NCBI RefSeq assembly: GCF_002920915.1 | Contig: NZ_PQVF01000004.1 | Location: 310,001-374,000, forward strand | Reading direction: 5' to 3' | From: Solitalea longa | GTDB taxonomy: Bacteria; Bacteroidota; Bacteroidia; Sphingobacteriales; Sphingobacteriaceae | Length of the DNA stretch: 64,000 nucleotides | Shown: piece after piece, positions 1 to 64,000 of the stretch | How the letters are laid out: each line of letters starts with the position of its first letter | Position numbering within the stretch: position 1 is the stretch's first letter | The notes under the pieces: model-generated | Database searches by the model: none | What the model saw: only the letters and a program-made list of their open reading frames with translations | Told to the model about the DNA's origin: nothing | Made by a program: the position numbers and the translations under genes

Positions 1-1
1 A

Positions 2-598
2 AATGATAAATGGTTCGCTAAAAAAGAAAAAACTGCGGAGGAGGAAAAAAACAATGCTGCATCAGGTTTACGGATTTTAAGCATTACGGTTGATTCTGAG
101 CAAAACGAAAACATCGAATTAATTCCAGCCAAGGCCAGCGCGGGCTACCTTAATGGTTATGCCGATCCACAATATGTTGCTGAATTACCTAAATTCCATC
201 TTCCTTTTTTAAAAGGAGGAACCTTTAGGGCTTTTGAATTAAAGGGAGATTCTATGCTTCCATTGGAACCCGGAACCATTGTGGTTGGGGAATACATAGA
301 AAACTATGGCGAAATTAAATCGGGAGACACCTATGTTGTTTTAAGTAAAGATGAAGGAATTGTGTACAAACGTGTGACCAATAAAATTAAAGAAAACAAA
401 AAGCTGTTTTTGGCTTCTGATAATAAGCAGTATGAAACTTATAGCATAAACGCGGAGGATATTCTTGAAGTTTGGAGAGCCAAAGCCTTTATCAGCACCG
501 CCTTCCCTACCCCTTCTACTGAACCATCTTTAGAAAAGTTAACTGAAATGGTTGAACAATTGCAAAAAACAGTAACAAAGCTTAAAACAAATGATTAA
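2..598 (+). CDS. LexA/S24-family transcriptional regulator, 3' part (N-terminus outside window)
   Basis: The reading frame is open from base 2, so the N-terminal DNA-binding part, presumably a helix-turn-helix domain, lies before the window. What remains is an S24 peptidase-like (LexA/CI C-terminal) domain. It has an Ala-Gly pair (bases 140-145, context KASAGYL) at the place where LexA-type proteins self-cleave, the catalytic Ser in GDSM (Ser codon 251-253), and a Lys in the YKRV segment that fits the Ser/Lys dyad. A C-terminal tail with a predicted coiled-coil (LEKLTEMVEQLQKTV) follows. An ATG at 254 inside GDSM is internal, not the start. Family assignment is firm; which genes it controls cannot be seen. 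Confidence 0.85.
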   Translation, partial: NDKWFAKKEKTAEEEKNNAASGLRILSITVDSEQNENIELIPAKASAGYLNGYADPQYVAELPKFHLPFLKGGTFRAFELKGDSMLPLEPGTIVVGEYIENYGEIKSGDTYVVLSKDEGIVYKRVTNKIKENKKLFLASDNKQYETYSINAEDILEVWRAKAFISTAFPTPSTEPSLEKLTEMVEQLQKTVTKLKTND

Positions 599-623
599 CC
601 GCTAAACTGTTGAAAATAAAAAC

Positions 624-1178
624 ATGCTGGATCTAAACTTTGGTGAATTTCCAATTTTAACCACGAAAAGGCTCAGGTTACGACAGGCTCAAACTAAAGA
701 CACAGATAAACTTTTTGAGCTCAGAAGTCATCCGTATGTATTAAAATACCTCGACAGAGTTCCACCTAAATCAACTGATGAAATAAGAGAATTAATCAAA
801 CAGATTAAAAAAATATATTCATCAAATGATGGGATAAACTGGGTAATAACCATCATTGGAAACGATGAAATAGTCGGAACAATCGGATTTTGGAAAATTC
901 AGAAGGAACACCATCGGGCAGAAATTGGCTATATGCTTCACCCTGATTTTTGGAGGACGGGAATAATGTCGGAAGCTTTAGATTGTGTTTTGGCATATGG
1001 TTTTAACCAACTGAATTTTCATTCTGTTGAAGCTAATGTAAATCCTGCTAACAACGCCTCTATAAATCTTCTTAAAAAATTGAACTTTATTCAGGAGGCT
1101 TATTTCAAAGAAAACTATTATGCAAATGGTAAATTTCTTGATTCAGTAATTCTCTCATTATTAACACCTAATAAATAA
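624..1178 (+). CDS. GNAT-family N-acetyltransferase (RimJ/RimL type)
   Basis: 184 residues with the RimJ/RimL (Acetyltransf_3) layout: N-terminal TKRLRLRQAQ strand, the central IVGTIGFW strand, AEIGYMLHPDFWRTGIMSEAL as the acetyl-CoA-binding region (the pyrophosphate loop is WRTGIMSEA rather than a textbook RGxGxA), and the NPANNASINLLKKLNF motif typical of this branch. It would transfer acetyl from acetyl-CoA to an amine, in ribosomal-protein relatives an N-terminal alpha-amine. The actual substrate is unknown. It starts 25 bases after the regulator gene and may be cotranscribed with it. Confidence 0.85.
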   Translation: MLDLNFGEFPILTTKRLRLRQAQTKDTDKLFELRSHPYVLKYLDRVPPKSTDEIRELIKQIKKIYSSNDGINWVITIIGNDEIVGTIGFWKIQKEHHRAEIGYMLHPDFWRTGIMSEALDCVLAYGFNQLNFHSVEANVNPANNASINLLKKLNFIQEAYFKENYYANGKFLDSVILSLLTPNK

Positions 1179-1246
1179 AGACAGTTTTTTAAGCAGTGCT
1201 TTAAACCTTTCTCAATCAGTTTCATCAAAAAGTAAAATTTATTAAG

Positions 1247-1654
1247 ATGAAAAAACTGATTATGGCTGTTGCAGCCTTGTTAATAACGGTTGCAGCCTAT
1301 TCACAAGAAAGAACTCCTCGTGGTGCAGAAGAAAGGGCTTCTATGCAAACACAAAAAATGACAAAAAGCTTGTCATTGACTGATGACCAGCAAAAGAAAG
1401 TGCAGGACATTAACTTAATGTATGCCAAAAAAGTAGACGAATTGAGGGAAGCCAATGCCGGTGACCGGGAAGCGATGTTTAATGGCCTGAAAAAAATTGA
1501 TGGAGAAAAAGATGCGGCATTAAAGGTTGTGCTTTCTGAAAAACAAATGGCCGATTATGAAACTCTAAAAAAAGAGCGAATGGATAAAATGAAAGACCAA
1601 ATGAAAGAAAGAAAAGGATATAAAAATACCCCTAATAAAAAAGATACAGTTTAA
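1247..1654 (+). CDS. small exported Spy/DUF4890-like protein
   Basis: 135 residues. A signal peptide (MKKLIMAVAALLITVAAYSQ) is followed by a short, highly charged, mainly helical protein with the LSLTDDQQKKVQDI pattern seen in periplasmic Spy/LTxxQ-like and DUF4890 proteins, and a Lys/Asp-rich tail. By analogy it may be a periplasmic stress or chaperone-like protein, but this is inference from composition. It sits alone and ends just before a strong terminator, so it is probably monocistronic or the end of a unit with the upstream genes. Confidence 0.7.
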   Translation: MKKLIMAVAALLITVAAYSQERTPRGAEERASMQTQKMTKSLSLTDDQQKKVQDINLMYAKKVDELREANAGDREAMFNGLKKIDGEKDAALKVVLSEKQMADYETLKKERMDKMKDQMKERKGYKNTPNKKDTV

Positions 1655-1678
1655 TAATTCATCCATTTTGTTTTAGTG

Positions 1679-1707
1679 AAAAAGACATCCAGCGGATGTC
1701 TTTTTTT
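1679..1707 (+). terminator. intrinsic terminator between the exported protein gene and bioF
   Basis: A 12-bp perfect stem, AAAAAGACATCC (1679-1690) with GGATGTCTTTTT (1694-1705), 3-base loop and a run of seven T. An ATG at 1696, in frame with bioF, lies inside the 3' arm of this hairpin and is not a believable start codon. Confidence 0.9.
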
Positions 1708-1734
1708 ATAACTTGCAGTTCCCAAAACAAACGC

Positions 1735-2859
1735 ATGTCTTCAATTGAGAAATTTTTAACTAGTCAAATTAATAAGCTTAAAGACAACCATTTATTCCGA
1801 ACCCTAAGTGCAAATTCGGATTTGGTTGATTTCTCTTCAAACGATTACCTTGGGTTTTCCCGGTCAAATCTACTGAAGAATGCAATTGAAGAGGAACTTG
1901 CCAAACAGGCCAGTTGGATGATTGGATCAACGGGCTCCCGGTTGATCTCAGGTAATACACAATATGCTATCGATCTTGAAAATGATTTGGCAAAGTTTCA
2001 TAATGCAGAAGCGGGCTTATTGTTTAACTCTGGATATGATGCCAACCTGGGTATATTTTCATGCCTCCCGCAAAAAGGAGACACTATAATTTTAGATGAA
2101 AAAATACATGCCTGTATAATTGATGGTTCTCGCTTAAGCTATGCTAACAGATATAAATTCAGACATAATGACCTAGGCAGTTTAGAACAAAAGTTAAAAA
2201 TTGCAAAGGGAAATATTTTCATTGGAATTGAAAGCGTGTATTCGATGGATGGCGATTCTCCTGATCTAGTTGGCATGGTTGAATTAGCAGAAAAATATGA
2301 GGCGAACATTGTTATTGATGAAGCTCATGGAGCTGGCGTTTTTGGACCAAATGGAAAAGGCTTGGTTAGTGAACTAGGACTTGAAAAAAAAATTTTTGCA
2401 CGCATTCATACTTTTGGTAAAGCAATTGGTGCTCACGGCGCTATAGCTATGGGTTCAAAAGCACTACGTGACTTTTTAATTAATCATTCCAGAAGTTTTA
2501 TATATACTACAGCTGCTCCTTTTCATAGTTTGGCTGCAATTAAACTAGCATACAAAGAGTTAAACAAACAGCCTCAATTGCAAACTGATTTGCAGAATAA
2601 GATCTTACTTTTCAAATCAAATCTTGTAAAAAACAACCGTTTAATTGAGAGCTATTCCCCCATTCAATCGGTGGTATTTTCAGGTAATGAAAACGTATTG
2701 AAAGTATACGAAGCGCTTAAAAATAAAGGATTTAACGTGGGAGCGGTTAGATCTCCAACTGTTGCAAAAGGAATGGAGCGAATTAGGGTTTGCCTGCACC
2801 TGTTTAATTCAGATGATGAAATTTACAGATTGGTAAATGAATTCAATCAATACTTATAA
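1735..2859 (+). CDS. bioF: 8-amino-7-oxononanoate synthase (BioF-type PLP enzyme)
   Basis: 374 residues from the ATG at 1735; the upstream in-frame ATG (1696) is inside a terminator stem. Alpha-oxoamine synthase fold: SSNDYLGFS near the N-terminus, GSTGSRLISGNT, the DEAHGAGVFG motif carrying the PLP Asp, and HTFGKAIGAHGA with the Schiff-base Lys at about residue 229. It condenses pimeloyl-ACP/CoA with alanine to the biotin precursor KAPA. Other members of this fold (KBL, SPT) exist, but bioD 1.2 kb downstream on the same strand favours the biotin role. A nagA-like gene sits between the two. Confidence 0.85.
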   Translation: MSSIEKFLTSQINKLKDNHLFRTLSANSDLVDFSSNDYLGFSRSNLLKNAIEEELAKQASWMIGSTGSRLISGNTQYAIDLENDLAKFHNAEAGLLFNSGYDANLGIFSCLPQKGDTIILDEKIHACIIDGSRLSYANRYKFRHNDLGSLEQKLKIAKGNIFIGIESVYSMDGDSPDLVGMVELAEKYEANIVIDEAHGAGVFGPNGKGLVSELGLEKKIFARIHTFGKAIGAHGAIAMGSKALRDFLINHSRSFIYTTAAPFHSLAAIKLAYKELNKQPQLQTDLQNKILLFKSNLVKNNRLIESYSPIQSVVFSGNENVLKVYEALKNKGFNVGAVRSPTVAKGMERIRVCLHLFNSDDEIYRLVNEFNQYL

Positions 2860-2933
2860 AAAATAACTAATGGTAGTTGGTAATCAGGATTCTATTTACT
2901 CTATTTATCCCCCATAAAACCAAACCATTAAGT

Positions 2934-4055
2934 ATGTATGCGCTAAGAAATTCTACTATTTACACCGGAACCAGCATTGAGCAACGAAAGGCCATTTTAA
3001 TTGACGAAAGCAACATTATTGATATCATTAACGAAAAAGATCTTCCTTCTGATATAAAGTGTTATAATTTAAATGGATTAAATCTGGCGCCGGGCTTTAT
3101 TGATCTACAAGTTTATGGAGGAGGAAAGGCTTTACTATCAGTTAATCCCACTGTTGAAGCTCTTCATACGATCAATGAAAGTTTTCAAAAATCAGGAACC
3201 ACACGCTTCCTGATTACCATTCCAACAAGTTCACCAGAAATCATTTCGGCTTGCATTAAGGCCACCAAACAGTATTTAGACGAAGGTGGTTCAGGGCTAA
3301 TAGGGCTCCATCTGGAAGGACCTTTTATTAACTCTGAGAAAAAAGGTGCTCATAATGAACATTACATTCAATCTGTTTCATTAGCTGATTTAAAAAAATT
3401 AGTAGAAGAAGCCCAGGGTGTTGTAAAAATGATCACTCTTGCCCCTGAACAGTGCAATGCTGAATGTATTGAATTTTTACAGGACAATAATATTATCATT
3501 TCAGCAGGCCATAGCAATGCAACCTACCAACAAGCTAAAGATGCATTTGATTTGGGAGTGAATACCTGTACGCATTTATTCAATGCCATGTCGGGTTTTT
3601 CACACCGTGAACCAGGCCTTGTTGGTGCCATTTATGACTCAGATAATGTATATGCCAGCATCATTCCAGACGGTTTTCATTCCGATTTTGCAGCAGTAAG
3701 AATCAGTAAGAAGATCATGAACAATCGTTTATTTATTATCACCGACGCAGTGGTTGAAAACCTTAAAGGTGATTTTATTTACAGAGCTGAATCAGGAAGA
3801 TTTGTTGATGGGAAAGGTACTCTTGCCGGATCGTCATTAACAATGATGCAAGCAGTGAAAAATTGTATTGAAAAAGCAGACATTGATGTAGACGAAGCCA
3901 TTCGGATGGCAAGTACTTATCCTGCAAAAGTTATAGGGCTTCAGCATCATCTTGGAAAAATTGCCCCTGGCTTTGCTGCTGACTTTGTAGTTTTTGATGA
4001 CAGTTATCATGTTCATAATATTGTTTCAGAAGGCAGGTTCATTGCCATTGATTAA
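2934..4055 (+). CDS. nagA: N-acetylglucosamine-6-phosphate deacetylase
   Basis: 373 residues from the ATG at 2934; an earlier in-frame ATG at 2877 would add 19 residues that do not look like the family. Amidohydrolase-superfamily motifs in order: PGFIDLQVYGG, HLEGPF (metal Glu near 128), SAGHSNA (His near 193), THLFNAMSG (His near 214), DGFHSD and ITDAV (catalytic Asp near 271). It removes acetate from GlcNAc-6-P, feeding amino-sugar catabolism or cell-wall recycling in the cytoplasm. It lies 74 bases after bioF and about 60 before bioD, an unexpected place. No nagB is nearby. Confidence 0.88.
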   Translation: MYALRNSTIYTGTSIEQRKAILIDESNIIDIINEKDLPSDIKCYNLNGLNLAPGFIDLQVYGGGKALLSVNPTVEALHTINESFQKSGTTRFLITIPTSSPEIISACIKATKQYLDEGGSGLIGLHLEGPFINSEKKGAHNEHYIQSVSLADLKKLVEEAQGVVKMITLAPEQCNAECIEFLQDNNIIISAGHSNATYQQAKDAFDLGVNTCTHLFNAMSGFSHREPGLVGAIYDSDNVYASIIPDGFHSDFAAVRISKKIMNNRLFIITDAVVENLKGDFIYRAESGRFVDGKGTLAGSSLTMMQAVKNCIEKADIDVDEAIRMASTYPAKVIGLQHHLGKIAPGFAADFVVFDDSYHVHNIVSEGRFIAID

Positions 4056-4101
4056 CTAATAATTTGACAAGTAAATCATACCTTTGGCTTCCTTCTATGC
4101 A

Positions 4102-4110
4102 GAGGAGGAA
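4102..4110 (+). promoter_or_regulatory. ribosome-binding site that decides the bioD start
   Basis: GAGGAGGAA lies seven bases before the ATG at 4118. Shine-Dalgarno sites this strong are rare in the window, and it selects 4118 over the upstream in-frame starts at 4064 and 4097. Confidence 0.6.
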
Positions 4111-4117
4111 GCTAAGT

Positions 4118-4741
4118 ATGATTACGCAACCTAAACCTTATTTTATTACCGGAATTGGAACCGGAATTGGGAAAACGCTGGTTTCGACAATATTGATTGA
4201 AAAGTTTGGTTGGGATTACTGGAAACCGATACAGTCCGGTGATCTCGAAAACTCCGACACGCTTTCCGTTCAAACGCTATTAAGCAATAACACAACAAAT
4301 TTTCATCCCGAAACATATAGGTTAACTCAACCTTATTCCCCTCATAAATCAGCACGAATTGACGGTATTACTATTGACTTAAATAATTTCAAACTACCTC
4401 AAACTGATAACCAACTTTTAATTGAAGGCGCAGGAGGCTTGATGGTACCATTAAATGAACACTCACTAATTATCGATCTGATCCAACAGCTTAATGCCGA
4501 TGTTATCTTGGTTTCGCAAAATTACCTTGGAAGTATCAATCACACGCTCCTTTCATTCGAGATCTTGAAAAAAAGAAATATCCCCGTAAAAGGCATCATA
4601 TTTAATGGAGCAGCTGACCCAAGTACCGAAGAATTTATTTTGAACTACACCAACACACCCTGTTTAGGAAAAATACCAATACTCGAACCGGTCAATAAAG
4701 AATCTATCCAATCGGCCGGAAAATTTATTATCGAATTTTAA
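4118..4741 (+). CDS. bioD: dethiobiotin synthetase
   Basis: 207 residues from the ATG chosen by the GAGGAGG site. P-loop ATPase of the BioD family: Walker A TGIGTGIGKT at about residues 10-19, the PIQSGD substrate segment with the conserved K-P-I-Q-S-G context, and EGAGGLMVPLNE. It closes the ureido ring of dethiobiotin from DAPA, CO2 and ATP. It completes a bioF...bioD pair split by nagA; bioA, bioB and bioC are not in the window. Length is at the short end normal for Bacteroidota. Confidence 0.92.
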   Translation: MITQPKPYFITGIGTGIGKTLVSTILIEKFGWDYWKPIQSGDLENSDTLSVQTLLSNNTTNFHPETYRLTQPYSPHKSARIDGITIDLNNFKLPQTDNQLLIEGAGGLMVPLNEHSLIIDLIQQLNADVILVSQNYLGSINHTLLSFEILKKRNIPVKGIIFNGAADPSTEEFILNYTNTPCLGKIPILEPVNKESIQSAGKFIIEF

Positions 4742-4779
4742 AAATCAATATAAAACCTAATTAATTAATATAAAGCCAA

Positions 4780-6063
4780 ATGAAAAAGCTGCTAATTTCC
4801 TGCTTACTAATCGCAGTAAATACATTTGTATTTGCACAAAAAGTTTCTCCAAAATTTAATCAGAAAGAGGTAGAACGTATTATTTCCACTCTTGCCTCCG
4901 ACAAAATGCAAGGTCGGGCTTCCTTTACACCTTATATTGACAAGGCAGCTAATTTTATCAGCACTGAATTTAAAAAAATAGGCCTCAAAACTTTCAACAA
5001 CAGTGGAAGCTATCTTCAGTCATTTAAAATGGTTCAACCTAAAACTATTAAAACGATTGCGACATGGAATCAGCAACCACTTAATGAAAATCATATAATT
5101 GCATTTACGTCAAGGCCTGAGCTTAAAATCAATGAAACCTCGGGATATGAAAAGGTATTTATTAAGGCCTCTGATAATTTTTTCACTGTTGCGCGTCAAT
5201 TAATACCCGGCAAAAAAAATTGCCTGGTAATGGTAGATTCAGAGCATGCGAAAAAATTTGACCGTTTAAACTATCTGAAGGAGTACCTATTTAAAAGTGA
5301 AAACAGTGTAGTTTTTGTACTTACTAACGAAGAACCAAAAACGTTTTCAATAGAAATCTCTCATGAAATTAAAGAACTTAAGCTGGCTAATGTGGTGGGC
5401 GTTCTTCCAGGTAAAAAGCTAAAAAATGAATATGTGATCTTTTCAGGTCATTATGACCACTTGGGCATAGAAAAACCGATTAATGGAGATTCGATTTACA
5501 ATGGAGCAAATGATGATGCTTCTGGTATTACCGCCATTATTTCGTTGGCAAAATATTATAAAGAGCTAAACAACAATGAACGAAGCATCATATTTGTTGC
5601 TTTTACGGCCGAAGAAATTGGCGGCTTTGGTTCTCAATATTTTTCAAACCAGTTAGATCCCCAAAAAGTAGCGGCAATGTTCAATATTGAAATGATTGGA
5701 ACTGAAAGCAAATGGGGAACAAACTCAGCCTACATTACCGGTTACGAGAAAACCAACATGGGCGAGATCTTACAAAAGAATTTAAAAGGAACAAACTTCA
5801 CTTTTTACCCCGACCCATACACTGAGCAACAATTGTTTTATCGTAGTGATAATGCAACCCTCGCACGTAAAGGTGTTCCGGCACATACCATTTCTACTTC
5901 CAAAATGGATAATGAACCGAATTACCACAAATCAAGTGATGAAGTTAAAACACTGGATTTAACCAATATGAATAACATCATTAAATCAATTGCAATTAGT
6001 GCCGGTACAATTATTAGCGGAAAAGACACGCCTACTCGGGTAGATGCTTCGCAATTGAAATAA
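4780..6063 (+). CDS. exported M28-family zinc aminopeptidase
   Basis: 427 residues. Signal peptide (MKKLLISCLLIAVNTFVFAQ), then an M28 catalytic domain with the zinc ligands in their usual order: SGHYDHLG (His), NGANDDASG (bridging Asp), FTAEEIGGFGS (Glu-Glu, base and ligand) and NIEMIGTE. A late PAHTIST segment may supply the final His. It removes N-terminal amino acids from peptides in the periplasm or outside. The next gene, also an exported peptidase on the same strand, suggests a shared role in protein feeding. Confidence 0.88.
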   Translation: MKKLLISCLLIAVNTFVFAQKVSPKFNQKEVERIISTLASDKMQGRASFTPYIDKAANFISTEFKKIGLKTFNNSGSYLQSFKMVQPKTIKTIATWNQQPLNENHIIAFTSRPELKINETSGYEKVFIKASDNFFTVARQLIPGKKNCLVMVDSEHAKKFDRLNYLKEYLFKSENSVVFVLTNEEPKTFSIEISHEIKELKLANVVGVLPGKKLKNEYVIFSGHYDHLGIEKPINGDSIYNGANDDASGITAIISLAKYYKELNNNERSIIFVAFTAEEIGGFGSQYFSNQLDPQKVAAMFNIEMIGTESKWGTNSAYITGYEKTNMGEILQKNLKGTNFTFYPDPYTEQQLFYRSDNATLARKGVPAHTISTSKMDNEPNYHKSSDEVKTLDLTNMNNIIKSIAISAGTIISGKDTPTRVDASQLK

Positions 6064-6114
6064 TATTACTGTGGTGGATAAGTCACGAATAAAATACAAG
6101 CAGAACGTTAAAAA

Positions 6115-6147
6115 TTGATAGTTAAGCCAATAGAATGAATATTTTTG
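6115..6147 (+). promoter_or_regulatory. probable promoter of the DPP-IV gene
   Basis: TATTTTTG at 6140-6147 is an exact Bacteroidota -7 box (TAnnTTTG), with TTG at 6115-6117, 22 bases upstream, as a possible -33 element. The ATG at 6172 would then have a short leader. A TTG codon at 6145 in frame with the gene overlaps this box and is not a start. Confidence 0.5.
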
Positions 6148-6171
6148 GCTAGAAGTTTAATAAACCTTTCA

Positions 6172-8358
6172 ATGAAGTTTAGTTATAAAATTATTGCCAT
6201 TGCTTTCCTATTAACATCGGGAGCAATAACCAGCTTTGCACAGCAAAAAGAAATTTCATTACAAGATGCCATTCTTGGTCGTCAGTCAAAATTTGGAGAA
6301 GAACGCTTACGGGGTTTACAATGGGTAAAAAACAGTAGCAGTTATTCTTATTTTGATGGAAAAAATCTGATGATAGGATCTGTAGCCAATACCAAAGCAA
6401 ATCCGATTTTATCATTGGATGAATTGTCAACTATTTCGGGAGAATCATTTAGAAGCTGGCCACAATTAATGTGGGTTGATGCAGATCATTTCAAACTTAC
6501 AGTAAATGGAAAATTCATCTTAGTTGATCTGAAATCAAAATCGGCTCAAACACTAAATTCATTTACTAAGGTAGCTGAAAATCTAGACATTGAGCCCTCT
6601 ACCGGCAATGCCGCTTTTACCAAAGGAGATAACCTATTTGTTAGTATTAATGGTAAAGAATCACAAGTTACAAACGATACACAATGGGGAATTAAAAACG
6701 GAAAAAGTACGCACCGTGAAGAATTCGGCATTGCAAAAGGAACTTTTTGGTCACCAAAAGGAAACTTATTAGCATTCTATCGTGAAGATGCGACTATGGT
6801 AACTGATTATCCATTGGTTAACACTGATGTTCGTCCAGCAAAACTGGAAAACATTAAATACCCTATGGCTGGTATGAAAAGTCATGAAGTTACTGTTGGC
6901 GTTCATAACCCTAGCAACGGTAAAACTGTTTTTCTACAAACAGGTGAACCTAAAGAACAATATTTGACCAATATTCATTGGAGTGAGGATGAAAAATCGG
7001 TTTTCATTGCGGTATTGAACCGTGACCAAAATGAATTGAAATATAACCAATACGATGCAGCAACCGGAAGTTTTATAAAAACGCTGTTTACTGAAACACA
7101 TTCAAAATATGTTCATCCCGAGCATGAAGCCATTAATCTTAAAAATTCATTTTTATGGCAAAGTGAAACCAAAGGTTTCAGCCATTTTTATCAATATGAT
7201 TTAAATGGAAAGTTGATAAAAGATATAAACACAGGAAAGATCATTGTTAGAAAATATCTAGGCATTGATGCTACAGAAACCAAGCTTTATTTCACTGGTA
7301 ATCATGCGGACAGCATTGACATCCAGGCGTATGTGGTTGATATCACCAAAAAGGCGAATAAACAAGGAGAACTTGTCCCAACTCGTCTTTCTAAAGAAAA
7401 TGGATTTCATGATCAAGTGAGTTTATCAACCGATGCGAAATTCATTATCGACCAATTCAGCAGTACCAATGTTCCATTAAAGATCAACCTTATATCTGTG
7501 GATGGAAAAACAACTTCTACCCTATTGAATTCAAAAAATCCCTTAAGTGATTATAAGTTTGGCTCTAATGAATTGGTTAAATTAAAAGCCGATAATGGAA
7601 CACTTCTTTATGGTCGAATGATTAAACCGTTTGACTTTAATCCGAATAAAAAATACCCGGTTGTGGTTTACGTTTATAACGGACCGAACGTTCAAATGGT
7701 TACAAATACCTGGACTACCGGTGCGCCTTATTGGATGTATTACCTTGCCAATAAAGGATACATTGTATTTACTGTTGATGGACGCGGAAGTAAAAACCGT
7801 GGACAAGCATTTGAGCAGGCTACTTTCCGTAATTTAGGTCAAGAAGAAATGAAGGACCAATTAGTGGGAGTAAATTATCTTAAATCTTTGCCATTTGTGA
7901 ATGCCGATAAAATGGCAATCCACGGTTGGAGTTACGGTGGATTTATGACTACGAGTTTAATGACTAAATATCCTGATGTTTTTAAGGTTGGTGTTGCAGG
8001 CGGGCCGGTAATCGACTGGAGCTATTATGAAATTATGTACACAGAACGTTATATGGATACTCCTCAGGCAAATCCAGAAGGTTATGCTCAAACATCGTTG
8101 CTTGACAAAGCTAAAAACCTAAAAGGAAATTTATTGCTTATACACGGAACTGTTGACCCGGTTGTGGTTTGGCAACACAGCCAAAATTTTATTAAAAAGT
8201 GTATTGAGAATGGAATTCCGGTAGATTATTTCGTTTATCCGGGTCATGAACACAATGTTAGCGGTAAAGATCGTGTGCATTTGTACAATAAAGTAATTGA
8301 ATACATCGACGAGAAATTAAATAAACCTGAAGCTAATACAAAAGCAGCAAGTAACTAA
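6172..8358 (+). CDS. S9-family dipeptidyl-peptidase IV
   Basis: 728 residues from the ATG at 6172, where the signal peptide MKFSYKIIAIAFLLTSG begins. An N-terminal beta-propeller (DPPIV_N) carries the HREEFG pair (Glu183-Glu184) that holds the free amino end of substrates. The C-terminal alpha/beta hydrolase has the triad Ser587 in GWSYGGF, Asp662 in GTVDPVV and His694 in GHEHNV. The enzyme cuts X-Pro (and X-Ala) dipeptides from polypeptides in the periplasm. With M28 upstream and S46 downstream it forms a peptide-degrading group. Confidence 0.93.
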   Translation: MKFSYKIIAIAFLLTSGAITSFAQQKEISLQDAILGRQSKFGEERLRGLQWVKNSSSYSYFDGKNLMIGSVANTKANPILSLDELSTISGESFRSWPQLMWVDADHFKLTVNGKFILVDLKSKSAQTLNSFTKVAENLDIEPSTGNAAFTKGDNLFVSINGKESQVTNDTQWGIKNGKSTHREEFGIAKGTFWSPKGNLLAFYREDATMVTDYPLVNTDVRPAKLENIKYPMAGMKSHEVTVGVHNPSNGKTVFLQTGEPKEQYLTNIHWSEDEKSVFIAVLNRDQNELKYNQYDAATGSFIKTLFTETHSKYVHPEHEAINLKNSFLWQSETKGFSHFYQYDLNGKLIKDINTGKIIVRKYLGIDATETKLYFTGNHADSIDIQAYVVDITKKANKQGELVPTRLSKENGFHDQVSLSTDAKFIIDQFSSTNVPLKINLISVDGKTTSTLLNSKNPLSDYKFGSNELVKLKADNGTLLYGRMIKPFDFNPNKKYPVVVYVYNGPNVQMVTNTWTTGAPYWMYYLANKGYIVFTVDGRGSKNRGQAFEQATFRNLGQEEMKDQLVGVNYLKSLPFVNADKMAIHGWSYGGFMTTSLMTKYPDVFKVGVAGGPVIDWSYYEIMYTERYMDTPQANPEGYAQTSLLDKAKNLKGNLLLIHGTVDPVVVWQHSQNFIKKCIENGIPVDYFVYPGHEHNVSGKDRVHLYNKVIEYIDEKLNKPEANTKAASN

Positions 8359-8362
8359 TACA

Positions 8363-8387
8363 AAATGGCCCCAAATTGGGGCCATTT
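8363..8387. terminator. bidirectional terminator between DPP-IV and the beta-barrel gene
   Basis: AAATGGCCCC (8363-8372) pairs with GGGGCCATTT across a 5-base loop. It serves two convergent genes. The same core recurs at 9166-9183. Confidence 0.8.
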
Positions 8388-8420
8388 CATTATAAAAAAA
8401 ATACTGTTTAACTACTTTTT

Positions 8421-9071
8421 TTAAAATCTATATCCAATATAAAAATTCATAACGGAATTACGTGTAGAAAAACTCGGTAATGTTATAGGTAACTCATCCT
8501 CATTCTGGCTGTTTGATTCGTTAACAATGTTGCTTAATCCCATATAATATTTTAAACCCATAACGAACCCTTCTGCAATAGCTTTAGATGTAAATTCAAC
8601 CCCTCCATTCAAACCATAATCAAACTTATTAAAGTGATGGGTAATTGTAGACTGGTAATCAGTATTTCCACAACCGCAATTGGCTTTTAACAATATACCG
8701 AATTGCATTCCAGCAAAGAAACTGGCCCATGGAACCGGCTGATAGTTTACCGAAGGAGTTAAATAAGCGTAACTACTCACAAGAAAACCATCATTGGTAC
8801 CATACTCATTATATCCATAACCCTGTCGCGAAAATATTAAATCCGACTGAACACCAAACTTATCCCAAGCCCGCCAAAGAGCTGATGCCCCCAATGAATA
8901 TCCTGAATAATTCTCTATAGTATATGATGGCTGACTGTTGGTAATGCGAGAAAGATTATACCCGCCAACAATCCCGATTTTAATAGGTGCAACTTCCTTA
9001 TAACGATAGTTTTGAGCGAAGATCATTAAGGGCATTGCGATTAGAAAGAGCGAAATTTTTAGAGTTTTCAT
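8421..9071 (-). CDS. outer-membrane beta-barrel (porin-like) protein
   Basis: 216 residues. Signal peptide (MKTLKISLFLIAMPLMIFAQ) and alternating hydrophobic strands rich in Tyr, Gly and Phe (GGYNLSRI, FFAGMQFGILL, YGLNGGVEF), ending in the aromatic FYIGYRF expected for BAM-dependent insertion. It looks like the OMP_b-brl / PorT-like families of Bacteroidota. Ligand or role is unknown. A CGC motif within the third extracellular loop (ANCGCGN) could form a disulfide. It stands alone between two near-identical terminators. Confidence 0.72.
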   Translation of the reverse strand: MKTLKISLFLIAMPLMIFAQNYRYKEVAPIKIGIVGGYNLSRITNSQPSYTIENYSGYSLGASALWRAWDKFGVQSDLIFSRQGYGYNEYGTNDGFLVSSYAYLTPSVNYQPVPWASFFAGMQFGILLKANCGCGNTDYQSTITHHFNKFDYGLNGGVEFTSKAIAEGFVMGLKYYMGLSNIVNESNSQNEDELPITLPSFSTRNSVMNFYIGYRF

Positions 9072-9159
9072 AATGTAAGAGCGATAATTACTGTAAAGAA
9101 TATGTTAGTTCAAGATGTTTCCATATGAAAAGATTATATATAATTTAGGGAAAAATAAT

Positions 9160-9190
9160 AAAAAAAGCCCCAAAATTGGGGCCATTTTTT
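9160..9190 (-). terminator. terminator of the S46 peptidase gene
   Basis: GCCCC and GGGGC arms (9167-9183) around a short loop, flanked by A-run and T-run, downstream of the minus-strand S46 gene. The core GCCCCAAAATTGGGGCCA resembles the one at 8363-8387. Confidence 0.75.
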
Positions 9191-9220
9191 ATTTAAAGTT
9201 AAATAGTTTAGAAAAAAGTA

Positions 9221-11359
9221 TTATTTCACAATTTTCATTTCTTCAACAATGTGAGGAGCGCCTCCTAATTTATCAATGCACCATAGAACATAACGGATAT
9301 CGGCACAAATTGTACGCTTATATTTCTGATCAAAAACAATATCTCCTGACATTGCTTCCCAGTTTCCGTCAAATGCCAAACCGATCAGCTCTCCTTTACC
9401 GTTAATTACAGGACTTCCTGAATTACCACCGGTAATATCATTATTACTAATGAAGCCAACAATCAATTGTCCTTTTTCGTTTGCATACTGTCCGAAATCT
9501 TTCTTATTATACAGTTCAATATAATTAGCAGGTAAATCAAACTCCGAATCTTTAGGAACATATTTTTCCATCACCCCGTCAATGGTGGTTACGAAATCAT
9601 ACTTCACCGCGTCTTTAGGGGCATAAGCTTTAATATTACCATAAGTTAAACGCATAGTTGAATTGGCATCAGGATACATCAACTTGTTTGGATTCATTTC
9701 CATAATCCCTTTAACATATTTTTGTCCCAATGTTGCATTGGTAGCGTTAAAATCATTTACGCTTTTCATAAAATATGTTTGGTATGCTGAAGTGAACGCC
9801 ATCATATACTGATATGCCGGGTCATTTTGCAATTTTGCTAAATCTGGTTGAGCTAAAAAAGCTTCAGTTTTCGCTTTTGATGCAAACATGGTAGTGGCAT
9901 ATAAGTCATCGCTATATTTTTTGAATGCTGTTTCCGGATCGTCAGCTCCGTATTTGTTCAAAATATCGCCAATTAACGATGGATGTTGTCCTTTTGGAAT
10001 ATCATTGTAAAAAGCTAATAATGTTCCTGCTAAAATCTTTTTATCAGAAGGAATGTTAAACGATTTGAAATATTCTTCGGTTGCATCTTTCATTGAAGCT
10101 GCAGTATTGGTTTTACCTGATCTCAAACCATTTTCAACAGTCATAAATGACCTGGCAAAAGCAATTGCAGAAGCACCATTGATACCTTGCGACATGTAAA
10201 CAGGGTACAATGCATACGGTGTATACGCTTCGTAAGCTTTACCGAAATCAGCTAAAATCGATGAATATTCAGGTTTATCAGCTGCCCAAGTCTGAAATTT
10301 GGCTTCTTCAGTTTTTTTGTAGTCATAAACCTTTAAGTGTTTTAACTGTTCAGTTTGACCAATAAAATATTTCCAGTAGTTGGCAATATTAGCATAGTCG
10401 GCAGAAAGCAATAAGCGAACGCTGTCACTTTTCTCCATTTGTTCTTTCCATGCTTTTAAACGAATATCACGAAGTTTTACAATAGCTGGGTTTACTTTCT
10501 CTACGGCCAACTTAATACCATACGAATTTTCATAACGGTTGGTACGACCAGGATAACCAAACACCATACTGAAATCGCCCTCTTTAACACCTTTTAATGA
10601 AACAGCTAATGAACGTTTAGGAGTAAAAGGAACGTTATCTTTTGAATAATCAGCAGGCTTATTGTCTTTGCCGGCATAGATACGGAACATTGAAAAATCT
10701 CCTGTATGACGTGGCCAAATCCAATTGTCGGTATCTCCACCAAATTTACCTACTGATTGTGGAGGAGTACCCACCAAACGGATATCAGTATATTTTTCGG
10801 TAATGAAAACAAAATACTGGTTGCCTTTGAACATATCACGAACAAATGCTTCATATTTTGTTCCTGCTGTAGCCTTTGTTGTAATTTCTCTACTCACTTC
10901 GGCATATTTAGCAGCTTTTTCTTCGCCTTCCAAACCTTTAGTTGCCTCATTTACCTGTGCAGTTACATCTTCCATTCTTACTAAAAACGAAACGAACAAA
11001 CCTTCAGCCGGCTTCTCATCTGCATTACTTTTAGCCCAAAAACCATTATCAAGGATGTTATCCTGAGGAGTACTTTTTGATGCGATTACATCATACCCAC
11101 AATGGTGATTGGTTAAGATGAGTCCTTTATCAGAAACTATTTCGCCTGTACAAAAGCCACCAAACCAAACAATAGCGTCTTTTAAACTGCCTTTGTTGAT
11201 ATCATAAATATCCTTCGCAGTTAATTTAAAACCCTGGCGTTTCATTTGATCATAATTTTTATTGATCAACATAGGTAGCCACATCCCTTCATCGGCTTTT
11301 ACTACATTAGTAAAACCAATAACAGCTAGCGCTATTAGCAGAACTTTTTTAAACTTCAT
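9221..11359 (-). CDS. S46-family dipeptidyl-peptidase, DPP7-like
   Basis: 712 residues, the usual S46 length. Signal peptide MKFKKVLLIALAVIGFT, DEGMWLP at the mature N-terminus, chymotrypsin-like catalytic His in LTNHHCGYD, and catalytic Ser647 in GGNSGSPV. The residue 18 after the Ser, which sets specificity in this family, is Gly665 (FDGNWE). Gly at this site marks DPP7 (hydrophobic P1), whereas Arg marks DPP11 (acidic P1). It releases dipeptides from the N-terminus of peptides in the periplasm. It is transcribed away from the S9 gene. Confidence 0.92.
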   Translation of the reverse strand: MKFKKVLLIALAVIGFTNVVKADEGMWLPMLINKNYDQMKRQGFKLTAKDIYDINKGSLKDAIVWFGGFCTGEIVSDKGLILTNHHCGYDVIASKSTPQDNILDNGFWAKSNADEKPAEGLFVSFLVRMEDVTAQVNEATKGLEGEEKAAKYAEVSREITTKATAGTKYEAFVRDMFKGNQYFVFITEKYTDIRLVGTPPQSVGKFGGDTDNWIWPRHTGDFSMFRIYAGKDNKPADYSKDNVPFTPKRSLAVSLKGVKEGDFSMVFGYPGRTNRYENSYGIKLAVEKVNPAIVKLRDIRLKAWKEQMEKSDSVRLLLSADYANIANYWKYFIGQTEQLKHLKVYDYKKTEEAKFQTWAADKPEYSSILADFGKAYEAYTPYALYPVYMSQGINGASAIAFARSFMTVENGLRSGKTNTAASMKDATEEYFKSFNIPSDKKILAGTLLAFYNDIPKGQHPSLIGDILNKYGADDPETAFKKYSDDLYATTMFASKAKTEAFLAQPDLAKLQNDPAYQYMMAFTSAYQTYFMKSVNDFNATNATLGQKYVKGIMEMNPNKLMYPDANSTMRLTYGNIKAYAPKDAVKYDFVTTIDGVMEKYVPKDSEFDLPANYIELYNKKDFGQYANEKGQLIVGFISNNDITGGNSGSPVINGKGELIGLAFDGNWEAMSGDIVFDQKYKRTICADIRYVLWCIDKLGGAPHIVEEMKIVK

Positions 11360-11442
11360 AAAATTAATTTGAAGGTTGAAAAATAGGGGTTTCTGAATTT
11401 CTAACAGTGATTATTACTTAATTGTTACATTCTAAAAATAAT

Positions 11443-11472
11443 AAGGCTGTAACTTTTACAAGCTACAGCCTT
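11443..11472 (-). terminator. terminator of the doxX gene
   Basis: AAGGCTGTA (11443-11451) pairs with TACAGCCTT (11464-11472). On the minus strand the stem is followed by TTATTATTTTTA. Confidence 0.8.
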
Positions 11473-11492
11473 TATAAGGATTCGACATTATT

Positions 11493-11936
11493 TTATACTT
11501 CCCTGTGTCTAATATGGGTTTTCATGTATTCGTCAACCGACAGTGGGCCCGATCCATAAACAAAGTAGAACACCAATAAACACAAAACAACAATCGACAA
11601 CCACAGTTCTGAATTCAGAGCATCAAAACCCGGAGCCATATTGATAAAGAACACTGCCCCTATTAATATCGGAATTTGAAGAACCGCAGCAAATCGGGTT
11701 AGCAACCCAACTGCGATCAACGGGCCGAAAACAAGGTGAGCAAAACCAATGTAGTGAACAACAAATACCGGAACGTAATTAAACGTTCTACTTATTAATT
11801 CTTGTAATGGTTGAATGTCGCTAACAAACGTAATTCCTTTAATGAAAATAAAAAGTCCTAAAATCATTCTGACAACATCGAGCCAGCGGGTATGATGGGT
11901 ATCCCCCCAGTGCTCTGCTTTTTGAACCAAATTCAT
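11493..11936 (-). CDS. DoxX-family membrane protein
   Basis: 147 residues with four hydrophobic segments (around VRMILGLFIFIKGITF, VVHYIGFAHLVFGPLIAVGLL, LQIPILIGAVFFI and LSIVVLCLLVFYFVYG), the DoxX layout. Members of the family are integral membrane proteins tied to quinone or thiosulfate redox in some archaea, but most bacterial ones have no proven function. It stands alone with its own terminator and an unusually strong ribosome-binding site. Confidence 0.82.
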   Translation of the reverse strand: MNLVQKAEHWGDTHHTRWLDVVRMILGLFIFIKGITFVSDIQPLQELISRTFNYVPVFVVHYIGFAHLVFGPLIAVGLLTRFAAVLQIPILIGAVFFINMAPGFDALNSELWLSIVVLCLLVFYFVYGSGPLSVDEYMKTHIRHREV

Positions 11937-11942
11937 TGTTTA

Positions 11943-11947
11943 CCTCC
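11943..11947 (-). promoter_or_regulatory. strong Shine-Dalgarno site of the doxX gene
   Basis: On the minus strand GGAGG stands six bases before the ATG at 11936. Such sites are exceptional here, so the gene may be translated strongly. Confidence 0.6.
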
Positions 11948-11999
11948 GTTTTAATAGATAAAATTTAGCATTAATAATCCAAATATCAAATAGTTCTCT

Positions 12000-12263
12000 T
12001 TACACTTTAGTTGAAAACAACGGAATAAAGGATAGCCTATCAAAAAAGTTAGTAATAGAAACGGTTCCGGCACCATAAATTCTGTTAGCTACATAATTAA
12101 ATACTGATCCCCCAACAACATTAGTCATAACAAATGGAAAACTCGTATTTGTATCAAGGTTGATATTTTCGAATATACCAATGTTATCCCCTGGGCTTAG
12201 CATTAAATTTTGGTTAATTCGGAAAATCATTTTCATAAGATTTGCAATGGCCGCTATTTGCAT
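12000..12263 (-). CDS. unrecognised small protein, doubtful
   Basis: An 87-residue frame beginning MQIAAIANLMKM with no signal peptide and no family that I recognise. The middle is rich in Asn, Thr, Phe and Val (FVMTNVVGGSVFNYVANR), as in beta-rich or exported proteins, so it could be a remnant of a larger one. No ribosome-binding site or clear promoter was found. It lies in a 468-base interval that otherwise holds only the lpd promoter region. It could be chance. Confidence 0.25.
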   Translation of the reverse strand: MQIAAIANLMKMIFRINQNLMLSPGDNIGIFENINLDTNTSFPFVMTNVVGGSVFNYVANRIYGAGTVSITNFFDRLSFIPLFSTKV

Positions 12264-12404
12264 TGATTAGCTGAAATGCAGAATGATTTGTTACATTTGC
12301 ACTGCTAAAAACCGCATGTATAATTTATTGTTATAGGGCATGAGGTCTCCCTAAACCGGGTTAGCTTATTAAACAAACACATTCATAAAATTTCTGAACG
12401 AACT
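12264..12404 (+). promoter_or_regulatory. lpd upstream region with a -7 box
   Basis: TACATTTG at 12292-12299 is an exact TAnnTTTG box; no well-spaced -33 TTG is visible. It would give a leader of roughly 100 bases before the ATG at 12405. The leader contains CTAAACCGGGTTAG (12353-12366), a weak imperfect palindrome. No known riboswitch was recognised. Confidence 0.4.
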
Positions 12405-13793
12405 ATGAATTACGATGTAATTGTAATCGGTAGCGGACCAGGCGGTTATGTAACTGCTATCAGGGCTTCGCAATTAGGACTTAAAACTGCAGTAGTAGAA
12501 GCTGAAAACCTTGGTGGTATCTGCTTAAACTGGGGATGTATTCCTACTAAAGCATTACTAAAAAGCGCACAGGTATTTGAATACATTCAGCATGCAGCCG
12601 ATTACGGTGTTAAAGTAAACGGTCACGAAGCCGATTTTTCTGCTATTATTAAACGTAGCCGTGGTGTTGCCGATGGCATGAGCAAAGGCATCCAGTTCTT
12701 AATGAAAAAGAACAAAATTGATGTTATCACCGGTTGGGGTAAAATTAAAAAAGGCGGCAAGGTTGAAGTTAAATCAGCCGACGGTAAAATAGCCGAATAT
12801 AGTGCAAAACATATCATTTTAGCCACCGGTGCCCGTTCTCGTGAACTCCCTAATTTACCTCAGGACGGTAAAAAAATCATTGGATACCGTCAGGCAATGA
12901 ATCTTGAGAAACAACCTAAATCAATGGTAGTTGTTGGTTCAGGTGCTATTGGTGTTGAGTTCGCTTATTTCTATAATTCACTCGGAACAAAAGTTACGGT
13001 TGTTGAGTTTTTACCTAATATCGTTCCTGTTGAAGACGAAGATGTTTCTAAAAACCTTGAACGCAGTTTCAAAAAATCGGGAATTAATATCATGACCAAT
13101 GCCTCGGTAGAATCTGTAGATAAATCGGGTGATATATGCAAAGTGAATGTTAAAACCGCAACAGGAACCCAGGTTCTGGAAGCTGAGGTTGTATTATCGG
13201 CTGTAGGTATTACGCCAAACATCGAGAACTTAGGTTTAGAAGAAGTTGGTGTTAAAACTGACAAAGGCCGCGTGGTTGTAGACGAGTTTTACCGCACAAA
13301 TATCCCTGGTGTTTATGCTATTGGTGATATCGTACCTGGTCAGGCACTTGCTCACGTAGCTTCTGCCGAAGGTATTATTTGCGTGGAGAAAATTGCAGGT
13401 CACCATCCGGAGGCATTAAACTATGGTAACATTCCGGGATGTACTTACTGTACCCCTGAAATTGCATCAGTAGGTTTAACTGAAAAAGCAGCAAAAGAAG
13501 CCGGTTATGAAATAAAGGTTGGTAAATTCCCGTTCTCGGCATCAGGTAAGGCAAGTGCGGCCGGTGCTAAAGATGGTTTCGTAAAAGTGATCTTTGATGC
13601 TAAATACGGAGAGTTCTTAGGTTGTCATATGATTGGTACCAATGTTACCGAAATGATTGCAGAAGCTGTGGTGGCTCGTAAACTTGAAACTACCGGATTG
13701 GAGGTTTTAAAAGCGGTGCACCCTCACCCAACAATGAGCGAAGCTATTATGGAAGCTACCGCTGATGCTTATGGTGAAGTTATTCACTTATAA
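12405..13793 (+). CDS. lpdA: dihydrolipoyl dehydrogenase
   Basis: 462 residues. FAD-binding GSGPGGYV at the N-terminus, redox-active disulfide in GGICLNWGCIPTK (CxxxxC, about residues 40-45), NAD-binding GSGAIGVEF, the AIGD FAD motif and the C-terminal catalytic HPHPTMSE (His-Glu). This is the E3 flavoprotein that reoxidises lipoyl groups for 2-oxoacid dehydrogenase complexes or glycine cleavage. The other subunits are not nearby, so it probably serves several complexes. It is flanked by its own promoter and terminator. Confidence 0.95.
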   Translation: MNYDVIVIGSGPGGYVTAIRASQLGLKTAVVEAENLGGICLNWGCIPTKALLKSAQVFEYIQHAADYGVKVNGHEADFSAIIKRSRGVADGMSKGIQFLMKKNKIDVITGWGKIKKGGKVEVKSADGKIAEYSAKHIILATGARSRELPNLPQDGKKIIGYRQAMNLEKQPKSMVVVGSGAIGVEFAYFYNSLGTKVTVVEFLPNIVPVEDEDVSKNLERSFKKSGINIMTNASVESVDKSGDICKVNVKTATGTQVLEAEVVLSAVGITPNIENLGLEEVGVKTDKGRVVVDEFYRTNIPGVYAIGDIVPGQALAHVASAEGIICVEKIAGHHPEALNYGNIPGCTYCTPEIASVGLTEKAAKEAGYEIKVGKFPFSASGKASAAGAKDGFVKVIFDAKYGEFLGCHMIGTNVTEMIAEAVVARKLETTGLEVLKAVHPHPTMSEAIMEATADAYGEVIHL

Positions 13794-13840
13794 TAAAAAA
13801 CTAAAACTCTGAGTTTTAATAACTTCTTATTTTTTACATA

Positions 13841-13878
13841 AAGGAGATGGAGAATTATATAAATTATCCATCTCCTTT
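13841..13878 (+). terminator. terminator of lpdA
   Basis: AAGGAGATGGA (13841-13851) pairs with TCCATCTCCTT, followed by a T-run. The A/T-rich loop is about 13 bases. Confidence 0.8.
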
Positions 13879-13913
13879 TTATATTTTGGAGGCAAAATTT
13901 AGATCAAACTGCG

Positions 13914-14438
13914 ATGCAAACAACAACAAAATCATCCTTGTTTCTAACATTCGTTCTCTTCTTGTTTTCCGGTAACATCGATGCAAAACCTATTTTAAAC
14001 AGTGTTGAGCAGCAAATTGCAGCTGTTAAGCCTGTTTCAAACATTGAGAGCTTTGCTGGCAAATGGGTACTTGACAAAATTATCGACAAAGACAAAAAAG
14101 CCACTACAGAATTACCGTTAAGCAAATTGGAACTGGACTTAATGTTAAGTGGCAAATGCAAAATTTCTTATGGAACCAGCCAGGGAACAACCGATTTTGC
14201 TGACATTGCATGGTCAACCAAAGATGTTTTTGGTGTAGAAAATGCATGGATAAATAAAGACATTTTAGGTGATGCCAAGCTAAGTGGTTTCACAGCTCCT
14301 TTCCCATTCTCTCAATTTACTGGCCCGGTTCTTACGCCTACTAAAGTAAACGGAGCAACGTTATTTGAACACCTGGAATGGGTGATAGAATACAAGGGAC
14401 AGCAATATACCGTTCAATTGAAGAAAGCTTCTGCTTAA
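13914..14438 (+). CDS. exported protein of unknown function (lipocalin-like size)
   Basis: 174 residues with a signal peptide (MQTTTKSSLFLTFVLFLFS... cleaved near GNIDA). The mature part opens with SFAGKWVLDKI, the GxW-type start common to lipocalin-like and META-like beta-barrels, and continues with beta-rich sequence to a Lys/Ala end. That resemblance is only a short motif, so function is not assigned. It is monocistronic between two strong terminators. Confidence 0.6.
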   Translation: MQTTTKSSLFLTFVLFLFSGNIDAKPILNSVEQQIAAVKPVSNIESFAGKWVLDKIIDKDKKATTELPLSKLELDLMLSGKCKISYGTSQGTTDFADIAWSTKDVFGVENAWINKDILGDAKLSGFTAPFPFSQFTGPVLTPTKVNGATLFEHLEWVIEYKGQQYTVQLKKASA

Positions 14439-14456
14439 GCATACACAATTTCATAT

Positions 14457-14489
14457 AAAAAACGCCCCGAATTGCTCGGGGCGTTTTTT
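14457..14489 (+). terminator. strong intrinsic terminator
   Basis: AAAAAACGCCCCGA pairs with TCGGGGCGTTTTTT over a 5-base loop, then TATTTT. Confidence 0.92.
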
Positions 14490-14532
14490 ATTTTAGCGCC
14501 CTGCTAAGTTAAATTCATTTTATATCAATCAC

Positions 14533-14540
14533 TAAATTTG
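14533..14540 (+). promoter_or_regulatory. -7 box directly in front of the MBL-fold gene
   Basis: TAAATTTG matches TAnnTTTG exactly and ends four bases before the ATG at 14545. If used, the transcript would begin at or about the start codon. No clear -33 element is present. Confidence 0.35.
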
Positions 14541-14544
14541 ACGC

Positions 14545-15384
14545 ATGAAGTTACACACGATCAATACCGGTTATTTTAAACTCGATGGAGGGGCAATGTT
14601 CGGCGTGGTTCCAAAGTCGATATGGCAGCGAACCAACCCTGCAGATGGAAACAATTTATGCACTTGGGCCATGCGCTTGTTATTAATTGAAGACGGCAAC
14701 CGATTGGTTCTAATTGACACAGGAATTGGCAATAAGCAAGATGATCGTTTTTTTAGCCATTATTATCTCCATGGCAATGATACATTAAGCTCTTCCTTAC
14801 AAAATCTTGGGTTTGATAAAGATGATATAACTGATGTATTTCTAACGCATTTCCATTTCGACCATTGCGGTGGAGCTATTGAACGGAAAGGAGAACAATT
14901 GGTACCGGCTTTTAAAAATGCAACATTCTGGAGCAATGAAGATCACTGGAATTGGGCTGTTCAACCAAACGACAGGGAAAGAGCATCGTTTTTAAAAGAA
15001 AATATTTTACCAATTAAAGAAAGTGGTCAACTAAAGTTCATTCAGCATTCAGAAGGAATTGAGTTTTCACCTGATTTTAAGATTCGCTTTGTCTCGGGTC
15101 ATACCGATGCCATGATGCTTCCACAAATCAGTTACAAAGGCAAAACAATCGTTTATTGCGCTGACCTACTTCCTTCTGTTGGACATTTACCCATTCCTTA
15201 TGTAATGGCCTATGATACTCGTCCTCTTGAATCATTAAAGGAGAAGAAAGCCTTTGTTGAAGAAGCCGTAGCAAATGATTATATCCTATTTTTCGAACAC
15301 GATCCTTTAACCGAATGCTGTACACTGCAACAAACCGAAAAGGGGATCAGAGCAAAAGAACTTTTCAAACTAGAGGATATTTAG
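14545..15384 (+). CDS. metallo-beta-lactamase-fold hydrolase
   Basis: 279 residues with the full metal site: THFHFDHCGG (HxHxDH, about residues 105-110), SGHTDAMM (His), ADLLPS (bridging Asp) and FFEHDP (last His). The overall layout (DTGIGN near residue 60, long C-terminal part) is that of the AiiA-like/AidC-like lactonase and related hydrolase branch. Lactone hydrolysis is possible, but the substrate cannot be told from sequence. It is monocistronic, ending at a hairpin at 15400-15438. Confidence 0.82.
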   Translation: MKLHTINTGYFKLDGGAMFGVVPKSIWQRTNPADGNNLCTWAMRLLLIEDGNRLVLIDTGIGNKQDDRFFSHYYLHGNDTLSSSLQNLGFDKDDITDVFLTHFHFDHCGGAIERKGEQLVPAFKNATFWSNEDHWNWAVQPNDRERASFLKENILPIKESGQLKFIQHSEGIEFSPDFKIRFVSGHTDAMMLPQISYKGKTIVYCADLLPSVGHLPIPYVMAYDTRPLESLKEKKAFVEEAVANDYILFFEHDPLTECCTLQQTEKGIRAKELFKLEDI

Positions 15385-15399
15385 ACCGCCATATTAATT

Positions 15400-15438
15400 A
15401 AAAAGGAAATGTGAAAATTCAGTACACGTTTCCTTTTT
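15400..15438 (+). terminator. terminator of the MBL-fold gene
   Basis: AAAAAGGAAATGTG (15400-15413) faces CACGTTTCCTTTTT with one bulge, around an 11-base loop. Confidence 0.75.
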
Positions 15439-15744
15439 AACATTGTGCTGCCTTCTGAGAGTAAAAACAGCTTTAAAAATAAATCATCAGCTAATTTAAT
15501 GTTTAAACAAATTAAATATTGAGATTTTATTTTTCACAATAAATTTGTTTTTTCAAAATTGATTTTGTTAAATTGTAAATTGTAATCGCTCTCAAACAAT
15601 ATACTCCTATTGACTTTTTTGACTCACTACCGTGTATTTTTTTTAAAACTTTTTAAAACATTTTCTACGTTTTGTCGTATAAGATGTATACTGTTTTGCG
15701 ATTCCACGCCTAAATCAGCATTATTTTTCACTTAACGACACATA
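15439..15744. other. A/T-rich region upstream of rpoD
   Basis: About 300 bases, very rich in T and A, without a plausible gene. It should hold the rpoD promoter(s). TACG-TTTTG (15666 region) and TATACTG-TTTTG (15687 region) are near but not exact matches to TAnnTTTG, so I do not place a start site. Confidence 0.5.
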
Positions 15745-16608
15745 ATGAGACAACTAAAGATCACTCAATCTATCACTAATCGTGAAAGTCAATCTTTAGA
15801 CAAGTATTTACATGAGATCGGGAAAGTTGATCTGATTACCGCCGAAGAGGAGGTAATACTTGCCCAAAAAATTCGCGAAGGCGACCAAGTAGCCTTAGAG
15901 AGGCTTACAAAAACCAATTTACGTTTCGTGGTATCTGTTGCCAAGCAATACCAAAATCAGGGACTTACTCTTGGCGATTTAATTAATGAAGGTAACTTAG
16001 GCCTTATCAAAGCTGCAAAGCGTTTTGATGAAACTAAGGGTTTTAAATTTATTTCATACGCCGTTTGGTGGATCCGTCAGTCAATTCTGCAGGCCATTGC
16101 AGAGCAATCTCGTATCGTCCGTTTACCATTAAACCAGGTTGGTTCGCTTAGCAAAATCAGCAAAGCATATTCAAAATTGGAACAGGAATACGAGCGTGAG
16201 CCTTCACCTGAAGAACTTGCTGACATTTTAGAAACTACTGTTGATAAGATCTCTGACACTCTGAGTAATTCCGGCCGCCATGTTTCTATGGATGCCCCAT
16301 TTGTTCAGGGTGAAGAAAACACTTTGTTAGACGTTCTAGAGAACACAGACACCGCCGCTACCGACAGCATGTTGATCAGCGAGTCACTTTCTGAAGAAAT
16401 TAAGCGTGCTCTATCAACTTTAACAGAACGTGAACGAGAAATTATTGTACTTTTCTTCGGTCTGGGTTCAAACCATCCCCTTTCGTTAGAAGAGATAGGT
16501 GAGAAATTTAATTTGACGCGTGAGCGTGTACGCCAAATTAAAGATAAGGCATTGCAACGTTTGCGTCACACATCAAGAAGTAAGATCCTTAAATCATACT
16601 TAGGATAG
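15745..16608 (+). CDS. rpoD: primary sigma factor RpoD (sigma-70/SigA)
   Basis: 287 residues, the compact form normal for Bacteroidota; it lacks the long region 1.1 of proteobacterial sigma-70. Region 1.2 ([20 protein letters not shown]), region 2 ([31 protein letters not shown]), region 3 and region 4 with the [24 protein letters not shown] are all complete. It directs RNA polymerase to the TAnnTTTG -7 boxes seen across this window. It has a long A/T-rich upstream region and its own terminator. Confidence 0.96.
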
Positions 16609-16631
16609 AAGATTTTTTGACTCTTATATTG

Positions 16632-16660
16632 AAAAGTCCTGATTGAACATCAGGACTTTT
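16632..16660 (+). terminator. terminator of rpoD
   Basis: AAAAGTCCTGA (16632-16642) pairs with TCAGGACTTTT (16650-16660), loop of seven bases containing TTG. Confidence 0.85.
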
Positions 16661-16670
16661 CTTATTTTTG
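16643..16670 (+). promoter_or_regulatory. probable promoter of the GAPDH gene, overlapping the rpoD terminator
   Basis: TATTTTTG at 16663-16670 is an exact -7 box. The TTG at 16643-16645, 17 bases upstream, falls in the loop of the rpoD terminator and could be the -33 element. The ATG follows at 16702. Confidence 0.5.
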
Positions 16671-16701
16671 GCCCACCAATCAATCAATATTTACTTGCAT
16701 T

Positions 16702-18147
16702 ATGAAGCACAAGTATGAGTCGGAGCTCAACTCCTGGATTCAAAAAGAAAAGAAAGCTTTAGAGCTTATTAACGTCGTGGGAAAATTGTGGTACGACAAA
16801 TCGATCGAGCTAGTGATTTTCAGAAAACCTGTCATCGACATTGGTTCAAGCGAAATTCTTAAAAATCATTTGTACGCACAGGAAATCAGTCAAAAGCCCA
16901 TCACTATTGATGAAACTTTAGGTCTGGCCAAAGAAATTGAAAAAATTGAAATGGCTCCTTCCCGTATCGATCTGGGTCGTTTAGCGGAAGAATGGCTTAA
17001 AGAAAAACAATGGTTTGATACCATGGGTGGCTTTATAAAAGCAAAACTTGCCTCGCATATTGGCAAGAACAAAATTGACCTGAAGCCTAAAGATGTGGTT
17101 CTATTTGGATTTGGACGTATTGGTCGTATTGCTGCGCGCGAATTAATTGTTCAGGCGGGCAAAGGAGAACAACTTCGTTTAAGGGCTATTGTAACCCGCA
17201 GTAATACCGATGATGACATTATTAAACGTGCCGAATTATTACGCAATGATTCAGTTCATGGTCCTTTTTCGGGAACAATTGTAGAGGATCTATCAAATAA
17301 AGCCTTAATCATCAACGGTCAAACAGTGAACATGATTGCGGCTAAAGATCCTTCAGATATTGACTATACTCAGTATGATATTCACGATGCATTAATCATT
17401 GACAATACCGGTATTTCCCGTGATCGTGAAGGCTTGGGCAAACACCTGAAAGCAAAAGGCGTTGACAAAGTATTACTAACGGCGCCAGGCAAAGGTGACG
17501 TTCCGAATATAGTTTTTGGTGTTAATCAAGCTGAATTCAACGGCACTGAGACTATTTTCTCTTCAGCCTCATGTACAACCAATGCCATTGTTCCTGTATT
17601 GAAAATTGTTAGCGATAAATTTGGTATCGAGAAAGGGCATATCGAAACAGTGCACTCTTACACCAACGACCAGAATTTATTGGATAATTACCATAAGAAA
17701 TCTCGTCGGGGACGGTCAGCAGCCTTAAACCTTGTAATTACTGAAACAGGAGCTGATAAAGCCGTTTCAAAGGTTTTACCACAATTAGCAGGACGCTTAA
17801 CCGGCAATGCAGTTCGAGTACCTACTCCAAATGTTTCTTTGGCTATCTTAAATTTAACCTTAGATAAGAAGATCTCTAAAGATGAGATTAACCATGCATT
17901 GAAACATGAGTCGTTTCATGGTGAATTAGTTGAGCAGGTAGAATTTTCTATTTCAAACGAATCTGTTTCAAGCGACATGATCGGCAACTCACATGCTTCA
18001 ATCGTTGACGGACCGGCAACTATTGTTTCTAAAGATGGAAAATCGGTTGTTCTTTACGTTTGGTATGATAACGAATATGGCTACACTCGCCAGGTAATAC
18101 GTTTGGCTAAGCATATTTCAGGAGTTATTCGTTTGAGGTATTATTAG
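16702..18147 (+). CDS. gap: glyceraldehyde-3-phosphate dehydrogenase, long form
   Basis: 481 residues against about 335 for the common enzyme. The first ~130 residues form an extra helical, charged domain; then comes the normal NAD-binding start (DVVLFGFGRIGRIAARE), the catalytic SASCTTNA with Cys291, and the YTNDQN, RVPTPN and WYDNEYGYT motifs. This long type is known from gammaproteobacteria and Bacteroidota. It oxidises glyceraldehyde-3-P with NAD(P) in glycolysis or the reverse in gluconeogenesis. The work of the N-terminal domain is not known to me. Confidence 0.9.
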   Translation: MKHKYESELNSWIQKEKKALELINVVGKLWYDKSIELVIFRKPVIDIGSSEILKNHLYAQEISQKPITIDETLGLAKEIEKIEMAPSRIDLGRLAEEWLKEKQWFDTMGGFIKAKLASHIGKNKIDLKPKDVVLFGFGRIGRIAARELIVQAGKGEQLRLRAIVTRSNTDDDIIKRAELLRNDSVHGPFSGTIVEDLSNKALIINGQTVNMIAAKDPSDIDYTQYDIHDALIIDNTGISRDREGLGKHLKAKGVDKVLLTAPGKGDVPNIVFGVNQAEFNGTETIFSSASCTTNAIVPVLKIVSDKFGIEKGHIETVHSYTNDQNLLDNYHKKSRRGRSAALNLVITETGADKAVSKVLPQLAGRLTGNAVRVPTPNVSLAILNLTLDKKISKDEINHALKHESFHGELVEQVEFSISNESVSSDMIGNSHASIVDGPATIVSKDGKSVVLYVWYDNEYGYTRQVIRLAKHISGVIRLRYY

Positions 18148-18173
18148 AAAATGATCTAAATGATATTATAAGG

Positions 18174-18204
18174 AAACACCGATGCAAATTTGCATCGGTG
18201 TTTT
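18174..18204. terminator. terminator after the GAPDH gene
   Basis: An uninterrupted palindrome: AAACACCGATGCAAA and its complement TTTGCATCGGTGTTTT meet with almost no loop. Probably bidirectional, also serving the AHSA1 gene on the minus strand. Confidence 0.85.
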
Positions 18205-18233
18205 CATTTAGAGTAAATTATCCTTTCGGATGA

Positions 18234-18683
18234 TCAATTATCCGGAATTTCTGGTTCCACTAATTTTGCCAGTTTTTCTAAAGATTCCTGCCAACCCAAA
18301 TAACACATTTCGGCAGGTATCACTGATGGAATATTTTCCTGAATGATTTTAATTTCAGTCCCAACCAGTACCTTTTTCAACCATACTGAAGTGATCATTT
18401 CGCCAGGCAAATTGGGATCGTCAAATTTATCGGTATACTTAAAAAACTCACCTGGTTTAATCTCCAGGTATCTTCCACCAAAAGAATGACTATTGCCCGT
18501 TGAAAAGTTATGGAATGACATTCTAAAAGTACCATCAACTTTCACATCCATCTCATGTACCGTACAAAGAAATCCATAGGGCGGTAACCAGGATGCAATT
18601 GCAATTGCTTCGGTAAATGCCCGAAACACCTTTTCGGGGGCTGCTTTAAGCACACGATGTAAAGAGACACTGTTGTTTGACAT
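18234..18683 (-). CDS. SRPBCC/AHSA1-family protein
   Basis: 149 residues from the ATG at 18683 (SVSLHRVLKAAPEKVFRAFTE is the usual family N-terminus; an ATG at 18710 would add nine residues). START-like/AHSA1 fold with the P-x-K-V-F-R-A-F signature, FRMSFHNFSTG and FKYTDKFDDP. These proteins bind hydrophobic ligands; some are linked to Hsp90-like co-chaperones by name only. No ligand can be assigned. Monocistronic. Confidence 0.8.
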   Translation of the reverse strand: MSNNSVSLHRVLKAAPEKVFRAFTEAIAIASWLPPYGFLCTVHEMDVKVDGTFRMSFHNFSTGNSHSFGGRYLEIKPGEFFKYTDKFDDPNLPGEMITSVWLKKVLVGTEIKIIQENIPSVIPAEMCYLGWQESLEKLAKLVEPEIPDN

Positions 18684-18799
18684 ATTAAACTGATTTATAG
18701 ACTGTTGCACCTATAGATAATCACTAACACTCATAAATTTACAAATAACACAATGAATACACTATTTAAATTAGTTTAATCATTATTAATCTGTATAAT

Positions 18800-19783
18800 C
18801 TAGTATTCGGGTTGTACTGGCTTATTTCTTAGAATGTTTTCAATACTTGCCATTACTTTGGGCGTTAACTTCTCCACCACTTCTATTGCTCCCAGGTTCT
18901 GTTTCAATTGATCCACTTTTGATGCCCCTAAAATAACGGTGCTTACATTCGGATTTTTTAAACACCAAGCCAAGCCCAGTTGCGCCATCGGCACTTCCAA
19001 TTTTTCAGCCAATTGTCCCAAACGTTTTACTTTTTCAATGCGCTCCTTCACCAGGGTACGATTTTTTAGCCAGTCCATTCCTTCTATCGATAAACGTGTA
19101 TCTTTTGGATCGGCATTATTATACTTGCCCGAAAGCAACCCAGAAGCCAAAGGTGACCATATGGTAGTTCCCATACCAAAATCGCGGAACAATAGCGTGT
19201 ATTCCTTTTCTAATTTCTCACGTTCAAACATATTGTACTGCGGCTGCTCCATTAACGGACCAATTAAACCGTTTTTAGCGGCATAATAATGCGCCAAGGC
19301 GATCTCAACCCCACTCCACTCTGAAGTTCCCCAATACAAAATTTTACCCTGCTGAATTAGTGTGTTCATAGCCTGAACTGTTTCTTCAATAGGGGTGTTT
19401 TTATCTGGCCGGTGGCAAAAGAATAAATCAAGGTAATCAACTTGCAAGCGTTTCAATGCGGCTTCACAAGCTTCGAAAATATGTTTGCGGGATAAACCAC
19501 GTTGGTTTGGCAGATCCTTCTCCCATCCAAAGAAAACCTTACTCGAAACTATGTAGGTACTTCTCGACCAATCTTTAGATTTCAATATCTTACCTAAAAC
19601 CAATTCCGCTTTTCCACGGGCATAAATTTCGGCCCCGTCAAAAAAGTTCACTCCATGTTCATAAGCTGTGCTTAAAAGTGTGTCGGCAGTTTTGTCATCA
19701 ATTTGCTTTCCAAAGGTCAGCCAGGTTCCAAATGACAATGCACTTACCTGCAGGCCCGATTTTCCTAGTCGTCTGTATTCCAT
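18800..19783 (-). CDS. aldo/keto reductase, potassium-channel beta-subunit type
   Basis: 327 residues, complete (alpha/beta)8 reductase. The catalytic tetrad is visible as NFFDGAEIYARG (Asp and Tyr), SSKVFFGW (Lys) and FFCHRPD (His). The arrangement MEYRRLGKSGLQVSALSFGTW at the start and the STVILGASKVDQL NADPH-binding end match the Kv-beta/YghZ branch. It reduces aldehydes or ketones with NADPH, probably in detoxification. A KirBac-like channel gene occurs 26 kb away and is unlinked. Confidence 0.88.
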   Translation of the reverse strand: MEYRRLGKSGLQVSALSFGTWLTFGKQIDDKTADTLLSTAYEHGVNFFDGAEIYARGKAELVLGKILKSKDWSRSTYIVSSKVFFGWEKDLPNQRGLSRKHIFEACEAALKRLQVDYLDLFFCHRPDKNTPIEETVQAMNTLIQQGKILYWGTSEWSGVEIALAHYYAAKNGLIGPLMEQPQYNMFEREKLEKEYTLLFRDFGMGTTIWSPLASGLLSGKYNNADPKDTRLSIEGMDWLKNRTLVKERIEKVKRLGQLAEKLEVPMAQLGLAWCLKNPNVSTVILGASKVDQLKQNLGAIEVVEKLTPKVMASIENILRNKPVQPEY

Positions 19784-19885
19784 TTAATTATTTATTGAAT
19801 GATAGAATTAATTATCGAATTATATCAGGGATGATAGTTTTGCAACTACAATATACATGCTCTTCATTAATCTTTTAAAGCATTC

Positions 19886-19914
19886 TTTGTCATCTATTTC
19901 ATTTCCTACTTTTG
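19886..19914 (+). promoter_or_regulatory. promoter of the MFS transporter gene
   Basis: TTTG (19886-19889), a 17-base spacer, then TACTTTTG (19907-19914), an exact Bacteroidota -33/-7 pair. The ATG is 32 bases downstream. Confidence 0.65.
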
Positions 19915-19946
19915 GAGCTTAACTCTCCTCCTCCTTTTAACAGCAG

Positions 19947-21140
19947 ATGCAATATAAACGTAAAGAATTTATAGTTGTTTTAACACTTGGCTTATTAACT
20001 GCGCTCGGTCCTTTTTCCATTGATATGTATTTGCCGGCATTTCCTACGCTGGCATTGGCATTAAATAGCTCAATTGAACATATACAACTCTCATTAACAA
20101 GCTTTTTTATAGGCATTTCTTTCGGACAATTAATTTACGGTCCCATTACAGATCGTTTTGGAAGAAAAAAACCATTGATCTTTGGATTGGCAATTTATGT
20201 CCTGGCTTCTTTAGGCAGCTTATGGGTTCATAATGCCGAACAGCTAATTGCCTTAAGATTCATCCAAGCCTTGGGAGCCTGTGCAGGAATGGTGGTTTCA
20301 CGAGCAATGGTACGTGATATTTTTCCATTAACTGAATCGGCCAAAGTATTTTCAATGCTTATGTTGGTAATGGGCATAGCGCCAATTGTGGCCCCTACTG
20401 TAGGAGGTTTTATGTTGAAGCTGGGTGGTTGGCAGGCTATTTTCCTCACGCTTGCCGTTATTTCATTTTCCATGCTGTTAATGACGTTTTTTGTGCTTCC
20501 GGAAAGTAAAGCCGCCGACAGTTCCATTCAGTTAAAACTTTCATCCGTTATAAAAGAATATGGGGAAGTTATCCAAAACAGTATTTTCTTAAAATTTAGC
20601 GTTTTAGGCAGTTTGGTATCGGCCGGATTATTCTCCTACATAGCCGGATCGCCATTTCTTGCTATGAAGATCTATAAGATCTCTGCTGAAAACTACGGGT
20701 TACTATTTGGTTTAAATGCAATTGGGATAATTGGGGGAAGCCAGGTAAACAGGCTTCTTCTAAAGCGATTTGAAAGTATTCAAATTATTAAATCAATGGC
20801 CATTGTGATGATCATTTGTGCGATTTTATTACCGGTTTCGGCTTATTTTAATGCCCATATGACCGTGGTGCTGACCATTCTATTTTGTTTTATTTCTTGC
20901 TACGGTTTTATTAATCCGAATGCATCGGCCATCGCTTTATCCCCTTTCAGCAAAAACGCCGGTTTTGCTTCAGCACTTCTGGGTTCGTTGCAAATGTTGT
21001 TTGGAGTATTGGCTTCGGCCTGCATAAGTTTTTTTCATAACGGTACCGCCATGCCAATGATGTTCATTATATCTGTTTGCGGTGTTTGTGTATTCTTTGT
21101 TAGCCGTATAGCTGTTAAGGAGCAAATAAAGTTTGCTTAA
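19947..21140 (+). CDS. multidrug efflux MFS transporter, Bcr/CflA family
   Basis: 397 residues with twelve expected membrane segments. The family signature is clear: LGPFSIDMYLPAFP in segment 1, the loop 2-3 motif GPITDRFGRKKPL, and RFIQALGACAGMVVSRAMVRD in segment 4. It exports drugs or sulfonamide/bicyclomycin-like compounds, or amino acids, by proton antiport. The stop codon overlaps the end of the convergent gene by four bases. Confidence 0.88.
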   Translation: MQYKRKEFIVVLTLGLLTALGPFSIDMYLPAFPTLALALNSSIEHIQLSLTSFFIGISFGQLIYGPITDRFGRKKPLIFGLAIYVLASLGSLWVHNAEQLIALRFIQALGACAGMVVSRAMVRDIFPLTESAKVFSMLMLVMGIAPIVAPTVGGFMLKLGGWQAIFLTLAVISFSMLLMTFFVLPESKAADSSIQLKLSSVIKEYGEVIQNSIFLKFSVLGSLVSAGLFSYIAGSPFLAMKIYKISAENYGLLFGLNAIGIIGGSQVNRLLLKRFESIQIIKSMAIVMIICAILLPVSAYFNAHMTVVLTILFCFISCYGFINPNASAIALSPFSKNAGFASALLGSLQMLFGVLASACISFFHNGTAMPMMFIISVCGVCVFFVSRIAVKEQIKFA

Positions 21141-21709
21141 TACTGATATCGTTCAAGAACAACTGATTTTATTACGGCATCTCGCAGATCAAAATCAACG
21201 TGTTCTTCGTGTTCTCTATAGGCATCGAAAGACTCAAATTTATGAGCATGCCCGCTATGTGCTGCCTTAGCTCTTACAACTTCCTCTACCTTATTCTCAA
21301 TGTTGGTGTAGTCTGTAGTTTTTATTTTAGCAGGCTTTATCTCATTGGTATCAACCCTTACAATGGGCTTTTCGTGTTTAGGTTCTCTGTAGTCTCTTTT
21401 ATATTGAGGCTCTGCAGGTTGATCTGTTTTCGTTGAAGGAATCTCCATAAACTCTTCCATAATCACTTCAAAAGGAGATTTTTTTACAGGTGGCGGACCT
21501 ACAGTTTGATAGGGTGTTGCACTTTTAGATGGAGTTGGTTGCCCAGCCGGAGCCGACCATGTAGGTTTTGCTTTAGGTTGTGCAGTTGGAGAGTTTGAAA
21601 TTTCTTTAGAAGACTTTTTAGCTTTTTCCTTATTAGCCTGATTTAATCCACGTAAAATGGCAATTATGGCAAATATGATAAATGGAATAAACTCTTTGAA
21701 CTGCTCCAT
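21137..21709 (-). CDS. membrane-anchored protein of unknown function
   Basis: 190 residues. One N-terminal membrane segment (FIPFIIFAIIAILRGL) is followed by a long, disordered, Pro/Lys/Thr-rich stretch and a short C-terminal helix-forming part with a conserved look (FDAYREHEEHVDFDLRDAVIKSVVLERY). I do not recognise a family. It overlaps the MFS gene end by four bases, tail to tail, and lies just before smc on the other strand. Confidence 0.65.
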   Translation of the reverse strand: MEQFKEFIPFIIFAIIAILRGLNQANKEKAKKSSKEISNSPTAQPKAKPTWSAPAGQPTPSKSATPYQTVGPPPVKKSPFEVIMEEFMEIPSTKTDQPAEPQYKRDYREPKHEKPIVRVDTNEIKPAKIKTTDYTNIENKVEEVVRAKAAHSGHAHKFESFDAYREHEEHVDFDLRDAVIKSVVLERYQY

Positions 21710-21885
21710 GAACGATGTTTATAAAAAAATTCTACTAAAAATGATTTAGTAAATATATTTAAACCCTTTGAGCACACAAAAACATTCTGCTAAATTCGCA
21801 GTCCTTAAAATTGGGCAGGCAGGCAGAAGAAAATCAGTGTTATTTTAACTATCCGGCCCTGCTCAAATTAATTTTAAAAAACTGC

Positions 21886-24800
21886 ATGAAATTAACAAAA
21901 CTCGAGGTACGTGGATTTAAGAGTTTCGGAGATAAGATAACCATCAACTTCGATGAAGGCGTTACGGCCATTGTAGGCCCAAACGGCTGTGGTAAATCGA
22001 ACGTGGTGGATTCTATTCGCTGGGTACTTGGTGAACAAAGCGCCAAATACCTTCGTTCCGACAAAATGGAGAACATCATTTTCAATGGTTCGAGAACTCG
22101 AAAACCAAGTAACCTTGCTGAAGTATCGCTTACGTTCGACAATACAAAAAATGTATTGCCTACTGATTTTAGCAGTGTAACCATTACCCGTAAATTGTAC
22201 CGTAGCGGAGAAAGCGAATATCGTTTAAATGATGTAACCTGCCGCTTAAAGGATATTACCGACCTTTTTCTGGATACTGGCATTGGCCCTGACTCTTATT
22301 CTATCATTGAATTAAAAATGATTGAAGAGATGCTAAATAATAAAGATGGGTCGCGCCGTAATTTATTTGAAGAAGCATCAGGAATTTCGAAATATAAAAT
22401 CCGCAAAAAGCAAACTTTTAATAAGCTGAAGGATACCGAAACCGATTTGAATCGCGTGGAGGATATTTTATTTGAGATTGAAAAACAGCTCAAAACTCTG
22501 GAAACGCAGGCTAAAAAAACCGAGCGTTACTATCGGTTAAAAGAACAGTACAAAGAAGTAAGCACACAACTTGCTACTTTCCGAATTCAATCTTTTAAAA
22601 CATTATTAGAAGATATTGAAAAGGAGGAAATAGCTCACAATGACCAGCGAATGGGCTTTCAGGCGGAAGGGGATAAAATTGAAGCCCAGGTTCAGGCCGA
22701 AAAAACAGAAACTTTGGTAAAGGAAAAAAATCTTTCTGTTCAACAAAAAACCACTAACGATTTCGTAAACGGCATTCGGCAGTACGAAAACGAGAAAAAG
22801 GTTAAGAACGAACAACTTAAGTATCTTCAGGAAAAAGAAGCGAGGTTATCGGCTGAATTGATTAACGACAGAAACTGGCTTGAAGGAGCTAAAGAAACGT
22901 TGCTTCAGTTGGAAGAAAGTCGTGCTACTGAACAACAATCTTTAGACACCATTCAGCGGATTCTTGAAGATTTAAAGTTTGAACTGGAAGATAAACGAGC
23001 CGAGCAAACGGAGCTAAAAACTCAAGTGGACAGCCTGACTACCAAGAGCAGAAATTTGCAGGACGATATCTATAAAATCGAGAAGGAAAGAGATATCATT
23101 GAAATTCAGTTTGAATCGCTTCAACAGGAACTAAACCGAAATGAAGGCGAAACCCAGCAAAAGCAACAGGAGCTTGATGAGTTTAATGCTGCTATCAAAC
23201 GAACAAATGAAGCTTTTGCAGGTAAAGAAGAAGAGCTCAATAAAGCAATAGCCGAAGAAGAGGCTCTTCAGCAACGCATAGTTGAAACTGAAACGGAGTT
23301 GCAACAAACTAAAGATAAGATCTCGCAGGAAGGCCGAACGCTTGATGCAAAACAAAACGAATACAACCTTACCAAGAGTTTGGTCGATAATTTAGAAGGG
23401 TATCCAGAGTCGATTAAGTTTTTGCGCAAGAACGCGAGTTGGGCCAAAAACGCACCTCTCCTTTCTGATGTTTTCTTCTGTAAGGAAGATTACCGTATCG
23501 CGATAGAAAATTACCTGGAGCCTTACATGAATTACTATGTGGTTCAAAATCATGAAGAAGCTTTAGCTGCCATCAAATTATTAAGCGATGCTGCACGCGG
23601 AAGAGCCAACTTCTTCATTCTTGATTCCTTTTCGGCTTTTGATGCAAAGGATATTAAAACCACACCAGAAAACTGCATCCCAGCCCTTTCGATCATTGAA
23701 TCGGAAGAAAAATACCTAAAACTTTGTTCGTTCTTATTGAACAACGTTTTTATGGCTGAAAAGGATGAAGAAAATACCATAAAGGCAAACTCAGGTTCCG
23801 AAGCTGTTATTTTAAGTAAATCAGGTCGCTATTCGAAAACCCGTTTTAGTATGGCTGGCGGCTCAGTAGGTTTATTTGAAGGGAAGCGTATTGGTAGGGC
23901 TAAAAACCTGGAAGTATTGCAAAAAGAGATTACCAAACTGCAGGCTTTAATTACTGAATTAAAAGGTAAAACCGAGTTTTTAGCAGAAGATCTGCAACGA
24001 TTAAAAGGCAGCACCAAAGCCGGAATTATTGGCCAGTTGCGCCAGGAATTGAACAAGCTGAACAATGAGTTGGTAACATTGGAAGCTCGCCAGGAACAGC
24101 ATAAAAACTTCATCAGCAATTCAAATCTGCGCAAGGAAGACATCGAGCAAAAGATAAACAGCTATCGGAAACAACTAGCAGAAATTAACCCTCAGGTTGA
24201 TGAATTGACTGTTCAAAAGGAAGATACTTTAAAGCGCCTGAACACTCTTCAGTATGATTTCAATATCATTTCTGAAAGCGTAACTAAATATTCGAGCAAC
24301 TTCAACAACCAAAACATTGCGTTTCACCAGCAACAGAATAAACTATCGGTAATCCTTAAAGATATTGAGTATAAAAACAGTCAATCAAAGGTTGCGAGCG
24401 AACGCATTGAAAAAAATCAAGCAGAGCTAACTGATGCTAAGACGAAGATATCAGAGCTATTGCAAAACACAGATGAAGGTGATGAGAACCTGATCGCCAT
24501 GTATGAGCAAAAGGACAACCTGGAAAAAGCTTTAGTGGAAGCGGAAGAAGATTACTATAAATCGAAAGGAAAAATAAACGAGCTGGAGTCCTTTTTTAAT
24601 GAACTCCGCCGTAAAAAAGACAATATTGAAACGATCATTAATCAGTTACGCGACAAAAAAACGCATTTAATGATTGACATGAATGCCCTAAAAGAGCGTT
24701 TATCGGTTGAGTTTAGTATTGAGATCGATGATTTGATGGACCGACCATTGCCGGAAGAAAATGAAGAAGAACTGAAACAAAAGACGGATAGGGTCAAAAA

Positions 24801-25428
24801 TCAGCTGGATAATTTCGGGTCGATCAACCCAATGGCAATGGAAGCTTATAACGAGATGAATGAGCGTTATTTGTTTATCATCACACAAAAGCAGGATCTT
24901 TTGGATGCTAAAAATTCGTTAATGGATACCATCAACGAAATTGATGGAACGGCCAAGACCCAATTCTTTGATGCCTTTACCCAAATTCGCGATAATTTCC
25001 AGAAGGTATTCCGTTCATTATTTAATGAAGAAGATTCATGTGACTTGGTATTGGTTGATCCTAATGATCCGCTTGAATCAGATATCGATATCATAGCCCG
25101 CCCTAAAGGGAAGCGCCCATTAACGATCAATCAGCTATCAGGGGGAGAAAAAACCTTGACTGCGACTGCAATTCTGTTTTCGCTTTACCTGTTAAAGCCT
25201 GCTCCTTTCTGTATTTTCGATGAGGTGGATGCTCCTTTGGATGATACGAACATTGATAAGTTCAACAACATTATCCGCAAGTTTTCGGATCAATCGCAGT
25301 TTATCATTGTTTCGCATAACAAACGTACCATTGCCAGCACCGATATTATTTATGGTGTAACAATGGTAGAGCAGGGAATTTCACGTGTAGTTCCAGTGGA
25401 TTTGCGTAATGTGGAAAATGTAGCGTAA
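21886..25428 (+). CDS. smc: chromosome segregation protein SMC
   Basis: 1180 residues from the ATG at 21886; an earlier in-frame TTG at 21811 would add 25 unrelated residues. Walker A at residues 31-38 (GPNGCGKS), two long coiled-coils separated by the hinge (about residues 510-660), then the ABC signature LSGGEKTLTA and Walker B FCIFDEVDAP near the C-terminus. It is the ring-forming ATPase that compacts and resolves sister chromosomes, acting with ScpA/ScpB, which are not present here. Confidence 0.96.
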   Translation: MKLTKLEVRGFKSFGDKITINFDEGVTAIVGPNGCGKSNVVDSIRWVLGEQSAKYLRSDKMENIIFNGSRTRKPSNLAEVSLTFDNTKNVLPTDFSSVTITRKLYRSGESEYRLNDVTCRLKDITDLFLDTGIGPDSYSIIELKMIEEMLNNKDGSRRNLFEEASGISKYKIRKKQTFNKLKDTETDLNRVEDILFEIEKQLKTLETQAKKTERYYRLKEQYKEVSTQLATFRIQSFKTLLEDIEKEEIAHNDQRMGFQAEGDKIEAQVQAEKTETLVKEKNLSVQQKTTNDFVNGIRQYENEKKVKNEQLKYLQEKEARLSAELINDRNWLEGAKETLLQLEESRATEQQSLDTIQRILEDLKFELEDKRAEQTELKTQVDSLTTKSRNLQDDIYKIEKERDIIEIQFESLQQELNRNEGETQQKQQELDEFNAAIKRTNEAFAGKEEELNKAIAEEEALQQRIVETETELQQTKDKISQEGRTLDAKQNEYNLTKSLVDNLEGYPESIKFLRKNASWAKNAPLLSDVFFCKEDYRIAIENYLEPYMNYYVVQNHEEALAAIKLLSDAARGRANFFILDSFSAFDAKDIKTTPENCIPALSIIESEEKYLKLCSFLLNNVFMAEKDEENTIKANSGSEAVILSKSGRYSKTRFSMAGGSVGLFEGKRIGRAKNLEVLQKEITKLQALITELKGKTEFLAEDLQRLKGSTKAGIIGQLRQELNKLNNELVTLEARQEQHKNFISNSNLRKEDIEQKINSYRKQLAEINPQVDELTVQKEDTLKRLNTLQYDFNIISESVTKYSSNFNNQNIAFHQQQNKLSVILKDIEYKNSQSKVASERIEKNQAELTDAKTKISELLQNTDEGDENLIAMYEQKDNLEKALVEAEEDYYKSKGKINELESFFNELRRKKDNIETIINQLRDKKTHLMIDMNALKERLSVEFSIEIDDLMDRPLPEENEEELKQKTDRVKNQLDNFGSINPMAMEAYNEMNERYLFIITQKQDLLDAKNSLMDTINEIDGTAKTQFFDAFTQIRDNFQKVFRSLFNEEDSCDLVLVDPNDPLESDIDIIARPKGKRPLTINQLSGGEKTLTATAILFSLYLLKPAPFCIFDEVDAPLDDTNIDKFNNIIRKFSDQSQFIIVSHNKRTIASTDIIYGVTMVEQGISRVVPVDLRNVENVA

Positions 25429-25436
25429 AATTATTC

Positions 25437-25502
25437 AACCACAGATTTACACTGAATTCACAGAGTAAATAACTTCGTGAAACTCAGTGTAACTCTGTGG
25501 TT
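25437..25502. repeat. imperfect inverted repeat after smc
   Basis: Arms of 25 and 26 bases (25437-25461 and 25477-25502) are complementary except for two mismatches and one bulge, around a 15-base loop. It begins AACCACAGATTTACACTGA and ends CAGTGTAACTCTGTGGTT. It is not followed by a T-run, so it is more likely a repeat element or transcript-end hairpin than a classic terminator. Confidence 0.75.
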
Positions 25503-25538
25503 AATATCTTTCTTTTGTTCTAAAGCAACTTCTTCCTT

Positions 25539-26093
25539 ATGAAACCTACCTTCTTCCCTACTCCCGATGATTTTAGAAAATGGCTTGAACAAAACCACGA
25601 AACTTCAACAGAGTTTTTAGTTGGTTTTTATAAGGTTAACTCCGGAAAACCAAGTATAACCTGGCCGGAATCGGTTAATCAGGCTTTATGTTTTGGTTGG
25701 ATAGATGGAGTACGAAAATCGATTGATGAAGAAAGCTACTGCATTCGTTTTACTCCCCGCAAACCAACAAGTATCTGGAGTGGAATAAACATTAAAAAAG
25801 TGGAAGAACTTAGCAAACAAGGGCTCATGCAGCCTGCAGGACTTGCAGCATTTAAAAAAAGAACCGAAGCTAAATCAAGGGTTTATTCGTTTGAAAAGGA
25901 TCCTGTTAATCTTAGTGCCGAGTTTGAGAAAAAATTCAAAGCGAATTCGAAAGCCTGGGACTTTTTTCAGTCACAAGCTCCATGGTACAAAAAAAACGCT
26001 ATCCATTGGGTTATGGATGCAAAACAGGAGGTAACAAAACTTAAGCGTTTAGAAACATTGATCACCAAAAGCGCTGCCGGCGAAAGACGTTAA
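25539..26093 (+). CDS. YdeI/OmdA-family protein
   Basis: 184 residues with the YdeI (bacteriocin-protection/OmdA) pattern: WLEQNHETSTEFLVGFYK at the N-terminus, SVNQALCFGWIDG, RFTPRKPTSIWSGIN and a C-terminal Lys/Arg-rich helix (VMDAKQEVTKLKRLETLI). Members have been linked to resistance to antimicrobial peptides, but their biochemistry is not settled. It stands alone 110 bases after smc. Confidence 0.8.
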   Translation: MKPTFFPTPDDFRKWLEQNHETSTEFLVGFYKVNSGKPSITWPESVNQALCFGWIDGVRKSIDEESYCIRFTPRKPTSIWSGINIKKVEELSKQGLMQPAGLAAFKKRTEAKSRVYSFEKDPVNLSAEFEKKFKANSKAWDFFQSQAPWYKKNAIHWVMDAKQEVTKLKRLETLITKSAAGERR

Positions 26094-26210
26094 CGGTTTA
26101 ATGTTTCGGTTAATTTATTAAAGAAATAAGTAATTAATTTAATTTAAATTGATTATTGAATCTGAATTAAACATATTTGACCAGATTCCTAATTAATTTA
26201 TTCTAACAAT

Positions 26211-26696
26211 ATGAAAAAGAAGATTTTATATGGATTGCTTATTCTATTGGTGGTTATTCAATTCATCAGGCCAACTAAAAATCAAAGCAACGATATTTCA
26301 GCCAACGATATTTCAAAGCATTACGCGGTTCCTACCGATGTTCGAGAGTCTTTAAAAGTTGCCTGCGCCGACTGTCATAGCAACAATACTGTTTATCCAT
26401 GGTATTCAAAGGTACAACCGGTTGCCTGGTGGCTGCAACATCATGTTAACGAAGGAAAAGAACACCTGAATTTTTCTGATTTTGCCAGTTATTCACCTAA
26501 AAAGGCTAATCATAAACTTAAGGAATTGATCGAATCACAAGAAGAAGGCTGGATGCCACTAGACTCTTACCTTTGGATACATAAGAATGCTGTTTTAAAT
26601 CCTTCACAAAAAGAAGCCATAATAAACTGGGCAAAGAGTACTCAAAAACAAATTCAAGCCGCGAACCCAGGCGTGGATTTTACTTCGAAAAAATAA
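26211..26696 (+). CDS. membrane-anchored haem-binding (c-type) protein
   Basis: 161 residues. One N-terminal membrane segment (ILYGLLILLVVIQFI) anchors a periplasmic domain with a single CxxCH haem site (CADCHSNNTVYPWY) and the YSKVQPVAWWLQHHVNEGKEHLNFSDF segment that is typical of the haem-binding domain family in Bacteroidota. It likely transfers electrons; the distal ligand may be one of the HH pair. It is alone and its redox partner is not visible. Confidence 0.85.
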   Translation: MKKKILYGLLILLVVIQFIRPTKNQSNDISANDISKHYAVPTDVRESLKVACADCHSNNTVYPWYSKVQPVAWWLQHHVNEGKEHLNFSDFASYSPKKANHKLKELIESQEEGWMPLDSYLWIHKNAVLNPSQKEAIINWAKSTQKQIQAANPGVDFTSKK

Positions 26697-26815
26697 ATCA
26701 GTCGGCTGTAATCAGTCGGCAATCAGCAATTGTTTAACCTCTTGAGTTTTGAGGACTGCTGACTACGTACTGTCGACGGAGTACTGAGTACTGCCAACTG
26801 AACAAACGCTTCCAA
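26697..26815. repeat. degenerate phrase repeats between the haem protein and U32 genes
   Basis: The interval holds direct repeats of AATCAGTCGGC (26699-26723 region) and of GTACTG/AGTACTG (26767-26793). The two halves share AGTC and CAGTAC words in opposite orientation. It codes for nothing. Confidence 0.55.
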
Positions 26816-26832
26816 ATCCGCGTTAAAACACC

Positions 26833-26840
26833 TATCTTTG
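26833..26840 (+). promoter_or_regulatory. -7 box of the U32 gene
   Basis: TATCTTTG, an exact TAnnTTTG box followed by C, 18 bases before the ATG at 26859. No clear -33 TTG is seen at the usual distance. A TTG at 26838 in frame with the gene is part of this box and not the start. Confidence 0.5.
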
Positions 26841-26858
26841 CAGGCTGAAATTTTTGTA

Positions 26859-28103
26859 ATGCAACACATTGACAGACATATAGAACTGATGGCGCCTGCC
26901 GGCAATTTTGAATCGCTGCAAGCGGCCATTGATAACGGAGCAGATTCGGTATATTTTGGAGTTGAGCAATTGAACATGAGGGCCGTGTCTTCTATCAACT
27001 TCGTTTTAGAGGATATACCTGAAATTGTTGCACGTTGTGCTCCGAAAGGAATCCGTACCTACATCACCCTAAACACAATTGTTTACGATCATGACATGAA
27101 CATGGTGAAAAACATTGTTGGGGAAGCAAAAAAACATGGCATTACCGCAATTATTGCCGCCGACCATGCTGTAATTGCTTTTGCACGCAGTATTGGTATG
27201 GAAGTGCATATTTCAACACAAGTAAACGTTACTAATGTTGAAACTGTAAAGTTCTATGCTCTATTTGCTGATACTGTAGTTTTGAGTCGCGAGTTGAGTC
27301 TTAACCAAATTAAAAAGATCACTGATGCGATTGAAAAAGAGCAAGTAAAAGGTCCATCTGGCAAACTGGTTGAGATTGAAATCTTCGGCCACGGAGCTCT
27401 TTGTATGGCAGTTTCAGGCAAATGCTACTTAAGTCTTCATACACATAATTCATCAGCCAACAGAGGAGCTTGTCGCCAAAATTGCCGTAAAAAATATACT
27501 GTTACTGATGAAGATGGTATTCAGCTTGAGATTGACAATGAATACATCATGTCGCCACAAGATTTATGCACCATTGATTTCCTTGATAAAGTATTGGATG
27601 CCGGAGTAAGCGTACTTAAAATTGAAGGTCGCGGACGTGCAGCTGATTATGTAGCCACCACCATTAAATGTTACCGCGAAGCCATTGATGCTTATAAAGA
27701 AGATACCTATTCAAAAGAAATGGTAGAAAGTTGGATGGAGCGTTTGGCTACTGTTTATAACCGTGGTTTCTGGAGTGGTTATTACTTAGGCCAGGAATTA
27801 GGCGAGTGGACAAAAGATCATCCTGGATCGCATGCAACACGTAAGAAATTATTTGTTGGTACAGGCGAGCATTACTTTACAAAAGCAGGAATTGCTCAAT
27901 TTAAACTCGAAGCATTTGATATTAAAATTGGTGATAAAATGCTGATCACAGGCCCTACCACCGGAGTGAAAGAGTTTGACATCGATAAATTGATGGTGAA
28001 TGATATTTTTGCTGATCAGGCGGTAAAAGGCGATCAAGTGACCATACCATTAGATTTCAAAATTCGCAAGTCGGATAAGTTATATAAGTTAGTAGAAGCG
28101 TAA
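26859..28103 (+). CDS. U32-family protein (TrhP/YegQ-like)
   Basis: 414 residues from the ATG at 26859. N-terminal TIM-barrel start ELMAPAGNFESLQAAIDNGADSVYFG, the U32 signature with conserved Cys in GHGALCMAVSGKCYLS and NRGACRQNCRKKY, and a C-terminal beta-barrel domain. Four such Cys fit an iron-sulfur site. The YegQ/TrhP branch makes the hydroxyl group at tRNA wobble uridine 34. The label peptidase is historical. A ferredoxin gene follows 90 bases downstream, consistent with need for electrons. Confidence 0.85.
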   Translation: MQHIDRHIELMAPAGNFESLQAAIDNGADSVYFGVEQLNMRAVSSINFVLEDIPEIVARCAPKGIRTYITLNTIVYDHDMNMVKNIVGEAKKHGITAIIAADHAVIAFARSIGMEVHISTQVNVTNVETVKFYALFADTVVLSRELSLNQIKKITDAIEKEQVKGPSGKLVEIEIFGHGALCMAVSGKCYLSLHTHNSSANRGACRQNCRKKYTVTDEDGIQLEIDNEYIMSPQDLCTIDFLDKVLDAGVSVLKIEGRGRAADYVATTIKCYREAIDAYKEDTYSKEMVESWMERLATVYNRGFWSGYYLGQELGEWTKDHPGSHATRKKLFVGTGEHYFTKAGIAQFKLEAFDIKIGDKMLITGPTTGVKEFDIDKLMVNDIFADQAVKGDQVTIPLDFKIRKSDKLYKLVEA

Positions 28104-28107
28104 AGAG

Positions 28108-28185
28108 GATTACTCCGATTTTAAAGTGATTACACCGATTAATAACCTACTAATCGGTGTAATCAAACCTAATCGGTGAAATCAC
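28108..28185. repeat. four-copy inverted/direct repeat between U32 and ferredoxin genes
   Basis: Four copies of a ~15-base unit: GATTACTCCGATT (28108-28120) and TGATTACACCGATTA (28127-28141) on one strand, TAATCGGTGTAATCA (28151-28165) and AATCGGTGAAATCAC (28171-28185) as their complements. The inner pair is a perfect 15-bp stem with a 9-base loop; the outer pair has about two mismatches. Confidence 0.8.
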
Positions 28186-28193
28186 ATTATAAT

Positions 28194-28424
28194 ATGGTTA
28201 TCATCACCTTACAACGCGAAAAATGTATTGGCTGTAATTATTGCGCCGAACTTGATCCAGAGCATTTCCGAATGTCAAAAAAAGACGGCAAATCAAACCT
28301 TCTGCATTCTGTCGACAAAAAAGGATTTCATACCGTTCGTGTTCCACATGATTTTGTATTTGAGCAGGTTGAAATTGCTGCAAATGCTTGTCCGGTGCGA
28401 ATTATTAAAGTAAGCAAGATCTGA
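28194..28424 (+). CDS. small single-cluster ferredoxin
   Basis: 76 residues from the ATG at 28194; an in-frame GTG at 28176 would put the start inside the repeat. Cluster-binding motif CIGCNYC with a fourth Cys in NACPVRII, the layout of a one-cluster [4Fe-4S] ferredoxin. It carries single electrons in the cytoplasm. It directly follows the U32 gene, so it may be its electron donor; this is inference from position. Confidence 0.85.
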   Translation: MVIITLQREKCIGCNYCAELDPEHFRMSKKDGKSNLLHSVDKKGFHTVRVPHDFVFEQVEIAANACPVRIIKVSKI

Positions 28425-28446
28425 TGTAATTACTTATTTTAGAGTT

Positions 28447-28833
28447 ATGAATACACGCAATCCCTCTAAAAATAAACTTTCGCAATGGCTGCTCTCTGCA
28501 GCACTGTTTTTAAGTTTATTTACTTTCCAGGGATTTGGTGCCCATTCCGATTCTTTCCCTGCCAAACTAACTACTACCGAGTTAATAGTTACCACAAAGC
28601 AGGAAACTAAGACTTCTTTCTATTTTAAATTTAAAAAAGGCCTGAATGACCAGCTTGCAAATGAGGGAAATACGTATCAGGCCTTTCAATCGTATTTGCG
28701 TTCAGCAAATTCCCTGACTACTTTACGTTTAAAACTCCTCAAAATCTATAATTCCCAATTCGATAATTTCTTCTTCTTAAAAACAAGAATCGGCACTAAA
28801 GGCATTAAATCCACTTACGAATTCAACTGTTAA
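28447..28833 (+). CDS. exported small protein of unknown function
   Basis: 128 residues with an N-terminal signal-like segment (LSQWLLSAALFLSLFTFQGFGA) followed by a basic, aromatic-rich mature part. No family recognised. It begins 22 bases after the ferredoxin gene and could be cotranscribed. Its Lys/Thr-rich composition resembles other small exported proteins of this phylum. Confidence 0.5.
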   Translation: MNTRNPSKNKLSQWLLSAALFLSLFTFQGFGAHSDSFPAKLTTTELIVTTKQETKTSFYFKFKKGLNDQLANEGNTYQAFQSYLRSANSLTTLRLKLLKIYNSQFDNFFFLKTRIGTKGIKSTYEFNC

Positions 28834-28910
28834 CCCTTCTCCTATTACCAATTCGGTATTTCTTCTGATCAAAAATTAAACAGTTTTTAACCAGTATTTT
28901 AAAAATACTT

Positions 28911-29108
28911 ATGGCCAAACTTAAAAAGTTACTAAAACTTTGCGGGTTGGGTGCACTTATTATTCTGGCTTGTTTTGGAGTTGGAATAACCGGAGCAGCT
29001 CCGGTATTACCCAAAAACCGTGAAAACAGCATTATTGAAATCAAAGTAGAACTTGATGAAGAAAAGGAACAGAAAACAGACCTTCTATTTACTGAACACA
29101 TAAATTAA
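28911..29108 (+). CDS. small single-span membrane protein
   Basis: 65 residues: a basic N-terminus, one membrane segment (LCGLGALIILACFGVGI), a Gly/Ala/Pro stretch (TGAAPVLP) and a very acidic tail (KVELDEEKEQKTD). The cysteine at the end of the span (ILAC) is not in a clean lipobox. Similar short proteins occur in Bacteroidota without known role. It ends at a strong terminator. Confidence 0.55.
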   Translation: MAKLKKLLKLCGLGALIILACFGVGITGAAPVLPKNRENSIIEIKVELDEEKEQKTDLLFTEHIN

Positions 29109-29111
29109 ACT

Positions 29112-29142
29112 AAAAATGCCCTTGGAATTCAAGGGCATTTTT
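29112..29142. terminator. bidirectional terminator
   Basis: AAAAATGCCCTTG (29112-29124) pairs with CAAGGGCATTTTT across a 5-base loop. It closes the plus-strand small genes and the convergent HAD gene, whose stop is only three bases away. Confidence 0.9.
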
Positions 29143-29144
29143 GT

Positions 29145-29753
29145 TTATAGTTTAACTAAATCCGAGACCGGAATAAAATCAATTTGAGGAAGCTTAAATG
29201 GCAAATGTCCAACCATAACTGTTGACTGGGCTGGCAAATCATTTTCGAAGAACAGCTTTGCCATTGTTGATTCGATATCTTTCGGTTCTGATTCCTCAAC
29301 AAAATAAACCTTTAAATATGCTTCTAATCCATTCCATTCTATCTGCCTGATCTTATTCAATTGCTCTTCCGGATTTCCTTTGGTAACAATAAAAATTTGC
29401 TTTCTGTCTGTGACCAATGTTTGCATAAACTCCAGCGCCTGCTTAAACATCAGCAGTTTTAATGGCAAACGGGCAATTTTAAAAAGGCGCTCAAAGTTTT
29501 CTTTAAGTTCCGGTGGAATAGCAAAATATTCTATTGTGGCATCGATCAATTCGGCCCGAGACATGGCATCATGCTTTTTCACCAGGTAATCTAAGATTCG
29601 TTTACCTTCATGAATGCCGGGAAGGGTGAATTCCATGAACTGGCCAAACAGGTAATAAACCTGTAAATCATAGTCTTTTTCGGGAAAAATAGTATTATCT
29701 AATTCGAAAATATAGGCGGTTTTATTCGGATACTTATCAATCAACTCCTGCAT
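29145..29753 (-). CDS. HAD-fold protein lacking catalytic residues
   Basis: 202 residues with the layout of a haloacid-dehalogenase phosphatase, but the catalytic sites are altered. Motif I reads IFELDNT: Glu17 replaces the nucleophilic Asp, while the second Asp (Asp19) remains. Motif II (IVTKGNPEEQ) keeps the Thr. Motif IV reads VMVGHLPFKLPQID: His183 stands where the metal Asp of GDS is expected. It is probably not a phosphatase and may bind a ligand or partner. It starts one base after the ATP-grasp stop codon, so translation is likely coupled. Confidence 0.75.
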   Translation of the reverse strand: MQELIDKYPNKTAYIFELDNTIFPEKDYDLQVYYLFGQFMEFTLPGIHEGKRILDYLVKKHDAMSRAELIDATIEYFAIPPELKENFERLFKIARLPLKLLMFKQALEFMQTLVTDRKQIFIVTKGNPEEQLNKIRQIEWNGLEAYLKVYFVEESEPKDIESTMAKLFFENDLPAQSTVMVGHLPFKLPQIDFIPVSDLVKL

Positions 29754-29754
29754 C

Positions 29755-30627
29755 TTAATCGAGTTTGCTTAGTTCGGTATTTAAGAGATTAACTAAATCT
29801 TTAGGGTTATTTAATGTGGTTGGCTGCAAATTAGTAAGGCAATAAGCTTGCGCTGTTTGAGTAAAGCTAAACTCAAAACTGCCGCTTAAATCCAACAGGT
29901 ACGCAATTCCCTTGGCAAGCTCCTGAATCACCAGCTCATCAGTATTCGTCGAACTTATTAATTTCCCATTTTCAAAATATGCCTCAAAAGAAAACTCAGT
30001 TCCGTTAATACATTCTGATAATATTAGTGAAGGGAAGTTTCCAGCTGAAATTATTCTTGACAACTGCGTATAGCTGATCAAAGGATTGTTGAAATCCGGA
30101 AACAAGGTATTATAAACTGTTACACTATCGTCCACAATTCTAAAATCGCCCTCATTTAAAGCCTTTAAAGGACTAACCTTGATTTTTTTTGAGGGATAAC
30201 CGAGCTGAAGCATTGAAGCGGCAAAATCTTCCTGTTTTTCCAGAAGCTTCGTTTGAGGAACAGCAATTTGTTTTGACTGTAAAAAGCTGAACAAGGCTGT
30301 TTTATCACTGATTAATGCCCATTGATTCATATCAGGGCAAATAATGGATATGCCATATTCCGAAAACAATGTTTTTGCCGGAGCTAAGGCATCAACTTCG
30401 AGTGCTAACTGAGGCACCAATGCTTTAAAATCATGATCGAGGCATATTTTAAGCATTTTATGGGCAAATGAAACGTCTGATGCTTCTGGTATTTGTACAA
30501 ACAGCTCACCTTTCAAAGCCGAAGAATTGGCCAGGTATGTAGAAAAACCGGCGGCAACTAACTCCGTGTAAATTGTTTCGGTTTGAAGTAATTCAGCACC
30601 GGTAAGAAGTATTTTAATTTGGGGCAT
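29755..30627 (-). CDS. ATP-grasp-like protein, shortened and divergent
   Basis: 290 residues. The N-terminal Rossmann-like part (KILLTGAELLQTETIYTELVAAG) and the following SDKTALFSFLQSKQIAVPQT segment match carboxylate-amine ligases of the ATP-grasp fold (CarB/PylC-like). The late part has SLILSECINGTEFSFEAYF and a C-terminal metal strand reading YCLTNLQP where active relatives usually have a Glu-x-Asn motif. The missing Glu suggests weak or no ligase activity, but alignment is by eye. It lies between a LolD-like ATPase gene (6 bases) and the HAD gene (1 base). Confidence 0.6.
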   Translation of the reverse strand: MPQIKILLTGAELLQTETIYTELVAAGFSTYLANSSALKGELFVQIPEASDVSFAHKMLKICLDHDFKALVPQLALEVDALAPAKTLFSEYGISIICPDMNQWALISDKTALFSFLQSKQIAVPQTKLLEKQEDFAASMLQLGYPSKKIKVSPLKALNEGDFRIVDDSVTVYNTLFPDFNNPLISYTQLSRIISAGNFPSLILSECINGTEFSFEAYFENGKLISSTNTDELVIQELAKGIAYLLDLSGSFEFSFTQTAQAYCLTNLQPTTLNNPKDLVNLLNTELSKLD

Positions 30628-30633
30628 GTGGGT

Positions 30634-31317
30634 TTAATTAGATTTGATTTCGGCACTTGAATTTGCATGCACAATTTTTCCATCCTTCATTAACAGCTTC
30701 CTATCGGCCATATTGGCCAATTCTTCATTATGTGTTACCACCACAATAGTTTGATTAAAACGATCACGAAGGTCGAAAAACAAACGATGAAGCTCTTTGG
30801 CATTTGCCGAATCGAGGTTGCCGGAAGGTTCATCGGCTAATAAAATTGCCGGTTTATTTATCAATGCCCGGGCTACGGCAACACGTTGTTGCTCACCACC
30901 TGAGAGCTCGGTCGGTTTATGGTGCAAGCGATGACTTAAACCTAAAATATCCAATAGTTCAACTGCATATTTTTCAGCTTCAGCTTTTGATTTTCTGGCA
31001 ATAAAAGCCGGAATACAAACATTTTCGAGCGCGGTAAATTCGGGTAGTAAATGATGAAACTGAAAAATGAAACCGATTTTTTGATTCCGAAATTCACTTA
31101 ATTTCTTTGAATTAAGCTTGGAAACATCGGTTCCATCTAAAATCAGAGAACCGTTATCATGATTATCAAGAGTGCCTACAATATGCAGTAAAGTACTTTT
31201 TCCAGCTCCCGAAGCTCCAACAATTGAAACTACTTCTCCTTTTTTAACATGCAGATCAACCCCCTTAAGGATTTCCAACTTGCCATATGATTTATGAAGA
31301 TTATTGGCTAATAGCAT
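30634..31317 (-). CDS. lolD: ABC transporter ATP-binding protein, LolD/MacB type
   Basis: 227 residues from the ATG at 31317 (the in-frame TTG at 31323 is unlikely). Walker [11 protein letters not shown]-loop [16 protein letters not shown], signature LSGGEQQR, Walker [13 protein letters not shown] and the H-loop VVVTH. The [11 protein letters not shown] form is characteristic of LolD, the ATPase that drives lipoprotein release from the inner membrane with LolC/LolE; those are not here. Its downstream neighbours are the ATP-grasp and HAD genes, an arrangement whose logic is not evident. Confidence 0.88.
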
Positions 31318-31349
31318 ACCCAAAAATAGAAATAGTTCGCCATTTTCAG

Positions 31350-31682
31350 CTACTTGTTACCAATACTGAGTTCTTGCTCATGAATCGCTCGCAAAACTTT
31401 ATCGTCGAGCAAAAACGTTCCACCTGGCAACAACGAAGCAATAAAAGCAAGTATGGTTCTTCCTGCTTTCCATTGATACTCAATAACAGCCTGAATAAGC
31501 AGAAAAACATAGGCAATGAATAGTAAACCATGAAACCAGCCACACACCTTAACCAATTCCGGAAACCCTAGCAGGTACTTAACCGGCATGGCTACAAACA
31601 TTAATAATAAAAAAGACACTCCTTCAAGAAAAGCAATAGCTCTGAAGCGTCCAATAAGGCTCTGACCGTATTTTTTTATCAT
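31350..31682 (-). CDS. DUF3817-family membrane protein
   Basis: 110 residues, three hydrophobic segments, with the family motifs [17 protein letters not shown] at the start, [18 protein letters not shown] in the middle and a glycine-bend [14 protein letters not shown]3817 (YdzA-like) proteins are integral membrane proteins of unknown work. It lies 32 bases upstream of lolD on the same strand and may head this operon. Confidence 0.85.
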
Positions 31683-31855
31683 CCTTTATTTTTTTGAATG
31701 CAATTATAATCAGTCAATTTCTATATCAGACAAAAAATTAGAAATATGACAGCCATATTATACGAAGTGATTTGTTTTTCCTAAAACCTATAGAAAACAA
31801 TATAACAGCCTTGTATTCAGAATTTATTAAATTTAATGCTAATCAAATGCTCGAT

Positions 31856-32659
31856 ATGAAACCTTTAGCCATATTGCTGGCATTATTGCTACTTTTTGGT
31901 GCTTGTTCAAACCAAAGCAAGAACAAAAGTGATGAAAAACTTATTGCTGATTCAAGCGCTACCACAGAAAGTGAATCGGACACCGTAGCGATTGACCGCT
32001 ATGTAAAAGAAATCAAATCGAAAATTCCGAGGCTTAACTATAAACGAAGCTTACAATACAATCTGGGCGATTACACTTTTGACATAAGTACCTATTTTGA
32101 CAATGATAATAAACAAATTGCTCTTATTGAAGATGGCCATCGCGGTGAATATGGCTACCGCAGGCTAAGTGTTTATTATAAAAATGAGCATCCTGTTTTT
32201 GCCGAAGTTAATGAAAAGGCAGCCATGGGTAGCAATAATCAATATACCGAGGCAAAAGTATATTTTAAACCAAATCTGAAGGTTATTAAAGCGCTGGAAC
32301 GAAAAAGCCTTATTGAGAACAACATCCAGGATATACCTTTCACCCCGTTTGTACCCGACACTTTGGGTTATGTCGAAAAAGCATCATTCTTTAAGCGCGT
32401 CATTGATCAAACGGGAGAGTTCGACCTTCCGTTTGAAGAAATAAAGAAAATTGATAGTCGAGAGTATTTAATTCTTGGCAAAAATGATCCGAATAGTTAC
32501 CATGTAAAATTGCTGATCCTAGCACCCGATTCAACAATTAAAAAATTAAAAGCCAACCAAGCTGCATTTAAAGGCAAAAAACTTGGCCTGACCTGGGATT
32601 ATGAGAACAGTAAAGGATATGAAAGTTTGGTTTATAAAAGCGGGCAAATACACTATTAA
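31856..32659 (+). CDS. lipoprotein of unknown function
   Basis: 267 residues starting at the ATG 31856 (an ATG three codons earlier, 31847, is also possible). The signal MKPLAILLALLLLFGAC ends in a lipobox, so Cys17 should be lipidated. The mature part starts with a Ser/Asn/Lys-rich linker and continues as a beta-rich domain (YRRLSVYYKNEHPVFAEV, TEAKVYFKPNLKVI). No family is recognised. It has no close operon partner. Confidence 0.65.
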   Translation: MKPLAILLALLLLFGACSNQSKNKSDEKLIADSSATTESESDTVAIDRYVKEIKSKIPRLNYKRSLQYNLGDYTFDISTYFDNDNKQIALIEDGHRGEYGYRRLSVYYKNEHPVFAEVNEKAAMGSNNQYTEAKVYFKPNLKVIKALERKSLIENNIQDIPFTPFVPDTLGYVEKASFFKRVIDQTGEFDLPFEEIKKIDSREYLILGKNDPNSYHVKLLILAPDSTIKKLKANQAAFKGKKLGLTWDYENSKGYESLVYKSGQIHY

Positions 32660-32790
32660 ACATTATTTTTTTAATGTAGTTAAAAATTTTAGGATAGGTT
32701 TTAAAAATAAGTGATAAATACTACTTTTACGGCGCAAATGAAATACGCCTGTTGTGTTGTATTTCCCCAAAAAAGTAAAATTATCCGCAG

Positions 32791-33981
32791 ATGAACATTC
32801 ACGAATACCAGGGAAAATCCATTCTGAAGAGTTTTGGAGTTCGCATTCAGGAAGGCATTGTAGCCGACACTCCTGAACAAGCAGTTGAAGCCGCTAAAAA
32901 ATTACAAGCTGAAACCGGTACAGGTTGGTGGGTTGTAAAAGCACAGATCCATGCCGGAGGCCGTGGTAAAGGCGGAGGTGTAAAACTGGCAAAATCATTA
33001 GATGATGTTAAAGCATTATCTGACCAAATCATTGGAATGCAATTGGTTACTCCACAAACCGGTCCTCAAGGTAAAAAAGTAAATAAAGTGTTAATTGCGC
33101 AGGATGTTTACTATCCGGGTGAAAGCAAAACATCTGAGTTTTACATGAGCGTTTTGTTAGACCGCGCTAAAGGCCGTAACATTATCATGTATTCTACCGA
33201 AGGTGGTATGGATATCGAAGAGGTTGCTGAGCACACTCCTGAGAAAATTTTCAAAGAAGAAATTGATCCTAAAGTAGGTTTACAAGGATTCCAGGCTCGT
33301 AAAATTGCCTTTAACTTAGGCTTAAGCGGCGATGCTCATAAAGACATGGTGAAATTTGTTGCTGCTTTATACAAAGCTTACGAAGCAACTGACTCATCAA
33401 TGTTTGAGATCAACCCTGTATTAAAAACTTCTGACAATAAAATTTTAGCCGTTGACGCCAAAGTAAATTTGGATGAAAACGCTTTATACCGTCATGCTGA
33501 TATCGCTGCTATGCGCGATGAAAGCGAAGAAGATCCAACAGAAGTTGAAGCTGGTAAATCAAACCTTAACTACGTTAAATTAGATGGTAACGTTGGTTGT
33601 ATGGTTAACGGTGCCGGTTTAGCAATGGCTACTATGGATATCATCAAATTAGCCGGTGGTGAGCCTGCTAACTTCCTTGACGTAGGAGGAACTGCTTCTG
33701 CAAAAACGGTTGAGGCTGCTTTCCATATCATCTTAAAAGACCCTAACGTTAAGGCTATCCTGATCAATATCTTCGGTGGTATTGTTCGTTGCGACCGTGT
33801 TGCACAAGGTGTTATTGATGCTTATCAAAACATTGGTAATATTCCTGTTCCAATTATTGTTCGTTTACAGGGAACTAACGCTGTTGAAGCTAAGAAACTG
33901 ATCGACGAATCAGGATTGAAAGTTTACTCAGCAATTCAATTGAAAGACGCTGCGGAACTTGTTACTAAAGTTTTAGCATAA
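32791..33981 (+). CDS. sucC: succinate-CoA ligase, beta subunit
   Basis: 396 residues. ATP-grasp domain opening MNIHEYQGKSILKSFGV, AQIHAGGRGKGGG nucleotide loop, and the C-terminal CoA-ligase domain with NIFGGIVRCDRVAQGV. It joins with SucD to convert succinyl-CoA, ADP/GDP and phosphate to succinate and nucleoside triphosphate in the TCA cycle. sucD is not adjacent, which is common in Bacteroidota. Expression features (even codon use rich in GGT/GCT/CGT) suggest a highly expressed gene. Confidence 0.95.
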   Translation: MNIHEYQGKSILKSFGVRIQEGIVADTPEQAVEAAKKLQAETGTGWWVVKAQIHAGGRGKGGGVKLAKSLDDVKALSDQIIGMQLVTPQTGPQGKKVNKVLIAQDVYYPGESKTSEFYMSVLLDRAKGRNIIMYSTEGGMDIEEVAEHTPEKIFKEEIDPKVGLQGFQARKIAFNLGLSGDAHKDMVKFVAALYKAYEATDSSMFEINPVLKTSDNKILAVDAKVNLDENALYRHADIAAMRDESEEDPTEVEAGKSNLNYVKLDGNVGCMVNGAGLAMATMDIIKLAGGEPANFLDVGGTASAKTVEAAFHIILKDPNVKAILINIFGGIVRCDRVAQGVIDAYQNIGNIPVPIIVRLQGTNAVEAKKLIDESGLKVYSAIQLKDAAELVTKVLA

Positions 33982-34007
33982 TTTATCGGACTTATAGTTC
34001 ATAGACC

Positions 34008-34058
34008 ATAGTCCATGGTTTATAGTCTAAATTCTATCGACTATGAACCATGGACTAT
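34008..34058. repeat. inverted repeat between sucC and asnS
   Basis: ATAGTCCATGGTTTATAGTC (34008-34027) and GACTATGAACCATGGACTAT (34039-34058) are complementary at 19 of 20 positions with an 11-base loop. Additional CATAGACCATAG words sit just before it. No T-run follows. Confidence 0.75.
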
Positions 34059-34082
34059 TAGCATATAATAATATTCACATTT

Positions 34083-35519
34083 ATGGTAAAAAGAACACGC
34101 ATCAAAGAAGTCCTTGATTCTACTGCTTACGGATCAGAGGTGACTATCAAAGGTTGGGTGCGCACTTTCCGCAACAACCAGTTTATCGCCCTTAATGACG
34201 GGTCGACTATTAATAATATTCAAGCGGTTGTTGATTTTAATAATACAGATGAAGCATTATTAAAAAGGATAACTACCGGTGCGGCTGTTTCTGTTACCGG
34301 CGAATTGGTTGAATCATTAGGTAAAGGCCAAAAAGTTGAAATTAAAGCAAAAAACGTAGAAATTTTGGGGGATTGCGATCCTGAAGCCTACCCTATTCAA
34401 CCTAAAAAACACAGTTTAGAGTTTTTACGCGAAAATGCACACTTACGTTTCCGTACAAATACTTTTGGTGCGGTGTTCCGTGTTCGTCATGCCTTAGCGT
34501 TTGCTGTTCATGAGTTCTTTAATCAAAAAGGATTCGTTTACATGCATACACCGATTATCACTGCTTCAGATGCTGAAGGAGCGGGTGAAATGTTCAAGGT
34601 AACTACTTTGGAACTTGGCAATCCTCCTCGCAATGAAGAAGGCGAAATCGATTATAAACAAGATTTCTTTGGACGTGCCACTAACTTAACCGTTTCGGGT
34701 CAGCTGGAAGGTGAATTGGCGGCAATGGCTTTTGGAGAAATTTACACCTTCGGACCTACTTTCCGTGCTGAAAATTCAAACACCACTCGTCACTTAGCTG
34801 AGTTCTGGATGATTGAGCCTGAAATGGCCTTCTACGACCTGGTTGATAATATGAACCTTGCAGAAGAGTTCATTAAATATGTGATCGGTTATGTATTGAA
34901 AAACAACCGTGAAGATTTGGAATTCCTGGGCCAGCGTTTGGCAGAAGAAGAAAAACAAAAACCTCAGAACGAACGCAGTGAATTAGGTTTAATTGAAAAA
35001 TTAGAGTTTGTTACTAACAACAATTTCGAGCGCGTTACTTACACCGAGGCTATCGATATTCTGAAAAACTCTAAACAAAATAAAAACAAGAAGTTCCAGT
35101 ACCTGATTGAAGATTGGGGAGCTGATCTTCAGTCGGAGCACGAGCGTTACTTGGTGGAAAAACACTTTAAAAAGCCGGTAATTTTAACGGATTATCCTAA
35201 AGACATTAAATCGTTTTATATGCGTCTGAACGAAGATGGTAAAACCGTTAGGGCGATGGATATTTTGGTGCCGGGTATTGGTGAGCTGGTTGGAGGTTCT
35301 CAGCGTGAAGAGCGTTTAGATAAATTAACTAAACGTATGGACGAAATGGGAATTCCTACCGAAGAGTTATGGTGGTATTTAGACACCCGTCGTTTCGGTG
35401 CTTGCGAACATTCAGGTTTTGGATTAGGGTTTGAACGATTGGTATTATTTACTACCGGAATGACCAATATTCGCGATGTGATTGCATTTCCGCGTACACC
35501 TAAAAACGCCGAATTTTAA
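34083..35519 (+). CDS. asnS: asparaginyl-tRNA synthetase
   Basis: 478 residues, class IIb synthetase. OB-fold anticodon-binding domain ([22 protein letters not shown]) then the catalytic domain: motif 1 near [16 protein letters not shown], motif 2 with [26 protein letters not shown], and motif 3 [12 protein letters not shown]. It charges tRNA-Asn in the cytoplasm. Length and motif spacing are normal. A terminator follows at once. Confidence 0.96.
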
Positions 35520-35540
35520 ACGAAATAAAACAATTGAAAT

Positions 35541-35573
35541 AAAAGGCCTTCGGTAAAAATCCGAAGGCCTTTT
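35541..35573 (+). terminator. terminator of asnS
   Basis: AAAAGGCCTTCGG (35541-35553) pairs with CCGAAGGCCTTTT across a 7-base A/T loop, then ATTTTTTT. Confidence 0.93.
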
Positions 35574-35715
35574 ATTTTTTTAAAAAAAATTATAATTTGA
35601 TTTTTAAATATTATTCAATATTTATATCTTTATTTCAATATAAAATCAAGTTTATATTTTGATTTTAAATAAATAACTAGAACTATATTTCAACAACAAT
35701 TAATTCTGAAAGTTT

Positions 35716-36240
35716 ATGGCAAACGCTCAAGTTTTATTTGAAACCAATCGTCTGAAATTACGCGAGTTTAACGGTAATGATGCAGAAGGCTTATTTCAGC
35801 TTAACCTTGCACCCGAAGTACAACGATTTACCGGTGATATGCCTTTTAATTCAGTGGATGAAGCTCGGTCATTTATTAATGACTATTCGCATTATCAGGA
35901 TTATGGTTACGGAAGATGGGCAGTTTTACTTAAAGAAACTAATGAATTTGTGGGCTGGTGCGGCCTGAAATATATACCCGAATTCAACGATGTAGATTTA
36001 GGATATCGCATTCTGAGAAAATTTTGGGGACAAGGCATTGCTACCGAAGCCAGTGTTGGCAGCCTAAAACACGGCTTTCAACAGTTAAAAATGGATAAAA
36101 TTGTGGGTCGTGCACATGCCGAAAATCTGGCCTCTATAAAAGTAATGGCCAAAACAGGAATGTGGTTTGAAAAAGCTATGGAATATGATATTGGACCAAC
36201 ACTTCAATATGCCATGTCGAAACAAAAGTTTCCATCTTAA
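35716..36240 (+). CDS. GNAT-family N-acetyltransferase
   Basis: 174 residues of the RimJ/RimL (Acetyltransf_3) branch: ETNRLKLREFNGNDAEGLFQL at the start, EFVGWCGLKYIPEFNDVDLGYRI, the acetyl-CoA loop RKFWGQGIATEA and the NLASIKVMAKTGM motif. The acceptor is unknown; protein N-termini or small amines are both possible. It is distinct from the one at 624-1178 (low visible identity). Upstream is a 140-base A/T-rich region; a terminator follows. Confidence 0.87.
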   Translation: MANAQVLFETNRLKLREFNGNDAEGLFQLNLAPEVQRFTGDMPFNSVDEARSFINDYSHYQDYGYGRWAVLLKETNEFVGWCGLKYIPEFNDVDLGYRILRKFWGQGIATEASVGSLKHGFQQLKMDKIVGRAHAENLASIKVMAKTGMWFEKAMEYDIGPTLQYAMSKQKFPS

Positions 36241-36260
36241 GCATAAAACAAATTGAAATG

Positions 36261-36293
36261 AAAAAGAGGAAGAAATCTGTTCTTCCTCTTTTT
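36261..36293 (+). terminator. terminator of the acetyltransferase gene
   Basis: AAAAAGAGGAAG (36261-36272) pairs with CTTCCTCTTTTT, followed by T-rich sequence. Confidence 0.85.
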
Positions 36294-36316
36294 CATTTAT
36301 ATATCTTTACTTCGCC

Positions 36317-36931
36317 ATGTTATTAAAGATTTATCCTGATAAACCTAATCCAAAAGCGATTGAAACAGTAGTTGAATGCCTGAAAAAAGGAGGCCTGATC
36401 ATCTATCCTACCGATACAGTTTATGGCCTGGGCTGCGACATTACAAATCACAAAGCAATTGAACGAGTTTGCCAAATAAGAGGTATTAAACCCGATAAAG
36501 CTAACCTTTCGTTTATTTGCTATGATCTTAGCCATTTAAGCAACTACACCAAGCCTATTGATACCACTATTTTCCGGATGCTTAAACAGCATTTACCCGG
36601 ACCCTTTACCTTTATTTTTAACGCAAGCGGACTAGTGCCTAAATTATTAAACAGTAAAAAGAAAACTGTAGGTATCCGTGTTCCTGATAACGAGATTGCC
36701 CGCGAAATTGTGAACCAATTAGGCAATCCGATTGTTTCCACCTCTATCCATGATGATGATGAAATTCTGGAATATTCAACAGATCCGGAATTGATCCATG
36801 AGAAATACCAGGATCTGGTTGATATCGTTATCGATGGTGGATACGGAGATAATGAACCTTCAACGGTGGTAGATTGCACAACTGGTGAAATTGAAATTAT
36901 CAGGCAAGGCAAAGGTCTTCTTGAGGCATAA
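36317..36931 (+). CDS. YciO/YrdC-like Sua5-domain protein
   Basis: 204 residues with the Sua5/YciO/YrdC fold: GGLIIYPTDTVYGLGCDI at the nucleotide pocket, LPGPFTFIF, KTVGIRVPDN and IVSTSIHDDDE. The spread of the motifs, VDIVIDGGYG and the length match E. coli YciO more than TsaC/YrdC. True TsaC proteins make threonylcarbamoyl-AMP for tRNA t6A; YciO-type proteins have weaker or different activity. Assigned to the family with confidence; reaction less so. Confidence 0.85.
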   Translation: MLLKIYPDKPNPKAIETVVECLKKGGLIIYPTDTVYGLGCDITNHKAIERVCQIRGIKPDKANLSFICYDLSHLSNYTKPIDTTIFRMLKQHLPGPFTFIFNASGLVPKLLNSKKKTVGIRVPDNEIAREIVNQLGNPIVSTSIHDDDEILEYSTDPELIHEKYQDLVDIVIDGGYGDNEPSTVVDCTTGEIEIIRQGKGLLEA

Positions 36932-37019
36932 CTTTTGTGCAAAACTGAAAATTATCAGTAAATTGTATGGTTTGATACCAACGAATTGCACTTTTTAATT
37001 TTACAGCAAACGCTCTCAT

Positions 37020-38354
37020 ATGAAATATAACGGTTTACGCTTTTCTCTCTTCATTTTCTTTGCTATCCTTTTTTTTCAATCTTGTAAAAAGAGTGATGAT
37101 GTTGTACCTCCTTCCACTGTAGATGCATCCAATTGGGGTTCATTTGTGCCTGTTTCGTGGTACAATATGGAGTTAAAACTAATTAAAGAAACTCCAGGCT
37201 TTGCCCCTCCTGTGGCAGCCAGGGCAATAGCATATACCAGCATCGCTTTGCACGAAACTGTTGTTCGCGGAATTCCGAATGGAACCTCATTAAGCGGACA
37301 GTTAGAAGGTCTTAACTACTTACCTTATAACGACCCTGAATTACGATATAACTGGGCCATCGCGGCCAATGCAGCCATGGCTGATATGCTTCGCAATTTA
37401 TTCGGGAACGCTTCTGCCGACAATATTGCCTTAATTGATCAAATAGAAGTAGAAAATCAATTAGACCTGACCTCTACAGAGTTTTCACAGGAAGATATTG
37501 ACCGATCTGTTGATTTTGGAAAAAGGATGGCCAACGCCATTTATCTATGGTCGGCATCGGATAAGGGACAAGCGGCTTACTTAAATAATTTCCCAAGCAG
37601 TTATGTTCCTCCAAGTGGAAATGGCCTTTGGGTTCCAACCCCTCCTCTTTTCCAAAGCGCTCTACTTCCATTTTGGGGTAATAACCGATTACTTTATCCG
37701 GAAAACAAAAAAATAACTACCCAAATAACAGCTCCACCCGCGTATTCAATTGATCACAACTCCGACTTATATAAAGCAGCAAACCTGGTTTATCAAACCG
37801 TAAATTCACTCAGCCAGGAACAAGTCTATATTGCTAATTATTGGGCCGATGCAGGAGGAACATTTACCCCTGCAGGACACATGCTTGCAATTACCACTCA
37901 GCTGGTAAAAGATAATAACCTTACCCTTGATAAAGCTTCACAACTATTTGCCCAAGTAGGCATTGCATTAAATGATGCAGCAATCGTTTGCTGGAATTGC
38001 AAATACAAGTATAATTTGCTTCGCCCGGTAACGTATATTCGAAACAACATCGACCCCACTTGGACGAGTAAGATCGGCACTCCTCCATTTCCTTCTTATA
38101 TTTCGGGTCATGCCTCGTTTACTGGAGCAACCAGTACCATTTTAAGTGCATATTTTGGCAACGACTTTTCTTTTACCGATAACCAAAAAGTTGACGATGG
38201 TTTTAGTCCGAGGAGTTTTAATACTTTCGAAGAAATGGCCAATGAAGCTGCAATATCAAGAGTTTATGGTGGTATTCACTATGATTTTGACACGAATATT
38301 GGAATGAACGCAGGAAAAGCAGTTGCACAAAAGGTTTTAACACTAAAATTCTGA
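37020..38354 (+). CDS. lipoprotein of the vanadium haloperoxidase/PAP2 family
   Basis: 444 residues. Signal with a lipobox (AILFFQSC, Cys near residue 22) and a short Lys/Asp/Pro linker. The body is helical, starting SWYNMELKLIKETPGFAPPVAARAIAY, and carries the phosphatase/haloperoxidase signatures: KYKYNLLRPVTYIR near residue 330, SYISGHASFTGA near 360 and SRVYGGIHYDFD near 415. They coordinate vanadate or phosphate. Acid-phosphatase activity is equally possible. It faces the periplasm or outside. Confidence 0.88.
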   Translation: MKYNGLRFSLFIFFAILFFQSCKKSDDVVPPSTVDASNWGSFVPVSWYNMELKLIKETPGFAPPVAARAIAYTSIALHETVVRGIPNGTSLSGQLEGLNYLPYNDPELRYNWAIAANAAMADMLRNLFGNASADNIALIDQIEVENQLDLTSTEFSQEDIDRSVDFGKRMANAIYLWSASDKGQAAYLNNFPSSYVPPSGNGLWVPTPPLFQSALLPFWGNNRLLYPENKKITTQITAPPAYSIDHNSDLYKAANLVYQTVNSLSQEQVYIANYWADAGGTFTPAGHMLAITTQLVKDNNLTLDKASQLFAQVGIALNDAAIVCWNCKYKYNLLRPVTYIRNNIDPTWTSKIGTPPFPSYISGHASFTGATSTILSAYFGNDFSFTDNQKVDDGFSPRSFNTFEEMANEAAISRVYGGIHYDFDTNIGMNAGKAVAQKVLTLKF

Positions 38355-38382
38355 TTGTTGTCATTTTTTTATGTTTTAACTT

Positions 38383-38413
38383 TTTGAAGTTAAAATTTCA
38401 CAGGCTACCTTTG
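38383..38413 (+). promoter_or_regulatory. promoter of the HPP gene
   Basis: TTTG (38383-38386), 19-base spacer and TACCTTTG (38406-38413): exact -33/-7 pair, 31 bases before the ATG. Confidence 0.65.
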
Positions 38414-38444
38414 CACCTCTATTTTTAGCATTAAAAACATCTAA

Positions 38445-38957
38445 ATGCCCAAAAAGTACATCTCTAAATTTAAAACTGCTGAAAGAAGTCCATCGGCACC
38501 CCATATTTCACATTCCGTATACTCAGTTTTAGGAGCATTGATCGCTATTTCGTTGATCGTATTATTTTCACGAACAGCAGATACGCCTATGCTTATTGCT
38601 CCTTTTGGAGCCACCTGTGTATTGGCTTTCGGTTTACCAGACAGTGCATTAGCTCAACCGCGGAATATTATTGGAGGACACTTACTTACTGCAATAGTAG
38701 GCTTGACATGTTATTATATGATGGGCAATACCTGGTATTCTCTGGCTTTAGGAGTAAGCCTTTCATTGGGTCTAATGCAAATTACACGCACGGTACATCC
38801 GCCGGCAGGAGCAAATCCATTAGTTATTATCTTAACTGGTGCAAAGTGGAGCTTTTTATTTAGTCCTGTTTTATTGGGTTCGGTAATATTGGTAGCAATT
38901 GCTCTTATTTTTAACAACTTAAGCAGCAAAAGGAAATATCCAAAGTATTGGTTCTAA
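38445..38957 (+). CDS. HPP-family membrane protein
   Basis: 170 residues, four hydrophobic segments. Family motifs: APFGATCVLAFGLPDSALAQPRN in the second segment loop and RTVHPPAGANPLVII (the HPP motif) in the third. Plant and bacterial members have been connected to nitrite or anion transport; the bacterial role is not fixed. It ends three bases before the end of nhaA on the other strand, with no room for a terminator. Confidence 0.87.
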   Translation: MPKKYISKFKTAERSPSAPHISHSVYSVLGALIAISLIVLFSRTADTPMLIAPFGATCVLAFGLPDSALAQPRNIIGGHLLTAIVGLTCYYMMGNTWYSLALGVSLSLGLMQITRTVHPPAGANPLVIILTGAKWSFLFSPVLLGSVILVAIALIFNNLSSKRKYPKYWF

Positions 38958-38960
38958 TCA

Positions 38961-40178
38961 CTACTCCTCTAACAACGTTTCATTGGTTTGTGCAGAAACG
39001 GATGTTTTCTTGTCTGCCTTATAAATAATTAAGTATCCTATGAGCCCGGATAAGACAGAGCCAGACAATACAGCGATCTTTGCAAAGTTTTGATTTTCAG
39101 GCTCAATAAATGCCAGGATAGAGATAAATATTGACATCGTAAACCCGATTCCACCTAAAAAACCAATACCAATCACTTTTTTAACGGAAACCTTTGAAGG
39201 CATTGTGGCTATACCCGATTTAATCGCCATAAACGAAAACCCCGCAATCCCCAAAGGTTTACCTAATAGTAACCCTAAAATAATTCCTAAGCCTAATTCT
39301 GTTCCATAAATATTTAGCAAGCTTCCGTCAAAAACAATACAGGTATTGGCCAAAGCAAACAATGGCATAATTATAAAGGATGAAAACTGATGCAGATTGT
39401 GCTCTAATATTTCTGCAGGTGAATAATCGCTATAATCAGACTCTAAAGGAATTGTAATGGCTAATAAAACTCCGGCAATGGTTGCATGCACTCCTGATTT
39501 CAACATGAAATACCACATAAAAACGCCACCTAATAAATAGATCATGACATTTCTAACCTTGAAATAGTTAAACGCCATAAGTATAGCAAAGATTGAAAGT
39601 GCTATGTACAGATTCTGAATCACAACGGTTTGTGTATACACCATAGCGATCACTAAAATGGCCCCTAAATCATCAACCACAGCAAGGGCTGTTAAAAACA
39701 CTTTCAAACTAATTGGAACACGTTTGCCCAACAAACTGAGAATTCCCAAGGCAAAAGCGATATCGGTAGCCATAGGGATTCCCCAGCCATGCTCTGTAGG
39801 GGTAGATTTATTAATGAGGAAATAGATTATGGCCGGTACAGCCATCCCACCCAAAGCCGCCACCATTGGAAGTGTGGCTTTCTTAACAGATGACAATTCA
39901 CCTTTTAACAGCTCCCGTTTTATTTCTAAACCAACAACCAGAAAAAAGATAACCATAAGGCCATCATTTATCCAGTGTTCAATACTGAGTGTAAACTCAG
40001 AACCAAAGCCTATAAATCCAACTTTCTGATGCCAAAAATAAAGATACTGCTCACTCAATGAAGAGTTGCTAGCCAACAAAGAAAGAATGGTACATAATAT
40101 AAGAATTACACCTGAGGCCTGTTCTGTTTGCAGAAAAGCTGTAAATGGCTTAAATATACCCTTATTAAAATGCCGCAT
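38961..40178 (-). CDS. nhaA: Na+/H+ antiporter NhaA
   Basis: 405 residues with twelve membrane segments in the NhaA order. HWINDGLMVIFFLVVGLEIKRE, PMVAALGGMAVPAIIYF, the Asp pair in ALAVVDDLGAILVIA (the sodium/proton site) and the MATDIAFALGILSLLG stretch are all present. It exchanges Na+ for H+ to keep cytoplasmic pH and sodium low. It is alone on its strand; its tail abuts the HPP gene. Confidence 0.95.
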   Translation of the reverse strand: MRHFNKGIFKPFTAFLQTEQASGVILILCTILSLLASNSSLSEQYLYFWHQKVGFIGFGSEFTLSIEHWINDGLMVIFFLVVGLEIKRELLKGELSSVKKATLPMVAALGGMAVPAIIYFLINKSTPTEHGWGIPMATDIAFALGILSLLGKRVPISLKVFLTALAVVDDLGAILVIAMVYTQTVVIQNLYIALSIFAILMAFNYFKVRNVMIYLLGGVFMWYFMLKSGVHATIAGVLLAITIPLESDYSDYSPAEILEHNLHQFSSFIIMPLFALANTCIVFDGSLLNIYGTELGLGIILGLLLGKPLGIAGFSFMAIKSGIATMPSKVSVKKVIGIGFLGGIGFTMSIFISILAFIEPENQNFAKIAVLSGSVLSGLIGYLIIYKADKKTSVSAQTNETLLEE

Positions 40179-40267
40179 TGAATTCTAAATATTAAGCAGT
40201 GTGTTAAGTCTGAATTATAAGTAAATGGATCTACTTTGAGCCTGTCCCTGATAAAGATATTGCTTCA

Positions 40268-41044
40268 TTACTCAATTATCGAAGCTACAAACTGTTTTAT
40301 TTTGGCGCCCTCAACTTTACTGCTTAAGGTTTTAACAAAGGCACTGCCGATTATAGCTCCATTTGCTGATGAGCAGGCTTTTTGAAAACTATTTTTGTCA
40401 TTGATACCAAAACCGATCATCAATGGATTATTCAGCTTTAAACTTTTCAAACGTTCGAAATATTTTTCGGTTTGCGACGCCTCAACCGCTAATTTATTAC
40501 CGGTAGTTGACGAAGAAGATAATGCGTAAATAAATCCACTGCTCAATTCATCAATTTTACGAATACGTTCATCAGAGCTTTGCGGAGTTATCAGAAATAT
40601 ATTGCTAAGATTATTGTTTTCAAAATGTTCCCTGTACAATTCTTCATATTCATACATTGGTAAATCAGGTACAATCACACCATCAACTCCAACCCTTGCA
40701 GCATCAGCGCAAAACTTTTCAACCCCATACTGCAAAACCGGATTTACATATCCCATTAAAATAATAGGAACAGAAATTTGCCGACGCAAGTTTTCCAGTT
40801 GCTTAAACAACACTTTAAGGCTCATACCGTTTTCTAAAGCCACATGGCTACTATGTTGAATAGTGGGTCCGTCAGCCACAGGATCAGAATAAGGGAATCC
40901 TATTTCCAAAAAATCAGCCCCTGCCTCTTCCAAAGCTTTCGCAATAACTAAGGTATCAGTAAGCTGTGGGTAGCCTGCGGTAAAATACACCGAAAGCAAG
41001 TCTTTATTTTTATTCTTGAATAATTCGATTAATCTGTTGTTCAT
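40268..41044 (-). CDS. trpA: tryptophan synthase alpha chain
   Basis: 258 residues, TIM barrel. Active-site EIGFPYSDPVADGPTIQ (Glu), GVIVPDLPMYEYEE (Asp of the catalytic site), and phosphate-binding GFGINDKNSF and GSAFVK. It cleaves indole-3-glycerol-phosphate to indole and glyceraldehyde-3-P and passes indole to TrpB. It is the last gene of trpD-F-B-A, 66 bases after trpB. Confidence 0.95.
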   Translation of the reverse strand: MNNRLIELFKNKNKDLLSVYFTAGYPQLTDTLVIAKALEEAGADFLEIGFPYSDPVADGPTIQHSSHVALENGMSLKVLFKQLENLRRQISVPIILMGYVNPVLQYGVEKFCADAARVGVDGVIVPDLPMYEYEELYREHFENNNLSNIFLITPQSSDERIRKIDELSSGFIYALSSSSTTGNKLAVEASQTEKYFERLKSLKLNNPLMIGFGINDKNSFQKACSSANGAIIGSAFVKTLSSKVEGAKIKQFVASIIE

Positions 41045-41110
41045 AATTAATTATAGGTTGCAGGTTACGAGTTACCACAATTCATTAAATCTTAAACTCG
41101 GAACTCGAAA
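41045..41110. repeat. phrase-like sequence in the trpB-trpA gap
   Basis: Read on the minus strand it is AACTCGTAACCTGCAACC-type text: TCGAGTTCCGAGTTT and GGTAACTCGTAACCTGCAACC. ACGAGTT (41067-41073) is complementary to AACTCG words at 41095-41100 and 41102-41107. Short, imperfect, non-coding, inside a polycistronic message. Confidence 0.45.
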
Positions 41111-42307
41111 TTATAAGTTAAAATAATCCATATACGTTTGAAGATCTTTATCTCCCCGCCCCGACAAGCAAACCACCAGCTTTTCGTCACCTCTAAAAGT
41201 CATTTTCTCAAGGTAAGCTAAAGCATGAGAGGATTCAATAGCAGGAATAATACCTTCCAAGCGGGTTAATAAATGTGCCGCTTGCATGGCTTCATCATCT
41301 GTTACAGCTACATATTTACCACGACCGGTTTTAAATAAGTGCGCATGCTGAGGACCTATACCAGGATAATCTAATCCTGCTGATATAGAATGCGGCTCAA
41401 CCACCTGACCGTCTTCTGTTTGCATTAAAATAGAACGGCTTCCATGCAACACTCCTTCCTGACCCAAAATGGTAGTAGCTGCTGATTTACCCGAATCAAC
41501 ACCCAATCCTGCAGCTTCCGCCGCGATCAGTTGTACAGACTCATCCTCTAAAAAATGATAAAATGTCCCCATCGCATTACTTCCGCCGCCTACACAAGCC
41601 ATAACATAATCCGGAAGTTCAGAACCGGTTTTTTCTTTCAGCTGCTTTTTAATTTCAGCGCTTATCACCGATTGAAAACGAGCCACCATATCGGGATATG
41701 GATGAGGACCAACTACCGAACCGATTATATAATGCGTATCAACCGGGTTATTGATCCAATCGCGCATGGCTTCATTAGTGGCATCCTTTAAGGTTTTGCT
41801 TCCTGAGGTCGCAGGAACAACCTTTGCACCCAGCATTTTCATACGGGCAACATTTGGCGCCTGACGTTTAATGTCAATTTCACCCATATAAACTACGCAT
41901 TCAAGTCCGCGTAAGGCACAAACCGTGGCGGTTGCCACCCCATGCTGACCTGCTCCTGTTTCAGCAATAATTCGCTTTTTACCCAGTTTTTCGGCAAGTA
42001 AAATTTGGCCGATGGTATTATTAACCTTATGAGCACCAGTGTGATTCAAGTCCTCTCGTTTAAGGTAAATAGTGGTACCATAATGGGCCGATAGTCTTTT
42101 GGCATGAAAAAGAGGAGTTTCACGGCCAACATAATCCTTTAGCAATTCTCTGAACTCTTGTTGGAATGCAGGATCGTTTATAATGGATAAATAATTCTGA
42201 CGAAGCTCTTCTACATTCGGATATAGCATTTCCGGAATATATGCTCCTCCGAAATCACCGAAATAACCACGCTCATCTACGTAATAGTTTATTGCTGTTT
42301 TATTCAT
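41111..42307 (-). CDS. trpB: tryptophan synthase beta chain
   Basis: 398 residues. [12 protein letters not shown] start, the PLP-binding HTGAHKVNN (Lys near 95), ETGAGQHG catalytic loop and [11 protein letters not shown] phosphate-binding loop. It condenses indole with serine to tryptophan in a PLP-dependent reaction and forms the alpha2beta2 complex with TrpA. It follows trpF by 27 bases. Confidence 0.97.
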
Positions 42308-42334
42308 TTTGGGTGTTTGTTTTATCTTGAAAAA

Positions 42335-42958
42335 CTAAATGCCTTTAATTTTATCGATTGCTTCTTTAACTTTTTGGGTGTCTTTTAACCCGGGACTCAC
42401 TTCAAGTTTACTATTAAGATCAAGGCCATAAATAGGTAAACCATAATTTTGTATGGTGTTTACTTCATGTAAATTATCAAGTCCAATTCCGCCACTTAAA
42501 AAGAATGGTTTCGGCTCCTTATAATTTTTTAAAATATCCCAATTGAAAGTTTTACCCGTCCCGCCATGACTATCAGACTTTGTATCAAATAAGAAGGTAT
42601 CGCAGGAATCTTTATATCTTTTTAAGTCACTAAAATCAAACTCATTGTTAACACCAAATGCTTTGATCACTTCAACCGTTGCCGATTTAAACTGAGAACA
42701 GTAATCAGGCTTTTCATTGCCATGTAGTTGAACGGCATTAAAATCATAATCAGCCACAATTTCCAAAGCATCTTGCAATTTGGCATTTACAAAAACAGCC
42801 ACTTTTTTTATGGATGAGGGTATGGCTTTTAAAACCGAAAGATCATCAACATATCGTGGCGATTGGGGATAAAATATAAACCCCAGGTAATCGGGCTTTA
42901 GCTGTACTACATCCTCAATATTTTCGCGAAACTTCATTCCGCAGATCTTGATCTTCAT
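42335..42958 (-). CDS. trpF: phosphoribosylanthranilate isomerase
   Basis: 207 residues, TIM barrel starting MKIKICGMKFRENIED with the general-base Cys in CGM, VQLHGNE and the phosphate-binding FFLSGGIGLDN. It isomerises PRA to CdRP in the pathway. It begins one base after the stop codon of trpD, so translation is coupled. trpC, which normally sits between D and F, is absent here. Confidence 0.95.
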   Translation of the reverse strand: MKIKICGMKFRENIEDVVQLKPDYLGFIFYPQSPRYVDDLSVLKAIPSSIKKVAVFVNAKLQDALEIVADYDFNAVQLHGNEKPDYCSQFKSATVEVIKAFGVNNEFDFSDLKRYKDSCDTFLFDTKSDSHGGTGKTFNWDILKNYKEPKPFFLSGGIGLDNLHEVNTIQNYGLPIYGLDLNSKLEVSPGLKDTQKVKEAIDKIKGI

Positions 42959-42959
42959 T

Positions 42960-43961
42960 TTATGCTATAATGGTTTGTGATTCTAACAATTTCTTAAAGC
43001 TATTTAGTGCTTTTCCGGCGGTTAATGATTCTACTGCAATAGCGTAGCAATCATCGATGGATTTATTTCTTTCTCTGCATTTAATAGCCATTGCCGAATT
43101 AGCTAATACCGCTTTCTCTTGTGCTTCAGTTCCCTTATTGCTTAGTACGTTTGTAAATATTTCAGCCGATTCGGCAATTGTACCGCCACCAAACAAGGCT
43201 TCAGGCTTCAGGGCTGCTCCAAATAACGATGGATCATATAAAGCCTCACCGTCATTTGAAAAAACTTTAAAGGGAGCTGTTAATGAAATCTCATCATATC
43301 CTGTTAAGGTATGTATGATCATATATTGTTTTTCGGTTTTCTGATAGAGGTACGCATATAAGCGAGCTAATTCAAGGCTGAAAACACCTAAAAACTGATA
43401 CTTTGGAGCGGCCGGGTTTACCATTGGCCCCAGCATGTTAAAGAACGTTTTTACCCCCAGTTCCTTGCGTATGGGAGCCACCGTTTTCATTGCAGGATGG
43501 AATAGTGGAGCATGCAAAAAGCAGATATTGGCTTCATTCAATGATCGTTTTAAGCTATCGGCATTGTTAGTGAACCGATACCCCAGATACTCCATAACAT
43601 TTGAAGAACCGCAAGCCGAAGAAACGCCATAATTACCATGTTTGGAAACTTTATAGCCTGCTCCCGCCACCACAAAAGAAGAAAGCGTGGAAATATTAAA
43701 GGTGTCTTTACCGTCGCCACCGGTTCCAACCAAATCGATCAGCTCTTCCGAAGGCAGATCAATAGGTAAGCAAAGTTCAAGCATTGCATCCCTGAACCCT
43801 TCCAGCTCATCCACTGTAATGCTTCTCATACAATAGGCGGTCATGAAAGAGGCCATCTGCGAAGTATTATAAGCTCCTGAAGCCAGATCTATTAAAATCT
43901 CCTTCGATTCTGCTTTTGAAAAGGTTTGCCCTTCGAATAAATGGGTAAGTATTTTTTTCAT
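42960..43961 (-). CDS. trpD: anthranilate phosphoribosyltransferase
   Basis: 333 residues. The PRPP loop LVGTGGDGKDTFNISTLSS, KHGNYGVSSACGSSNVMEYLG and NMLGPMVNPA match TrpD. It attaches phosphoribose to anthranilate. As first structural gene of the local operon it follows a complete attenuator (44028-44157). trpE and trpG, which make anthranilate, are not nearby. Confidence 0.96.
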   Translation of the reverse strand: MKKILTHLFEGQTFSKAESKEILIDLASGAYNTSQMASFMTAYCMRSITVDELEGFRDAMLELCLPIDLPSEELIDLVGTGGDGKDTFNISTLSSFVVAGAGYKVSKHGNYGVSSACGSSNVMEYLGYRFTNNADSLKRSLNEANICFLHAPLFHPAMKTVAPIRKELGVKTFFNMLGPMVNPAAPKYQFLGVFSLELARLYAYLYQKTEKQYMIIHTLTGYDEISLTAPFKVFSNDGEALYDPSLFGAALKPEALFGGGTIAESAEIFTNVLSNKGTEAQEKAVLANSAMAIKCRERNKSIDDCYAIAVESLTAGKALNSFKKLLESQTIIA

Positions 43962-44028
43962 TTTCTTTAAGCTGCTTATGCTTTTGTTAGTTAATCTAAA
44001 ATACGATGTAGTTTAATGCTGCAGACAC

Positions 44029-44057
44029 AAAAAAAGGGTTGCCTTAAGGCAACCCTT
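44029..44057 (-). terminator. attenuator terminator of the trp leader
   Basis: On the minus strand AAGGGTTGCC (44057-44048) pairs with GGCAACCCTT (44043-44034), loop TTAA, followed by a T-run (44033-44029). It lies about 70 bases before trpD. Its first arm (GGTTGCC) can instead pair with GGTAACC at 44102-44096 around the leader stop codon. Confidence 0.88.
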
Positions 44058-44095
44058 CATAAAAGTATCTTGATAGTTTTATTAAATGACAAGGA

Positions 44096-44102
44096 GGTTA
44101 CC
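44096..44102 (-). promoter_or_regulatory. antiterminator arm overlapping the leader stop codon
   Basis: Minus-strand GGTAACC spans the last codon (GG of CGG), TAA and CC. It pairs with GGTTGCC of the terminator in seven positions (one G-U). A ribosome on the stop codon would cover it; one stalled at the Trp codons would leave it free. Confidence 0.7.
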
Positions 44103-44157
44103 GTCCGCAATTTATGCAGCGCCACCACCAAATGTTATTTAATACTGTGTGTTTCAT
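44098..44157 (-). CDS. trpL: trp operon leader peptide
   Basis: A 19-residue frame, MKHTVLNNIWWWRCINCGR, too short for the usual search. Codons 10-12 are three consecutive TGG (Trp). Position, length and the terminator and antiterminator downstream mark it as a translated attenuator peptide that senses charged tRNA-Trp. It has no close Shine-Dalgarno site; predicted transcription starts about five bases before its ATG. Peptide itself probably has no function beyond stalling. Confidence 0.88.
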   Translation of the reverse strand: MKHTVLNNIWWWRCINCGR

Positions 44158-44168
44158 TTCGATTTTTT

Positions 44169-44200
44169 CAAATATGAATAATCTGTTTTTAAAATGCAAA
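44169..44200 (-). promoter_or_regulatory. probable trp operon promoter
   Basis: On the minus strand TTTG (44200-44197), a 20-base spacer and CATATTTG (44176-44169), which differs from TAnnTTTG in one base. Start would be near 44162. Confidence 0.55.
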
Positions 44201-44384
44201 CCATTTATCAGAATATTTTTCAATAACCAGCTTGTTTTTTAATCAATTTGATAATTTTCTGTAAAGGCATTCAATGATAAATTAAAATTTAAAATCCATT
44301 CGAAATTCAACCATAAACAAAAACAGTTAATTTTTCTAAAGGCTCGATTATGATTTAAAACCCCAATAAGATAGATTTGTTGAT

Positions 44385-45272
44385 ATGTCTAGCAAAAGTA
44401 AAACGATACGTCGACTTAATGTCCGTTCAAACATCAATGCCGTCCTACTTATTGTTTTGGGAGTATTTTCTGCTGCCTTTGGGCTAAAAAGCTTTTTAAT
44501 TCCCAATGGATTTATTGATGGTGGAGTTACCGGTATTTCCCTTTTGATCAATCATGTTACACATATTCCTTTTTCAATTCTGATCTTCACCTTAAACATT
44601 CCCTTTATCATTGTCGGCTACAAGCAAATAGGAAAAAAATTCGCTTTACTAACATTTTGCGCTATTACAGGTTTAGCCTTGGTCGTGTCAACAATCAACT
44701 TCCAGGTAATTACCTCCGACAAACTACTTATCTCCATATTCGGCGGGTTCTTTCTTGGAGGTGGTATTGGTCTTGCTGTTAGAGGAGGCGCAGTAATTGA
44801 CGGCACCGAAATTCTGGCCGTTTACATCACCCGTAAATCAGCCCTTACCATTGGCGACACGATTTTAATCATCAACATCTTAATATTTACCGTTGCGGCC
44901 TTTTTATTAGGAATTGAAGCAGCCATGTACTCCATACTTACCTATCTTTCGGCATCAAAAACAGTTGATTTTATTATCCAGGGTATTGAAGAGTACACCG
45001 GTGTCACCATCATTTCTATCAAAAGCACTGAGATCAAGGAAGCGATCATTAATAAACTTGGACGTGGTGTTACCATTTATAAAGGCGAACGCGGCTTTGG
45101 ATCAGGCGTTTATCAAAATAAAGAAATTGATATTGTTTTTACAGTCATTACCCGCCTGGAGATTTCGAAATTAAGATCAGAAATTGAAAAGATCGACCCA
45201 AGGGCATTTGTGATCATGCACAGTATCAACGAGACAAAAGGTGGGATTATTAAACGCCGACCTTTGCACTAG
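44385..45272 (+). CDS. YitT-family membrane protein (DUF161/DUF2179)
   Basis: 295 residues. About five to six membrane segments in the N-terminal two thirds (FGLKSFLIPNGFIDGGVTGISLLI is the family start, GGIGLAVRGGAVIDGTEILAVY follows), then the soluble DUF2179 ligand domain (GVTIYKGERGFGSGVYQNKEIDIVFTVI). Such proteins are conserved in Firmicutes and Bacteroidota and their function is unknown. It is 34 bases upstream of the channel gene, likely in one operon. Confidence 0.88.
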   Translation: MSSKSKTIRRLNVRSNINAVLLIVLGVFSAAFGLKSFLIPNGFIDGGVTGISLLINHVTHIPFSILIFTLNIPFIIVGYKQIGKKFALLTFCAITGLALVVSTINFQVITSDKLLISIFGGFFLGGGIGLAVRGGAVIDGTEILAVYITRKSALTIGDTILIINILIFTVAAFLLGIEAAMYSILTYLSASKTVDFIIQGIEEYTGVTIISIKSTEIKEAIINKLGRGVTIYKGERGFGSGVYQNKEIDIVFTVITRLEISKLRSEIEKIDPRAFVIMHSINETKGGIIKRRPLH

Positions 45273-45306
45273 CCGGTTTTCAGAAAACTTTAAACTAAAT
45301 TAAAGC

Positions 45307-46290
45307 ATGAATTTCAATCGTATTAAACGTAAGTTTTCAAAGGATGAGCTGCATGATTTGGGGTTTAGTGAGAAATTAACCGGCAGTAACAGAGCCATAA
45401 ATAACGACGGTTCCTTTAACGTAAAACGTATAGGAAGATCAACTACAACCATTCAGGACGTTTACAACGACCTCATTACTATGAGTTGGGGAAAATTCGG
45501 CCTGATCGTTTTGCTTTGGTTTATTCTGATCAACAGTTTCTTCGCAATTATTTACCTTTTGCTCGGAACCGAATACCTCAATGGAGCCAAAGGCCACGAA
45601 TTACTTGAACAGTTCTTGGATTGTTTCTTCTTTAGTGCACAAACACTTTCAACTGTTGGTTACGGACATTTAAGTCCCAGCAATTATTGGATGAGCGGTG
45701 TGGCTGCTTTTGAATGTTTGTTGGGCTTATTAGGCTTTGCACTTGCCACCGGCTTATTATATGGCCGTTTCTCCCGACCTTCTGCAAAAGTGCTTTTTAG
45801 CGAAAACATCATCATTGCTCCTTATAGGGAAGGCCATGGACTGATGTTCAGAATTGTTAATGGGCGTAAAACCCAGCTGATTGAAACCGAACTGCAGGTT
45901 ATTTATTCGATAATGGTGGACGAGGATGATAAAAGGATACGCCGGTATTTTGATTTGAAACTAGAAAGGGCAAAAGTTAATTTTTTTCCAATGAGCTGGA
46001 CGGTTGTTCATCCCATCAATGAAAAAAGCATTTTATTCGGATATACTCAAGATCAACTACTGGATGCAGAAATGGAAATTTTGATTTCGCTGAAAGCCTT
46101 TGATGAAATTTACTCCCAAACCGTTTACGCAAGGCATTCTTACAACTATAGCGATTTAATCAGGGGTGCCCGATTTATACCAATGATAAGTAAGCAAAAC
46201 GGAATATCAGTTTTATCACTTGATCTTTTGCATGAGTATGAAAAAGTTGAATTGTCGGAGCTGATCGTTTCAGAAACCCCTGGCGATTAA
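45307..46290 (+). CDS. inward-rectifier-type potassium channel (KirBac-like)
   Basis: 327 residues. Two membrane helices (about 60-85 and 130-155) bracket the pore loop with the selectivity filter STVGYG, preceded by the slide helix region TMSWGKFGL. The cytoplasmic C-terminal beta-sandwich (FRIVNGRKTQLIETELQV) is that of Kir channels. It conducts K+ across the inner membrane. It follows the YitT gene and its stop overlaps the next, convergent gene by four bases. Confidence 0.9.
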   Translation: MNFNRIKRKFSKDELHDLGFSEKLTGSNRAINNDGSFNVKRIGRSTTTIQDVYNDLITMSWGKFGLIVLLWFILINSFFAIIYLLLGTEYLNGAKGHELLEQFLDCFFFSAQTLSTVGYGHLSPSNYWMSGVAAFECLLGLLGFALATGLLYGRFSRPSAKVLFSENIIIAPYREGHGLMFRIVNGRKTQLIETELQVIYSIMVDEDDKRIRRYFDLKLERAKVNFFPMSWTVVHPINEKSILFGYTQDQLLDAEMEILISLKAFDEIYSQTVYARHSYNYSDLIRGARFIPMISKQNGISVLSLDLLHEYEKVELSELIVSETPGD

Positions 46291-47117
46291 TTTCTTCGGA
46301 TAAAATTAAGAATGGTATCATACATCGGGCAATCCATAAAAAACAATTGGGTAATCATGGCCCGATGAGCTTTGTCTTTTATGATATTAAATTCCAGTTT
46401 TTTACCATCCAGTTCACATTGTTTTCTAAACCGATCGTTCCCTAGCATAATACCTGGATACGTCTTTGTTCCCAGAAAACTTTGGATGGGTAAATTCGTG
46501 TTCTTCAGGTAATTCATTGGCGTAGCTTCCTGCCATTTCACGGGATCAATACCAAATAACTGAAAGTATTTGGTTGCCCATTCAGGGTCGGTAATGGTAA
46601 AGAAATCATGCAGGTCGAGCAAAAAACTATCGATCAAAATCAATCCTTTTAAGGGATTTTCGATTTGAGCCTTTTGAAAGAAACGATCATCCATACCAAC
46701 GAGCGCAGTTAAATAACCACCTGCCGAATGACCGGAAAGAAATACTCGACCAGGATTACCACCGTAGTTAACAATGTTCTCTTTCACCCATTTAACGGCT
46801 CTGGCTACATCAAAGGCCATGTCTTTATAATCATGAGCCGGCGCAAGACGATAGTTTATAGAAACAAACACTGTATTTCTTGAGGCAAAACCCTTTCCCA
46901 GCCGTCCGTAAATATTTTTTGAACCGCTATCCCACTCTCCCCCATGCACAAAAATCAATACATCGCAATTATTAGCATTTAAAGGTGAGTAGACATTCAA
47001 TAAGTGCCTTAGCTTATCAAAATCATCTGATGAACTTGATACATAAGGTAAATCTCTTTTCTTTTGAACCCCTTTGGTTGTAAAACTATTGGAGATATTG
47101 GCAATGAAAGCGAGCAT
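46287..47117 (-). CDS. alpha/beta hydrolase, esterase/lipase type
   Basis: 276 residues. Oxyanion-hole HGGEWDSGSK, nucleophile Ser in SGHSAGGYL and a His near the end (DKAHRAMI), with the acid presumably in between (an Asp near 180-190). This is the HSL/BD-FAE-like branch. Probably an intracellular esterase on small acyl esters, substrate unknown. No signal peptide. It lies downstream of the SDR gene, 70 bases after it, separated by a small inverted repeat. Confidence 0.85.
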   Translation of the reverse strand: MLAFIANISNSFTTKGVQKKRDLPYVSSSSDDFDKLRHLLNVYSPLNANNCDVLIFVHGGEWDSGSKNIYGRLGKGFASRNTVFVSINYRLAPAHDYKDMAFDVARAVKWVKENIVNYGGNPGRVFLSGHSAGGYLTALVGMDDRFFQKAQIENPLKGLILIDSFLLDLHDFFTITDPEWATKYFQLFGIDPVKWQEATPMNYLKNTNLPIQSFLGTKTYPGIMLGNDRFRKQCELDGKKLEFNIIKDKAHRAMITQLFFMDCPMYDTILNFIRRN

Positions 47118-47140
47118 ACTTTTTAATTAAAAAGTCCGAA

Positions 47141-47182
47141 AGTCCATAGCTCAGAGTCGAATCCAACTTTCAACTATGGACT
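47141..47182. repeat. short inverted repeat AGTCCATAG
   Basis: AGTCCATAG (47141-47149) and CTATGGACT (47174-47182), 24 bases apart. The 9-base word is close to the core of the repeat between sucC and asnS (34008-34058). Confidence 0.5.
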
Positions 47183-47190
47183 ATCAGAAA

Positions 47191-48006
47191 CTAACTCAAT
47201 AAAGGATCTTTTTCTTTAGTAAAGTGATTATATACCAGTTTATCGGTTAAAGCCGGAAACCACCTGCTTAAAAACACGGTAAGTTTACCCTGACCGGTCA
47301 TGATCAAATCGCGTTTTCGCTTTTGAACACCTTTAACTATGATTTGGGCAACTTCTTCTGATGACATCATCTTGCTTTCATCCATAGAGCTTTCGCCCTG
47401 TTGTTCATTGTTTTTATTTAAGGCTGAATTTCTAATGTTGGAAGCTGTAAAACCCGGACAGGCAACCATTACATGAACATCATTTTTCAAATTTTCAACA
47501 CGCAACGACTCCATAAATCCCTGCATGGCAAATTTAGATGCCGAATAACCGGTTCTTCCCGGCAAGCCTTTATAACCCGCAATTGATGAAACAGCAACTA
47601 TTGATCCTTTCGATTTAATGATCTCAGGCAATGCATATTTGGTGCAATAAACGGTTCCCCAAAAATTAACATCCATTAACTGTTTCAAAACGCTTAGATC
47701 AAGATCTTTAAACAGGGCACGCATTGAGATCCCAGCATTATTTACCAGTACATCAATTTTACCGAAAGTAAGCTTCGCCTGTCCAATTAACGTGCGGCAA
47801 TCTTCTTCATGGCTCACATCACAACCAACCGCCACTACCCTTATGCCGTACTGTTGTTCCAATTGCTGGCCCAATTCACATAAGGCAATGTACTGGCGGG
47901 CACCCAAAACAAGGTTAGCTCCCTGTTGGGCAAACGCTTCAGCACAAGCTTTTCCTATTCCCGATGAAGCGCCGGTAATAATTACTGTTTTTCCTTTTAA
48001 TGACAT
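47191..48006 (-). CDS. short-chain dehydrogenase/reductase
   Basis: 271 residues from the ATG at 48006 (SLKGKTVIITGASSGIGKA is the usual start; nine further residues from 48033 are less likely). Classical SDR: TGASSGIG cofactor loop, NNAGIS, catalytic Ser in AVSSIAG, YSASK (Tyr-x-x-x-Lys). The RK...W-x-P end is like the DHRS7/DltE branch. It reduces or oxidises an alcohol with NAD(P)H; substrate unknown. Confidence 0.88.
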   Translation of the reverse strand: MSLKGKTVIITGASSGIGKACAEAFAQQGANLVLGARQYIALCELGQQLEQQYGIRVVAVGCDVSHEEDCRTLIGQAKLTFGKIDVLVNNAGISMRALFKDLDLSVLKQLMDVNFWGTVYCTKYALPEIIKSKGSIVAVSSIAGYKGLPGRTGYSASKFAMQGFMESLRVENLKNDVHVMVACPGFTASNIRNSALNKNNEQQGESSMDESKMMSSEEVAQIIVKGVQKRKRDLIMTGQGKLTVFLSRWFPALTDKLVYNHFTKEKDPLLS

Positions 48007-48206
48007 GTTTATTGAGATATAAGATGAAAACACCCGGGAATCGGGGTAAGAGCAGTTCCGAGACTCCTGTTGGTTGATTTAATTACTAATTATTCGATTC
48101 AAAAATGAAAAAAAATATTGATTTGGCAATTCCTTGAAAGATATCCAGCTGATTACGCTTATATTATTTATCAAAACTGGTAATAGCTTTTATAATGAAG
48201 CTTTCC

Positions 48207-48824
48207 TTACTTGAGCAGGCTGTTTTCGTAGAGTACGCGAGTGGCAATTGATCGACCTAAGGTCAGTTCATCTGCATATTCGATCTCGCCGCCAAAAGCA
48301 ATTCCACGGGCAATCGTTGTAATCTTCACGTTAAATTCTTTCAGTTTTTTATACAGGTAGAAGATGGTGGTGTCCCCTTCCATTGTTGGATTAAGCGCAA
48401 GGATAATTTCAGCAGGTTCACCGCTGGCAGCCCGTTCAAGTAATTGAGTAATGTTAAGATCAGAAGGCCCGATACCTTCCATCGGAGAGATCAATCCGTT
48501 TAAAACATGATAAAGGCCGTTAAATTGCTGGGTATTTTCAATGGCCATTACGTCCCTGCTATCTTCCACTACACAAATTAACGAGCGATCTCGCTTTGGA
48601 TGCACGCAAATATCACAAACCGGAGTATCTGAAATGTTTCCGCAATTGGAACAAAAACGGATGTTCTTGCGAAGTTTAATAATGGTATTGCCGAAATGTT
48701 CAACCTCTTCATTGTTTTGATTCAACAGGTGCAAAACCAACCTAAGCGCTGTTTTTGATCCAATACCCGGTAATTTCGAAAATTCGTTAACTGCTTCTTC
48801 CAGTAATTTTGATGAAAACTGCAT
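48207..48824 (-). CDS. recR: recombination protein RecR
   Basis: 205 residues. N-terminal helix-hairpin-helix (FSKLPGIGSKTALRLVLHLL), a four-Cys zinc site (CSNCGNISDTPVCDIC) and the Toprim domain beginning SLICVVEDSRDVMAIE. It loads RecA on gapped DNA with RecF/RecO. Length and motifs are normal. Confidence 0.96.
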   Translation of the reverse strand: MQFSSKLLEEAVNEFSKLPGIGSKTALRLVLHLLNQNNEEVEHFGNTIIKLRKNIRFCSNCGNISDTPVCDICVHPKRDRSLICVVEDSRDVMAIENTQQFNGLYHVLNGLISPMEGIGPSDLNITQLLERAASGEPAEIILALNPTMEGDTTIFYLYKKLKEFNVKITTIARGIAFGGEIEYADELTLGRSIATRVLYENSLLK

Positions 48825-49015
48825 GCCTTGTTTTAATCTGAACTACAAATATGCGCAGGTAAAATGGCTTCAGCAATTATTGGCTTTAATAATATTGCCA
48901 TTACGACCGAGTAAAAACCTATCAGAAATAAAGAAAATTAAACTAGAAAGTATTTTGGATTTTTTCCATATTTAGCGGGTTATATAACCAAATCACTAAT
49001 CAACATAACACAAGC

Positions 49016-50512
49016 ATGTCAGCTTCTTTACTATTTACATTCGTTGCACTGTATTTTGTCATTTTACTCGTTGTAGCCTATTTCACATCCCGCAATGCAG
49101 GTAACGATACCTTTTTCATTGGTAATAAAAGTTCTAACTGGATGCTGGTCGCCTTCGGTATGATCGGTACCTCCTTATCAGGGGTGACTTTTGTGAGTGT
49201 ACCAGGCGGAGTTGGCAGTGAATCGTTTGCTTACTTGCAAATAACCCTAGGCTATTTTATCGGTTACCTGGCCATCGCTTTTGTGCTATTACCGCTTTAT
49301 TATCGATTAAATTTAACCTCCATCTACTCTTACCTGAACAGCCGCTTAGGCTTTACATCGTATAAAACAGGAGCCTCATTTTTTATTATTTCGAGAACGG
49401 TAGGTGCTACAGCCAGGCTTTACCTGGTGGTGAATATTTTACAGGAAGCTATCTTATCTCAATTTGGCATTCCGTTTTGGTTAACTACCCTTATCATTCT
49501 GTTAATGATCCTACTGTACACATATGAAGGTGGTGTTAAAACCATTGTATGGACCGATACGCTGCAAACCACTTGTATGCTTGCCGGCCTGGTAATTTGT
49601 GTGGCTTATATTCTGAAACAAATGAACCTCTCCCTTCCGGAAGGCTTTCAGGCGATGGACGCCTCTGGATATTCGAAAGTATTCTTCACCAATCCTAATG
49701 ATAAATTATTCTTTGTTAAACAGATCTTGGCAGGCGCATTTATCACTATAACCATGACCGGTATGGATCAGGAAATGATGCAAAAGAATATTTCGGTTAA
49801 AAACCTGAAAGACGCCCAAAAGAATATGGTTTCACTTGCCTTTATCATGGTATTTGTTATTGGTTTGTTTTTAGTTTTAGGTGGATTATTACATCTATAC
49901 GCCAAACAAGTAGGAATTACTGCTACCGGCGATAAATTATTCCCAACAATAGCTTTAGATTCGCACATACCACCGGTAATTTCCGTAATTTTTATCATTG
50001 CGTTAATTTCTGCACTTTTTCCAAGTGCCGATGGTGCAATTACTGCCTTAACTTCATCGTTTTGTATAGATATAATCGGCTTGCAGCGTAATCAAACCTG
50101 GACTGATGAATACAAGAAAAAGGTTCGTCAACGAGTGCATTTAACCTTTGCTTTTGTGTTTTTATTACTGGTAATGATGTTTAAATGGATCAACAATCCT
50201 AGCATGATCGGTTTGATCTTAAAGTTGGCCGGATATACTTATGGTCCTCTGCTTGGATTATTCTCTTTTGGCATTTTAACCAAGCGCATTTTAAATGAAA
50301 AAATTGTCCCATTTGTATGCTTAGCCGCTCCTGGTATTTGTTTTGTAATCGATAAATATCAAAAAGACCTTTTCGGGGAGTTTCACATCGGACTTGAGCT
50401 TTTAATAATAAATGGACTGATAACATTTATTGGGCTTTACATTTTTTCCACAGCTCCTGCTGCATCATCTTCTGATGCCCGCCTGAACAAAGAATCGGCC
50501 TTAAATGTTTAA
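49016..50512 (+). CDS. sodium:solute symporter (SSS family)
   Basis: 498 residues, about thirteen membrane segments. Family traits: NDTFFIGNKSSNWMLVAFGMIGTSLSGVTFVSVPG, RTVGATARLYLV, DQEMMQKN and ALFPSADGAITALTSSF. This is the solute:Na+ symporter family (sialic acid, glucose, proline and others); the substrate is not deducible. A short hairpin with a 3-base loop follows the stop codon. Confidence 0.9.
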   Translation: MSASLLFTFVALYFVILLVVAYFTSRNAGNDTFFIGNKSSNWMLVAFGMIGTSLSGVTFVSVPGGVGSESFAYLQITLGYFIGYLAIAFVLLPLYYRLNLTSIYSYLNSRLGFTSYKTGASFFIISRTVGATARLYLVVNILQEAILSQFGIPFWLTTLIILLMILLYTYEGGVKTIVWTDTLQTTCMLAGLVICVAYILKQMNLSLPEGFQAMDASGYSKVFFTNPNDKLFFVKQILAGAFITITMTGMDQEMMQKNISVKNLKDAQKNMVSLAFIMVFVIGLFLVLGGLLHLYAKQVGITATGDKLFPTIALDSHIPPVISVIFIIALISALFPSADGAITALTSSFCIDIIGLQRNQTWTDEYKKKVRQRVHLTFAFVFLLLVMMFKWINNPSMIGLILKLAGYTYGPLLGLFSFGILTKRILNEKIVPFVCLAAPGICFVIDKYQKDLFGEFHIGLELLIINGLITFIGLYIFSTAPAASSSDARLNKESALNV

Positions 50513-50522
50513 AATATAGCTG

Positions 50523-50542
50523 AAGGCTTACCAAGCCTTTTT
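50523..50542 (+). terminator. terminator after the SSS symporter gene
   Basis: AAGGCTT (50523-50529) and AAGCCTT (50533-50539), loop ACC, then TTT. Compact 7-bp stem just before the next ATG. Confidence 0.6.
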
Positions 50543-50556
50543 ATAAAAATTTAACT

Positions 50557-51276
50557 ATGATGAATGACGATTTAATTAATGATGAACGAATTCGTGAGGG
50601 ATTTGTCAACAAAGACTGGCCGGAAGTAAAAATCTCCGATTCATGGCAGATTTTCAAGATCATGGCGGAGTTTGTTAAGGGATTTGAGACCATGGCCCGA
50701 ATCGGTCCTTGCGTATCAATTTTTGGCTCGGCAAGGGTAAAGCCGGGAACAAAATATTATGAAGTAGCAGTTGAAATTGCCCGTCAATTAACGCTTAATG
50801 GCTACGGTATCATTTCGGGCGGCGGTCCGGGTATTATGGAGGCTGCTAACAAAGGCGCTCATTCTACCGGTGGTAAATCGGTGGGTTTGAACATTGATTT
50901 ACCGCATGAACAATTCCATAATCCATATATCGATAAGGACAAACTAATGACCTATGATTATTTCTTTGTTCGTAAAGTGATGTTTGTTAAATACTCTCAG
51001 GGATTTGTGGTTTTACCGGGAGGATTTGGAACGATGGATGAGCTTTTTGAAGCACTCACTCTAATTCAAACCGGAAAAGTGGCCCGTTTCCCTATCGTGT
51101 TGGTAGGTAAAGAATACTGGGGAGGTTTGCTCGACTGGATAAGAAGAGAACTGGAAGAAGGAGGTTATGTTTCTGCGGAAGACCACAATCTTTTCAGACT
51201 GGTAGACACAGCTGAAGAAGCGGTTGAACACATTGTTCGATTCTACAACAAGTATGTAATTAAGCCTAACTTTTAG
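50557..51276 (+). CDS. LOG-family protein (TIGR00730 Rossmann-fold)
   Basis: 239 residues. GSARVKPGTKYYE, SGGGPGIMEAANKGA and PGGFGTMDELFEALTLIQTGK (the PGGxGTxxE motif) identify the LOG/TIGR00730 family, whose members hydrolyse nucleoside 5'-monophosphates to base and ribose-5-phosphate. The longer variant seen here is common in Bacteroidota. It may start at the second Met three bases later. Confidence 0.9.
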   Translation: MMNDDLINDERIREGFVNKDWPEVKISDSWQIFKIMAEFVKGFETMARIGPCVSIFGSARVKPGTKYYEVAVEIARQLTLNGYGIISGGGPGIMEAANKGAHSTGGKSVGLNIDLPHEQFHNPYIDKDKLMTYDYFFVRKVMFVKYSQGFVVLPGGFGTMDELFEALTLIQTGKVARFPIVLVGKEYWGGLLDWIRRELEEGGYVSAEDHNLFRLVDTAEEAVEHIVRFYNKYVIKPNF

Positions 51277-51288
51277 CAAGTATAAATT

Positions 51289-51320
51289 GAATTGTAAATG
51301 GTTTGTGCCATTTACAATTC
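51289..51320. terminator. bidirectional terminator sharing the patatin stop codon
   Basis: GAATTGTAAATGG (51289-51301) pairs perfectly (13 bp) with CCATTTACAATTC (51308-51320) across 6 bases. The last nine bases of the patatin gene, including its stop, form part of the stem. Confidence 0.75.
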
Positions 51321-52238
51321 ATTATTTAAAGCAACAAAACTCGATTCTTCTTTTTTAAGCAGATAATCTGTATAGGCAATATCAAAGCTTAGCTTACCCA
51401 CTTCTATCAATTCTGATGCCCTGTAAAACTCAAAACTACCGCATGAATTCCTCGAAATATTAATCAAAATATCTGGCTGGTAAGTTTGAAGCATTAATTG
51501 GGTTAAACGATCTTGAATAAGCTCAAACGAACGATTCAGCAAACCGAACATTCCAATTTTTTCTGTTGGATCATTTGAACGTGTATCCATTTTAAAAAAC
51601 GACGAAAGCCAGCTATCCCACAAGCCTTTACCTTTGACTTGTAACTCCTTATTCGGAAATTCGGATAGTTGCAATGGTGCCGTATTTGCATTTACATTTA
51701 CCGCAACTAATAATTCGTCGGGTTGGCGATTGGCCATTGCCACCTCAATAGGCAACGGATTTAACAAGCCTCCATCCAAAAGAACCTTGCCGTTTTCTGT
51801 CACTGGTGTAAAAACTGTTGGTATGGCAATCGATGCTCTGATAGCTTTAAATAAATCACCCGAATTAAAATAGATTTCCTGCTGAGCTTGAACATCCGTT
51901 GCCACAGCTGTAAAGGGGATGGCGAAATTTTCAATTTGATGGGGCCCGATCAATTCTTCGATAGCTCCCAAAACCCTATCACCTCTCACCAAACCACCTC
52001 CTGAAAGGGTAAAGTCCAGAAGCTTAAAAACATCCCTCTTTTCCAGGTTTATGATCCAGTTCTTATAGGTTTCCAGGTGATTGGCACAATACACCCCACC
52101 AACGAGTGCCCCCATAGAGCATCCTGCAACTCGTGAAATTATAAAGCCTTTCTTCTCCAGCTCTTCGATAACGCCTATTTGCGAAATCCCTCTGGCACCA
52201 CCGCTACCCAGTACCAGGCAAACTTTTTGACCTGTCAT
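51312..52238 (-). CDS. patatin-like phospholipase
   Basis: 308 residues. Oxyanion-loop SGGARGISQIGV, nucleophile Ser in GCSMGALVGG and the acid in LDGGLLNPLP (Ser-Asp dyad of patatin/RssA/YchK-like lipases). No signal peptide, so a cytoplasmic or membrane-peripheral acylhydrolase. It lies 16 bases after the DUF502 gene and probably in one operon with it. Confidence 0.88.
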   Translation of the reverse strand: MTGQKVCLVLGSGGARGISQIGVIEELEKKGFIISRVAGCSMGALVGGVYCANHLETYKNWIINLEKRDVFKLLDFTLSGGGLVRGDRVLGAIEELIGPHQIENFAIPFTAVATDVQAQQEIYFNSGDLFKAIRASIAIPTVFTPVTENGKVLLDGGLLNPLPIEVAMANRQPDELLVAVNVNANTAPLQLSEFPNKELQVKGKGLWDSWLSSFFKMDTRSNDPTEKIGMFGLLNRSFELIQDRLTQLMLQTYQPDILINISRNSCGSFEFYRASELIEVGKLSFDIAYTDYLLKKEESSFVALNNEL

Positions 52239-52254
52239 AAATATTAATTTTCGA

Positions 52255-52845
52255 CTACTTCAAATCACTTACCCCTCCGGAAACTGTAAACTTCATTACC
52301 TCGCCCGAATTCAACTGCAACGGTTTCACAAACTTAGAAGGAACAATAAAAAATTCACCTGAAAAATTATACGAATGAGGGAAATAGACACCTACATCAT
52401 CGGTTAAACCCAAAACAGAAAGATCTTTTTGGGTGATAAACCCAACTTTTTTCAATCCCAGTTCATTTATCTGAACCAAAACAGGTTCATTAAACTTTTT
52501 ATCATCTCCAAAAAAGGCTTCCATAAAGTCTTTTATCGAAGAATAGATAAGCTTGAAAACCGGAATTTTATTTAAAAGCCTTTCAAAATAGTTGGCAATA
52601 GGTTCGGTGATCAAATAGGTTACCAGAACACCAACAAATGTGATGGAAACCAGCACAATGGCTAAACCTAATCCCGGAATTCCTATATCTATTAAACTAT
52701 CAACAAATCTTATACCGCTGGCAACAATGTAAAATGTTAACCCAATAGGCAACACAAAAAGCAGTCCCTTTATAAAAAAACCGAACAGAATCTTCCAAAC
52801 ACTTCGTACCCTTGCTTTATGACGAAGTTTACCTATTTCATCCAT
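52255..52845 (-). CDS. DUF502-family membrane protein
   Basis: 196 residues. N-terminal two membrane segments (FGFFIKGLLFVLPIGLTFYIV and GLGLAIVLVSITFVGVLVTYL) and a cytoplasmic or periplasmic domain with PVFKLIYSSIKDFMEAFFGDDKKFNEPVLVQ, YFPHSYNFSGEFFIVPSK. This is the DUF502 family, widely spread, function unknown; Arabidopsis relatives (COV) work in stem patterning. It precedes the patatin gene on the same strand. Confidence 0.88.
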   Translation of the reverse strand: MDEIGKLRHKARVRSVWKILFGFFIKGLLFVLPIGLTFYIVASGIRFVDSLIDIGIPGLGLAIVLVSITFVGVLVTYLITEPIANYFERLLNKIPVFKLIYSSIKDFMEAFFGDDKKFNEPVLVQINELGLKKVGFITQKDLSVLGLTDDVGVYFPHSYNFSGEFFIVPSKFVKPLQLNSGEVMKFTVSGGVSDLK

Positions 52846-52917
52846 GAATAGTTATTTAAATAAATTTATATCAAAATAAAGGCTAAAGATAATCTTTGTG
52901 AGAGCAATAAGTTAAAA

Positions 52918-55383
52918 CTACTCATATACATAAATTCGTTTAACCCGCTGCGAAATACCAGTAAGTACCTCATACGGAATGGTTCCGATTTTTTCTGCGA
53001 GTTCTTCCACCCTCAATTCATCATTAAATACAATCACCTCGTCGGTTTCTTTGCAATCAACCCCGGTAACATCCAACATCAGCATATCCATGCAAACCGT
53101 ACCAATAACCGGCACCCTATGTCCATTAACCAGCATTTCGCCTGCTCCATAGCCCAATTTACGACTGTATCCGTCGGCATAACCCAATTTTACAGTAGCA
53201 ATTCTTGAGGGCTTTGTAATCAATCCCCTGCGATTATAGCTTACTGTATCACCAGGAACAAGATCTTTGATCTGGGTGATGGTGGTCTTCAAAGTACCAA
53301 TTGGTTGTAAAAGGCGATTATTCTTTACCGCGCTATCAATTCCGTAAACACCCAAACCTAAACGAACCATATCCAGATGCGCCTCCGGATGTCTGGAGAT
53401 ACCGGCAGTATTACAAATATGTTTGATAAATGAATACCCCAGAGCCTTCTCCAACTTTTCACAAACTCGTTTTAATATAGCCAGCTGAGACGCTGTAAAT
53501 CCATCTTCTTCCGCATCTTCACTTGCTGCAAGATGAGAGAAAACAGAGGCTATTTTCAAGTTGGGATATTCCTTTAAAATTTCAAGAAGCTTGTCAATAT
53601 CACCTTCTAAAAACCCCAGCCGGTGCATTCCCGTATCTATTTTCAAATGAATACGATATTCTTTTTTGGTGGATAACGATGATGCAAAGCCAGCAAATTC
53701 ATTCAGTATTCTGAAATTGTAGATTTCGGGTTCGAGATTAGCTTGAACCATGCCCTGAAATGCAGACACATCCGGACTCATCACCATTATCGGCAATTTA
53801 ATTCCGCTCTTGCGAAGCACAATTCCCTCGTCAACATAAGCAACAGCCAGGTAATCAACCTTATGAAACTGTAATACATTGGCAATCTCAAAACTCCCGC
53901 TTCCATAAGAAAAAGCCTTTACCATGGCCATTAATTTGGTTCCGGGTTGAAGCTTCGATTTATAATAGTTTAGGTTTTGAATAAGTGCATTTAAATTGAT
54001 CTCGAATACCGTTTCATGAACTTTTTGTTCCAAAAGTTTGCTGATCTGCTCAAATTCAAACCTGCGGGCTCCTTTTAGCAATATACTTTCATTGTTGTAT
54101 TTAGCAGCAGAAAAATGCTCCAAAAACGAATCAGTATCAGTATAAAACTCTTTCTCCTGTTTAAATAAACCGGCTTGGGAAGAAATTTCCGGACCGATGC
54201 CTATCAGTGTGTCAATTCTAGCTGCATCCAATAATTTGGCAACTTTGACATAAAGGTCTTGCGCTGAAATACCTGACTGAACAATATCCGATAAAATCAA
54301 AGTCCTTTTTGGATGCTGTTGTTGTTGCTTCAAAAAATCGAGCGCAATTTCCAGTGAACCTACATCCGAATTATAACTATCATTAATAATTGTACAATTG
54401 TTAACACCATTGCGAAGTTTCAAGCGCATTTCAATAGGTGCCAGTTCCTTCATTCGCCTTTTAATCTGCTCATGAGGAATATTAAGTGCCAACAAAACAC
54501 ACCAACAAGTAATAGCATTCTTTATTGAAGCTTCATCGCTAAAGGGAATGTCTATTTGTTGCTCTTTGCCATTCACCAGCGCGATTATTCTCGAGTGGTT
54601 AATTTTTTTATCGATTTCCTTTATAAAAACATTAGCCGTTTTGTCGGTAAACGACCAGTTTATTGTTCTTTGAGCGTTTAACGTGCCTTTATAATGAATC
54701 AATTCATCTTTTGGATAGATAAATAGATCTACCGAATCAAAAAGCTTCATCTTTTCATCAAGCTTTTGATTTCGGTCCGAAAATCCTTCATCATGGGCTG
54801 CACCAATATTAGTGAGCACCCCAATGGTAGGACGGATAATCGATTCCAGCACCTGCATCTCATTTGGCCGAGATATACCGGCCTCAAATATGGCCAGGTT
54901 GGCTGAATCGTTCATTTGCCAAACAGATAGCGGCACTCCTATTTGTGAATTATAGCTTTTGGGGCTTCTTACAATTTGATGATCGACAGAAAGCAATTGA
55001 AATAGCCATTCTTTAACAATTGTTTTCCCGTTACTGCCCGTAATACCTATAACCGGATAATTAAACTGTTTGCGGTATTCGGCAGCTAGTTTTTGAAGGG
55101 CACCTAATGTATCATTTACCAACAAAAAATTAACATTAGAAGCAATACTCAGCCATTTTTCTTCGGAAACAACAAAGTTTTTTACTCCTTTTTCAATTAA
55201 TTCTGGAATAAATTCATGACCATTTCGTTGTCCGGACAAAGCAAAAAATAAGGCCTGCTCCGGATGAGTGATTTTACGGCTATCAGTAGCTAGTATTTCT
55301 ATAGTTTGATTTGCATCTGTCAATTCGGACTTAGCATTTAACAGATTAGCAATAGATTGGATTTTATTATTGAAAAGAGGCAT
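52918..55383 (-). CDS. murF-alr: MurF-alanine racemase fusion
   Basis: 821 residues of two joined enzymes. The N-terminal half (about 1-450) is a Mur ligase: VIGITGSNGKTIVKEW is the ATP loop, and it adds D-Ala-D-Ala to UDP-MurNAc-tripeptide. The C-terminal half starts VFEINLNALIQNLNYYKS and contains the PLP Lys in MAMVKAFSYGSG; the late KLGYADGYSRKLG and GTVCMDMLMLDV motifs are alanine racemase. The fusion joins D-Ala supply to its use and is typical of Bacteroidota. It has a -7 box directly before its start codon. Confidence 0.95.
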   Translation of the reverse strand: MPLFNNKIQSIANLLNAKSELTDANQTIEILATDSRKITHPEQALFFALSGQRNGHEFIPELIEKGVKNFVVSEEKWLSIASNVNFLLVNDTLGALQKLAAEYRKQFNYPVIGITGSNGKTIVKEWLFQLLSVDHQIVRSPKSYNSQIGVPLSVWQMNDSANLAIFEAGISRPNEMQVLESIIRPTIGVLTNIGAAHDEGFSDRNQKLDEKMKLFDSVDLFIYPKDELIHYKGTLNAQRTINWSFTDKTANVFIKEIDKKINHSRIIALVNGKEQQIDIPFSDEASIKNAITCWCVLLALNIPHEQIKRRMKELAPIEMRLKLRNGVNNCTIINDSYNSDVGSLEIALDFLKQQQQHPKRTLILSDIVQSGISAQDLYVKVAKLLDAARIDTLIGIGPEISSQAGLFKQEKEFYTDTDSFLEHFSAAKYNNESILLKGARRFEFEQISKLLEQKVHETVFEINLNALIQNLNYYKSKLQPGTKLMAMVKAFSYGSGSFEIANVLQFHKVDYLAVAYVDEGIVLRKSGIKLPIMVMSPDVSAFQGMVQANLEPEIYNFRILNEFAGFASSLSTKKEYRIHLKIDTGMHRLGFLEGDIDKLLEILKEYPNLKIASVFSHLAASEDAEEDGFTASQLAILKRVCEKLEKALGYSFIKHICNTAGISRHPEAHLDMVRLGLGVYGIDSAVKNNRLLQPIGTLKTTITQIKDLVPGDTVSYNRRGLITKPSRIATVKLGYADGYSRKLGYGAGEMLVNGHRVPVIGTVCMDMLMLDVTGVDCKETDEVIVFNDELRVEELAEKIGTIPYEVLTGISQRVKRIYVYE

Positions 55384-55390
55384 AGTGCAA

Positions 55391-55398
55391 CAAATATA
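55391..55398 (-). promoter_or_regulatory. -7 box directly in front of murF-alr
   Basis: On the minus strand TATATTTG is an exact TAnnTTTG box, seven bases before the ATG at 55383. Initiation from it would give almost no leader. No -33 TTG was found. Confidence 0.35.
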
Positions 55399-55492
55399 GA
55401 GAATGGCTCCATAGTTAAAAGCTTAATTTAAGAAAAGAGTAAATCGAAAAGCATTCTTCAAAATTTCGATAACGATTCTCTATTTTCGCCTT

Positions 55493-55984
55493 ATGCTACA
55501 TGATGAATCACCTAAAAAGCGCCTCACCAATCCTAAAATAGCCCTTGAAAAAGCTGCAAAGTTTTGCGCTTATCAGGAAAGGAGCCAACAGGAGGTACGA
55601 AACAAATTATATGAATGGGGATTATGGACTGACGCTGTTGAAGAAATCATAAGCGATCTGATCATTAATAACTTCATCAATGAAGAGCGTTTTTCCAAAG
55701 CTTATTCGCTGGGAAAATTCAGAATGAAACAATGGGGGCGTATAAAAATTAAACAAGGCTTGAAATTGAAAGGCGTATCAGAAAACCTGATCAAAAAAGG
55801 TTTGGCCAGCATTAATGCCGAAGATTATGAACAAACATTGATACAGCTTTATGTAAAGCGAGCCGGACAGGAAAAAGAAAGTGATACCTATAAACGAAAA
55901 TTCAAGCTTTCACAATACCTGATTTCGCGTGGTTTTGAAAGCGATTTAGTATGGGAAGTGATCAATGAGCATTTAAAAAAGTAA
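55493..55984 (+). CDS. recX: regulatory protein RecX
   Basis: 163 residues, three tandem three-helix repeats as in RecX (KFCAYQERSQQEVRNKLYEW, INNFINEERFSKAYSLGKF, VKRAGQEKESDTYKRKFKLSQYLISRGFE). It binds RecA filaments and limits recombination. recA itself is not here. A TATTTTCG sequence 17 bases upstream is a near match to the -7 consensus. Confidence 0.88.
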   Translation: MLHDESPKKRLTNPKIALEKAAKFCAYQERSQQEVRNKLYEWGLWTDAVEEIISDLIINNFINEERFSKAYSLGKFRMKQWGRIKIKQGLKLKGVSENLIKKGLASINAEDYEQTLIQLYVKRAGQEKESDTYKRKFKLSQYLISRGFESDLVWEVINEHLKK

Positions 55985-56076
55985 AAAAATAGTTTTTTAT
56001 AAAATTTTCTTACGCTGATTATAAAACGCTTAGGAGCCAAACCTTCTTTCTGCGAACAAAAAATATAAAATCGGTA

Positions 56077-56106
56077 TTGACAGAACTTAGATATTCTCTA
56101 TATTTG
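56077..56106 (+). promoter_or_regulatory. promoter of the tRNA cluster
   Basis: TTG (56077-56079), 19-base spacer and TATATTTG (56099-56106), exact match, 30 bases before the first tRNA. Confidence 0.7.
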
Positions 56107-56136
56107 CAGTCCCAAAAGCAATCAGGGGTAATAAAA

Positions 56137-56209
56137 GCGAAAGTAGCTCAGTTGGTAGAGCACAACCTTGCCAAGGTTGGGGTCGCGAGTTCGAATCTCG
56201 TCTTTCGCT
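56137..56209 (+). tRNA. tRNA-Gly (anticodon GCC), copy 1
   Basis: 73 bases without encoded CCA. Acceptor GCGAAAG/CTTTCGC, D-stem GCTC/GAGC, anticodon stem CAACC/GGTTG with loop TTGCCAA (anticodon GCC), T-loop TTCGAAT. Discriminator T. Confidence 0.97.
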
Positions 56210-56252
56210 CTAAAAGAAAACGTTCTTTTACAGTCTTACAAAAATTAAAAAA

Positions 56253-56325
56253 GCGAAAGTAGCTCAGTTGGTAGAGCACAACCTTGCCAAGGTTGGGGTC
56301 GCGAGTTCGAATCTCGTCTTTCGCT
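56253..56325 (+). tRNA. tRNA-Gly (GCC), copy 2
   Basis: Identical to copy 1; the repeat period is 116 bases and the spacer is also conserved. Confidence 0.97.
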
Positions 56326-56368
56326 CTCAAAGAAAACGTTCTTTTACAGTCTTACAAAAATTAAAAAA

Positions 56369-56441
56369 GCGAAAGTAGCTCAGTTGGTAGAGCACAACCT
56401 TGCCAAGGTTGGGGTCGCGAGTTCGAATCTCGTCTTTCGCT
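56369..56441 (+). tRNA. tRNA-Gly (GCC), copy 3
   Basis: Identical in sequence and period (116) to copy 2, including the AAAGAAAACGTTCTTTT spacer part. Confidence 0.97.
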
Positions 56442-56484
56442 CTCAAAGAAAACGTTCTTTTACAGTCTTACAAAAATTAAAAAA

Positions 56485-56557
56485 GCGAAAGTAGCTCAGT
56501 TGGTAGAGCACAACCTTGCCAAGGTTGGGGTCGCGAGTTCGAATCTCGTCTTTCGCT
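56485..56557 (+). tRNA. tRNA-Gly (GCC), copy 4
   Basis: Fourth tandem copy, identical body; the spacer downstream then changes to lead into tRNA-Leu. Confidence 0.97.
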
Positions 56558-56573
56558 CTCTTTTAACAAGGCT

Positions 56574-56658
56574 GCCTTGGTGGTGGAACTGGTAGACACG
56601 CAGGACTTAAAATCCTGTGGCCGTTAAGGCCGTGCGGGTTCGATTCCCGCCTGAGGTA
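56574..56658 (+). tRNA. tRNA-Leu (anticodon TAA), copy 1
   Basis: About 85 bases with a long variable arm (TGGCCGTTAAGGCCGT), anticodon loop CTTAAAA (TAA) on stem CAGGA/TCCTG, T-stem GCGGG/CCCGC. Acceptor GCCTTGG pairs with CTGAGGT using G-U pairs. Exact ends are uncertain by one base. Confidence 0.93.
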
Positions 56659-56719
56659 CAAATTTCGGAAACGTCCGAGATTTAAAGAGCTTGAAAGACA
56701 GCTCTTATTTAATTTTAAT

Positions 56720-56792
56720 GCGAAAGTAGCTCAGTTGGTAGAGCACAACCTTGCCAAGGTTGGGGTCGCGAGTTCGAATCTCGTCTTTCGCT
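56720..56792 (+). tRNA. tRNA-Gly (GCC), copy 5
   Basis: Same 73-base sequence as the tandem copies but in a different context, between the two tRNA-Leu genes. Confidence 0.97.
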
Positions 56793-56826
56793 CTTAATTG
56801 TTCTTACAATTATTGGGTAAGTACCC

Positions 56827-56911
56827 GCCCTGGTGGTGGAACTGGTAGACACGCAGGACTTAAAATCCTGTGGCCGTTAAGGCCGTGCGGGTTCGATTCC
56901 CGCCTGGGGTA
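56827..56911 (+). tRNA. tRNA-Leu (TAA), copy 2
   Basis: Same body as copy 1 except that base pair 4:69 of the acceptor is C-G (GCCCTGG/CTGGGGT) rather than T-A. Ends uncertain by one base. Confidence 0.94.
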
Positions 56912-56924
56912 CAAAATCAAAGTT

Positions 56925-56957
56925 AAATGCTTGTAAATCAAAAGTTTACAAGCATTT
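56925..56957 (+). terminator. terminator of the tRNA cluster
   Basis: AAATGCTTGTAAA (56925-56937) and TTTACAAGCATTT (56945-56957), perfect 13-bp stem with 7-base loop, then CTTATTTAT. Confidence 0.85.
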
Positions 56958-57096
56958 CTTATTTATGGGTACAACATAGGTAAAACATTTCTGAATTATC
57001 TATTTACCTGCCACTCAAAGAATTTAAAGAACCTTCTGCTTCGTTGCTCAATTCAATGACCAATCCATAGAGGACTGGCAGTTTTACTTCGATAAA

Positions 57097-57822
57097 CTAT
57101 TTTACTCTCCAATTAGCATCCCAACCAAAAGTATTAATAGCTTTCTCGCTAGAGAGTGATATATCAGCCTCGGCAACATTGTAAATACCGGTTTGGCCCT
57201 TTGTGACAGCCATTTCAGCAGCTTTCGCCGCTGCTTCAACATGAACCGAAGCTGGTGCAATTGCTGCATCAAAACCCGTTTTAGGACCGTAAAAAAGGCC
57301 GTAACGCAATACTATACCCTCAACTCCTGATTCTATTACTTGTCTTTCTAAATTTCGAACGCCATCCGCTGTTTCTCCATATACTGGATCTGTAAACGGT
57401 AAAAGTGGGTCTCCTTCTACATGTGGGGTTGGTCCTTCATCATAAATAAAAGAAATACTTTGAGCAATGATACGCTTACACCCAGCACTAACACCAGCCT
57501 CTACTAAATTTTTTGTGCCTTCAGTTCTTAGGCGAGCATTACGAACCAATGCTGCAGCCATTTCTTTGCCGTCAAGCGCATACGGCAGGTCAGTAAGTTG
57601 AATAATAATAACTTCAGGTTTAATATTAGAAATAATTTCCTTTAGCTTCCCTGCTTCATAAACATCTATTACAACAGGTTCAGCACCCATTTTTTGAATA
57701 ATTGAAACTTTGTCTTTAGAACGTGTAGTTCCATAGACTTTCCACCCATTTTTAACCAATAAAGGTGTTAGAACTTGACCGATTGCTCCAGTAGCTCCTG
57801 CTAAAAAAATTGTTTTTGACAT
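57097..57822 (-). CDS. NAD-dependent epimerase/dehydratase-like protein
   Basis: 241 residues. Rossmann loop GATGAIGQ at the N-terminus, IAQSISFIYDEGP with the Ser of the site, and VLRYGLFYGPKTGF. Comparable SDR proteins (NmrA/epimerase) run to 290-300 residues; here the stretch after the GP motif is shortened, going straight to HVEAAAKAAEMAVTKGQTGIYNVAE. It would bind NAD(P) and act on a sugar or carbonyl; substrate unknown. It lies 62 bases downstream of a small DNA-binding gene. Confidence 0.8.
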   Translation of the reverse strand: MSKTIFLAGATGAIGQVLTPLLVKNGWKVYGTTRSKDKVSIIQKMGAEPVVIDVYEAGKLKEIISNIKPEVIIIQLTDLPYALDGKEMAAALVRNARLRTEGTKNLVEAGVSAGCKRIIAQSISFIYDEGPTPHVEGDPLLPFTDPVYGETADGVRNLERQVIESGVEGIVLRYGLFYGPKTGFDAAIAPASVHVEAAAKAAEMAVTKGQTGIYNVAEADISLSSEKAINTFGWDANWRVK

Positions 57823-57883
57823 AGCTTTGATTTTTGTTCTGAATAATATCAGCTGTTACTTTACTTTCAAGTTGTTACTAAAA

Positions 57884-58060
57884 TTATTTAGCTTGCCAGT
57901 AGCAACGTTTTGGAGAAACAATTGCTTCTTCTTCTTTTAACTGTTTCATAGCCTTATCAACAACTTTACGGTCCAAACCTGTTATTTCTACTATTTTCCC
58001 AGCATTTAAAGGAGAACCATCCTTTTTCATAGCGTCTAAAACTTGTTCTTTTGCATCCAT
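57884..58060 (-). CDS. small winged-helix DNA-binding protein
   Basis: 58 residues from the ATG at 58060; an in-frame TTG three codons earlier is unlikely. [19 protein letters not shown] then [31 protein letters not shown] is a compact winged-helix with a recognition helix and a wing ending in Arg/Tyr/Trp. Such single-domain proteins often act as repressors. It is transcribed together with the epimerase-like gene, so may control it. Confidence 0.75.
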
Positions 58061-58085
58061 AATTATCAATAATTAAATTGGACAA

Positions 58086-58156
58086 GGGTTGACGGACTTT
58101 TTGCCCTTCGTCTACGCTCAGGGAGACCATGGCCTTGGCAAAAAGTAGAACAATCC
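58086..58156. repeat. GC-rich inverted repeat with a CCCTTCG...CTCAGGG core
   Basis: GGGTTGACGGACTTTTTGCC (58086-58105) and GGCAAAAAGTAGAACAATCC (58137-58156) are complementary at about 15 of 20 positions, perfect in the inner ten. The loop holds CCTTCGTCTACGCTCAGGGA. More GC-rich than the flanks; no T-run follows, so unlikely to be a terminator alone. Confidence 0.6.
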
Positions 58157-58314
58157 GCAGCCTGATCGACTAGCAGGCGAGCCTACGCCCATAAGCAAAC
58201 ATTTTATTGATATAATTTAAGCTTTTATTCTCAATTTCGCAGCCTGTTGGGGCCTAATAACTTACATCAGATTGCACACTATCCGAGTTTACAATCTTTA
58301 AGTTTATCACAAAA

Positions 58315-59073
58315 ATGGAACTTATTATACTTTGTAGCTTTGCCTTTCTTGCAGGTTTTATTGATTCGATCGTTGGTGGTGGTGGACTAATTCAAACCCC
58401 TGCCCTGCTGCTGTCACTTCCCAAAGTACCAATCCCAACCCTCCTTGGAACCGGAAAAATTCCTTCATTAACTGGAACCAGCGTTGCTGCATGGCAATAC
58501 AGTAAACGTGTGCAGTTTAATGTTAAGGTTTTGATTTCAGTTGCGATTTGTGCGTTGATCGCTGCTTACCTTGGCGCCCAAACAGTAAGTCTGCTCAACA
58601 GCAAAGTTCTAAAACCATTGATCCTGTTTATTCTAATTGCAATAGCCATTTACACTTATTTGAAAAAAGACCTTGGGAACTCAGAATCAAAAGAAATCCC
58701 TGAAAAGAAAATGATTATATATGGCGGTTTGATTGGATTGATCATCGGTTTCTACGATGGTTTTTTCGGTCCTGGTACCGGCAGCTTTTTCGTTTTGGCC
58801 TTTATTCTGGTTTTAGGACTGGATTTTCTAAACGCCTCGGCCTATGCAAAAGTGGTAAACTGCGTCACCAATATTGCCGCCCTTTCGGCATTTGTTTTTA
58901 ATAAACAGGTGCTGTATCATGTGGCCTTACCCATGGCTGTTTGCAATATGGCCGGAGGACTTATTGGCAGCAAGCTGGCTTTGTCGAAAGGCAATGATTT
59001 TATCCGAAAATTCTTTCTGTTTGTTATTTGTTTGCTGATCATTCGTTATGCATATGATGTTTTTTGGAAGTAG
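58315..59073 (+). CDS. TauE/SafE (TSUP)-family transporter
   Basis: 252 residues, about eight membrane segments, with FLAGFIDSIVGGGGLIQTPALLL at the start and a second, inverted repeat GLIIGFYDGFFGPGTGSFFVLAFILVLG in the second half, the signature of the TSUP family. Members export sulfite, sulfoacetate or related anions. The substrate is not known. Monocistronic. Confidence 0.9.
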   Translation: MELIILCSFAFLAGFIDSIVGGGGLIQTPALLLSLPKVPIPTLLGTGKIPSLTGTSVAAWQYSKRVQFNVKVLISVAICALIAAYLGAQTVSLLNSKVLKPLILFILIAIAIYTYLKKDLGNSESKEIPEKKMIIYGGLIGLIIGFYDGFFGPGTGSFFVLAFILVLGLDFLNASAYAKVVNCVTNIAALSAFVFNKQVLYHVALPMAVCNMAGGLIGSKLALSKGNDFIRKFFLFVICLLIIRYAYDVFWK

Positions 59074-59293
59074 TTTTTGATCAAAGGTCAGGAAAAAACT
59101 ACATTCTTTATTGCACCTTCTGGCGTAATAACATTTTAACAAAACATCTTTTTGGCTATAAACGTTTTTTACATAAAATGCTAACCCAACTTAAATTCTA
59201 TTAAGTTTTAATTATCAAACATTTAACTATTAATATCTCATCATTTTTACCATCTATTGACTGTAAAAGCATTTCTTTACAAAACCAAATACC

Positions 59294-59301
59294 TATCTTT
59301 G
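59294..59301 (+). promoter_or_regulatory. -7 box of mnmA
   Basis: TATCTTTG, exact TAnnTTTG box followed by C, 14 bases before the ATG at 59316. The -33 region (AAAAGCATTTC) holds no clear TTG. Confidence 0.5.
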
Positions 59302-59315
59302 CCGTTTGAAAAAAT

Positions 59316-60401
59316 ATGAGTAAGCACGGAAGAATATTAGTAGCCATGAGTGGAGGTATCGATAGTTCGGTAGCTTCAATTATGCTGCATGAACAAGGCT
59401 ATGAAGTAATTGGCCTTACCATGAAAACCTGGGATTATGCATCTTCTGGCTCCTCTTCAAAAGAAACCGGTTGTTGCAGTCTCGACTCAATTAACGATGC
59501 ACGTTCTTTGGCGGTTGAATATGGTTTTCCTCATTATATTTTAGATATCCGTGAGGAGTTCGGCAATTTTGTAATTGATAATTTTGTTGAAGAATATTTA
59601 GCCGGCCGTACTCCCAACCCTTGCGTTTTATGCAATACTCATATTAAGTGGGAAGCGTTGATGAAACGTGCCGATAAATTGGATTGTGAGTTTATTGCAA
59701 CTGGTCATTACGCTCAAATTCGCCAGGAGAATGATCGCTATGTGGTTTCCAAAGGATTGGATAACAACAAGGATCAGTCTTACGTTTTATGGGGCGTTTC
59801 TCAATATAATTTAAGCAGAACAAAACTCCCATTAGGTGGTTTCCGTAAAACAGAGATCCGCCAAATGGCAATGGATATGGGCCAGATTGATTTGGCCAAT
59901 AAAAGCGAGAGCTATGAAATCTGCTTTGTTCCTGATAACGACTATCGCTCTTTCCTGAAACATCGCGTTCCGGATTTAGAAGATCGCGTTGACGGCGGCG
60001 ACTTCGTGCTTACTGATGGACGTAAAGTAGGAAAACATAAAGGATATCCATTTTACACCATTGGCCAGCGTAAAGGTTTAGGAATTGCTTTGGGTGAACC
60101 TGTTTTCGTAACCCGAATTATTCCTGAAACAAATACAGTAGTTTTGGGCCGTGAAGAAGACTTACATAAATCGCAAGCCTTTGTACGTAATCATAACCTG
60201 ATAAAATATGCGTCTATTAAAGAACCTTTAGAAGCAGTGACTAAGATCAGGTATAAAGATGCCGGCGCAATGAGCTCAATTGTTGAAGACGGAGATTTGA
60301 TAAAAGTTAATTTCGAGCATTCTGTTTCAGCTATTGCTCCGGGACAATCCGCAGTATTTTATGAAGGTGAAGACTTGATTGGAGGCGGATTTCTGTGTTA
60401 A
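59316..60401 (+). CDS. mnmA: tRNA 2-thiouridylase MnmA
   Basis: 361 residues. P-loop AMSGGIDSSVAS, NPCVLCN and YEICFVPDN supply the two redox Cys needed to form the persulfide and thiolate tRNA, and FYTIGQRKGLG is the tRNA/U34 part. It adds sulfur to U34 of tRNA-Lys/Glu/Gln in the cytoplasm. It has its own -7 box and no close partner. Confidence 0.95.
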   Translation: MSKHGRILVAMSGGIDSSVASIMLHEQGYEVIGLTMKTWDYASSGSSSKETGCCSLDSINDARSLAVEYGFPHYILDIREEFGNFVIDNFVEEYLAGRTPNPCVLCNTHIKWEALMKRADKLDCEFIATGHYAQIRQENDRYVVSKGLDNNKDQSYVLWGVSQYNLSRTKLPLGGFRKTEIRQMAMDMGQIDLANKSESYEICFVPDNDYRSFLKHRVPDLEDRVDGGDFVLTDGRKVGKHKGYPFYTIGQRKGLGIALGEPVFVTRIIPETNTVVLGREEDLHKSQAFVRNHNLIKYASIKEPLEAVTKIRYKDAGAMSSIVEDGDLIKVNFEHSVSAIAPGQSAVFYEGEDLIGGGFLC

Positions 60402-60476
60402 TTTAAAGCAATTTACATTATCTGAATAATTACTTATTAACCAAATTTATAACCTAAACATAAGAAGTACCATATT

Positions 60477-61451
60477 ATGTCTAACGAATTAGAACACATT
60501 CACTGCCTTATCATTGGCTCTGGCCCTGCAGGTTATACTGCTGCGATTTATGCGGCCCGTGCGGATTTAAAACCAGTTATGTATACAGGTTTACAACCGG
60601 GTGGACAATTGACTACTACAACAGAAGTTGAAAATTTCCCTGGATATCCTGATGGCACCCATGGCCCAGAGATGATGGAAGACTTTAAAAAACAAGCTGA
60701 ACGCTTTGGTGCTGAAGTTCGTTTCGGCATTGTTACAGCCGTTGATTTTTCGTCATTGCCTCACAAAGTAACACTTGATGACGGCAAACAAGTTACTGCT
60801 GATGCGGTAATTATTTCAACCGGTGCTTCTGCTAAATGGCTGGGATTACCATCAGAAGAGAAATACAACGGTTTTGGAGTTTCAGCATGTGCAGTATGTG
60901 ATGGATTTTTCTTCCGTAAGCAAGATGTTGCAATAGTTGGTGCGGGCGATACTGCAGCAGAAGAAGCTACTTATCTTTCGAAACTTTGTAATAAAGTATA
61001 TATGATTGTTCGTAAAGGCGAAATGCGTGCTTCAAAAGCAATGCAACACCGTGTTATGAACACTCCTAATATTGAAGTATTGTTCCATTCTGAAACCAAA
61101 GAAATTTTGGGAGACGGACAAAATGTTACCGGTGCATTAATTAAAAATAACGAAACCGGTACAGAAACAACGATCAATGTTACAGGTTTCTTTGTGGCTA
61201 TTGGCCATAAACCTAACACTGACGTGTTTAAGGGATGGATCGACATGGATGAAAACGGTTATATTATTACCAAACCTGGCAGCACTAAAACCAATGTAGA
61301 AGGTGTGTTTGCTGCAGGTGACGTTCAAGACCATATTTACCGTCAGGCTGTAACAGCTGCTGGTTCGGGCTGTATGGCAGCATTGGATGCTGAACGTTAC
61401 ATTGCAACAAAAGAACATAGCTCTATTTATGTTGAAGAATTAAGCAATTAA
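60477..61451 (+). CDS. trxB: thioredoxin reductase
   Basis: 324 residues. GSGPAGYTAAIYAARADL FAD site, catalytic CAVCD disulfide (about residues 139-142), NADPH-binding VGAGDTAAEEA and AAGDVQDHIYRQAVTAAGSG. It reduces thioredoxin using NADPH. It lies 76 bases after mnmA. A terminator follows. Confidence 0.96.
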   Translation: MSNELEHIHCLIIGSGPAGYTAAIYAARADLKPVMYTGLQPGGQLTTTTEVENFPGYPDGTHGPEMMEDFKKQAERFGAEVRFGIVTAVDFSSLPHKVTLDDGKQVTADAVIISTGASAKWLGLPSEEKYNGFGVSACAVCDGFFFRKQDVAIVGAGDTAAEEATYLSKLCNKVYMIVRKGEMRASKAMQHRVMNTPNIEVLFHSETKEILGDGQNVTGALIKNNETGTETTINVTGFFVAIGHKPNTDVFKGWIDMDENGYIITKPGSTKTNVEGVFAAGDVQDHIYRQAVTAAGSGCMAALDAERYIATKEHSSIYVEELSN

Positions 61452-61471
61452 TTATAAATAAATAATGCGTT

Positions 61472-61500
61472 ACAAAGCCATCATTAATTGATGGCTTTGT
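61472..61500 (+). terminator. terminator of trxB
   Basis: ACAAAGCCATCA (61472-61483) pairs with TGATGGCTTTGT (61489-61500), loop TTAAT, followed by TGTTT. Confidence 0.9.
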
Positions 61501-61583
61501 TGTTTAAACCCCTTCTGGTAGCTATTATTTACTTCACAACCTCATAGTTTTTTATAGATTTGTAGCTTATCAATTACCAATTT

Positions 61584-63011
61584 ATGAAGCAAAAAAAAAA
61601 CAGGCTCACCCTATATATTTTCATTGCCTTAGTAATAGGCATTATTTTAGGCTACCTGCTGAACATCTACTATATCAAAACCTATAATGATGGTTTGGCA
61701 AAAGCAACTGTTAAAATTGAACAAGCCGAAAAAAAACTTAGCACAATTACCGACAGTACTTCAGTTACTTATAAAGCGTTAAAAACTGAAATAGCCACCG
61801 CGCAAAAAAGTAAATCTGAAAATGATAAAATGCGCGAAAAGAAACTGGAGCTATTTACCGTATTAAGCGATATTTTCCTTCGACTTATTAAAATGATTGT
61901 TGCGCCTCTGGTATTAACAACACTTGTTGTTGGAGTTGCCAAATTAGGTGATATCAAGGCTGTAGGGCGAATTGGTGGAAAAACACTGCTATGGTTTGTA
62001 AGTGCCAGCTTGTTATCGTTAGTATTGGGAATGATATTGGTCAATATTTTCCGCCCCGGAGAAGCCATGCATTTACCATTACCTGATAGCCATACAAGTA
62101 CCGGAATTCAAAAAGCTGCATTGAGCTTTAAAGATTTCATTGCCCATGTGTTTCCAAAAAGTGTAATTGAATCAATGGCTACCAATGAGATCTTACAAAT
62201 TGTGGTATTCGCCTTATTTTTTGGGGTAGCTACAGCGGCCATTGGCGAACAGGGTAAAATTGTAATTAAGTTATTTGATGCAATAGCCCATGTAATTTTA
62301 AAGGTTACAGGCTATGTAATGAACTTTGCTCCTTTCGCAGTTTTTGGCGCCATGACGGCGATTATTGCTAAACAAGGTTTGGGAATTTTATCTACCTATG
62401 CCCTATTTATCATTGAGTTTTATGGTGGATTGCTTTTCTTATGGCTGGTACTTACTTTAATAGGTTCAACCATATTGAAAAAAAGAGCTTTCGAATTAAT
62501 AGGAAGATTAAAAGAACCGATTTTGTTAGCATTTAGTACAGCCAGCAGTGAGGCTGCCTATCCTAAAACAATGGAACAATTAGAGCGTTTTGGCTGTAAA
62601 AACAAAATTGTCAGCTTTGTTCTTCCATTGGGTTATTCATTTAATCTTGATGGATCGATGATGTACATGACATTTGCATCATTATTCATTGCGCAATCTT
62701 ATGGAATACATCTGTCTTTTGAGCAACAACTAACCATGTTGTTAATATTAATGCTTACCAGCAAGGGTATTGCAGGAGTCCCAAGAGCTTCATTAGTAGT
62801 AATTGCCGGAACCATAGCAACCTTTAATATTCCAGAAGCAGGCTTAGCATTACTTTTAGGAATTGATCCATTATTAGACATGGGTCGATCAGCTACCAAT
62901 GTGGTTGGTAACAGCATTGCAACTGCCGTAGTAAGTAAATGGGAAGGCGAATTAAGCGAACCAATAAGTGATTCGGCTGAGATAGAAATGGTCAATGAAG
63001 AAAAAAAATAA
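61584..63011 (+). CDS. dicarboxylate/amino acid:cation symporter (DAACS)
   Basis: 475 residues. The family motifs are KMIVAPLVLTTLVVGVAKLGD, ASSEAAYPKTME (Ser-rich hairpin), FNLDGSMMY and SKGIAGVPRASLVVI. After the first helix there is an extra hydrophilic coiled-coil insertion (residues about 35-90, Lys/Glu/Ala-rich) that common GltP/DctA lack but Bacteroidota homologues carry. It imports dicarboxylates or glutamate/aspartate with Na+ or H+. Probably cotranscribed with the next gene, 19 bases downstream. Confidence 0.92.
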   Translation: MKQKKNRLTLYIFIALVIGIILGYLLNIYYIKTYNDGLAKATVKIEQAEKKLSTITDSTSVTYKALKTEIATAQKSKSENDKMREKKLELFTVLSDIFLRLIKMIVAPLVLTTLVVGVAKLGDIKAVGRIGGKTLLWFVSASLLSLVLGMILVNIFRPGEAMHLPLPDSHTSTGIQKAALSFKDFIAHVFPKSVIESMATNEILQIVVFALFFGVATAAIGEQGKIVIKLFDAIAHVILKVTGYVMNFAPFAVFGAMTAIIAKQGLGILSTYALFIIEFYGGLLFLWLVLTLIGSTILKKRAFELIGRLKEPILLAFSTASSEAAYPKTMEQLERFGCKNKIVSFVLPLGYSFNLDGSMMYMTFASLFIAQSYGIHLSFEQQLTMLLILMLTSKGIAGVPRASLVVIAGTIATFNIPEAGLALLLGIDPLLDMGRSATNVVGNSIATAVVSKWEGELSEPISDSAEIEMVNEEKK

Positions 63012-63030
63012 TTAAATAGATATAAACTAA

Positions 63031-63522
63031 ATGAGCGACAGATTTAAGAAGATTTACCTTTTAACAATGATAGTAGGTTCCTTTTTGATCTATATGGGCT
63101 ACTATTATTATACTGCCTATTTCAAAAAGATGCATTATAAAATTGTGGAATTTGATCATGTTGAGGTGAAATTTACGAAGGGAGATGAAGTAGGATATGA
63201 GTATAATTCAAAGACCCAACTGTTGAAATACCGTAATGAACAGGATTCGTTGATAACACAGAAAGTGGAATTACCGAAAGAAGCCATCAAAGAAATTCAT
63301 CAGAAAATGTGGGATAACATGTTTTTCGATATGCCTGATCAAATGATTGGAGGTGATGTTGCTACCACCCCACGCTTCTTTATTGAAATGTGTTATCAAA
63401 AGAAATGTAAAAGCATTACCTGGGATGAAAAAGCAAATGAGAAACCGCAATACATGGAGCGTGTGCGCGAGCTCAAACAGTTTATTGAATCAAAAATTGA
63501 AGAGAACGAGACTAAAAACTAA
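63031..63522 (+). CDS. membrane-anchored protein of unknown function
   Basis: 163 residues: one N-terminal membrane segment (IYLLTMIVGSFLIYMGYYYY) and a soluble, beta-rich domain with a two-Cys segment (EMCYQKKCKSI). No family recognised. It follows the symporter gene by 19 bases, so may work with it. Confidence 0.65.
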   Translation: MSDRFKKIYLLTMIVGSFLIYMGYYYYTAYFKKMHYKIVEFDHVEVKFTKGDEVGYEYNSKTQLLKYRNEQDSLITQKVELPKEAIKEIHQKMWDNMFFDMPDQMIGGDVATTPRFFIEMCYQKKCKSITWDEKANEKPQYMERVRELKQFIESKIEENETKN

Positions 63523-63580
63523 GTAAAAAAGTACTTAAAATAATTTAGCAGATAGGCTTTCATATATCATTGTTAATCCC

Positions 63581-63588
63581 TATTTTTG
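63581..63588 (+). promoter_or_regulatory. -7 box of the rplU-rpmA operon
   Basis: TATTTTTG, exact TAnnTTTG box followed by C, 34 bases before the rplU ATG. A weak CTTT near 63557-63560 could be the -33 element. Confidence 0.55.
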
Positions 63589-63622
63589 CACCTCGTTTTA
63601 TATAAAAATATTTTATTTAATC

Positions 63623-63934
63623 ATGTACGCAATAGTAAATATAGCCGGGCAACAGTTTAAAGTTGCAAAAGACCAGCAGATCTTTGTACACCGCTTACAA
63701 GGAGATGAGGGCGCTAGTATTGAATTTGGCGATGTTTTATTGGTAGCTAACGGCGATAAAATCTCTGTAGGTGCTCCTAACGTTGCAGGTTCAAAAGTAA
63801 CTGCTAAAATCGTTTCTCACCTAAAAGGCGATAAAGTTATCGTTTTCAAGAAAAAACGTCGTAAAGGTTATAAACGCAAAAACGGTCACCGTCAGTCGTT
63901 TACCAAAATCCAGATCGAAAACATTGTATTTTAA
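63623..63934 (+). CDS. rplU: 50S ribosomal protein L21
   Basis: 103 residues. MYAIVNIAGQQFKVAKDQQI start, GDVLLVANGDKISVGAPNV and the C-terminal KKKRRKGYKRKNGHRQSFT rRNA-binding segment. Complete. It is the first gene of the usual rplU-rpmA unit; rpmA begins 24 bases later. Confidence 0.97.
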   Translation: MYAIVNIAGQQFKVAKDQQIFVHRLQGDEGASIEFGDVLLVANGDKISVGAPNVAGSKVTAKIVSHLKGDKVIVFKKKRRKGYKRKNGHRQSFTKIQIENIVF

Positions 63935-63958
63935 TCACTAAGAAAGGAATTTTAAGAA

Positions 63959-64000
63959 ATGGCACATAAAAAAGGTGCGGGTAGTTCGAAGAACGGCCGT
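63959..64000 (+). CDS. rpmA: 50S ribosomal protein L27, 5' part (runs off the window)
   Basis: Fourteen codons, MAHKKGAGSSKNGR, identical in pattern to the L27 N-terminus that approaches the peptidyl-transferase centre. No extra N-terminal leader peptide of the Firmicutes kind is present, so it needs no processing. Confidence 0.93.
   Translation, partial: MAHKKGAGSSKNGR

Follow-up and report, generated by a model that had tools for sequence, protein, structure and literature searches.

How would a bacterium with no match to either TrpR or TRAP adjust the expression of its tryptophan genes to the supply of tryptophan? The question is raised by the window analysed here, a stretch of 64,000 nucleotides from Solitalea longa (contig NZ_PQVF01000004.1, positions 310,001 to 374,000), in which a trpD-F-B-A run without trpC lies on the minus strand; trpE, trpG and trpC are found together on another contig (trpG and trpC were named by eye from sequence). 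Control by TRAP or TrpR was rejected because neither mtrB (PF02081) nor trpR (PF01371) had a match in the genome, which is 99.99% complete; the control searches were positive for PF02081 in B. subtilis and for PF01371 in both E. coli and B. subtilis. Read on the minus strand from 44200 to 43962, the window presents a Bacteroidota-type promoter box, an ORF with Trp codons, an intrinsic terminator and then trpD. We consider it very probable, from this arrangement and the comparative analyses below, that the leader is a ribosome-mediated transcription attenuator tying expression of trpD-F-B-A to charged tRNA-Trp. Its parts and the genes behind it are as follows.

44197 to 44200, minus strand: TTTG, candidate -33 element, 20 nt upstream of the -7 box
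44169 to 44176, minus strand: -7 promoter box CATATTTG, from sequence, one mismatch to TAnnTTTG
44098 to 44157, minus strand: leader peptide ORF MKHTVLNNIWWWRCINCGR, 19 codons, from ATG at 44157 to the TAA stop at 44098
44122 to 44130, minus strand: three consecutive Trp codons (TGG), from sequence; the regulatory codons, region 1
44094 to 44103, minus strand: region 2, CGGTAACCTC, spanning the stop codon of the leader and forming the 5′ half of the antiterminator
44047 to 44056, minus strand: region 3, AGGGTTGCCT, serving both as the 5′ arm of the terminator and as the 3′ half of the antiterminator
44029 to 44058, minus strand: intrinsic terminator with an 11-pair stem, TTAA loop and T-run, from a terminator scan
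42960 to 43961, minus strand: trpD, anthranilate phosphoribosyltransferase, first structural gene (TIGR01245, 303.8 bits, cut-off 199)
42335 to 42958, minus strand: trpF, phosphoribosylanthranilate isomerase (best NCBIfam match E 1.1e-50, 172 bits, below the model cut-off of 215)
41111 to 42307, minus strand: trpB, tryptophan synthase beta (TIGR00263, 597.8 bits, cut-off 392)
40268 to 41044, minus strand: trpA, tryptophan synthase alpha (TIGR00262, 228.6 bits, cut-off 102)

The short ORF holds cognate tandem codons (WWW), and the terminator stands between this ORF and trpD. GGTAACC, which occupies 44102-44096 and includes the TAA stop, faces GGTTGCC at 44054-44048 within the 5′ arm of the terminator, whose stem (GAAGGGTTGCC/GGCAACCCTTT) occupies 44058-44033 and whose T-run reaches 44029. 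These elements bear out the preliminary description of the locus, which had listed a 19-residue leader with three Trp codons at 44130-44122 (directly visible in the sequence), a strong terminator with a T-run, pairing of GGTAACC around the leader stop with GGTTGCC of the terminator (an 8-pair duplex when computed), a distance of 20-34 nt from the Trp codons to GGTAACC, and a promoter-like pair, which we read as of Bacteroidota type with CATATTTG at -7 and TTTG at 44200-44197. Promoters of this type are outside the scope of the sigma-70 promoter scan. The terminator was by far the strongest of four terminator-like sites between 40000 and 48000 (11 pairs vs 7, 5 and 5), a number of sites that does not exceed the shuffle expectation (mean 7.4), and the leader as a whole folded better than 200 of 200 shuffles (z -5.1). 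Chance occurrence of the Trp triplet was discarded as evidence, since TGGTGGTGG is common in this genome; its 83 sites compare with 82 for the reversed pattern, so that the excess over chance resides in the arrangement and its conservation and not in the triplet.

The gene upstream of the leader (44385-45272, plus strand) is divergent, which makes the leader promoter the likely source of transcription into the operon. At the other end, trpA is followed on its own strand, after a gap of 89 nt, by the Na+/H+ antiporter gene nhaA (38961-40178), with no terminator-like site listed in the gap by a scan that covered 40000 onward; in 13 of the relatives' 80 loci (best 80 of 589) an nhaA relative occurs downstream of trpD but points the other way. 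Elsewhere in the window, a seven-gene tRNA array at 56137-56912 consists of five tRNA-Gly(GCC) and two tRNA-Leu(TAA) genes, the starts of the first four Gly copies being exactly 116 nt apart.

If these elements act as an attenuator, its parts should be kept together in relatives, and the preliminary description had named homologous leaders in which Trp codons and terminator were both absent as the observation that would speak against it. Both were retained at 79 of 80 named trpD loci, a figure that describes near relatives because the best 80 of 589 confirmed loci were kept; the closest TrpD among these named genomes is that of Mucilaginibacter, at no more than 70% identity, with Pedobacter lower. 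The count comprises 74 loci found by script, L022 (with a GTG start) and L047 by a second scan, and L073, L064 and L078 by eye. The start codon of L073 lies beyond the contig end, and in L064 and L078, where trpE-G-D are contiguous, the leader precedes trpE and not trpD. The sole exception among the 80, L042, had no leader in the 1271 bases examined before trpD. In L022 the leader ATG reads ATA, while the closely similar L014 has ATG; the L022 frame can begin at a GTG two codons on, and the remaining attenuator is intact. The leader peptides of the three genus-mates are MKQTVLNNIWWWRCINCGR, MKQTVLNNNWWWRSITCIR and MKQNVLNNNWWWRCINCGR.

We aligned 35 of 73 trpD leaders, picked for diversity, with the Cytophagia-type leaders L068, L072, L081, L084 and L087 outside those 73. 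Three Trp codons are present in 34 of the 35, and two in L021. A covariance model built from these 35 leaders (R1) matched all 101 genomes of the order at E<=0.01. Adjacency was checked in 61 of them: in 60 the best match precedes trpD by 5-388 nt and shares its strand, and in the other (G016) it was on a different contig from trpD. The duplex, spacing and footprint-fold statistics given below cover 33 of 33 trpE leaders and 78 trpD leaders, namely four of the genus, the window's included, and 74 of the 80 named (L041, L042, L064, L069, L073 and L078 are outside this set); L163 (G079) was left out of the analyses.

The other half of the pathway carries a leader of its own. Before trpE of the same genome (contig C2, L090/L111) we found the leader peptide MNNKNTNIFAWWRCNN followed by a separate terminator, GAAGCTTGTCGCACTGCGGCAAGCTTT. 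All 30 trpE loci fetched, the window's genome included, have such leaders (28 with tandem Trp codons, two with Trp-Leu-Trp), as do the three genus-mates. A model (R2) of the trpE leaders, of which 29 of 33 entered the alignment, matched 84 of 101 genomes at E<=0.001. Its matches occurred in 52 of the 61 genomes with trpE coordinates, and in these 52, out of the 84 genomes matched, adjacency was checked and every match sat 13-131 nt before trpE; the remaining nine have leaders with three consecutive Trp codons or Trp-x-Trp, their terminators being judged by eye. A Trp-codon leader thus precedes trpE in 61 of 61 genomes of the order. Regions 2 and 3 of the trpE leaders differ in sequence from those of the trpD leaders and the layout is the same. 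A search of this genome for leaders with His runs returned two runs of five His codons, neither of them at a locus that resembles a his operon by eye.

Switching would require that regions 2 and 3 pair with each other in one state and that the terminator forms in the other. In the window the 2:3 duplex has 8 pairs and -12.8 kcal/mol and is only moderately better than chance (10 of 200 shuffles as good, z -1.7); in the three genus-mates 0, 2 and 0 of 200 shuffles did as well. It was equalled by at most 10 of 200 shuffles in 51 of 78 trpD and 24 of 33 trpE leaders, and was less clear in the others. Across 35 relatives the eight core pairs of the terminator are formed in 98.6% of alignment cells, with double changes at four of the eight, so on sequence grounds the terminator covaries. 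The antiterminator pairs in 86.8% of cells of the same alignment vs 26-50% for slid controls. Covariation was not obtained as proof of the antiterminator within the trpD family, where double compensatory changes occur in just two cells and 201 of 500 shuffles reach the covariation score; its support consists of the pairing relative to slid controls, the footprint control described below and the unlike sequences that serve in other clades (e.g., L068, L081 and L087). Swapping region 2 between species had a small cost in trpD leaders (-12.3 native vs -11.3 swapped) and a greater one in trpE leaders (-14.4 vs -11.5). A hairpin between the Trp-codon region and the segment that follows it appears in the whole-leader fold and, with several non-standard pairs, in the full-length alignment to the Rfam family RF01692; folded alone, this 1:2 region was barely better than shuffles (z -0.7 and -1.7).

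The spacing of these parts follows the Trp codons more closely than the stop codon. In the 78 trpD leaders region 2 starts at a median of 17 nt from the last Trp codon, with an sd of 2.2, and in the 33 trpE leaders at a median of 13 nt, with an sd of 4.2; its separation from the stop codon is less uniform (sd 5.6 for trpD and 11.6 for trpE). This is as expected if region 2 must stay clear of a stalled ribosome, whose footprint, according to published work, extends about 12 nt beyond the codon (PMC4833913). We therefore folded, at equilibrium, only the RNA beyond the footprint. For the window, placing the ribosome on the Trp codons gave an antiterminator value of 0.98-0.99, placing it at the stop gave 0.15, and omitting it gave 0.24; the difference between the two ribosome positions was equalled by 1 of 50 shuffles. 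The model thus predicts what the preliminary description had proposed, a terminator when the ribosome is on the stop codon and an antiterminator when it is stalled at the Trp codons. The stalled state exceeded the stop state by more than 0.2 in 68 of 78 trpD and 32 of 33 trpE leaders and was lower in none, and the mean differences of 0.56 and 0.72 compare with 0.10 and 0.15 for shuffled middle segments. In the three genus-mates the antiterminator stays high at the stop codon (0.91, 0.71 and 0.95), and 19, 6 and 22 of 50 shuffles separate the states equally well or better. That the antiterminator excludes the terminator and is freed by stalling is in the window a computed result, the pairing being kept in relatives and the states weakly separated in these three. 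An equilibrium fold ignores timing, and the poor separation in the genus-mates therefore weakens the model and not the pairing.

Taken as an attenuator, the leader would work as follows. Transcription would begin some 7 nt ahead of the leader AUG, and the RNA would take on a ribosome almost at its 5′ end. When Trp-tRNA is plentiful, this ribosome would reach the UAA and cover region 2 (GGUAACC), the 3:4 terminator would form and the RNA would end near 44029. When Trp-tRNA is scarce, the ribosome would stall on the three Trp codons with region 2 just beyond its footprint; region 2 would then pair with the 5′ arm of the terminator (2:3), and RNA polymerase would continue into trpD. As an attenuator of the same layout precedes trpE-trpG-trpC, the two parts of the split pathway would be expected to answer to one and the same signal.

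The position of the promoter relative to the start codon is itself conserved. The -7 box of F. psychrophilum is given as mapped at -12 to -5 relative to the start site (PMC9723704), and placing CATATTTG in the same way predicts a transcription start at about 44164 and a 5′ UTR some 7 nt long. A box that departs from TAnnTTTG at one position at most occurs 4-13 nt before the leader start in 69 of 78 trpD and 33 of 33 trpE leaders, and before 144 of 841 ORF starts in a control that includes operon-internal genes and uncertain starts. The claim of the preliminary description that the predicted start leaves the peptide nearly leaderless accordingly holds well beyond the window, in that box placement is kept. 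With the box taken as -12 to -5, this spacing predicts conserved leader 5′ UTRs of 0-9 nt; the medians stated for F. psychrophilum and B. thetaiotaomicron are 24 and 32 nt, and only about 3.7% of B. thetaiotaomicron 5′ UTRs are given as shorter than 10 nt (PMC9723704, PMC7366714). Among the nine trpD leaders without a box at 4-13 nt, seven have it at 14-17 nt and L084 at 32 nt; L087, with none within one mismatch, has a tRNA gene in front of its leader. In Spirosoma, Larkinella and Rudanella (L069:2867-3061, L081:411-593, L087:357-499) the leader peptide begins 14-24 nt behind a tRNA-Pro(CGG) gene. As a -7-like box (2867-2874) precedes the tRNA in L069 and there is no promoter room between tRNA and leader, the sequence suggests a tRNA-leader-trp co-transcript in which the 5′ end of the leader comes from tRNA processing. 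A tRNA search found no tRNA gene in Dyadobacter L084.

A second conserved property lies in the peptide. Among 70 distinct trpD leaders, the Asn-rich stretch before the Trp codons (44131-44157 in the window) has Asn at codon -3 in 54, at codon -2 in 42 and at codon -1 in 40. The split at codon -3 between AAT (31) and AAC (23) indicates that it is the residue, rather than the codon, that seems to be kept. More speculatively, and we hold this as a tentative idea, tryptophan synthesis in Sphingobacteriaceae may be set, with neither TrpR nor TRAP involved, by a parallel pair of unlike attenuators, both sharing a dedicated near-leaderless start at which the ribosome loads without Shine-Dalgarno pairing as the RNA emerges, with the Asn-rich stretch tuning the stall through the nascent peptide.

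The conserved residues could also be taken to mean that what the leader senses is free tryptophan, or some other trans factor, through TnaC-like nascent-peptide stalling, TRAP or a riboswitch, and not charged tRNA-Trp. Conservation of the amino acids flanking the Trp codons, such as Asn at -3, speaks for such sensing; however, the Trp codons stand in tandem and region 2 begins just beyond the footprint of the stalled ribosome, which suits stalling at codons, the genome has no match to the TRAP family, and leaders of the TnaC type respond to free Trp by induction, which would be the wrong response for a biosynthetic operon. We regard this alternative as improbable. Still less credit is due to the idea that the terminator ends transcription constitutively and that the Trp-rich ORF is incidental. 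The 83 genomic sites of TGGTGGTGG speak for a fortuitous triplet, but Trp codons, region 2 spacing and terminator are kept together, and the divergent upstream gene delivers no incoming transcript for a constitutive terminator to end.

A further proposal would supplement attenuation by charged tRNA-Trp instead of replacing it: the released leader RNA or peptide may also act in trans, like rnTrpL/peTrpL of S. meliloti. The near-leaderless architecture, similar to the S. meliloti trpL described with an RNA starting at the ATG (PMC7298713), and the conserved Asn-rich peptide would suit such a role, but attenuation alone accounts for most of the conserved parts, and we think an additional trans function unlikely, if less so than the two alternatives above.

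The class to which the trpD leader belongs is already known; the leader is a divergent orthologue of Bacteroid-trp (RF01692), with which it shares the phylum, the trp gene context, a Trp-codon ORF and the position before trpD. Divergence is evident from the score of 31.7 bits, below the gathering cut-off of 49 (E 0.099 in a 501-base search), and an Rfam scan of the window at the gathering cut-off gave no Bacteroid-trp match at the leader. Other Rfam matches at the locus (tsr26 with 32.0 bits vs a cut-off of 141, and 14 others) were below cut-off and taken as chance. Of 151 genomes of the order, only 4 contain a match to RF01692 above the cut-off; 20 of the 23 matches to this model in the order were fetched, and trpD is directly next in 19 of these, the piece containing the other (L092) being too short for the gene. 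The trpE leaders differ from Bacteroid-trp further, as 15 of 15 trpE loci tested at E<=0.5 gave no match to it or to another trp leader in Rfam. Bacteroid-trp was listed as a probable cis-regulatory RNA of Bacteroidetes by Weinberg et al. 2010 (PMC2864571), is described as resembling the E. coli trp leader in structure and as being conserved ahead of the F. psychrophilum trp operon (PMC6414381), and a transcriptome study of that species reports strong indications that operons for amino-acid biosynthesis are preceded by leader-peptide attenuators (PMC9723704). To this motif and these brief remarks our analysis adds comparative evidence that trp genes in Bacteroidota are under ribosome-stalling attenuation of the classic kind. 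Newer and less expected are the twin leader before trpE and the conservation of the near-leaderless start; a literature search with most subscription journals outside its reach returned no account of paired trpE and trpD leaders in Sphingobacteriaceae.

In enterobacterial trpL (Rfam Trp_leader), tandem Trp codons are followed by a mutually exclusive antiterminator and terminator before the trp genes, and the window shares these features, the resemblance being one of layout. Bacteroidota mRNAs lack Shine-Dalgarno sequences, and the predicted 5′ UTR of about 7 nt in the window, unlike the enterobacterial leader, offers little room for one; there is also no TrpR match, and the pathway is split with an attenuator on each half. 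Olekhnovich and Gussin are said to have described, in 2001, attenuators of trpE and trpGDC in Pseudomonas putida, which likewise combines a split pathway with attenuation on more than one operon, although in another phylum and with another pathway split. A known leaderless parallel is Sinorhizobium meliloti trpL, whose leader RNA is reported to start at the AUG with attenuation before trpE(G); that species is described as attenuating only one of its three trp operons (PMC7298713), whereas here both halves of the pathway carry attenuators, and the system offers a simple case for asking how coupling works when the leader peptide begins a few bases from the 5′ end.
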